This document shows, piece by piece, positions 1 through 34,654 of a DNA stretch of 34,654 bases. Source of the stretch: Burkholderiales bacterium (lineage in GTDB: Bacteria; Pseudomonadota; Gammaproteobacteria; Burkholderiales; Casimicrobiaceae). Location: the NCBI GenBank assembly GCA_025925475.1, contig JAICLP010000004.1, positions 1-34,654 on the forward strand. The letters run 5' to 3'. The notes under the pieces were generated by a model. That model did not search any database. It was not told the DNA's origin and worked only from the letters and a program-made list of their open reading frames with translations. A program made the translations under genes and the position numbers. Position 1 is the first letter of the stretch. Every line of letters starts with the position of its first letter.

Positions 1-417
1 GCCGTCGGTGACGGCAGGCGCGAGCGCGCCGACCTCGGGATGCGCATCGAGCCACCGAATCGCGTTGACGAGCGCATCCGGCGCGAGCTCGGCGTCGGGA
101 TTCAGCACGAGGTGATAGTCGGCGCCGGTCCCGTGCAGCACGAGGTTGTGCGCCGCGCCGAAGCCGATGTTCGCGTGGCCGTGCAGGTACATCACGTGAA
201 CGCGCGCGTCGGCGAAGCGCGCCCTGCCGAGCTCGATGACGCGCTCGGCGACGCCGCGATCGCTGCTGTTGTCGATCAGCGCGAGATGGACGGTGCGCAA
301 CACTGCCGCCCGCTGCGCGGCGTCGATGGCGATCGCGAGCGTGTCGAGCGTGCGCGTGAAAAGCGGCAGGTCCGGAAGGTACGTGACGATGCTGATCTGC
401 AGCGACGACGGCAGCAC
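1..417 (-). CDS. Glycosyltransferase family 2 (rhamnosyltransferase-like), truncated by window edge
   Basis: Minus-strand reading frame continuous to position 1: ...LQISIVTYLPDLPLF...HVMYLHGHANIGFGAAHNLVLHGTGADYHLVLNPDAELAPDALVNAIRWLDAHPEVGALAPAVTDG. NxGFGxxHN and LNPDxEL are typical of GT2 enzymes. Not in the ORF track because it is open at the edge. GTG at 417 is only a candidate start. Confidence 0.75.
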   Translation of the reverse strand, partial: MLPSSLQISIVTYLPDLPLFTRTLDTLAIAIDAAQRAAVLRTVHLALIDNSSDRGVAERVIELGRARFADARVHVMYLHGHANIGFGAAHNLVLHGTGADYHLVLNPDAELAPDALVNAIRWLDAHPEVGALAPAVTDG

Positions 418-487
418 GACGAAGGGGTGGCGTTCGCGACCGCGACAGCATACATTGCGAAGCCGTCGAAAACGGATGGAGAACCGG

Positions 488-1594
488 ATGCCTGCGCACG
501 AACCGTCGTCGTCTGCTGCTGCCGCGCCACACTTTGACGCCAACGCGACGCGCTATCCCGCGGAAGATCTGCACGCGTATGCCGCCGCACTGTTGGAGGC
601 TGCCGGCGCGCGCGACGACATCGCCCGGGACACCGCATCGGTGCTGCTCGACGGAGACCTGATGGGTCATACGACGCACGGACTCGCGCTGCTTCCCGGC
701 TATTTGCAGGCGCTTTGCGACGGCAGCATGCGCAGCAGCGGCGAGCCGACGACGATGGCTTCGTCGGCAGGCACGCAGACGTGGGATGGCCACCGCCTGC
801 CGGGTCCGTGGCTTACGCTGCGCGCGCTCGACGCTGCATGCGAGATCGCATCGTCGCAGGGCAGCGGCACCGTCGTGATCCGTCGCTCGCACCACATCGG
901 CTGCCTTGCCGCGTACGCGAAGCGCGCCGCGGAGCGCGGCGTGATGACGATCGTCTGCTGCATCGACCCGGCAACGTGCAGCGTCGCGCCGTTCGGCGCA
1001 ATCACGTCGGTGTTCACGCCGAATCCGCTCGCGGCCGGCATTCCGACGTCGGGCGATCCGATCCTGCTCGACATCTCGGCGAGCTACACGACGAACGGCA
1101 TGACGATGCGGCTGTTCAAGAACCAGCAGATGCTGCCCCAGCCATGGATCCAGGATGCGAAAGGCACGCCAACCCACGACCCTGCAGTGCTCTTCAACGA
1201 GCCGCCAGGAACGCTGCTCCCGCTCGGGGGTCTCGAAGCGGGCCACAAGGGCTACGCGCTCGCGCTCCTGATCGAAGCGCTGACCGCCGGCCTCGCGGGA
1301 CACGGCCGCGCCGATGCCGCCGAAGGCTGGGGTGCCACCGTATTCGTGCAGGTGCTCGACCCCGCCGCATTCGGCGGGCGCGCTGCATTCGATCGCCAGA
1401 TGGACTGGCTCGTCGACGCATGCCACGACGCGACGCCGCGTCCCGGCGGCGCGCCCGTGCGCCTGCCCGGCGAGCGCGCGCTACGACTTCATCGCGAGCA
1501 AAGCGAGCGCGGCGTGGCGCTCTATCACGAGATCATGCCGGCGCTCGTGCAGTGGGCGGCGAAGCTCGGCGTCGACGTCCCGCGACCCGCGTAG
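488..1594 (+). CDS. Ldh2/malate-L-lactate dehydrogenase family oxidoreductase (DpkA-like)
   Basis: MPAHEPSS...YPAEDLHAYAAALLEAAGA...DGDLMGHTTHGLALLPGYL...GSGTVVIRRSHHIGCLAAYAKRAAERG...ITSVFTPNPLAAGIPTSGDPILLDISAS...GHKGYALALLIEAL. Start moved to ATG 488 inside ORF 236..1594. Confidence 0.88.
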   Translation: MPAHEPSSSAAAAPHFDANATRYPAEDLHAYAAALLEAAGARDDIARDTASVLLDGDLMGHTTHGLALLPGYLQALCDGSMRSSGEPTTMASSAGTQTWDGHRLPGPWLTLRALDAACEIASSQGSGTVVIRRSHHIGCLAAYAKRAAERGVMTIVCCIDPATCSVAPFGAITSVFTPNPLAAGIPTSGDPILLDISASYTTNGMTMRLFKNQQMLPQPWIQDAKGTPTHDPAVLFNEPPGTLLPLGGLEAGHKGYALALLIEALTAGLAGHGRADAAEGWGATVFVQVLDPAAFGGRAAFDRQMDWLVDACHDATPRPGGAPVRLPGERALRLHREQSERGVALYHEIMPALVQWAAKLGVDVPRPA

Positions 1595-1596
1595 CG

Positions 1597-3432
1597 TCAG
1601 CTCGCCGTCTTCCCCTCCGCCGCCGCGACCGCCTTCTTCGGATCGATCAGGTGGCGGCGCCCGTCGGGCGTCTGGTCGGCGGTATCGCGGATGATCGTGA
1701 TCAGTTGCGGCGGCGTAAGCTTCGGATTGACCGCCAGCATTTTCGCGGCGAGGTTCGCGACCTGCGGCGAGGCCATCGACGTGCCCGACTCGGCGAGCTT
1801 GTCGCCGCCGGGAATCACGCTTTCGACCTGATAGCCGTTCGCGTCGACGACGACGGTCGGTCCGTAGCTCGTGAACGACGCTTCGTCGCCCGCCTTGTCG
1901 ACCGCGCCGACCGTGATCAGGTTGGGCGCCTTGATGCCGGCCGGAATGTCCTCGATGAACGACGCGTTGTCGTTGCTGTTGCCGGCGGCGGTGACGAACA
2001 GGATGTTCGGCGCAGTCGCGAACGCCTTCGCCAGCGCGTCCTTCTGGATGTCGAAATAGTCGCGCGCGATCTTCTTGCGCTCGTCCGGCGTCTTGCCGAT
2101 GTTGCAAAGCTCGAGCTGCTCTTCCTCGCCCTTGACGCTGCCCCCCCAGCTCATGTTGACCACGCGCACGTGGTGCTTCTTGAAGAAATCGACGTACGCC
2201 TGCTGATTCTTCGCATCGCGAAGCGCCAGTTCCTTCGTCGGGCACGGATCGGGCAGAAGGTGCCAGTCGAACTCGATGCGCCCGACGACGAGGCGCGCGT
2301 ACGGATTGCCGGCCATCGTGATGCCCGCAACGTGCGTGCCGTGCATCCAGTTGCCGGCGAGATCGAGCTCCTCGATCGCCGACTTGTATTCATCGGGCTT
2401 CAGCGTCGACAGGTATTGCTTGACCTCGCTCGCCTCGGGGCTGTCGATGTTCGAGCGCAGGTCGGAAAAACCCTTGAGCCGAGACTTCATCTGCGGAATG
2501 CGGCTCTTGAGATCGGCGGGTATCGGCTGCAGCGCACCCTGCGCGGGCTTCGTGAAGCGGTCGAACGCGATCACCGCCGGCTTCGTGCCGTCGTCGACGA
2601 CGCGCTTGCCGAAGAGCGATGTATCGACGCCGCTGTCCCAGATGCCGACGTTCACCGTCGCGTAATGCTTGCCGGCCGGCAGCACGACATCGCGTGCCGC
2701 CCAGATGTCCGGCTTCTCGACGTGATGCGCGGCGAGATAGGTGCCGTAGACGTCGACGAGCGTCTTCTTGAGCGGCAGCGTCGCGACGAGCCGGTACTTC
2801 GCATTGATCACCGCCGGCGCGAGATCGGAGGAGAGCGAACCCGCCTTGTCGGCCGTCGGCTGAATCACGTTGCGCACGTAGCCGAGCGTCAGCGCTTCGC
2901 TCATGATCTCGGCCGATGCCTTCGCTTCGCGAACTTCGTTCTGGACGACTTCGTAGGGCATCTTCGCGAGATCGCCGGCGATCAGCTGTCCGACCTCCTG
3001 CCGATAGGTCTCCGACGTGCGATTGCCGGCCTTGCGCTGCGCGGCGATCATCGCGCGGAGCTGCAGGCCCGACATCAGCTTGTCGGCCGGCTTGTCCTGC
3101 AACTCGCGCACGCGATCGGCGCGCTTCAACGCCGCGTCGTTGTTGCCGTCGAGATAGTCGAGTTGCGCGAGCTCGCCTTCGAGTTGGCGCAGCGTCGCGT
3201 GATCGTCGATCTCGTAGCCGGCAAGCACCGATTCGGCATCGTGACGGACGGCGCCGGCGAAGCGCTTGAACTTCGCGTCGTCGCGGATCATGTCCTCGAC
3301 GCTGCCTTCGACCCGGTACGAGAAACGGGGCAGATCGGCGGCCTTCTCGATCCTCGGCCTGGTTTGCGCGAAAGCGGAAGTCGCGACCAGCAGTGCAAGC
3401 GTCAGCAACAGCGACAGATATCGGTTGGGCAC
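1597..3432 (-). CDS. S8 (subtilisin-like) serine peptidase with signal peptide
   Basis: Signal peptide MPNRYLSLLLTLALLVATSAFAQ. Catalytic blocks: VGIWDSGVD (Asp), MHGTHVAGI (His), GTSMASPQVANLAAKML (Ser). Confidence 0.9.
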   Translation of the reverse strand: MPNRYLSLLLTLALLVATSAFAQTRPRIEKAADLPRFSYRVEGSVEDMIRDDAKFKRFAGAVRHDAESVLAGYEIDDHATLRQLEGELAQLDYLDGNNDAALKRADRVRELQDKPADKLMSGLQLRAMIAAQRKAGNRTSETYRQEVGQLIAGDLAKMPYEVVQNEVREAKASAEIMSEALTLGYVRNVIQPTADKAGSLSSDLAPAVINAKYRLVATLPLKKTLVDVYGTYLAAHHVEKPDIWAARDVVLPAGKHYATVNVGIWDSGVDTSLFGKRVVDDGTKPAVIAFDRFTKPAQGALQPIPADLKSRIPQMKSRLKGFSDLRSNIDSPEASEVKQYLSTLKPDEYKSAIEELDLAGNWMHGTHVAGITMAGNPYARLVVGRIEFDWHLLPDPCPTKELALRDAKNQQAYVDFFKKHHVRVVNMSWGGSVKGEEEQLELCNIGKTPDERKKIARDYFDIQKDALAKAFATAPNILFVTAAGNSNDNASFIEDIPAGIKAPNLITVGAVDKAGDEASFTSYGPTVVVDANGYQVESVIPGGDKLAESGTSMASPQVANLAAKMLAVNPKLTPPQLITIIRDTADQTPDGRRHLIDPKKAVAAAEGKTAS

Positions 3433-3585
3433 GAAGCAGTCTCCGTCAAAGGGGCCGAAGCACGGGCCGACAGGGAATCGAAGTGTAGCGAACGCGCGTG
3501 GCCGCGAGCGGATATCCGCGACGAGACGCCCGGGGCGACGACGAAACGCGGCAATGCGGGATGGCGGGCAGGCGCACGAACCGGA

Positions 3586-3723
3586 TCAACTGCCGGCGAG
3601 CACCGCGCGTGCGGGCAGGATCGCGAGCAGCGCCACGGCGATCCATGCCCAGACGGCAGGGTCGCGGAGGATCTCACGGGTCGGCGGAATCAATCGGGTG
3701 GAGTCGTTACTGTGTGTCTTCAT
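3586..3723 (-). CDS. Candidate small (45 aa) single-pass membrane protein, overlapping the prmC stop
   Basis: ATG at 3723: MKTHSNDSTRLIPPTREILRDPAVWAWIAVALLAILPARAVLAGS*. One hydrophobic segment WAWIAVALLAIL. Start lies 17 nt inside the 3' end of prmC, in another frame. Confidence 0.4.
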   Translation of the reverse strand: MKTHSNDSTRLIPPTREILRDPAVWAWIAVALLAILPARAVLAGS

Positions 3724-4606
3724 ATTCGGAAATGGCTGTCGCGGCGCCTGCGCCGCTTCTTTCTGAATTCGTTTTCATTGCGATGCTCACGCGCTCGATG
3801 CCGGCGAGGTCGCGAAAGGTGCCGCGATCGGCGAGTCCCGCATCGCGCATCAGCGCGCGCACCGCAGGGGCCTGATCGAAACCGTGTTCGACGACCAGCG
3901 TGCCGCCGGGTACGAGCCTCGCCGGCGCACCGGCGATGACGGCGCGCAACGCATCGAGGCCGTCGCGTCCCGCGCGCAATGCCGAAACGGGCTCGAAGCG
4001 CACGTCGCCCTGCGCCAGATGCGGATCGCCGTCCGCGACGTACGGCGGATTGCTGGCAATCACGTCGAAGGGTGCGCCGTCGCCTTCGAGTTCCCCGTAC
4101 CAGTCCGATTGGAGCCAGCGCACGTTCGCAAGTTTCACGCGCTCGGCATTGCGCCGGGCGAGCGCGAGCGCCGAGGCGGACCCATCGATGGCGAGCACGT
4201 GCGCCCGCGGCCGCTCATGCGCGATGGCGAGGGCGATGGCGCCCGAGCCTGTACCGAGGTCGAGCACGCGCACCGGCCGGTCGGCCGGGAGCGCGCGAAG
4301 CGCGCATTCGACGAGCGTCTCGGTCTCGGGCCGCGGAATCAGCACCGAGCGATCGACGGCGAGCGACAGTCCCCAGAACTCGCGCGTGCCGGTCAGGTAC
4401 GCGACCGGCTCGCCGTCACGGCGGCGCTTGGCGAGCGTGAAGTACGTTTCGACATCGACCGTGGCCAGCCGATCGGTCGCATGCGCCACGAGCCATGCGC
4501 GATCGACGCCGAGCACGTGCGCGAGCAGCACCTGCGCGTCGATCGGCGCGAGGCTCGCCTGAACGAGCGCCTGGCGGACGGTCAGTGCTGAAGCGCTCGC
4601 CCTCAA
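3707..4606 (-). CDS. prmC: Peptide chain release factor N(5)-glutamine methyltransferase
   Basis: VLDLGTGSGAIALAIAHERP (SAM binding) and VIASNPPYVADGDPHL (NPPY). Positioned downstream of prfA. Start is a TTG at 4606. Confidence 0.92.
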   Translation of the reverse strand: MRASASALTVRQALVQASLAPIDAQVLLAHVLGVDRAWLVAHATDRLATVDVETYFTLAKRRRDGEPVAYLTGTREFWGLSLAVDRSVLIPRPETETLVECALRALPADRPVRVLDLGTGSGAIALAIAHERPRAHVLAIDGSASALALARRNAERVKLANVRWLQSDWYGELEGDGAPFDVIASNPPYVADGDPHLAQGDVRFEPVSALRAGRDGLDALRAVIAGAPARLVPGGTLVVEHGFDQAPAVRALMRDAGLADRGTFRDLAGIERVSIAMKTNSERSGAGAATAISEYEDTQ

Positions 4607-4618
4607 CCGCTCGCCGCT

Positions 4619-4668
4619 CCGCGTCTCGCTCCGTCTCCCGCCTGGCGGGAGAGGGTCGGGGTGACGGC
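4619..4668 (-). repeat. Repeat family C, copy 1
   Basis: Minus strand: ccgtcaccccgaccctctcccgccaggcgggagacggagcgagacgcgg; near-perfect hairpin tctcccgcc/ggcgggaga; between the GNAT stop and the prmC start. Confidence 0.7.
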
Positions 4669-4670
4669 CG

Positions 4671-5219
4671 TCATTCGTTCCACGCCGGCTGCCAGCCCGC
4701 CTCGCGCACGCACGCGAATACCCGCACGGGCCGCCCGTAGTAGTGGCCCCAGCCGGCGTCGGCGAGTCCGGCCTTCACCAACACGCGCTGCGACGCCGTG
4801 TTGTCGGGATGCGTAACGCCGAGAATGCGATAAAGGCCGAGGTCGTCGAAGCCGTGGCGCACGAGCGCTGCGGCGCCTTCGGTTGCGAATCCCTTGCCCC
4901 ATGCGCCGAAGCGCAGCCGATAGCCGACCTCGACTTCGATGGTGCCGGGAATGTACTTGAGCGCGAACCAGCCGACGAAGTCGCCGTTGTCGCGACGCGT
5001 CGCACGCCACGTGCCGAGTCCCGGATAGAGCGCATACGCGCGCGGGATGCGCCGCAGCGCTTCGTCGACCTGCTCGCGCGTCGAGACGTGCCCGGTGCCG
5101 ATGTAGCGCATCACGCGGGGATCGGCGTCGAGCTCGAAGAGCTCGTTGCCGTCGTCGCACGTAATCTCCGACAGCGCGAGGCGCTTCGTGACGCACCACG
5201 CTCTGTTTGCACCCATCAT
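4671..5219 (-). CDS. GNAT family N-acetyltransferase (RimJ/RimL type)
   Basis: [23 protein letters not shown]...[59 protein letters not shown] overlap with the prfA stop. Confidence 0.88.
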
Positions 5220-6298
5220 GCTTCGGTTGCGAGCTCCGCGAGCTGCTCGGCCTGGAATTCCTGCGCGAGCGCGCCGATCAGTTCGTCGAGATCGCCCTGC
5301 ATGATCGCGTCGATCTTGTAGAGCGTCAGGTTGATGCGGTGGTCGGTCACTCGTCCCTGCGGGAAGTTGTACGTGCGGATGCGCTCGCTGCGATCGCCGG
5401 AGCCGATCAGGCTCTTCCGGTGTGCGGCTTCCTTCTGCTGCCGCTCGCGCCGCTCCCTGTCGACGAGGCGTGACGCGAGCACCGCCATCGCCTGCGCGCG
5501 ATTGCGGTGTTGCGACCGGTCGTCCTGACATTCGACGACGATGCCGGTGGGCAGGTGCGTGATGCGCACCGCCGAGTCGGTCTTGTTGATGTGCTGGCCG
5601 CCGGCACCCGATGCGCGAAACGTGTCGATGCGAATGTCGGCCGGATTGATCGTCACGTCGGCGACCGGGTCGGCCTCGGGCAGCACCGCGACCGTGCACG
5701 CCGACGTGTGAATGCGGCCTTGCGCTTCCGTCTCCGGCACGCGCTGCACGCGGTGACCGCCCGATTCGAACTTGAGCTTCGCGTAAACGCCGTTGCCGGC
5801 GATGCGTGCGACGATTTCGCGGTAGCCGCCGAGATCGGATGCCGATTCGGACACGATCTCGACGCGCCAGCCCTGCCGCTCGGCATAGCGCGCATACATC
5901 CGGAAGAGATCGGCGGCGAAGAGCGCGGACTCGTCGCCGCCGGTTCCCGCGCGGATTTCGATGAACACGTTGCGCTCGTCGCTCGGGTCTTTCGGCAACA
6001 GCATGGCCTGCAGCTCGCCGGTCAGCGCTGCAAGCCGCGCTTCCGCGGCATGCCGCTCCTCGTCGGCGTACTCACGCATCTGCGGATCGTGCGCGAGCTC
6101 GATCGCCGCGGCGAGATCGCCTTCGGCGCGTCCGAACTCGCCGAAGCGCGCGACGACCGGCTCGATCTCCGCACGCTCGCGTCCGAGCGCACGAAAGCGA
6201 TCGAGATCGCGCGTCGCGTCCTCGGCGGCGAGCAGCGCATCGAGCTCCATCAGGCGTGCGCTCAATTGATCGAGCCTTACGCGTAGCGACTGTTTCAT
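5216..6298 (-). CDS. prfA: Peptide chain release factor 1
   Basis: 360 aa. GGQ motif in [68 protein letters not shown]. Confidence 0.97.
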
Positions 6299-6431
6299 GT
6301 TCAGGAATCGGGAATCAGAGGACAGGGATCAGTGGCGGCGATGTCCTCGATGGCGCGACACGTGTCGCGTCGCAATGTCGGATACGTAACCTCCGATGGC
6401 GGCCTCGCGGCCCCGACGGCGGACAGCGCAG

Positions 6432-7694
6432 CTACGTTTCGGCCGGCGGCTCGGCGCAGCCGTAGACGCGCGAGAAGAGCGAGATCAGCTCGGCGCGTTC
6501 GGCATCGCCCGCGGCGTTCAGCGCGGCGAGCGGCGGATGCAGGAACTTGCTCGTGAGGCTTCGTGCCAGCCCTTCGAGAACTTCGTCGGCCGGCGTGCCG
6601 GCCGCAAGCAGTCGCCGCGCGCGCTCGAGCTCGCGATTGCGCAGCGCTTCGTGATGCGACGACAACGCCGCGATCGTCGGCACGACCGTCCTTCCCTGCA
6701 ACCAGCGCAGGAAATGCGCGGTCTGCTCGGAGATCATCTGCTCGGCCTGCAGCACCGCCTCGCGGCGGATCGACAGGTTGTCCTTGACGATCTCGGCGAG
6801 GTCGTCGACGCTGTAGAGGAATACATCGTCGAGTTGCGCGACTTCGGCCTCGACGTCGCGCGGTACGCCGAGATCGACGATCAGGATCGGCGCGTGCTTG
6901 CGCTTGCGCACGACGCGCTCGAGCGTTCCCTTGCCGATGATCGGCAGCGTGCTCGCCGTGCAGGTGACGATGACGTCGAACCGCGCGAGCCGCTCGTTGA
7001 GCTCGGACAACGTGATCGCATCGGCGCCGAAGCGATGCGCAAGCTTGTTGCCACGCTCGAGCGTGCGATTGGCAACCGTGATCGAGCGGGGCTTGCGCGA
7101 CGCGAAGTGCGTCGCGGTGAGCTCGATCATCTCGCCGGCGCCGACCAGCAGCAGCCGCTGCTCGGCAAGCGAGGGAAAGATGCGCTCGGCGAGCTTTACC
7201 GCGGCGGCGGCCATCGAAACCGACGCGCTGCCGATGTCGGTTTGCGTGCGCACGTCCTTCGCGACGGCGAACGTGCGCTGGAACAGGCGATTCAGCACGA
7301 GGCCAAGCGAGCCGGCGGCTTCGGCGTGCCGCACCGCCTGCTTCATCTGGCCGAGGATCTGCGGCTCGCCGAGCACCATCGAATCGAGGCCGCTCGCGAC
7401 GCGAAACGCGTGCGACACGGCTCGGTCGTCGTTCAGCGTGTAGACGTAGGGGGCGAGCGTCGACGGCGTGAGCGCGTGCGCGTGCTCGAGCCAGCGCGCG
7501 ACGGGCGCAGGCTCGCCGCCGTGGAAGTAGACTTCGGTGCGGTTGCAGGTCGACAGGATCGCCGCTTCCTTCACCATGCGCCCGGACGTGAGCTCGCGCA
7601 GCGCACCGGAAAGCGCGTCGGGCGCGAATGCGACCCGCTCGCGAACGTCGAGCGGCGCCGTCGTATGGCTGAGGCCGAGGGTATAGAGCGACAT
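6432..7694 (-). CDS. hemA: Glutamyl-tRNA reductase
   Basis: MSLYTLGLSHTTAPLDVRERVAF...ILSTCNRTEVYF...GLDSMVLGEPQILGQMKQA...LVGAGEMIELTATHF. Confidence 0.97.
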   Translation of the reverse strand: MSLYTLGLSHTTAPLDVRERVAFAPDALSGALRELTSGRMVKEAAILSTCNRTEVYFHGGEPAPVARWLEHAHALTPSTLAPYVYTLNDDRAVSHAFRVASGLDSMVLGEPQILGQMKQAVRHAEAAGSLGLVLNRLFQRTFAVAKDVRTQTDIGSASVSMAAAAVKLAERIFPSLAEQRLLLVGAGEMIELTATHFASRKPRSITVANRTLERGNKLAHRFGADAITLSELNERLARFDVIVTCTASTLPIIGKGTLERVVRKRKHAPILIVDLGVPRDVEAEVAQLDDVFLYSVDDLAEIVKDNLSIRREAVLQAEQMISEQTAHFLRWLQGRTVVPTIAALSSHHEALRNRELERARRLLAAGTPADEVLEGLARSLTSKFLHPPLAALNAAGDAERAELISLFSRVYGCAEPPAET

Positions 7695-7809
7695 CGTGAG
7701 AATGGACCGACGCAGGCGGACGCGAGTTGCGGACCGTACGTCGCCCGGGCCGGATGCATTTTACCGCAGCAGCCGTGAGGAAGCCTCTGCAACTCGTTGA
7801 TTCGCGTCA

Positions 7810-8580
7810 ATGATCGACCGTTCTCCCCCGTCGTTTGCGCGACGTTTCTGGCCACTCGTCGCGTTCGGCTTCGCCGGCGTCGCGTCGTTGCCGCTCGCGA
7901 TGCTGCCCGCCTTGCGGGTCCTCGTGCGTAACGGTTACGCAGCGGGAATGTCCTTGGGCGAACTCGCCGCGCTGTCCCTGATCCAGCCGGCGCTGCTCTT
8001 GGTTGCGGGTGCTGCCGTCGGGGCGACGCTCGCGCCGGGGCTTGGCTTGACGTCGCATGTAGCGCGGGTGAACGTCCATGGCCGGTTCGTGAAGGAGCTG
8101 CCGCTTGCGATCGCCAGCGGCATGGCGATCGGCATCGCGATCGCCGGGCTCGACTTCGCGCTTTTCCAGCATACGGCGCTTGCGCGGCCGGCCTCCATGC
8201 GCGCGATCGCAGGCGGCCTGATCGGCGGCGTTCTCTACGGCGGACTCGCCGAGGAGATCATGATGCGCTGGGGCCTGATGTCGTTCGTCGCGTGGCTGGG
8301 CATGCGCTTGTTTGCGCGGAACGCTGCGACGTTGCCCGCATCGATCGGCGTCGCAGCGATCGTCATCGTCGCATTGCTTTTCGCGGCCGGCCATCTGCCG
8401 GCGGCCGCGATGACGGCGCCGCTCACCTCGAACGTCGTCGCGCGCACGCTGCTGCTGAACGCGGTCGCGGGGCTTCTGTTCGGCTGGCTGTTCTGGCGCC
8501 GCAGCCTGGAGTCGGCGATGGTCGCGCACGCGAGCGTGCACGTCGTGTTCGCCGTCGCGCAGACGCTCGGGTGGAGGTAA
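7810..8580 (+). CDS. CPBP-family intramembrane glutamic endopeptidase-like protein
   Basis: Multi-TM; EExxxR-like motif GGLAEEIMMRWGL, then LLFAAGHLP and AGLLFGWLFWRRSLESAMVAHASVHV. Confidence 0.8.
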   Translation: MIDRSPPSFARRFWPLVAFGFAGVASLPLAMLPALRVLVRNGYAAGMSLGELAALSLIQPALLLVAGAAVGATLAPGLGLTSHVARVNVHGRFVKELPLAIASGMAIGIAIAGLDFALFQHTALARPASMRAIAGGLIGGVLYGGLAEEIMMRWGLMSFVAWLGMRLFARNAATLPASIGVAAIVIVALLFAAGHLPAAAMTAPLTSNVVARTLLLNAVAGLLFGWLFWRRSLESAMVAHASVHVVFAVAQTLGWR

Positions 8581-8589
8581 AACCTTAAC

Positions 8590-8635
8590 GGGGTCGGAGA
8601 CGAATTTTCAAGTTCGAAAATTCGTCTCCGACCCC
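8590..8635. repeat. Repeat family A, copy 1: perfect 20-bp inverted repeat, possibly a bidirectional terminator/REP element
   Basis: ggggtcggagacgaattttc (8590-8609), loop aagttc, gaaaattcgtctccgacccc (8616-8635). Between convergent stops at 8580 and 8644. Confidence 0.9.
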
Positions 8636-8643
8636 ATCAAGGT

Positions 8644-10818
8644 CTATGCCTTGATGAACGCCTGCTTGCCGCCGAGCCAGCGATCGAGGTGCTTCGCCGC
8701 AGCCGCAGGATCGCTTTGCAGCAGCGCATCGGCGGCATCGCGCGCCTGTTCGATCAGTGCGACGTCGCGCTCGAGATCGGCGAAACGCAGCAGCGGCATG
8801 CCCGACTGTCGCGCACCGAGGAATTCGCCGGGACCCCGGATCACGAGATCCTGACGCGCGATCTCGAAGCCATCGGTCGTCTCGTAGATCACCTTCAGGC
8901 GCTGCTTCGCGGTGTAGGTCAACGGCTCCTCGAACAGCAGCACGCAGGTGCTCTCCGCCGCGCCGCGACCGATGCGCCCGCGCAGCTGATGCAACTGCGC
9001 GAGGCCGAAGCGCTCCGCATGCTCGATGACCATGATCGACGCGTTCGGCACGTCGACGCCGACTTCGATCACCGTGGTCGCGACGAGAACCTGCAACTCG
9101 CCGCGCACGAACGCATCCATCGTCGCCGCCTTCTCGTCGGGCTTCATCCGGCCATGCAGCAAGCCGACTGCGATGCCGGATGCGGCGAACGCCTGCGTGA
9201 GCTCCGCGTGCAGCGCGACCGCGGTCTGCAGCTCGAGCTTTTCCGATTCCTCGATCAGCGGGCACACCCAGTACACCTGCCGGCCTTGACGTCCCCCCAC
9301 GGTTGCGCCTTGCGCCGCTGCGCTGTCCCCCGTGAGGGGAGAGTTCGCGCCTTGGGACGGCGCGGCGGCGCGCTCGCGGCACGCCTTGCCGACCCACTCG
9401 ATCATCTCGGCGCGCCGCTTCTGACTCACGAGACGGGTCGTCACCGGCGTGCGCCCGGGCGGCATCTCGTCGAGCATCGACACGTCGAGGTCGGCGTAAA
9501 ACGTCATCGCGAGCGTGCGCGGAATCGGCGTTGCGCTCATCATCAGTTGATGCGCTTCGGCGACGCCCTTGTCACGCAACGCGAGCCGCTGCGCGACGCC
9601 GAAGCGATGCTGCTCGTCGACGATCGCGAGACCGAGGCGCGGCATCGCGACACCTTCCTGAAACAGCGCGTGCGTGCCGATGGCGAAAGGCGCCTCGCCG
9701 CTCGCGAGCGCCTCGATCGCCTTGCGCCGCTTCTTCGCCGGCAGGGATCCCGAAAGCCACGCAATCTCGACGCCGACATCGGAGAGCCAACCGTGCAGCT
9801 TGCGCAGATGCTGCTCGGCGAGGATTTCGGTGGGCGCCATGAACGCGACCTGCTTGCCGCTTTCGATCGCCTGCAATGCGGCGAGCGCTGCGACGATCGT
9901 CTTGCCGGAGCCGACGTCGCCCTGCAGCAGGCGCTGCATCGGCATCGCGCGGCGAAGGTCGTGCGCGATCTCGCGCCACACGCGCTCCTGTGCGCGCGTC
10001 AGCTTGAACGGCACGCGCTCGAGCAGAGACTTCGTCAATGTGCCGTTGCCGCGCAGAACAGGCGCACGCCGCGACGCGCGCGCCTTGCGATGAGCCTTGA
10101 GCGACAGCTGTTGCGCGAGCAGCTCGTCGAACTTGAGCCGCGTCCACGCCGGATGCGTGCGCGCATCCAGCGCGCGCTGCGTGAGCGCGTTCAGGCGCGG
10201 TGGCGGCGCGTGCAGGAAGCGCACGGCGTCCGCGAACTTCCACAGGCCGCGCCGGCGAACCAGTTCGTCGGGAAGCGTTTCCTCCGTGCGCGCAACATCG
10301 GCGATAAGCGCGCGTGCCGTGAGTTTGCGCAACGCGTCCTGCGACAGGCCGGCCGTGGTGGGATAGACCGGCGTCAATTGCTCGGGCAGCGCCTCGTCGT
10401 CGGCGACGACCCTGAACTGCGGGTGCACGACCTCCGGACCGAAATAACCGGCGCGCACGTCGCCGAAGACGCGAACCCGCGCACCGGGCTTCAGCGACTT
10501 CTGATGGCTCGGGTAGAACGAGAAGAAGCGCAGCACCAGCGACGCGTCGCTGCGCTCGTCGCGAATCAGGCAGACGAACTGTCGCCGCGGCCGATACTGG
10601 ATCTCGGCGCTCTTGACGATGCCCTCGGTCTGCATCGTTTCGTCGACGCGAACATCGCGAAGCGGCACGATTCGCGTGTGGTCCTCGTAGCGAAGCGGCA
10701 GATGCAGGACGAGATCCTCGTCGCGCAGGACGCCGATCCGTGCGAGCTTGTCGGCGAGGGTATTGCGGGCAGCGACCGATTTGCGGCGCATCGACGCGAT
10801 GGCCGCGTCAGCAGGCAT
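8644..10818 (-). CDS. recG: ATP-dependent DNA helicase RecG
   Basis: RLLQGDVGSGKTIVAALAAL, FMAPTEILAEQH, VDEQHRFGV, MSATPIPRTLAMT, VGLLHGRMKPDEK, ATTVIEVGVDVPNASIMVIE, QLHQLRGRIGRG. Likely start MPADAAIASMRRKS at 10818. Confidence 0.96.
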   Translation of the reverse strand: MPADAAIASMRRKSVAARNTLADKLARIGVLRDEDLVLHLPLRYEDHTRIVPLRDVRVDETMQTEGIVKSAEIQYRPRRQFVCLIRDERSDASLVLRFFSFYPSHQKSLKPGARVRVFGDVRAGYFGPEVVHPQFRVVADDEALPEQLTPVYPTTAGLSQDALRKLTARALIADVARTEETLPDELVRRRGLWKFADAVRFLHAPPPRLNALTQRALDARTHPAWTRLKFDELLAQQLSLKAHRKARASRRAPVLRGNGTLTKSLLERVPFKLTRAQERVWREIAHDLRRAMPMQRLLQGDVGSGKTIVAALAALQAIESGKQVAFMAPTEILAEQHLRKLHGWLSDVGVEIAWLSGSLPAKKRRKAIEALASGEAPFAIGTHALFQEGVAMPRLGLAIVDEQHRFGVAQRLALRDKGVAEAHQLMMSATPIPRTLAMTFYADLDVSMLDEMPPGRTPVTTRLVSQKRRAEMIEWVGKACRERAAAPSQGANSPLTGDSAAAQGATVGGRQGRQVYWVCPLIEESEKLELQTAVALHAELTQAFAASGIAVGLLHGRMKPDEKAATMDAFVRGELQVLVATTVIEVGVDVPNASIMVIEHAERFGLAQLHQLRGRIGRGAAESTCVLLFEEPLTYTAKQRLKVIYETTDGFEIARQDLVIRGPGEFLGARQSGMPLLRFADLERDVALIEQARDAADALLQSDPAAAAKHLDRWLGGKQAFIKA
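9288..9375 (-). repeat. Repeat family B, copy 1, located in frame inside recG
   Basis: Minus strand: gagcgcgcc-gccgcgccgtcccaa-ggcgcgaac-tct-cccctcacgggggacagcgcagcggcgcaaggcgcaaccgtggggggacgtc. Aligns with copies at 30858 and 33297. Confidence 0.75.
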
Positions 10819-10853
10819 GTCGGAAGGACGACGCCTGCTCGGCTTTATGATCG

Positions 10854-11195
10854 ATGGCTGACATACCCCCGCTTTGTCAGCATGCAACACGTTACTTTCA
10901 TGAACGTACGTCTCGAGTCCAACCGTTTTTCGAGAGCAAATCCGCAAAGCATGGCAGGAACATCTCGGACGTCGAGGTGACGGACGTTTCCAAAGATGGA
11001 TTCTGGCTTCGCCTTGGCCGGGAGCGTTCGCGCGTCGCGTACGCGGACTTTCCCTGGTTTCGAGACGCGCCGCTCAGCAAGGTCCTCCATATTACGAGGC
11101 CGCATGCCGACTCGTTGCGCTGGCCGGATTTGGACGTCGATCTCGCGATCGAGCCGATTCGCCATCCCGAGCGGTTTCCCCTCGTTTACCGTTGA
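10854..11195 (+). CDS. DUF2442 domain-containing protein
   Basis: SAKHGRNISDVEVTDVSKDGFWLRLGRERSRVAYADFPWFRDAPLSKVLHITRPHADSLRWPDLDVDLAIEPIRHPERFPLVYR. Start codon uncertain. Confidence 0.75.
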   Translation: MADIPPLCQHATRYFHERTSRVQPFFESKSAKHGRNISDVEVTDVSKDGFWLRLGRERSRVAYADFPWFRDAPLSKVLHITRPHADSLRWPDLDVDLAIEPIRHPERFPLVYR

Positions 11196-11207
11196 GGCGG
11201 ATACGTG

Positions 11208-11597
11208 TCAGGCACCCGGTAGGACAAGCACGGCCTCGACCTCGATCTTGACGCCGCGCGGGAGGGCGGCCACCTGATACGTCGCGCGCGCCGGAAAGGG
11301 TGCGTCGAAGTGCGCGGCCATGATCTCGTTCACCTTCGCGAACTCGCCGAGATCGGTAAGAAGGATCGTCAGCTTGACGATGTCGTTCAGCGTCGCGCCG
11401 GCGGCTTGCGCAACCGCGCGCAAGTTCGCGAACACCTGGCTGGCTTGTGCGTCGATGCCGCCGTCGACGACCTGCATCGTCTTCGGATCGAGCGGAATCT
11501 GGCCGGACATGTAGAGCGTATCGCCGACACGCACGGCCTGCGAATACGGCCCGATCGCGGCGGGCGCATCGGGGGTTTGAATGACTTGCTTGCCCAT
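11208..11597 (-). CDS. ridA: RidA family enamine/imine deaminase
   Basis: MGKQVIQTPDAPAAIGPYSQAVRVGDTLYMSGQIPLDP...RATYQVAALPRGVKIEVEAVLVLPGA. Confidence 0.95.
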   Translation of the reverse strand: MGKQVIQTPDAPAAIGPYSQAVRVGDTLYMSGQIPLDPKTMQVVDGGIDAQASQVFANLRAVAQAAGATLNDIVKLTILLTDLGEFAKVNEIMAAHFDAPFPARATYQVAALPRGVKIEVEAVLVLPGA

Positions 11598-11705
11598 TCG
11601 CTGCTCCTGTCGTTGCCTGCGCAAGTTTAGCAGGGGCACGGGAGCGACCGACCCCGCGTCACGGGTGCTTTCCGGCGGCACGCGTGAGCTATAATGCGTG
11701 CTCGT

Positions 11706-11781
<76 letters not shown>

Positions 11782-11790
11782 CCTGCTCAG

Positions 11791-11820
11791 GGCCTCGAAC
11801 GATCGAGGCTCTTTTGTTTT
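11791..11820 (+). terminator. Rho-independent terminator after tRNA-Ala
   Basis: gcctcga-acga-tcgaggc followed by tcttttgtttt. Confidence 0.85.
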
Positions 11821-12087
11821 GCGGGACCCGACCTTCGCGCATCGAGATTGCGACGTGGCAGCGTCCACCAGAGGACTACTGCACCGACGACGACGCCGAT
11901 GGCGTTGCCCAGGTTCACCATTGACGTTTCGGCGCCAGCGGCGAAGGGCGTGGTCGGCGCGATCTACACGGTTCACCCCGGCCTGCACTCCCGACGGACG
12001 GCGTGGCGCCGGTCCGCCGACATCGCATGGCACAATCCGTCGCCGATGAAGCTTGCAGTCCGATTTCAATCCAACGAGGAGGCTTGC

Positions 12088-12819
12088 ATGAATCGCACCC
12101 GCCGTACGCTGCTCGGCATCGTCACCGCGCTCGCTCTTTCATTCGCTGGCGCAAGTTCCGCGCAGGACGTGCTGCGCGTCGCCACCGACGCCACCTTCCC
12201 GCCCTTCGAATACACCGAGAACGGAAAGCGCACCGGCTTCGACATCGAGCTGATCGAAGCGATCGCGAAGGTGCTGAACCGCAAGGTCGAATGGACCGAC
12301 ATCGACTTCAAGGGACTGGTCCCCGGCCTCGTCGCGAAGCGCTTCGACGTCGCGGCTTCCGCGATCTACATCACCGACGAGCGGCGAAAGGTGGTCGATT
12401 TCACCGATTCCTACTATCCCGGCGGCCTCGTCATCATGACGAAGAAGGGCGACAACTCGATCAAGGGGCCGGATGATCTCAAGGGCAAGAAGGTCACCGT
12501 GCAGGTCGGCACCAAGTCGGTCAACTACCTGAAGGAGCACTACCCCGCGGCGCAACCGGTCGAGGTCGAGAAGAACCAGCAGATGTTCGAACTGGTCGAG
12601 ATCGGCCGGGCCGACGCCGCCGTCACCGGCAAGCCGGCCGCGAAGGTCTACGCGCGAACGAAAGGCACGCTGCAGGTCGTCGACAAGCCGCTCACCGTCG
12701 AGGAGTACGGCTACGCGCTGCGCAAGGACGAACCCGAGCTCACGAAGCAATTCAACGAGGCGCTGAAGAAGCTCAAGGCGGACGGCACCTACGACAAGCT
12801 GGTCGCCAAGTACCTGTAA
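12088..12819 (+). CDS. Polar amino-acid ABC transporter substrate-binding protein
   Basis: [63 protein letters not shown]...[12 protein letters not shown]-like core; preceded by RBS-like gaggagg. Confidence 0.93.
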
Positions 12820-12842
12820 CCCGCGCGACCGGGAACGCACCG

Positions 12843-13511
12843 ATGGACTTCGACTTTGCACCTGTCCTGAACGGCTGGCGCGCGCTCATGCACGGCGCGC
12901 TCGTCACGGTCGAAGTCTCGTTCGGGGCGATCGCGCTCGGCTGCCTCGTCGGGCTCGTCATCGGGCTCGGGCGGCTCGACCCGCGCCGGCGTGGCATCTA
13001 TGCGCTGTGCTCGGCCTATCTCACCGTCGTCCGGGGAACGCCGCTCCTCGTGCAGCTCTTCATCTGGTTCTTCGGACTGCCGGTCTTCGGCATTCAGCTG
13101 CCTGCGTTCTTCTGCGGCATCGTCGGCATCGGGATGTACAGCGGCGCCTACGTTTCCGAGATCGTGCGCGGGGCGATCCAGTCGATCGACCGCGGACAGA
13201 TGGAGGCCGCGCGCTCGCTCGGCATGCCTTATCGCATGGCGATGCGCGCCATCGTCATTCCGCAGGCGGTGATCCGGATGATTCCGCCACTCGGCAACGA
13301 GTTCATCGCGGTGATCAAGAATTCGTCGCTGGTGTCGCTGCTGACGATCGCCGACGTGATGCACGAAGGGCAGAAGATCATCAGCGTGTCGTATCGGTCG
13401 CTCGAGGTCTACCTCGCCATCGCGCTCGTCTATTTCGCGCTCACCAACCTCACCGGGTTCGCGTTGCGCGTGGCCGAACGGCGTCTCGCGGTCGGCGGCC
13501 TCGTGCAATGA
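12843..13511 (+). CDS. Amino-acid ABC transporter permease
   Basis: HisM/GlnP-type: [19 protein letters not shown]...[28 protein letters not shown]...[28 protein letters not shown]. Confidence 0.95.
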
Positions 13512-14341
13512 ACGAGATTGGCACGGCCGCGGCGCCCATCATTCGCGCGCGCGGCCTCAAGAAGTCGTTCGGTGCGCTCGAGGTGCTGAAGGGCATCGAC
13601 TTCGACGTCTTGCCGTCGCAGGTCAGCGTCGTCATCGGGCCGAGCGGCTCGGGCAAGAGCACGCTGCTGCGCTGCTGCAACGGCCTCGAGGCTGCCGATG
13701 CGGGAAGCCTCGAGATTTGCGGCCGCATGCTGGTCGATCGTGGCCAACGCCTGCCCGAGAACGAGCTCAACGCGCTGCGCGCACACGTCGGCATGGTGTT
13801 CCAGTCGTTCAACCTGTTTCCGCATTTGACCGTGCTCGACAACATAGCGATTGCACCGCGCAAGCTGCGCGGACTGTCCGCGACGGAAGCGGACGCGTCG
13901 GCACGTCGGCTGCTCGACAAGGTCGGGCTCGCGAGCAAGGCCGCCGCGTATCCGTCGACGCTGTCAGGCGGGCAGAAACAGCGCGTCGCGATCGCGCGTG
14001 CGCTTGCGATGGAGCCGCAGGTGATGCTCTTCGACGAGCCGACGTCGGCGCTCGACCCCGAGCTCGTCGGCGAAGTCCTGCTGGTGATGAAGAACCTCGC
14101 GCGCGAAGGCATGACGATGATGATCGTCACGCACGAGATGGCCTTCGCGCGCGATGTTGCCGATGTGGTTTCGGTGATGGATCACGGTGTCGTGCTCGAA
14201 TCGGGACCGCCGATGCAGATCTTCGACGCGCCACGGCACGCCCGCACGCGCGAGTTCCTGCAGGCCGTCGTCACGCGCGGCGGGCCGCGAAGACACGAGC
14301 CGAAGTCCAAACCCGTGCCGCTTGCTTTCGACGATCATTGA
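13508..14341 (+). CDS. Amino-acid ABC transporter ATP-binding protein
   Basis: [32 protein letters not shown]...[19 protein letters not shown]...[44 protein letters not shown] overlap with the permease stop. Confidence 0.96.
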
Positions 14342-14382
14342 CGACCGATACTGGGTTGGCCGCGGGTTTCAGAAACCGTCGG

Positions 14383-15210
14383 TCAGGCCTGCTCTTTCGC
14401 GGCCGTTCGCGCCGACGGGCCAACAACCCCCAGCCCGACGCGCAGCGCTTCGGTTTCCATGATGTCGTTCGGCAAGACGTTCGCGATGTTGACGTCCGGG
14501 CCGAACTCGCGGACCAGGAATTTCTTCATGTCCTCGATCGCCGACAGCGTCACGCCCGAAATCCACGGGCCTGGCAACTCGATCAGCACCTTCGAGAAGT
14601 CGATCGCGCTGCTCAACTGCGCGATCAACGCGCGATTCGGCTCGCCGCGCTCCGTGAGCTCGGCCGCCTCGACGAGGACGAGCTCGCAACCGGCAGAGAA
14701 GCAGACATCGGCCTGCGCGATCAGAAGCGACGCACCTGTCTTCGCGTCCTTCGATCCCACTTCGCCGAAGACGGCGAGGCCGCAGTCGTGCGCCAGGCGA
14801 ATCTGCTCGCGCCGCTCCGCATCCGACAGCGGCACGCAGTTGTCCGATATCTCGATCGTCTCGAAGCCGACGCGACGCGCCTCCTCGAGAAAGCGCGGCA
14901 GCGCCTTCGTACCGTACGTCGCATAGACGTATTCCTGGAACTGGCCACCGAGGAACGCTCGCGCGCCGCGTTCCCGGTAAAGCGCGAGCTTGCGCCGCAA
15001 CGTGGCGCCGTCGTAGAGCCGCGACGTGCCGACGGCAATCTTCATCAGGTCGATGTAGCGTCCCGCGAGATCGAACAGGTCCTCCGCGTAGCGAAGCGGC
15101 AGGCCGAAGTCGGCGACCATCGTGAGACCCTTGCGCCGCGGCTTCTGCGTGCTGCGCGTGGCGGGCAGATCGACGAAAGAGAAGGGAACGTTCGAATCGG
15201 ATTCGGTCAT
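14383..15210 (-). CDS. Phosphosulfolactate synthase (ComA) family protein
   Basis: MTESDSNVPFSFVDLPATRSTQKPRRKGLTMVADFGLPLRYAEDLFDLAGRYIDLMKIAVGTSRLYDG...EYVYATYGTKALPRFLEEARRVGFETIEISDNCVPL...GEVGSKDAKT...IELPGPWISGVTLSAIEDMKKFLVREFGPDVNIANVLPNDIMETEALRVGLG. Confidence 0.85.
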   Translation of the reverse strand: MTESDSNVPFSFVDLPATRSTQKPRRKGLTMVADFGLPLRYAEDLFDLAGRYIDLMKIAVGTSRLYDGATLRRKLALYRERGARAFLGGQFQEYVYATYGTKALPRFLEEARRVGFETIEISDNCVPLSDAERREQIRLAHDCGLAVFGEVGSKDAKTGASLLIAQADVCFSAGCELVLVEAAELTERGEPNRALIAQLSSAIDFSKVLIELPGPWISGVTLSAIEDMKKFLVREFGPDVNIANVLPNDIMETEALRVGLGVVGPSARTAAKEQA

Positions 15211-15312
15211 CGGGTTGTGACAATGGGTGGTGTCAAAAGGGTACGCCAACGCTACCGGCTGCGCGTCTTTCGTGTCAACGCCATCGAGAAGCTGGTGTCC
15301 GCCTCAAATCGA

Positions 15313-16116
15313 TCATCTCGCTCGCGTAATCCTCGCAATGCCCACCACGCGCTCGATCACCGCGACGAGAATCACGATCAGTGCGATCTGCACGGACGAC
15401 GCCGCGGCGATGACGAGCTGGCTGCCGGTGAACTGCAGGTAGCTGAAGATCTCGATCGGCAGCGTCGTCACGCCCGGGCCGGTGAGAAACAGCGCCGTGT
15501 TGAGCTCGCCGAACGAGACGATGAACGCGAAGAGCCAGCCGGACAAAACGCCGGGCCAGATCAGCGGCAGGGTCACGAGGAAGAGCGTCCGCAATGGGTC
15601 CGCGCCGAGGCTTTGTCCCGCTTCCTCGAGCGCGGGGTCGAGCGCTTGTGCACTGGCGAGTACCGTGCGAAATCCGTACGGCATCCCGACGATGCAATGC
15701 GCGAGCAAAAGTCCCGGAAACACCGGCATGCCGATCGTCTTGTAAAGCAACAGCAGCGCGACGCCAAGAATGAGCGTCGGGAATACGAGCGGCGCGAGGA
15801 ACAGCGACTGCAGCAGCGCCGCGATGGCGCCGTGGCGTCGCGCGAGAAACAACGCGGCGAGCGTGCCGAGGATGGTCGCGATCGTTGCGGAAGCGAGCGC
15901 GAGCTCGATGCTCAACACGAACGCGTCGCGCATCGTCTGCAAGCCGAAGAACTCGACGAACCAGCGGAGCGAGAAGCCGGGCGGCGGGAACTGGAAGTAG
16001 TCGTTCGGCGAAAACGCGGCGACGACGACGATCAGGATCGGAACGACGATCAGCGCGAACGCGATCGTGGTCGCGGTACCGCGCAGCATCGAACCTGCGG
16101 ACAGCGCAGCCTTCAT
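15313..16116 (-). CDS. ABC transporter permease (PotC-like)
   Basis: MKAALSAGSMLRGTATTIAFALIVVPILIVVVAAFSPNDYFQFPPPGFSLRWFVEFFG...EEAGQSLGADPLRTLFLVTLPLIWPGVLSGWLFAFIVSFGEL. Confidence 0.93.
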   Translation of the reverse strand: MKAALSAGSMLRGTATTIAFALIVVPILIVVVAAFSPNDYFQFPPPGFSLRWFVEFFGLQTMRDAFVLSIELALASATIATILGTLAALFLARRHGAIAALLQSLFLAPLVFPTLILGVALLLLYKTIGMPVFPGLLLAHCIVGMPYGFRTVLASAQALDPALEEAGQSLGADPLRTLFLVTLPLIWPGVLSGWLFAFIVSFGELNTALFLTGPGVTTLPIEIFSYLQFTGSQLVIAAASSVQIALIVILVAVIERVVGIARITRAR

Positions 16117-16964
16117 CGCCCGGCGCCCTGCACGCGGCCGGGACGCAACAGCGCGAGGATCAATCCGGTGAACGCAAGCGCGAGCGCCAGCAGCACGAAC
16201 GCGAGCGCCGCGGCGCGCGGCCACTGGAACGCCGTGACGCTGTCGTAGATCAGGCTCACCAGGAGTTTGGAGCGCGGACCGCCGAGCAGCGTGATCGTCA
16301 CGTAGGCCGACAACGTGAGCAGGAAGACGAGCAGCGTTCCCGACGCGATGCCCGGCGTCGACAGCGGCAGCGTCACGTGCAGGAACGTGCGCAGCGGGCT
16401 CGCGCCGAGCGCCTGCGCCGCCTCCTGGTATCGACGATCGAGCGCGGCCAGCGTATTCGCGATCGAGATCACCATGTAAGGCAGCAGGATCGTCATCAGC
16501 GCGATGACGACCGCCGACGGCGTATACAGAAGGTCGAGGGGCGCGTCGATCAGGTGCAGATCGCGCAGCGTCGAGTTGACGACCCCGCGACGCTCGAGCA
16601 GCGAAACCCAGCCGTACGCGCGCACGACGTTGCTGACCATCAACGGGAAGAGCAGCAGCAGGATCGCGAGCATCCGCCGGCGCACCGGCAGCAGCGCGAC
16701 GAAATAGGCAACCGGGTACCCGATCAGCAGGCACAGCCCGAGGATCACGGCGGCGACGCCAAGCGTGCGCCGGACGATCGTCAGGTAGAACGAATCGGCG
16801 AGGACGTCGCTGTAATTGCGAAGGGTGAGCGCAGCGCCGTAAAGCTCGCTCGTCGACGACGCATGCAGACTGACCCAGAACAGGTAGACGAGCGGAACGA
16901 CGAAGAACACGAGCGCCAGGACGAGCGGCGGCGCGAGCAGGAACCACCCCCATGCCGATTTCAT
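16113..16964 (-). CDS. ABC transporter permease (PotB-like)
   Basis: MKSAWGWFLLAPPLVLALVFFVVPLVYLFWVSL...RRYQEAAQALGASPLRTFLHVTLPLSTPGIASGTLLVFLLTLSAYVT. ATGA overlaps on both sides. Confidence 0.93.
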   Translation of the reverse strand: MKSAWGWFLLAPPLVLALVFFVVPLVYLFWVSLHASSTSELYGAALTLRNYSDVLADSFYLTIVRRTLGVAAVILGLCLLIGYPVAYFVALLPVRRRMLAILLLLFPLMVSNVVRAYGWVSLLERRGVVNSTLRDLHLIDAPLDLLYTPSAVVIALMTILLPYMVISIANTLAALDRRYQEAAQALGASPLRTFLHVTLPLSTPGIASGTLLVFLLTLSAYVTITLLGGPRSKLLVSLIYDSVTAFQWPRAAALAFVLLALALAFTGLILALLRPGRVQGAGR

Positions 16965-18085
16965 TCGCGCGCCCCGTCGAGCACGACGGCGCTGTCGGCG
17001 TCCCAGGCGCAACGGACCTCGTCTCCGATCGTCCAGTCGCCGGCGCGCGCATTCTGCTGGTACGCGAGCAACGGCCCGGACGCGCTATCGAGATAGAAGT
17101 GCGTCACCGGACCGCGGTAGACGATGTCGCGGATCGTTGCCGGCAGTCCATGCGCATCGGTGCGCGCCATTCGCAGTCGCTCAGGACGAACCGCGATTCG
17201 CACGCGTTCACCGGCGGCCTTGTCGCCCGGCACGCTGATGCGCGTCCCGGGCGTCTCGACGACGATCGACGCCGCCTCGCGCGCGACGACGACGCCGTCG
17301 ATGAAATTGCTGGCGCCAAGGAAGCTCGCGACGAAGGCGTTGCGCGGGCGATCGTAGATTTCGCGCGGCGCGCCGATCTGCTCGATGACGCCGTTACGCA
17401 TCACCGCCACTCGGTCGGACAGCGTCAGCGCCTCCTCCTGGTCGTGCGTCACGAATACCGCGGTGATGCCGAGACGCTGCTGCAGGCTGCGCAATTCGAC
17501 CTGCATTTCCTCGCGCAGCAGCTTGTCGAGCGCGCCAAGCGGCTCATCGAGCAACAGCACCGCGGGCTTCACGACGATCGCTCGCGCGAGCGCGACGCGC
17601 TGCTGCTGGCCACCCGAGAGCTGCCGCGGATAGCGGTCGGCGAGTGCACGAAGCTTGACGAGCTCGAGCGCCTCATCGACGCCGCGTGCGCGGTCGCCTC
17701 GCGCCACGCGCCGCATCCGCAGCCCGAAAGCAACGTTCTGCGCGACGGTGAGATGCGGGAACAGCGCGTAGCTCTGGAACACCATGCTGAAGTCGCGCCG
17801 GTAAGGCGGCATCGACGTGACACGCGCGCCGCGAATGTAGACTTCGCCGGCATCCGGCTGTTCGAAGCCGGCAACGAGCCGCAGCGTCGTCGTCTTGCCG
17901 CAGCCCGACGGTCCGAGCAGCGAGAAGATCGTGCCGCGCGGGATTTCGACGCTGACGTCGTTCACGGCGACCACGCCGCCGAAGCGCTTGCGCACCCCGA
18001 CGAGCTGGACGTCGGCAGGGTGCTGCTCGGCTCGCTCCCCCCGGGTGCGCGAAGCGAGTTGGGGCGAGGGGCCCGGCGCGCTCAT
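16961..18085 (-). CDS. ABC transporter ATP-binding protein (PotA/FbpC-like, TOBE domain)
   Basis: LLGPSGCGKTTTLRLVAGFEQPDAGEVYIRG, LSGGQQQRVALARAIVVKPAVLLLDEPLGALDKLLREEMQ. Start MSAPGPSPQLASRTRGERAEQHPADVQLVGVRKRFGG at 18085. Confidence 0.95.
   Translation of the reverse strand: MSAPGPSPQLASRTRGERAEQHPADVQLVGVRKRFGGVVAVNDVSVEIPRGTIFSLLGPSGCGKTTTLRLVAGFEQPDAGEVYIRGARVTSMPPYRRDFSMVFQSYALFPHLTVAQNVAFGLRMRRVARGDRARGVDEALELVKLRALADRYPRQLSGGQQQRVALARAIVVKPAVLLLDEPLGALDKLLREEMQVELRSLQQRLGITAVFVTHDQEEALTLSDRVAVMRNGVIEQIGAPREIYDRPRNAFVASFLGASNFIDGVVVAREAASIVVETPGTRISVPGDKAAGERVRIAVRPERLRMARTDAHGLPATIRDIVYRGPVTHFYLDSASGPLLAYQQNARAGDWTIGDEVRCAWDADSAVVLDGARE
18030..18080 (-). repeat. Repeat family C, copy 2, forming the 5' coding end of the ABC ATPase
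   Basis: Minus strand: gggcccctcgccccaactcgcttcgcgcacccggggggagcgagccg. Confidence 0.5.
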
Positions 18086-19527
18086 GCCGAAGCGAGCGCG
18101 CGATCGACCTCGGCCGCGCGCGTCCAGCATTCGACCAGCGACACGGCGAGGTCGGCCTCCATCAATCGCTGCGCGACCGTCGCGTCGCTCCCCCTATGGT
18201 GCTCGGCCATCGTCGTCGAGAGATGCTGCCACGATGGCATGAGGCTCGCGACGCCACGCGGCGATGCGGTTGCCGCAGCGAGTCTTGGCGAGATGGCCGC
18301 CAATCGCGAAGCGATTCGCGCCGCGACGTCGCGCAGCAGATCGCCTTCGTCGCCGCCACCGAAATCGGGAAGTCCAGCGAGCGCGCGCCGGCATGGCCCT
18401 GCCGGATCCGGCGAAAGTTCGACGTCGTGCAACGCCATGACGCGCTCCGGTACGCGACGAGCGAGCCGCTCGTCGAGCAGCGAATGCACCGCGTTCAGCA
18501 CGAGCCGGAAGCTCGGCGCATCGGTGACACGATAGTGGCGCAGCGTGTCCCGCATCGTCTGCACACCGCGGATCGGCAGGTAATGACGCACGTATCCGTC
18601 GAGCGCGATGTACTTGCGGATCAGGTCGCCCATCTCGGGATGCGGTGAGAACAGGACCGCGCGACCGCGTGCGCCGTTCGCGAGCAGGATGGCCGGCTTG
18701 CCCTTCATCTCGCGCTCGAACTGCTCGCGACCGAGCGGATTGTCGATCGCGAGCCGGCCCTGCAGCACGAACGCATGATAGGTCGCGGCGATATCTATGC
18801 TGTCGCCGACCGCGTCGTAGATCGGGCCGTGGTAGTACGGCACGTCGATCGTCGGCGGACAGCCCAACGCGAGCGAGCCTTCGCACAATGCAATCGAAAC
18901 GATCGCGACGCCGCTTTGCAGGTATTCGTGCGTATGGAGCGGGTTGGCATTCGCGGTTCCCGTCCAGGCGGGGCGTCCCGCGGAAAGATAGAACGCGCCG
19001 CCGCACGAGCCGATCGCCGCGCCGCGGTCCGCGAGAAACGCGCGCACTCGTGCATCGGCGCCCGGCGCATCCTCCGCGGCATCGATGCCCCACGTGGCGA
19101 AGCCGCCGGGGAGGATCAGCAGGTTCGCATCATCGAGCGCCCCTTGCGCAAGCGATGCGCCGTCGCACGCGACATAATCGATGCCGAGGCGAAGCAGGCA
19201 AAGCGCGTAGTACGCGAAGTATGGGTACTTCGACGCCGTTCCCGCGAAGAGCCGCACGAGCGGACGCGCGAGCGGCACTGCTTCGTCCGGAATGCCCGCA
19301 TGTGCCGGTTCGAGCGTGACGCCGCAATGCGCGAGCGCGTCCAACTGCGCGGGCGACGCCTCGACGACGTAATCGCCCGCGTCGGCCCGCTCGCCGTTGC
19401 GCGCAACCTGCCACGCGCGACCGCCCGCCGCCAGCAGGCGGTTGACGGCGAGCGCGACGTCGAAGCTGTCGCCGTTCCCGCGCCAGCCGATTCGAGCGAT
19501 CCGGCGCGCGGTGCCCGAAGCGGGCAC
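18082..19527 (-). CDS. BPL_N / class I glutamine-amidotransferase-like protein of unknown function
   Basis: LLILPGGFATWGID...AAIGSCGGAFYLSAG (Cys nucleophile elbow)...IDVPYYHGPIYDAVGDSIDIAATYHAF...KGKPAILLANGARGRAVLFSPHPEMGDL (His-Pro-Glu). Stop overlaps the ABC ATPase start. Confidence 0.75.
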   Translation of the reverse strand: MPASGTARRIARIGWRGNGDSFDVALAVNRLLAAGGRAWQVARNGERADAGDYVVEASPAQLDALAHCGVTLEPAHAGIPDEAVPLARPLVRLFAGTASKYPYFAYYALCLLRLGIDYVACDGASLAQGALDDANLLILPGGFATWGIDAAEDAPGADARVRAFLADRGAAIGSCGGAFYLSAGRPAWTGTANANPLHTHEYLQSGVAIVSIALCEGSLALGCPPTIDVPYYHGPIYDAVGDSIDIAATYHAFVLQGRLAIDNPLGREQFEREMKGKPAILLANGARGRAVLFSPHPEMGDLIRKYIALDGYVRHYLPIRGVQTMRDTLRHYRVTDAPSFRLVLNAVHSLLDERLARRVPERVMALHDVELSPDPAGPCRRALAGLPDFGGGDEGDLLRDVAARIASRLAAISPRLAAATASPRGVASLMPSWQHLSTTMAEHHRGSDATVAQRLMEADLAVSLVECWTRAAEVDRALASA

Positions 19528-19530
19528 GAC

Positions 19531-20592
19531 CTAACCGGACACGGCGCGGTTCCAGCGCTCGACCCACTCCGCGCGCTTGTCGGTCATCATGCCGAGATCG
19601 AGCTTGATCAGGTGATCGAGCTGGTCCTGCGGAAACTTGACGCGCTCCTGCAGCTCGGGCGGCAGCTTCGAAATCGTGTCCTTGTTGGTGCCGCCGTAGT
19701 TGTAGATCTTCGCGGCGAACGTCTGCACGTTCGGATCCATCGTTACGTTGATGTATTCCTCGGCGGCGTCGAGATTCTTCGTGCCCTTCGCGATGCAGGT
19801 GCCCGACGTGTACGCGATGCCGCCCTCCTTCGGATACACCCACTCGACCGGCGCGCCGTAACCCTTGACGGTGTACGTCTGCGATTTGTAGAGAATGCCG
19901 ATCATCGCGTCGCCGGTGCGCATCGAGTTCATCATCGTGTCCGTGTCCTTCGCCCAGATGGGACGCAGGTCGGCCATCTTCTTCAGCATCGCGAAGCCCG
20001 CTTCCTCGTCGCTCGGCGGCCTGCCGGCGGCGACGGCGCCGATCGGAACGATGTACGAGCCGATCGAATGCGAGATCTCCGGCAGCACGATTCGGCCCTT
20101 GAACTCGGGACGCCACAGGTCCGCCCAGCCGGTCGGCGGATTCTTGACGAGCTTCGTGTTGTAGACGATCCCGATCACCGAGAAGATCTGCGGCACCCAG
20201 TAATCGTTCCAGAACGTCGGGATCATGTTGCGCAGGTTCGGCATTCGCGGCGAGTTGCGGTCGATCTTCTCACAGACGCCCTGCTTGATCGCGAGCGGCA
20301 CCAGGCCGTCGGCGACCTGAAAGCAGTCGGCCGTCGGATTCGGTTCGCTGACCTTGACCTTCGTGATGCGCTGCACCGGACTCGCGCCGCGGTCCTGCAC
20401 GACCTTGATACCGGTCGCCTTCGTGTACGCGGCGTCGACGTTGTCGCGCATCGCATCGCCCCACTGCCCGCCCCACGTCATCACGACGATCTGGTCGGTC
20501 TTCGCGAATGCATCGCGCGGCCACGTCAGCGGCGCGATCAGCGGCGCCGCGAGCGCAACTCCGCCGGCCTTCAGCCATTCTCTCCTTCGCAT
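19531..20592 (-). CDS. ABC transporter substrate-binding protein (PotD/PotF-like, polyamine/iron type)
   Basis: MRRREWLKAGGVALAAPLIAPLTWPRDAFAKTDQIVVMTWGGQWGDAMRDNVDAAYTKATGIKVVQDRG...GWADLWRPEFKGRIVLPEIS...VEWVYPKEGGIAYTSGTCIAKGTKN. Confidence 0.92.
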   Translation of the reverse strand: MRRREWLKAGGVALAAPLIAPLTWPRDAFAKTDQIVVMTWGGQWGDAMRDNVDAAYTKATGIKVVQDRGASPVQRITKVKVSEPNPTADCFQVADGLVPLAIKQGVCEKIDRNSPRMPNLRNMIPTFWNDYWVPQIFSVIGIVYNTKLVKNPPTGWADLWRPEFKGRIVLPEISHSIGSYIVPIGAVAAGRPPSDEEAGFAMLKKMADLRPIWAKDTDTMMNSMRTGDAMIGILYKSQTYTVKGYGAPVEWVYPKEGGIAYTSGTCIAKGTKNLDAAEEYINVTMDPNVQTFAAKIYNYGGTNKDTISKLPPELQERVKFPQDQLDHLIKLDLGMMTDKRAEWVERWNRAVSG

Positions 20593-20651
20593 GCGTGCCT
20601 CCTTTGAAAGTTGGATGCGAGCCCGCCGCGTTGTATGCTTCGGCGCCTGCG

Positions 20652-20703
20652 GCACCCCTCACCCCATCCCTCGCCCCGTTTGCGGGGCAGAGGGCGCGAC
20701 AGG
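20652..20703 (+). repeat. Repeat family C, copy 3
   Basis: cacccctcaccccatccctcgccccgtttgcggggcagagggcgcgac; hairpin gccccg-tttg-cggggc; in the divergent spacer between the SBP and GAF genes. Confidence 0.7.
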
Positions 20704-20711
20704 ATGCACCC

Positions 20712-21206
20712 ATGCGCGATGCCAAGCGTGCGTTGAACGTCTCCGATCTCGTCGCGCTCGCCGAGCGCTTCGCAGTCGAGCCGCAACCCGCATTACTTTA
20801 CGCCGCCGTCGATGCGCTCGTACAGGAGGTGATCGGCCACCGTCTCTTCACGCTCATGCGCGTGCACGAGGCGACCGACGAAGTCGAGCGCATCTACAGC
20901 AGCAATACCGCCGCATACCCGGTCGGCGGCCGCAAGGTCAAGCGGGGAACGCCATGGAGCCGCGCGGTTCTCGAGCGCGGTGAGGTATTCGTCGCCCGCA
21001 ATGCCGATGAGGTCCGCGACGCTTTCGCCGATCATGGGCTGATCGAAAGCCTCGGCATCGGGTCGATCATGAACGTGCCGATCGGCTGGGCCGGAATGCG
21101 GCTCGGCACGATGAACATCTCGCACGAGACCGGCTGGTTCACGAAGGACGACGAGCGCGCCGGTCGCGTGATCGCGCCGTTCCACGTGCCGTCGCAGCTG
21201 GCGTAG
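20712..21206 (+). CDS. GAF domain-containing protein
   Basis: MRDAKRALNVSDLVALAERFAVEPQPALLYAAVDALVQEVIGHRLFTLMRVHEATDEVERIYSSNTAAYPVGGRKVKRGTPWSRAVLERGEVFVARNADEVRDAFADHGLIESLGIGSIMNVPIGWAGMRLGTMNISHETGWFT. Confidence 0.85.
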   Translation: MRDAKRALNVSDLVALAERFAVEPQPALLYAAVDALVQEVIGHRLFTLMRVHEATDEVERIYSSNTAAYPVGGRKVKRGTPWSRAVLERGEVFVARNADEVRDAFADHGLIESLGIGSIMNVPIGWAGMRLGTMNISHETGWFTKDDERAGRVIAPFHVPSQLA

Positions 21207-21261
21207 GCAACGCAGCGAATCGATCGCCCGAAAGACCGTGGGCGAGCGCGACGTTCAGGTC

Positions 21262-22038
21262 ATGCCAGCGCCCCTGCTCGAAATTCGTCACCTGACGCGA
21301 AGCTTCTACGGGGTGCACGCGCTCGACGGCGTGCACCTCGCGGTCAATGCGCATCGGATCACGGGACTCATCGGCCCTAACGGCGCAGGCAAGACGACGT
21401 TGTTCAATTGCATTTCCGGTGTCGTTCCGCCGAGTTCGGGCAGCGTCGTGTTCGACGGACGCGACATCACCGGCTGGCGCGCGGACCGCATTGCCAACGC
21501 GGGACTCGTGCGCACGTTCCAGATCGCGCGCGGCTTTCCGCGGCTCACCGTCTACGAGAATCTGCTGCTTTACGGCGGTGCTCAGCCGGGCGAGCGCGTA
21601 CACGATGCATTGTTCCGCACGAGTGCAGCGCGACGCCGGGAAGCGGAGCTCGTGCAGAAGGCGCAGGCAATCGCCGATCGCCTGAACCTCGTGCGCCTGC
21701 TGAACGCGCCCGCGTCGAGCCTTTCCGGCGGCCAGAAGAAATTGCTCGAGATCGGCCGCGTGCTGATGGCCGATCCGCGCATCGTCCTGCTCGACGAGCC
21801 GGTCGCCGGCGTCAATCCGTCGCTCGCACGCGAGATCGCGCAGCATCTGCGCCGCCTCGCCGACGAGGGCCTCACGATCCTCCTGATCGAGCATCACATG
21901 GACACGATTGCTGCGCTCTGCGATCACGTCGTCGTGCTCGCCGATGGCAAGAATCTCGCGGAAGGCACGTTTGCCGAGCTCGCCTCGGATCCGGTCGTGC
22001 AGGAGGCGTACATGGGTCGCCGCGGATCGGCGCGATGA
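21262..22038 (+). CDS. livG: Branched-chain amino-acid-type ABC transporter ATP-binding protein
   Basis: LLEIRHLTRSFYGVHALDGVHLAV...LIGPNGAGKTTLFNCISGV...LSGGQKKLLEIGRVLMADPRIVLLDEPVAGVNPSLAREI. Alternative upstream start at 21238. Confidence 0.93.
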   Translation: MPAPLLEIRHLTRSFYGVHALDGVHLAVNAHRITGLIGPNGAGKTTLFNCISGVVPPSSGSVVFDGRDITGWRADRIANAGLVRTFQIARGFPRLTVYENLLLYGGAQPGERVHDALFRTSAARRREAELVQKAQAIADRLNLVRLLNAPASSLSGGQKKLLEIGRVLMADPRIVLLDEPVAGVNPSLAREIAQHLRRLADEGLTILLIEHHMDTIAALCDHVVVLADGKNLAEGTFAELASDPVVQEAYMGRRGSAR

Positions 22039-22787
22039 CGAACGGCGATGTCGCGGCGAACGACGCGAGGACGACGGCGCATCCGCTGCTCGTCGTCGAG
22101 CAGGTCGTCGCGGGCTACAGCGCCGCCGACGAAGTGCTGAAGGGCATCGACCTGCGCGTCGAGACGGGCGAGATTGTCGCGATCCTGGGGCCAAACGGCG
22201 CCGGCAAATCGACGCTCGTGAAGACGCTGGCCGGATTGATAGCGCCGAGTCGCGGCTCGATCCTGCTCGACGGCCGGCCCATCGCGGGCCGCGCGCCGCG
22301 CGAGATCAGTCGCGCGGGCGTCGCTTACGTGCCGCAGGAGCAGAACATCTTCCCGACGATGAGCGTGCGCGAGAACCTCGAGATGGGCGGCTTCCTCGAT
22401 CCCCGGAACAGTGCACGCAGGATCGAGCAGGCATTCACGCGCTTTCCGATGCTCGCGCGGCGCCGTCGCGTGCAGGCGCGCGCGCTTTCGGGAGGCGAGC
22501 GCCAGGTACTCGCCATGGCGATGGCACTGATGGTCGACCCGACGCTGCTGCTGCTCGACGAGCCGTCCGCAGGCCTGTCGCCGATCGCCGCGCAACGGCT
22601 GTTCGACGACATCGTCGCGATCCACCGCGGCGGCGTGTCGATCGCGATGGTCGAGCAGAATGCGCACGAGGCCTTGACCATCGCCGATCGCGCGTACATT
22701 CTCGTCGACGGCCGCAACCATCGCGACGGAGCGGCGGCAGCGCTCGCCGCCGATCCGGACATCCGGCGCGTCTTTCTCGGCGGATGA
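22035..22787 (+). CDS. livF: Branched-chain amino-acid-type ABC transporter ATP-binding protein
   Basis: LLVVEQVVAGYSAADEVLKGIDLRVETGEIVAILGPNGAGKSTLVKTLAGLI...GVAYVPQEQNIFPTMSVRENLEMGGF...LSGGERQVLAMAMALM. ATGA overlap with livG. Confidence 0.94.
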   Translation: MTNGDVAANDARTTAHPLLVVEQVVAGYSAADEVLKGIDLRVETGEIVAILGPNGAGKSTLVKTLAGLIAPSRGSILLDGRPIAGRAPREISRAGVAYVPQEQNIFPTMSVRENLEMGGFLDPRNSARRIEQAFTRFPMLARRRRVQARALSGGERQVLAMAMALMVDPTLLLLDEPSAGLSPIAAQRLFDDIVAIHRGGVSIAMVEQNAHEALTIADRAYILVDGRNHRDGAAAALAADPDIRRVFLGG

Positions 22788-22830
22788 TTCGATCGGAAAC
22801 TCAGGACACATCGACAACGGAGGAACGAAA

Positions 22831-24039
22831 ATGCCGCAGACCCCGCGTGAACCGCGCCGCCGTTTCCTTGCAAGCGCCGGTGCGCTGGCTCTCGGCGGAC
22901 TCGCGCCCGCGCTCGTGCGTGCGCAGGGCGAGGCGCTGCAGCTCGGCGTGCTGACGCCGCTCACCGGCGCCGGCGGCTTCGACGGCCCGCGCATGGCGAA
23001 GGCGATGCAGGCGGTGATCGACGAAGTGAACGGGAACGGCGGCTTGCTCGGCCGCAAGATCGTGCTCGTCGTCGAGGACGGACAGACGAATCCCGAAGCG
23101 GCGGTGCGCGCCGCACGCAAGCTGATCGACGTGACGAAGGTGCCGGCGATCATGGGTACGTGGGCATCGGCCGTGACGTCCGCCGTCGCGCCGCTGTGCT
23201 GGGAGAGCAAGACGTTTCTAACGACGGTGTCGGGTGCCGATTCGATCACCAAGCTGCCGCACCAGGGCTACCTGATCCGCACGCAGCCGAACAATCACCT
23301 GCAGGCCGGAAAGCACGCCGAGTTCATCGCATCGATGGGCGTCAAGCGCTGCTTCATGATGTCGATCCAGGCGCCGTTCGCGCAGCCGACGCAGTCGCGC
23401 GCGACCGAAGTGCTGAAGGAGAAGGGCTCGCAGATGGTCGGCACGCTGATCTACGACAAGGACAAGACGACGTATCGCTCCGAAGTCGACCAGGCGCTGC
23501 GCGCCAATCCGGACCTCATCTATCTGAACGGCTACGCGCCCGACGTGACGATCCTCCTGCGCGATCTCTATCGTGCGGGCTACGGCGGCAAGCGCTTCGC
23601 GCAGTCGTATGCGGTGACGACGAAGGTGCTCGATTCGCTGCCGCACGAGGTGACCGAAGGCGTGATCACCGTCCAGCCGTCTGCCGATGTCACGTCGCCC
23701 GCGTACGAGCTCGCGAAGAAGCGGCTCGGCGTCGCGGAACCCGATTCGTACGAAACGCAGGCCACCGACTGGGCGAGCCTCGTGTCGCTCGCCATCGCGA
23801 AGGCGAAGACGCCGACCGGCACCGGCATCCGCGACAGCGTGCGCAGCATCTGCCAGGGCAGCGGCCAGAAGGTGTACAGCGCGGTCGAAGGATTGAAGCT
23901 CCTCGCGCAGGGTAAGGACATCAATTACGAAGGCGCGAGCGGTCCCTGCGACTTCACCGAAATCGGCGACATCACCGACTGCAAGTTCCGCTACAACAAG
24001 GTCGAGAACGGCAAGTTCGTGCTGCTGAAGGTGGCGTGA
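22831..24039 (+). CDS. Branched-chain amino-acid-type ABC transporter substrate-binding protein
   Basis: MPQTPREPRRRFLASAGALALGGLAPALVRAQGEALQLGVLTPLTGAGGFDGPRMAKAMQAVIDEVNGNGGLLGRKIVLVVEDGQTNPEAAVRAARKLI. Confidence 0.93.
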   Translation: MPQTPREPRRRFLASAGALALGGLAPALVRAQGEALQLGVLTPLTGAGGFDGPRMAKAMQAVIDEVNGNGGLLGRKIVLVVEDGQTNPEAAVRAARKLIDVTKVPAIMGTWASAVTSAVAPLCWESKTFLTTVSGADSITKLPHQGYLIRTQPNNHLQAGKHAEFIASMGVKRCFMMSIQAPFAQPTQSRATEVLKEKGSQMVGTLIYDKDKTTYRSEVDQALRANPDLIYLNGYAPDVTILLRDLYRAGYGGKRFAQSYAVTTKVLDSLPHEVTEGVITVQPSADVTSPAYELAKKRLGVAEPDSYETQATDWASLVSLAIAKAKTPTGTGIRDSVRSICQGSGQKVYSAVEGLKLLAQGKDINYEGASGPCDFTEIGDITDCKFRYNKVENGKFVLLKVA

Positions 24040-24052
24040 GCGCGGCGAGCCA

Positions 24053-24130
24053 AAGTAGGGTCAGAGACGACTTTCGACGAGGTGTGCGTAATGCGCCGGC
24101 CGCTCCGGAAAGTCGTCTGTGACCCTGCTT
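24053..24130. repeat. Repeat family A, copy 2: 19-bp inverted repeat with one mismatch and 32-nt loop
   Basis: agggtcagagacgactttc (24057-24075) and gaaagtcgtctgtgaccct (24108-24126); the stem extends outward through aagt/gctt. Confidence 0.88.
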
Positions 24131-24131
24131 C

Positions 24132-25010
24132 GTGACGATGCCTTCGCTCGCCGAGGTCGGGCAGCTCGTCGTCAACGGCGTCATGGCCGGGACGATCCTC
24201 GCCGTCCCGGCGATCGGCCTGACCGCGATCTACGCGGTGCTGCGCTTTCCGAACTTCGCACTCGCGTCGCACGCGACGATTGGCGCATTCGCGGGGTACG
24301 TCGCGAATGCGAAGCTCGGATTGCCGCTGCTGCCTTCGGTCGCGATGGCGTTCGTCGTCGCGGGCGGTGTCGGCGTCGTCAGCGACGAAACGGTGCTGAA
24401 GCGCTTCCGTCCCGCCGGCTACGTCACGACGGCGATCGCGTCGATCGCGCTGACGATCGCGCTCGAGAACGTGCTGCGCTTCATCTTCGGCAACGAGCTG
24501 CGCGGTTACGACCTGCCGATCCAGCGCGACTTTCGCATCGGCGCCATTCGCGTCGGTCCGCAGCAGCTCGACAACCTCGCGATCGCGGGCGTCGCCATGG
24601 CGGCGCTCTTCGGCTTCCTCGCGTTCACGCGCACGGGCAAGGCGATGCGCGCCGTCGCCGACAACCCGATGCTCGCGGCCATCAAGGGCATCGACGCCGA
24701 CACGATCGCCCGCGTCGTCAATTTCGTCGGCATGGGGCTCGCCGGATTGGGCGGCATGCTGATCGGCCTCGACACGACGATCGATCCGCTGACCGGCTTT
24801 CGCTCGATCCTGTCGGTGTTCGCGGCCGCGGTCGTCGGCGGACTCGGCAGCATCCCGGGCGCGCTCGTCGGGGCGCTTACCGTCGGCGTCGGCGAGGAAC
24901 TGTGCCTGCTGTTTCTCTCGCCCGACTATCGCAGCGCCGTCGGCTTCGTCGCGATCCTGCTCGTGCTCACATTGCGTCCGCGCGGGATCCTCGGCCAGCG
25001 CGCATTCTGA
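24132..25010 (+). CDS. livH: Branched-chain amino-acid-type ABC permease
   Basis: VNGVMAGTILAVPAIGLTAIYAVLRFPNFALASHATIGAFAGY...FTRTGKAMRAVADNPMLAAIKGID...VVGGLGSIPGALVGALTVGVGEEL. Start GTG 24132 or ATG 24138. Confidence 0.94.
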   Translation: MTMPSLAEVGQLVVNGVMAGTILAVPAIGLTAIYAVLRFPNFALASHATIGAFAGYVANAKLGLPLLPSVAMAFVVAGGVGVVSDETVLKRFRPAGYVTTAIASIALTIALENVLRFIFGNELRGYDLPIQRDFRIGAIRVGPQQLDNLAIAGVAMAALFGFLAFTRTGKAMRAVADNPMLAAIKGIDADTIARVVNFVGMGLAGLGGMLIGLDTTIDPLTGFRSILSVFAAAVVGGLGSIPGALVGALTVGVGEELCLLFLSPDYRSAVGFVAILLVLTLRPRGILGQRAF

Positions 25011-25012
25011 AA

Positions 25013-25942
25013 ATGGAAAACTACCTGATCGCGATGTGCGTCTCCGCGGGCATCTACGCGCTGATGGCGCTCGGCGTCAACGTCGTCTGGGGCTTCGCGG
25101 GAATGGTCAACCTCGGTCTCGTCGGCTTCTTCGCCGTCGGCGCGTACGCGAGCGCGCTATTGACGATCAAGGCGCACTGGGCGATCGCTGGCGGCATGGC
25201 GGCGGCCACGATCGTCGCGGCGCTCGTCGGCGCGGTGGTCGCACTGATCACCGTGCGGCTGCGCGGCGACTATCTCGCCATCGTCACGCTCGGCTTCGCG
25301 GAAACGATCCGCATCGTCGCAAGCAACGCGATCTGGCTCACCAACGGCACCGACGGGCTGTCGGGCATTCCAGGCCCCGGCCGCGGCACGCTGTCGCCGG
25401 AAATGTTCAACCTCGTCTATCTCGCGATCGTCGGCGTCATCGTTGCAATCGCGTATGTGATGAACGAACGGCTGCGTGCGTCGCCGTTCGGCCGGGTGCT
25501 CCGCGCGATTCGCGACGACGAGCAGGTCGCGGCCGTCGCGGGCAAGCACGTGACCCTCTTCAAGGTAAAGGCATTCGCGATCAGCTCCGCAGCGCTCGGG
25601 CTCGCCGGCGCGCTTTACGCGCACTACACGTCGTACATCGCGCCCGACATCTTCGTGCCGCTGCTCACGCTCTACATCAAGCTCGCGCTGCTCGCGGGCG
25701 GCCTCGGCAACGATCGCGGCGCGATCGTCGGCGCGTTCGCCGTCGTGTTCCTGCTCGAATCGACGCGCTTCGTGATTCCGTACGTCCCCGGCATCACGCC
25801 GGTGCAGGGTGCCGCGATCCGGGAATTCCTGATCGCGGCGTTTTTGCTCGTGATGCTGCGCTACAAGCCGACGGGCCTCGTGCCCGAGCAGCCGACGCGC
25901 CTTCCGGTGCCGCCCGCGCCGCGCTACCAGCCGACCGCGTAG
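25013..25942 (+). CDS. livM: Branched-chain amino-acid-type ABC permease
   Basis: MENYLIAMCVSAGIYALMALGVNVVWGFAGMVNLGLVGFFAVGAYASALL...PFGRVLRAIRDDEQVAAVAGKHVTLFKVKAFAISSAALGLAGALYAHY. Confidence 0.94.
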   Translation: MENYLIAMCVSAGIYALMALGVNVVWGFAGMVNLGLVGFFAVGAYASALLTIKAHWAIAGGMAAATIVAALVGAVVALITVRLRGDYLAIVTLGFAETIRIVASNAIWLTNGTDGLSGIPGPGRGTLSPEMFNLVYLAIVGVIVAIAYVMNERLRASPFGRVLRAIRDDEQVAAVAGKHVTLFKVKAFAISSAALGLAGALYAHYTSYIAPDIFVPLLTLYIKLALLAGGLGNDRGAIVGAFAVVFLLESTRFVIPYVPGITPVQGAAIREFLIAAFLLVMLRYKPTGLVPEQPTRLPVPPAPRYQPTA

Positions 25943-25948
25943 CCCTCG

Positions 25949-27820
25949 GTGCGCAATGAGGAACTGACGGCGGTGCAAAAAAATGCCTTGAGCGTGCTTC
26001 GTCAACGATCGGAGATCGCGAACGGCGCGTCACCCGCGCTTGCATTGCTGCGTCGGACGTATGGCCATGCCGAATTCCGCGGCGCGCAGCGCGATGTCAT
26101 CGAGCACGTGAGCGCGGGCGGCGATGCGCTCGTACTGATGCCCACCGGCGGTGGCAAGTCGTTGTGCTACCAGATTCCGGCTCTATTGCGTGAGGGCGCC
26201 GGCGTCGTCGTCTCGCCGCTGATCGCGCTGATGCAAGATCAGGTCGCCGCGCTCACGCAGCTCGGGGTACGCGCGGCGGCGCTCAATTCCGCCGTGGATG
26301 CGGAGGAAGCGCGTCGCATCGAGCAGGCGCTCGCCACCGGCCGGCTCGATCTCGTCTACGTCGCACCCGAGCGTCTCACGACGCCGCGCTTTCTCGCGCT
26401 GCTCGAGCGAACGAAGATCGCGCTGTTCGCGATCGACGAGGCGCACTGCGTCTCGCAATGGGGACATGATTTCCGGCCCGAATACCTGCAGCTCTCGCTG
26501 CTGCACGAGCGATATGCCGATGTGCCGCGGATCGCGTTGACGGCGACGGCCGACCCGCAAACCCGGGCCGAAATCGTTGCGCGGCTTCGGCTCGAGGCCG
26601 CACGAGTGTTCGTCTCGAGCTTCGATCGGCCCAACATCCGATACACGATCGTCGACAAGGCCGACGCAAGAAACCAGCTCCTGTGCTTCATCCGGCAGGA
26701 GCACGCCGGCCATGCCGGCATCGTCTATTGCCTGACGCGCCGCAAGGTGGACGAGACGTGCGCATGGCTGATAGAGCATGGCGTCCGCGCGCTGCCGTAT
26801 CACGCGGGCATGGATAGCGCGACGCGCAGCGCGCACCAGGCGCGTTTCCAGCGCGACGACGGCATCGTCATCGTGGCGACGATCGCTTTCGGAATGGGAA
26901 TCGACAAGCCGGACGTGCGATTCGTCGCGCATCTGGATCTGCCGAAGAGCATCGAGGGCTACTACCAGGAAACGGGACGCGCCGGCCGCGATGGCCTGCC
27001 CGCGGACGCCTGGATGAGTTACGGCCTCGCTGACGTCGTGCAGCAGCGCCGGCTGATCGAGCGATCGGATGCGAGCGACGAATACAAGCGCGTATCGAGC
27101 GCCAAGCTCGAGGCGCTTCTCGGCCTGTGCGAAACCGCAGGCTGCCGTCGGGTTCGGCTGCTTGCCTATTTCGGCGAAGCGAGCGCTGCCTGCGGCAACT
27201 GCGACACCTGCATCGATCCGCCGGAAACGTGGGACGCCACGGAAGCTGCGCGAAAGGCCTTGTCGGCCATCTACCGCACGGGCCAGCGCTTCGGCGCCGT
27301 GCACCTGATCGACGTCTTGCGCGGCAGAAAGAACGAGCGCGTACTGCAATGGGCGCACGACCGCCTTGGCGTGTTCGGGATCGGCGCCGATCTCGACGAC
27401 GCGGCGTGGCGCAGTGTGTTCCGCCAGCTCGTCACACTCGGCCTCGCCCGCGTCGACCACGACGCGCATGGCGGACTCAAGCTGACGGCATGCAGCCGCG
27501 CCGTGCTGAAGGGCGAAGTTCCGGTGCAGATGCGCCGCGTCGTTACTCGCCCGACACCATTGCCAAAAGCCAAGGCCGAAAGTTTCGCTCACCTGCCGCC
27601 GACGGCCGCGCAACGCCTGCAGCGGCTCAAGGAATGGCGCCTCGCCGAAGCACGTGCGCAGGCGGTACCCGCCTTCGTAATCCTGCACGACAGCACGCTG
27701 ATGGAGATCGCGCGCCGGCGACCACCGGATCTTTCCGCACTCGCGAGCATTGCAGGAATCGGCGCCAGAAAGCTCGAACGCTATGGCGTAGCACTGCTGC
27801 AGGCCGTAGCGGACGACTGA
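25949..27820 (+). CDS. recQ: ATP-dependent DNA helicase RecQ
   Basis: [87 protein letters not shown], Zn cysteines CGNCDTC, C-terminal HRDC-like region. GTG start. Confidence 0.96.
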
Positions 27821-27853
27821 TCGCGGCATCGACATTCCAAAAAGCCGCGAATC

Positions 27854-28015
27854 TCAGGGAAAGGCACTTTTCATGAACCCGGGCAATTTGTTCAGGATGC
27901 CGACCTCATGCATGAACTTTGCGCGGGGCAACGCATAGGATGTCTGCGCATCCTGCATCTCTTCGGAATTCTGCCGGTCTGGTACGGCGACATGCCCGTG
28001 TATTCCTACGAGACG
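27854..28015 (-). pseudogene. Possible remnant of a degraded coding region (C-terminal fragment)
   Basis: No start codon. Frame reads RLVGIHGHVAVPDRQNSEEMQDAQTSYALPRAKFMHEVGILNKLPGFMKSAFP*. Composition is protein-like, with a stop at each end. Confidence 0.25.
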
Positions 28016-28146
28016 TTACCCGGAAAGAACTGTTCCGAGCGTGACAACCACGGGATAATCCGTAAAGGGCCCGCTCGCTGGCGCTGAGCGAGTATTCGAG
28101 GTGAGATCGACGCGCCGGTAACCCCTTAGCCGCCGGCGACGCCGCG

Positions 28147-29898
28147 CTACCAGCCGACGGCGTAGCAGGGACGCCGCGGATCGGCGCCGGCCGAAATCAC
28201 ACCCGTCGATCGATCGGCGTGCTGCACGCACACGGCACCCGCGCGCCAGACGAAATCGGGCCAATCGGCCACCTCGTGTCCGCGCGCGGCGAGCCCGTCG
28301 CGGACCGCCTGCGGCACGCGATCCTCGACGTACAGCAGGCCCGGCGAATAGCTGTGCGGCTCGAACGAATCGGGAAAGCTGTACGACGCGAAGCGCGGCG
28401 CCTCGACGGCCTGCTGCGGATTCATGCCGAACACGCGCATGTTGCAAAGCACCTGCACGAGCGCCTGCGCCTGCACGTCGCCGCCCGGCGTTCCAAGTGG
28501 CATCGCGCTGCCATCGGCGAAAAACGCCATCGCGACCATCGGCGTGAGCCGCGGTCGCTTGCCGGGTGCGGGGCACGACGGATGCGCCGGATCGCCGAAG
28601 CTCTGCGAGCCGCGCGACGACGGGCACAAGCCCGTGCCCGGAATGACTGGCGTGTCGTACGACGGGTCGCTCGGCGTCGCGGCGAACACGTTGCCATCCT
28701 TGTCGATGACGCTGATATGAGACGTATCGTGCGCGCCGGCCGATGCGCGCTCGCGTGTCGGCGTAGGTTCGGTTCGCGCGCGATAACTGGCCGCATCACC
28801 GGGCGGCGGCATGCCGGGCGACGCATGCTCGCGATCCATCCGCGCCCGCCGCGCTTCGGCATAAGCGGGCGACAACAACGTTTGAAGCGGCACGTCGACG
28901 AAGCGCGGATCGCCGAACCAGCGTTCGCGATCGGCGAACGCGAGCTTGATCGCCTCGGTCAGCGTATGCACGTAGTCGACCGAGTTGTGACCCATCGAGC
29001 GAAGGTCGAAGCCGTCGAGGATGTTCAGGACCTCTAGCAGCACCGGGCCCTGGCACCAGGCGCCGCACGTGTAGACATCGAGTTCGCCGAAGCGCGAACG
29101 AACCGGCGGCTCGAACGCGACGTGGAAGCCGGCGAGGTCTTCGAGCGTCAGCAATCCACCGTTCGCGCGGTGGAAGTCGACGATCGCGTGCGCGATGTCG
29201 CCGCGGTAGAACGCGTCGCGCACCGCCTGCAGCCCGGCGGCGCGGCCCTTTGCCGACGCCGCCTTCTCCTCGTCGGCGAGGTACTGCAGCGTGCGTCCGA
29301 GATCGCGCTGCACGAAGCGCTCGCCCGGTTGCGGCACGCGTCCGCCCGGCAGATAGATTTCGGCGCTCGACGGCCAGCGCCGATAGTCCTCGACGTGCAT
29401 GCCGATCATCTCGGACATCAGCGCGTACATCGGGAAGCCGTCGCGCGCGAAACGGATCGCCGCCGCCGCGCATTCGCCGAAGCTCATCGTGCCGTAGCGC
29501 TCGAGCGCGGTGATCCAGGCGTCCGGCGCCGCGGGCACGATCGTGCGCAGCACGCCGTGCGGGATGCGGCCGCCGCAATGTTTCGCGAAGTAATCGGGCG
29601 TGATCGCGCGCGGCCACGTGCCGAGGCCGCTGATCGTGACGACCTCGCGCGTCTTCGCGAGATAAATGATGATCGGCGCGACGCCCGCGACGTTGACGAG
29701 ATCGCTTTGCAGCACGCCGAGCGCGATGCCGCCGGCAACGCCCGCATCGATCGCGTTGCCGCCCGCCTCGAGAATCGCGAACGCGGCATGGGCGGCCAGG
29801 TAATGACCCGCCACGGCCATGTGCCGCGTGCCCATCATGACCGGACGCAGGCTGTCGATGCCCTGCACGCGCAGCTTCTGCGAAATCGAATCGGTCAT
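28147..29898 (-). CDS. Gamma-glutamyltransferase family protein
   Basis: MMGTRHMAVAGHYLAAHAAFAILEAGGNAIDAGVAGGIALGVLQSDLVNVAG...HDTSHISVIDKDGNVFAATPSD (candidate catalytic Thr)...PRLTPMVAMAFFADGSAMPLGTPGGDVQAQALVQVLCNMRVFGMNPQQAVEAPRF. Confidence 0.92.
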   Translation of the reverse strand: MTDSISQKLRVQGIDSLRPVMMGTRHMAVAGHYLAAHAAFAILEAGGNAIDAGVAGGIALGVLQSDLVNVAGVAPIIIYLAKTREVVTISGLGTWPRAITPDYFAKHCGGRIPHGVLRTIVPAAPDAWITALERYGTMSFGECAAAAIRFARDGFPMYALMSEMIGMHVEDYRRWPSSAEIYLPGGRVPQPGERFVQRDLGRTLQYLADEEKAASAKGRAAGLQAVRDAFYRGDIAHAIVDFHRANGGLLTLEDLAGFHVAFEPPVRSRFGELDVYTCGAWCQGPVLLEVLNILDGFDLRSMGHNSVDYVHTLTEAIKLAFADRERWFGDPRFVDVPLQTLLSPAYAEARRARMDREHASPGMPPPGDAASYRARTEPTPTRERASAGAHDTSHISVIDKDGNVFAATPSDPSYDTPVIPGTGLCPSSRGSQSFGDPAHPSCPAPGKRPRLTPMVAMAFFADGSAMPLGTPGGDVQAQALVQVLCNMRVFGMNPQQAVEAPRFASYSFPDSFEPHSYSPGLLYVEDRVPQAVRDGLAARGHEVADWPDFVWRAGAVCVQHADRSTGVISAGADPRRPCYAVGW

Positions 29899-29918
29899 CG
29901 CTTGTCGTCGCTATGCGT

Positions 29919-30854
29919 TCACGCGGCCGCCGCCTGGCGCTTCGCGGCGGTCACGTCGATCACGGGACGGGTCGCGAGTGCCTCGTCGAGGATCGCGTTC
30001 GCTTCGCGCAGCTCGGTCCCTTCGAGCAGCAGGCGCGGCGCGCGCACGCGTTCGCTGCCCATGCCGACGCGCTTTTGCGCGACCTTGATCAGTTGCACGA
30101 ACTTCGGCACCGTGTCCATCCGCAGCAGCGGCAGGAACCAGCGATAGAGCGCGAACGCCTCGTCGCGGCGACCTTCGGCCGTGTAGCGGTAGAGCGCCAC
30201 CGATTCGGCGGGAAACGCGTTGACGAGGCCGGCGATCCACCCGATGGCGCCGGCGCCGATCGCCTCGACGATCGCGTCGTCAACGCCGCAGAGCACGCGA
30301 ATGCGCTCGCCGAGCAGTACGCGAATCGCGACGACGCGGCGCACGTCCATGCTCGACTCCTTGACCGCCTGCAGGTTCGGCAGCTCGCGCGCGAGCTCGA
30401 CGATCTGGGCGGGCACGAAATCGGTCTTGTACGCGACCGGATTGTTGTAGAGCATGCACGGCAGATCGGTCGCGGCGATCACCGCACGGACGTGTGCCTT
30501 CATCTCGCGCCAGTCGGTGCTGTAGACGTACGGCGGCACCACCATGAGGCCGCTGCAGCCGATCGACTTCGCGTCCTTCGCGAGCGCGACCGCTTCGGCC
30601 GTGCTCAACGCGGCGATGCCGGGAATGACCGGCACGCGATCGCCGACCGCGGCGACGCACACCTCGAGCACGCGGCGCTTCTCGGCGTTCGAGAGCGTCG
30701 CCGATTCGCCAAGCGAGCCGATCGGCACGAGCCCCGTGCAGCCGTGCTCGACGACCCAGCGCGCGTGCTGCGCCAGAAAACCTTCGTCGATGCGATCGCT
30801 GCCGTCGAACGGCGTCGTCAGCGCCGGAATCACACCTTGCCAATGCACGTTCAT
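29919..30854 (-). CDS. DapA-family lyase/deaminase; by context likely 1-pyrroline-4-hydroxy-2-carboxylate deaminase
   Basis: MNVHWQGVIPALTTPFDGSDRIDEGFLAQHARWVVEHGCTGLVPIGSLGESATLSNAEKRRVLE; catalytic Tyr region CMLYNNPVAYKTDF; Lys region LQAVKESSMD. Confidence 0.9.
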   Translation of the reverse strand: MNVHWQGVIPALTTPFDGSDRIDEGFLAQHARWVVEHGCTGLVPIGSLGESATLSNAEKRRVLEVCVAAVGDRVPVIPGIAALSTAEAVALAKDAKSIGCSGLMVVPPYVYSTDWREMKAHVRAVIAATDLPCMLYNNPVAYKTDFVPAQIVELARELPNLQAVKESSMDVRRVVAIRVLLGERIRVLCGVDDAIVEAIGAGAIGWIAGLVNAFPAESVALYRYTAEGRRDEAFALYRWFLPLLRMDTVPKFVQLIKVAQKRVGMGSERVRAPRLLLEGTELREANAILDEALATRPVIDVTAAKRQAAAA

Positions 30855-30857
30855 CCT

Positions 30858-30935
30858 GTCAGTCCCGCCGGACCGCCCCAAGGGACTGACCACGCCCCCT
30901 CGGGGGCAGCGAGCGAAGCGAGCGTGGGGGTCGTC
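30858..30935 (+). repeat. Repeat family B, copy 2
   Basis: gtcagtccc-gccggaccgccccaa-gggactgac-cac-gccccctcgggggcagcgagcgaagcgagcgtgggggtcgtc; perfect 9-bp first stem, second hairpin gccccc/gggggc. Confidence 0.88.
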
Positions 30936-32249
30936 TCATCCTATCCTTGTTTCGATCGCGACAGCGCGTCCCTTCGTCGCCTCGACATGCGATCGCGCGT
31001 AACGATCGGGCGACAGCGCGGCGATCGGAATCGAGGTCGGCTCTCCGGACAACGCCTGTGCGATCAGCGTCCCGGTGATCGGCGCGAGGCTCACGCCCAT
31101 CATCGCATGACCGGTTGCAGCGGAAAGGTTCGCATAGCGCGCGAAGCGGCCGATGTACGGCAACCCATCGGGCGAGCACGGCCGCAGGCCGGTGCGAATC
31201 GTCGCGCTCGCCAGCACGTCCGGCGTCATGTCGGGAAAATAGCTGCCGATCGATTTGACGATGCCGCGCACGCGCGCGTCGTCCACCGTTTCGTCGTTGC
31301 CGGTGATCTCCATCGTGCCGCCAAAGCGCAGCGTGCCGCCCATCGGCGTCACCGCGGCGCGCGCTTCGCTCAAGATCGCGCAGGTGCGCATCGTCTGCGC
31401 CGGCTTCTCCACGGTGAGACTGTACCCCTTGCCGGCTTGCATGGGCAGCGACAGGCCGAGCTTGCGCGCAAGCGACGACGACCAGATGCCCGCGCAGAGC
31501 ACGAACTCGTCGGCCGTGATGCTGCCGTCGCCCGTCTCTACCGCTGCGATCCGCGCACCGTCGACGCGAACGCTGCGAACTTCGACTCCATGGCGCAACT
31601 CCACGCCGATGCGCTTTGTTTCATCGCGTAGTGCGGACATGAGTCGCGCGGGAACGAGACGCGCGTCGCGTGGAAAATGGATCGCCCCGGCGACGCTCGT
31701 CCGGATATCGGGCTCGATCTCGCCGACATCCTTGGCAGACAAAACGTTCGCGGGCATGCCGAGGTCGCGCGCGAACTTCGCGACCCGCGCTTCCTCCTCG
31801 AGCGCGTGCTCCGTGCGGCACAGCACGAGCATGCCGCTCTCGACGAAGTCGAACCGATTGCCCCACTGCGCCGCCCATTCTTCGTAGCGTGCGCGACTGG
31901 CGAGATGCAGGTCGCGCAGCAGCGGTGCCGCGCGCGCGACGTGCTCCTTCGTGCACGCGCGCCAGAATTTCCAGCCCCAGTCGACGAGATCCGCGCTCGC
32001 GCGAAGCTTCAGGTGGAACGGGCTTTCGGGATCGAGCATCCAGCGCAGCGCCAGCGCCGCCATGCCCGGGCTCGCGAGCGGCACGAAGTGGCTCGGCACG
32101 ATCATGCCGGCGTTCGCGTAGGAACAGCCTGCGTCGCGATCAGCAGCATCGCGCTCGACGACGGTGACGCGATGGCCTCTGCTGACGCACGCGTGCGCCA
32201 CCGCGAGGCCGATGACGCCGCCACCGATGACGACGATGCGCTTGCTCAT
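30936..32249 (-). CDS. FAD-dependent D-amino-acid dehydrogenase (DadA-like); by context D-hydroxyproline dehydrogenase
   Basis: MSKRIVVIGGGVIGLAVAHACVSRGHRVTVVERD...CSYANAGMIVPSHFVPLASPGM...GLRPCSPDGLPYIGRFARYANLSAATGHAMMGVSLAPITGTLIAQALSG. Confidence 0.92.
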   Translation of the reverse strand: MSKRIVVIGGGVIGLAVAHACVSRGHRVTVVERDAADRDAGCSYANAGMIVPSHFVPLASPGMAALALRWMLDPESPFHLKLRASADLVDWGWKFWRACTKEHVARAAPLLRDLHLASRARYEEWAAQWGNRFDFVESGMLVLCRTEHALEEEARVAKFARDLGMPANVLSAKDVGEIEPDIRTSVAGAIHFPRDARLVPARLMSALRDETKRIGVELRHGVEVRSVRVDGARIAAVETGDGSITADEFVLCAGIWSSSLARKLGLSLPMQAGKGYSLTVEKPAQTMRTCAILSEARAAVTPMGGTLRFGGTMEITGNDETVDDARVRGIVKSIGSYFPDMTPDVLASATIRTGLRPCSPDGLPYIGRFARYANLSAATGHAMMGVSLAPITGTLIAQALSGEPTSIPIAALSPDRYARSHVEATKGRAVAIETRIG

Positions 32250-32281
32250 GGCCCTTCACCCGCCTCGCGGGCGCTCGGCAT

Positions 32282-33277
32282 TCATGACCGCTCCCTCTCC
32301 CCGCAAGCGGGACGAGGGTTGGGGTGAGGGGCATTCGTCGACACGATCCCGTCACGCAGCGGATCGTCGTCGTCGAAGATCAGCGTCGACTCGGCGGTCA
32401 CGTACGCGCTGCCGGTGATCCGCGGCAGCACGCGCCCTCGCTCGGCCGGTGCATACGACGCTTCGAACACGGTGCCGATGACGCTCTCCTGCCGCCACGT
32501 CGCGCCTGGCTCGAGCTCGCCGCGAGCGGACAGGCACGCGAGCTTCGCGCTCGTCCCCGTTCCGCACGGCGAGCGGTCGTACGCGTCGCCCGGACACAGC
32601 ACGAAGTTGCGCGTCCCCTTCGCCGTTCCCGCGAGCGGTTCGTACACCTCGACGTGATCGATTTCGGCGCCGTCGTCACCGCGAATTGCCTGCGCATCGA
32701 GGCGTGCCCGCACCGCCCGTGAGAACGACGTCAGACGCTCGACGTTCCGGGGCACGATGGCGATGCCCGGCGACTCGACGAGAAAGAACCAGTTGCCGCC
32801 CCATGCGACATCGCCCGTCACGACGCCATGGCCGGGCACTTCTACCGTCACATTCGCCGCGTGCCGATAGCTCGGCACGTTCGCCACCGTGACGCGATGC
32901 CGATCGTGCAGCTCGACGGTAACGACACCGACCGGCGTCTCGAAGCGATGCACGCCCGGTGCGATGCGACGAAGATGCGCGAGCGTCACCGCGACGCCGA
33001 TCGTCCCGTGGCCGCACATGCCGATCACGCCGACGTTGTTGAAGAAGATGACGCCGGCCGCGCATGCGCGGTCGACAGGCTCGCACAACAGTGCACCCAC
33101 GATCACGTCCGAGCCGCGCGGCTCGTTGATGATGCCGGAGCGAAATCGATCGAAATCGCGGCGGAAGCGCTCGCGCCGCGTGGCGAGGTCGTCGTGCCCG
33201 AGATCGGGCCCGCCTTCGACGACGACGCGCGTCGGCTCGCCGGCGGTATGCGAATCGATGACGCGAACGGTCTTCAT
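32282..33277 (-). CDS. 4-hydroxyproline 2-epimerase (proline racemase family)
   Basis: [26 protein letters not shown]; both catalytic Cys motifs (GMCGHGTIG and [10 protein letters not shown]); [14 protein letters not shown]-terminal [17 protein letters not shown] comes from repeat C4. Confidence 0.93.
32283..32336 (-). repeat. Repeat family C, copy 4, forming the 3' coding end of the epimerase
   Basis: Minus strand: aatgcccctcaccccaaccctcgtcccgcttgcggggagagggagcggtca. Confidence 0.75.
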
Positions 33278-33296
33278 GCGGCCACATTATCGCTCT

Positions 33297-33374
33297 GACG
33301 GCCCCCACGCTCGCTTCGCTCGCTGCCCCCCGAGGGGCACAGTCAGCGGCTTGGCGCGGCCCGGCGCCGCTGAC
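33297..33374 (-). repeat. Repeat family B, copy 3
   Basis: Minus strand: gtcagcggc-gccgggccgcgccaa-gccgctgac-tgt-gcccctcggggggcagcgagcgaagcgagcgtgggggccgtc; perfect 9-bp first stem. Confidence 0.88.
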
Positions 33375-33415
33375 GCTCGCTGTCGCCACGCCGCGCAGCA
33401 TGGCAAGATTCCGGC

Positions 33416-34642
33416 ATGGAAGCTTTTCTCTTTTCCGGCGGCCGCTTCCTCGACCCGCGTCTGCCCGAGCTGCGCGACGGCATCGACGTGCTCGTCGAGG
33501 GCGATCGCGTCCGCGAAGTGTCCGATCGGCCGATCGCATCGCAGGCGGCGACGCGCATCGACCTGCGCGGGCGCACGCTGATGCCCGGCCTCATCGACGC
33601 GCATGTCCACTTCTTCCTCGCCGAAGTGAACCTGGCGTCGCTCGACGGCATGCCGCTGACGCTGCTGACGGCGAAGGCCGCCGCGGCCGCGCGCCGCATG
33701 CTGATGCGCGGCTTCACCACGGTACGCGACGCCGGCGGCAGCGATTACGGCATCAGGACGGCGATCGAGGAGGGCCTCGTCGACGGCCCGCGCGTCTTCA
33801 TCGCCGGCATGCCGATCAGCCAGACCGGCGGCCATGCCGACTTTCGCCGGCGCACGCAGTCCGATTTCGAGTGCTCGTGTTGCTCGGGCTTGGCGTACAT
33901 GAGCCGCATCGCCGACGGCGTGCCCGACATGCTGAAGGCCGTGCGCGACGAGCTGCGCAAGGGCGCCGATCAGATCAAGCTGATGGTGTCGGGCGGCGTC
34001 GCATCGCAGAGCGATCCGCTCGAAAGCCTGCAGTTCCGCGTCGACGAGATCGAGGCCGCCGTCGAGCAGGCGACGAGCTGGGGCACGTACGTGATGGCAC
34101 ACGCGTACTCGGCGGCGGCGATCGGACGCGCCGTCGACTGCGGCGTGCGCACGATCGAGCACGGCAACCTGATCGACGAGCCGGTGGCGCGGCGCATGGC
34201 CGCGCGCGGCGCGTACATCGTGCCGACGCTCGTGACCTACGAATGCCTGCAGCGTCGCGGGCCCGATTACGGCCTCACGCCCTACAGCCTGCAGAAGAAC
34301 CGGATCGTGCTCGAGGCGGGATTGCGTTCGCTCGAGCTATGCCGCGCGGCCGGCGTGCGCATCGGCTTCGGCACCGACCTGCTGGGCGCGCTACAGGACG
34401 ACCAGTGCAACGAATTCCTGATCCGCGCGCAGGCGATGCCGCCGCACGAGGTGATCCAGTCGGCGACGATCGTCAACGCGCAGATCGTCCGCCGCGAAGG
34501 CGAGCTGGGCGAGCTCGTCCCAGGCGCGTACGCCGACCTCCTCGTCGTCGACGGCGATCCGTACCGCGATCTCGGCGTGCTGCAGGACCAGGGCGCGCAC
34601 ATCGCGGGCATCATGAAGGGCGGGCGCTGGTACAAATCATGA
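33416..34642 (+). CDS. Metal-dependent amidohydrolase (cog1228-like; candidate Xaa-Pro dipeptidase/prolidase)
   Basis: LMPGLIDAHVHFFLAEV (HxH), DQIKLMVSGGV (Lys), YVMAHAYS, RTIEHGNLID, GFGTDLLG (Asp), ADLLVVDGDPYRD. Confidence 0.9.
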   Translation: MEAFLFSGGRFLDPRLPELRDGIDVLVEGDRVREVSDRPIASQAATRIDLRGRTLMPGLIDAHVHFFLAEVNLASLDGMPLTLLTAKAAAAARRMLMRGFTTVRDAGGSDYGIRTAIEEGLVDGPRVFIAGMPISQTGGHADFRRRTQSDFECSCCSGLAYMSRIADGVPDMLKAVRDELRKGADQIKLMVSGGVASQSDPLESLQFRVDEIEAAVEQATSWGTYVMAHAYSAAAIGRAVDCGVRTIEHGNLIDEPVARRMAARGAYIVPTLVTYECLQRRGPDYGLTPYSLQKNRIVLEAGLRSLELCRAAGVRIGFGTDLLGALQDDQCNEFLIRAQAMPPHEVIQSATIVNAQIVRREGELGELVPGAYADLLVVDGDPYRDLGVLQDQGAHIAGIMKGGRWYKS

Positions 34643-34654
34643 ATTAATTGCGCC

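Follow-up and report, generated by a model that had tools for sequence, protein, structure and literature searches.

The recG gene of an uncultured Burkholderiales bacterium (family Casimicrobiaceae) contains a stretch of DNA that resembles a dispersed repeat and lies in the reading frame of the helicase. This raises the question of how a structured repeat came to be part of a fork-remodelling enzyme, and what became of the enzyme. The window, i.e. the whole stretch of DNA analysed here, comprises 34,654 nt of contig JAICLP010000004.1, and the source genome is a fragmented 3.37-Mb assembly (456 contigs, 84% complete). We consider it very probable that a repeat unit resembling the Beta-proteobacterial Repeat Element (BRE) inserted in this recG lineage and was tolerated in a disordered turn, with RecG still under selection. 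The recG gene presents the following features:

8644 to 10818, reverse strand: recG coding sequence, with a probable Met start at 10818 and 724 aa including the insert.
9286 to 9372, reverse strand: in-frame insert RAAAPSQGANSPLTGDSAAAQGATVGGRQ of 87 nt (29 codons), delimited by empty-site comparison (spacing of 70 residues versus 41).
9292 to 9371, reverse strand: portion that shares homology with the consensus of the dispersed repeat (85% identity, E 2e-19).
9169 to 9186, reverse strand: site II, the other variable turn of RecG, which precedes VGLLHGRMKP and has near-basal length in the source genome.

The longest mechanical open reading frame of recG (8644-10947, reverse strand) starts at 10947. 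Pfam models for RecG_wedge, DEAD, Helicase_C and RecG_dom3_C all match this frame, and NCBIfam RecG models exceed their cut-offs in two stretches of the product; by these matches, the frame is predicted to encode a complete RecG. The insert RAAAPSQGANSPLTGDSAAAQGATVGGRQ is flanked by GKACRE upstream and by GRQVYWVCPLIEESE (beginning with GRQVYWVC) downstream. Because it measures 87 nt and contains no stop in frame, it adds 29 residues to RecG without a frameshift, resulting in a peptide that is rich in small residues and near neutral in charge. A preliminary description of this DNA had proposed an addition of about 28 residues that coincides with the repeat and keeps the frame and all downstream helicase motifs. 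The insertion, its coincidence with the repeat and the preserved domains all hold, and the length is corrected to 29. That description had also given only about three residues for the equivalent interval in Escherichia coli RecG, which agrees with the 693-residue RecG chain 9wm0_A, of solved structure, where only three residues lie between AC and GRQAYWVC.

A naturally long, ancestral loop of Burkholderiales RecG, with a merely coincidental likeness to the repeat, would predict a segment of similar length in related proteins, the finding that the preliminary description had named as refuting an inserted repeat. One genome of another family (G063) indeed has 22 additional residues at the position of the insert. 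However, the interval from PPGR to EES spans 41 residues in the measured RecG loci, which range from relatives in the same genus over Alcaligenaceae to Legionella, with only four exceptions: the source genome (70), G032 (81), G036 (79) and G063 (63). Moreover, the site is empty in those same-genus relatives that were read directly, and the DNA of the insert belongs to a dispersed family. The 41-residue spacing elsewhere and the short form in 9wm0 indicate that the insert is derived and lineage-specific. These gene comparisons confirm the recG copy as a lineage-specific insertion, and the empty sites refute the ancestral loop, leaving it a negligible probability.

The AlphaFold model of this RecG (mean pLDDT 79.9) has 1gm5, also a RecG, as its nearest fold (E 1.1e-43). 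Insert residues 485-510 are modelled with a pLDDT below 50 and without secondary structure, in helicase domain 2, between a helix (466-481) and the first strand of that domain (514-518). In two genomes from another genus of the family (G032 and G036), 38-40 extra residues are found at the same turn. The G032 insert consists of other dispersed repeats, which recur more than 40 times in the G032 and G036 genomes, and part of it also matches inside the G036 recG. The presence of unrelated dispersed repeats in one turn indicates that this loop has been repeatedly permissive and, together with the modelled disorder, strongly supports the permissive loop suggested earlier. Site II is, like the turn that holds the insert, a helix-to-strand turn of the same domain in the model, and is longer in several species, where EES and HGR are separated by up to 78 residues instead of about 31. 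In one recG (locus L049 of G014), the turn before VGLLHGRM is filled by a long insert that looks like a repeat and contains a stop in frame, which may represent a broken recG or an assembly error.

Damage to recG, or a junction created by the assembly, could also produce the observed arrangement, the open frame then being luck. But for one stop at its edge, the repeat can be read through in all six frames, the assembly is fragmented, and the site II insertion of G014 contains a stop, all of which leave some room for such an origin. Yet the sequence on either side of the insert comes from one gene, its order and frame unchanged, and two other species independently carry insertions in the same turn. 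Outside the insert, comparison with G017 gives a dN of 0.091 and a dS of 0.537 (dN/dS about 0.17), empty relatives giving similar values, and the amino-acid changes unique to the insert lineage and to the empty relatives are nearly balanced (34 versus 30 and 33 versus 37). This ratio and the symmetric substitutions point to continued constraint, and damage or artefact is therefore very improbable. These substitution patterns give no sign of relaxed selection on RecG, and we infer that its activity is unaffected by the insert. Rather than a defect, the recG copy is predicted to be a translated, floppy loop of 29 residues, one of many protein-coding copies in this genome.

When searched against its own genome, the insert stretch returned at least 40 matches and the consensus at least 48, with 180 first-look candidates, which places the likeness between insert and repeat far beyond chance. 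The consensus is 84 nt long with a GC content of 77%, and units of the family measure 84-87 nt. Tandem arrays with a period of 86-88 nt contain two to three units in the source genome, G005, G002 and G008, and more in G262; given this period, the recG insert corresponds to one repeat unit. Under a strict threshold, the repeat is present in 12 of 250 genomes of the order, and records of the family were found in Variovorax, Rhodoferax, Acidovorax, Azoarcus and Burkholderia. The window contains two copies besides the one in recG:

30865 to 30930, forward strand: second copy, of a divergent subfamily with a short H3, just past the stop of the ORF at 30936-32249 (reverse strand).
33302 to 33371, reverse strand: third copy, between the divergent ORFs at 32282-33277 (reverse strand) and 33400-34647 (forward strand).

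Within the unit, three hairpins can be placed on the recG copy as follows:

9347 to 9371, reverse strand: hairpin H1, GCGCC...GGCGC, intact in the recG copy, with covariation over 60 copies.
9326 to 9340, reverse strand: hairpin H2, TCCCC...GGGGA, intact in the recG copy.
9305 to 9318, reverse strand: hairpin H3, GCGGC...GGCGC, with one mismatched pair in the recG copy.

At least 61 copies were sampled in the source genome, and covariation was taken over 60. For H1, 97.2% of cells are paired (shuffle maximum 87.7%) through CG, GC, TA and AT pairs, and for H3, 99.3% (shuffle maximum 90.8%) through GC, CG, TA and AT pairs; H2 is nearly invariant. The unit is thus predicted to form three hairpins, two of which (H1 and H3) show compensatory changes. 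Pairing maintained through two-sided changes indicates that the folded nucleic acid is what selection or copying acts upon. Taken by itself, the consensus had a folding energy no better than that of shuffled sequences (z -0.19); single-sequence energies are uninformative at high GC, and the case for the hairpins rests on covariation. A search of four repeat loci against Rfam gave no match at the gathering score and one chance-level hit (E 0.52). The six frames of the unit differ in the peptides they would encode: sense frame 1 gives a net charge of 0, antisense frame 0 one of -2, and the remaining frames charges of +4 to +9.

Matched by description, this repeat is most likely the BRE, because size, GC content, tandem habit, taxonomic spread and intragenic copies all agree. 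BREs (Hot et al. 2011, PMC3110155) are described as elements of about 75-91 bp with a GC content of 63.7-78.9%, occurring in tandem arrays with variable unit numbers in Bordetella, Polaromonas, Rhodoferax, Acidovorax and Azoarcus. The 84-nt consensus, its 77% GC and the 86-88 nt period fall within or close to this range, the arrays here likewise vary in unit number, and the records in Variovorax, Rhodoferax, Acidovorax, Azoarcus and Burkholderia match a spread over families such as Comamonadaceae and Rhodocyclaceae. Some BREs lie wholly inside coding sequences and mobility was suspected, with no function assigned by the authors; hairpin covariation, a preferred frame, docking onto start codons and recG do not feature in the passages of that account considered here. 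In behaviour, the repeat resembles the Rickettsia palindromic elements (RPEs), which are also dispersed palindromes that have entered unrelated genes in frame and persist as protein sequence (PMC10969869, PMC3733652, in the passages considered). The comparison is one of behaviour; RPEs belong to another bacterial class with another host lifestyle, and the unit here is shorter. Intragenic GTAG/CGTC REPs (Di Nocera et al. 2013, PMC3733652) offer a further parallel, since the relevant passages place them often in DNA-repair genes and often at protein N-termini, and report same-site insertions in recB of two Xanthomonas species that recall the RecG turn; recG is not mentioned there. These REPs are single palindromes of 20-40 bp with a tag at one end, whereas the unit here has three hairpins and neither tag; the letters CGTC do occur at the right end of the recG copy and are absent from the consensus. 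The literature passages on BREs, RPEs and REPs contain no account of a fixed reading frame, of start-codon docking with downstream starts excluded, or of convergent filling of one RecG turn by unrelated repeats.

Recent mobility of the repeat, as proposed in the preliminary description, holds only in part. Empty orthologous sites of recG, ridA, an NDH-2-like gene and others support mobility in a broad sense, and we infer that it caused the insertion. The claim that it was recent finds no support, because the recG copy has drifted to 85% of the consensus with one H3 pair lost, and the nearest empty relatives already lie at a synonymous divergence of about 0.5. Neither a transposase nor a target-site duplication was identified for the repeat; direct repeats in the flanks (CATGATC in L013 and ACCATGA in L029, by eye) are suggestive and are confounded by remnants of tandem units. 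Were the repeat of REP type and copied by a RAYT (Y1) transposase, this would account for the size, hairpins, tandem arrays and intragenic copies, which resemble those of REPs (PMC3733652, as far as its relevant passages go), and RAYT-type genes are present in 10 of 22 genomes of the genus. However, neither the source genome nor G020, which contains at least 49 copies, has a match to PF01797, while G006 has one RAYT gene and zero repeats; the repeat is absent from all 10 RAYT loci examined, and the consensus lacks the GTAG tag. Since gene presence within the genus does not follow copy number, RAYT was rejected as the mobiliser, and an origin of this kind is improbable.

A structured repeat fixed as coding sequence had been regarded as unusual. 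Within the source genome it is not, because many copies are coding, and repeats in DNA-repair genes were already reported in the passages of PMC3733652. Flank codon usage served only as a guide for classification, and gene identities were then verified with family models. In 16 sampled cases, the repeat forms the N-terminal segment of the downstream protein in the same frame as in RecG; within a three-unit array (L016), indels shift the phase along the way. For 15 of these 16, no start codon lies between the repeat and the conserved core, and for FabF, IspG, BioD and RidA none lies inside the repeat either, so that translation has to begin at or before the repeat. This differs from N-terminal REPs, for many of which a downstream start was suspected (PMC3733652, in the passages considered). 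The ridA junction is precise, with ATGAGC directly followed by AACATC in the G017 orthologue, and one unit between ATGAGC and AATATC in the source genome. Unextended orthologues also exist for FabF, MlaF and the NDH-2-like protein. By inspection, the left border reads ATGA or GTGA in 26 of 61 copies. Two proteins of the source genome, which by eye look like a solute-binding lipoprotein and a PilQ-like protein (L019 on G000:C407 and L002 on G000:C53), have the repeat segment immediately before the signal peptide, with its KRR or QRRK residues taking the n-region position.

Internal in-frame copies, of the type found in RecG, are present in the source genome in PcaG, the NDH-2-like protein (two units), an APH-DUF6285 protein, an enolase-superfamily protein and an Lhr-like helicase, all checked by family models. 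Family models likewise identified internal copies in MutY, PrmA and an aminotransferase of G008, and in aconitase (AcnA) and CobQ (at two sites) of other Burkholderiales, and an annotated Fic-family protein of Rhodoferax antarcticus carries one as well. Near-neutral frames are used by 11 of the 13 internal copies listed, a tendency that comes from a convenience sample and not from a census; MutY uses a basic frame, and the enolase-superfamily copy is frame-shifted. Exclusive use of near-neutral frames was rejected as a strict rule, since the frame in MutY of G008 is strongly basic. That mutY (L208) has one copy between PWQ and TRDPYRIW and a second upstream, both in the strongly basic frame, making MutY a second DNA-repair protein with the repeat. 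In L156 (G000:C146), the copy at 1195-1277 joins an APH-type kinase and DUF6285 in one frame, possibly as the product of a gene fusion that the repeat brought about. The cobQ case (L192 of G111) consists of two antisense copies, in frame, at two sites of a single gene.

Taken as a mechanism, a unit of a dispersed, hairpin-forming Beta-proteobacterial repeat (most likely the BRE) entered recG in the lineage of the source genome, in a turn of helicase domain 2 that leads from a helix to the first strand and tolerates additions, while RecG stayed under selection. Many other proteins have also gained the repeat, mainly at the N-terminus, with a start codon at its left border, and more rarely within internal loops. 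Copies would persist mainly where the frame yields a bland peptide, suggesting a survival filter on peptide chemistry, with MutY of G008 and the frame-shifted enolase-superfamily copy as exceptions. A broader reading, which we put forward tentatively, is that the repeat acts as a portable coding leader: as a structured mobile element, it would preferentially enter at or just after start codons, often at the ATGA overlap of operons, and supply a hairpin-bearing, 29-codon N-terminal extension in a fixed frame, internal copies such as that in RecG being rarer by-products. Alternatively, the unit could be a useful module and not a tolerated passenger, its start-adjacent hairpins tuning translation of the next gene in operons, with a regulatory role of the peptide or the hairpins in recG too. 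The bias in orientation (39 of 61 copies on the coding strand of both flanking genes versus 12 antisense to both), the many copies that begin with an ATG or GTG overlapping the upstream stop, and the hairpins kept through compensation would all fit such a role. The orientation bias, however, could also arise if harmful insertions are lost, the species of the genus differ in copy number (from 0 to at least 48), repeat-free orthologues are common, and recG shows no sign of benefit; we therefore regard a useful module as unlikely.

Insertion into a tolerant RecG turn, which we favour for this locus, provides a concrete bacterial case of short repeated DNA turning into protein, and is an entry point to a wider pattern of repeat-derived protein segments in Burkholderiales. 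One sequence can be traced through the junctions of operons, through N-termini and through internal loops, and sister species provide the empty sites. The RecG turn, independently filled by unrelated repeats, is a place where a fork-remodelling helicase naturally takes up insertions. Should the N-terminal pattern extend to Burkholderiales as a whole, repeat-derived tags are part of many annotated N-termini in this order, which would bear on gene annotation and on the role of the BRE.

Further repeats are found elsewhere in the window. A 28-bp inverted repeat at 8582-8643 (GGGGTCGGAGACGAATTTTC and its complement, with a 6-nt loop) separates the stop of the ORF at 7810-8580 from the 3′ end of recG, and has the look of a shared terminator. 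Inverted copies of a second dispersed repeat, CCCCTCACCCCATCCCTCGCCCCG, are located at 20655-20687 and 32299-32331, and are similar in look to the repeats occupying the RecG turn of G032.
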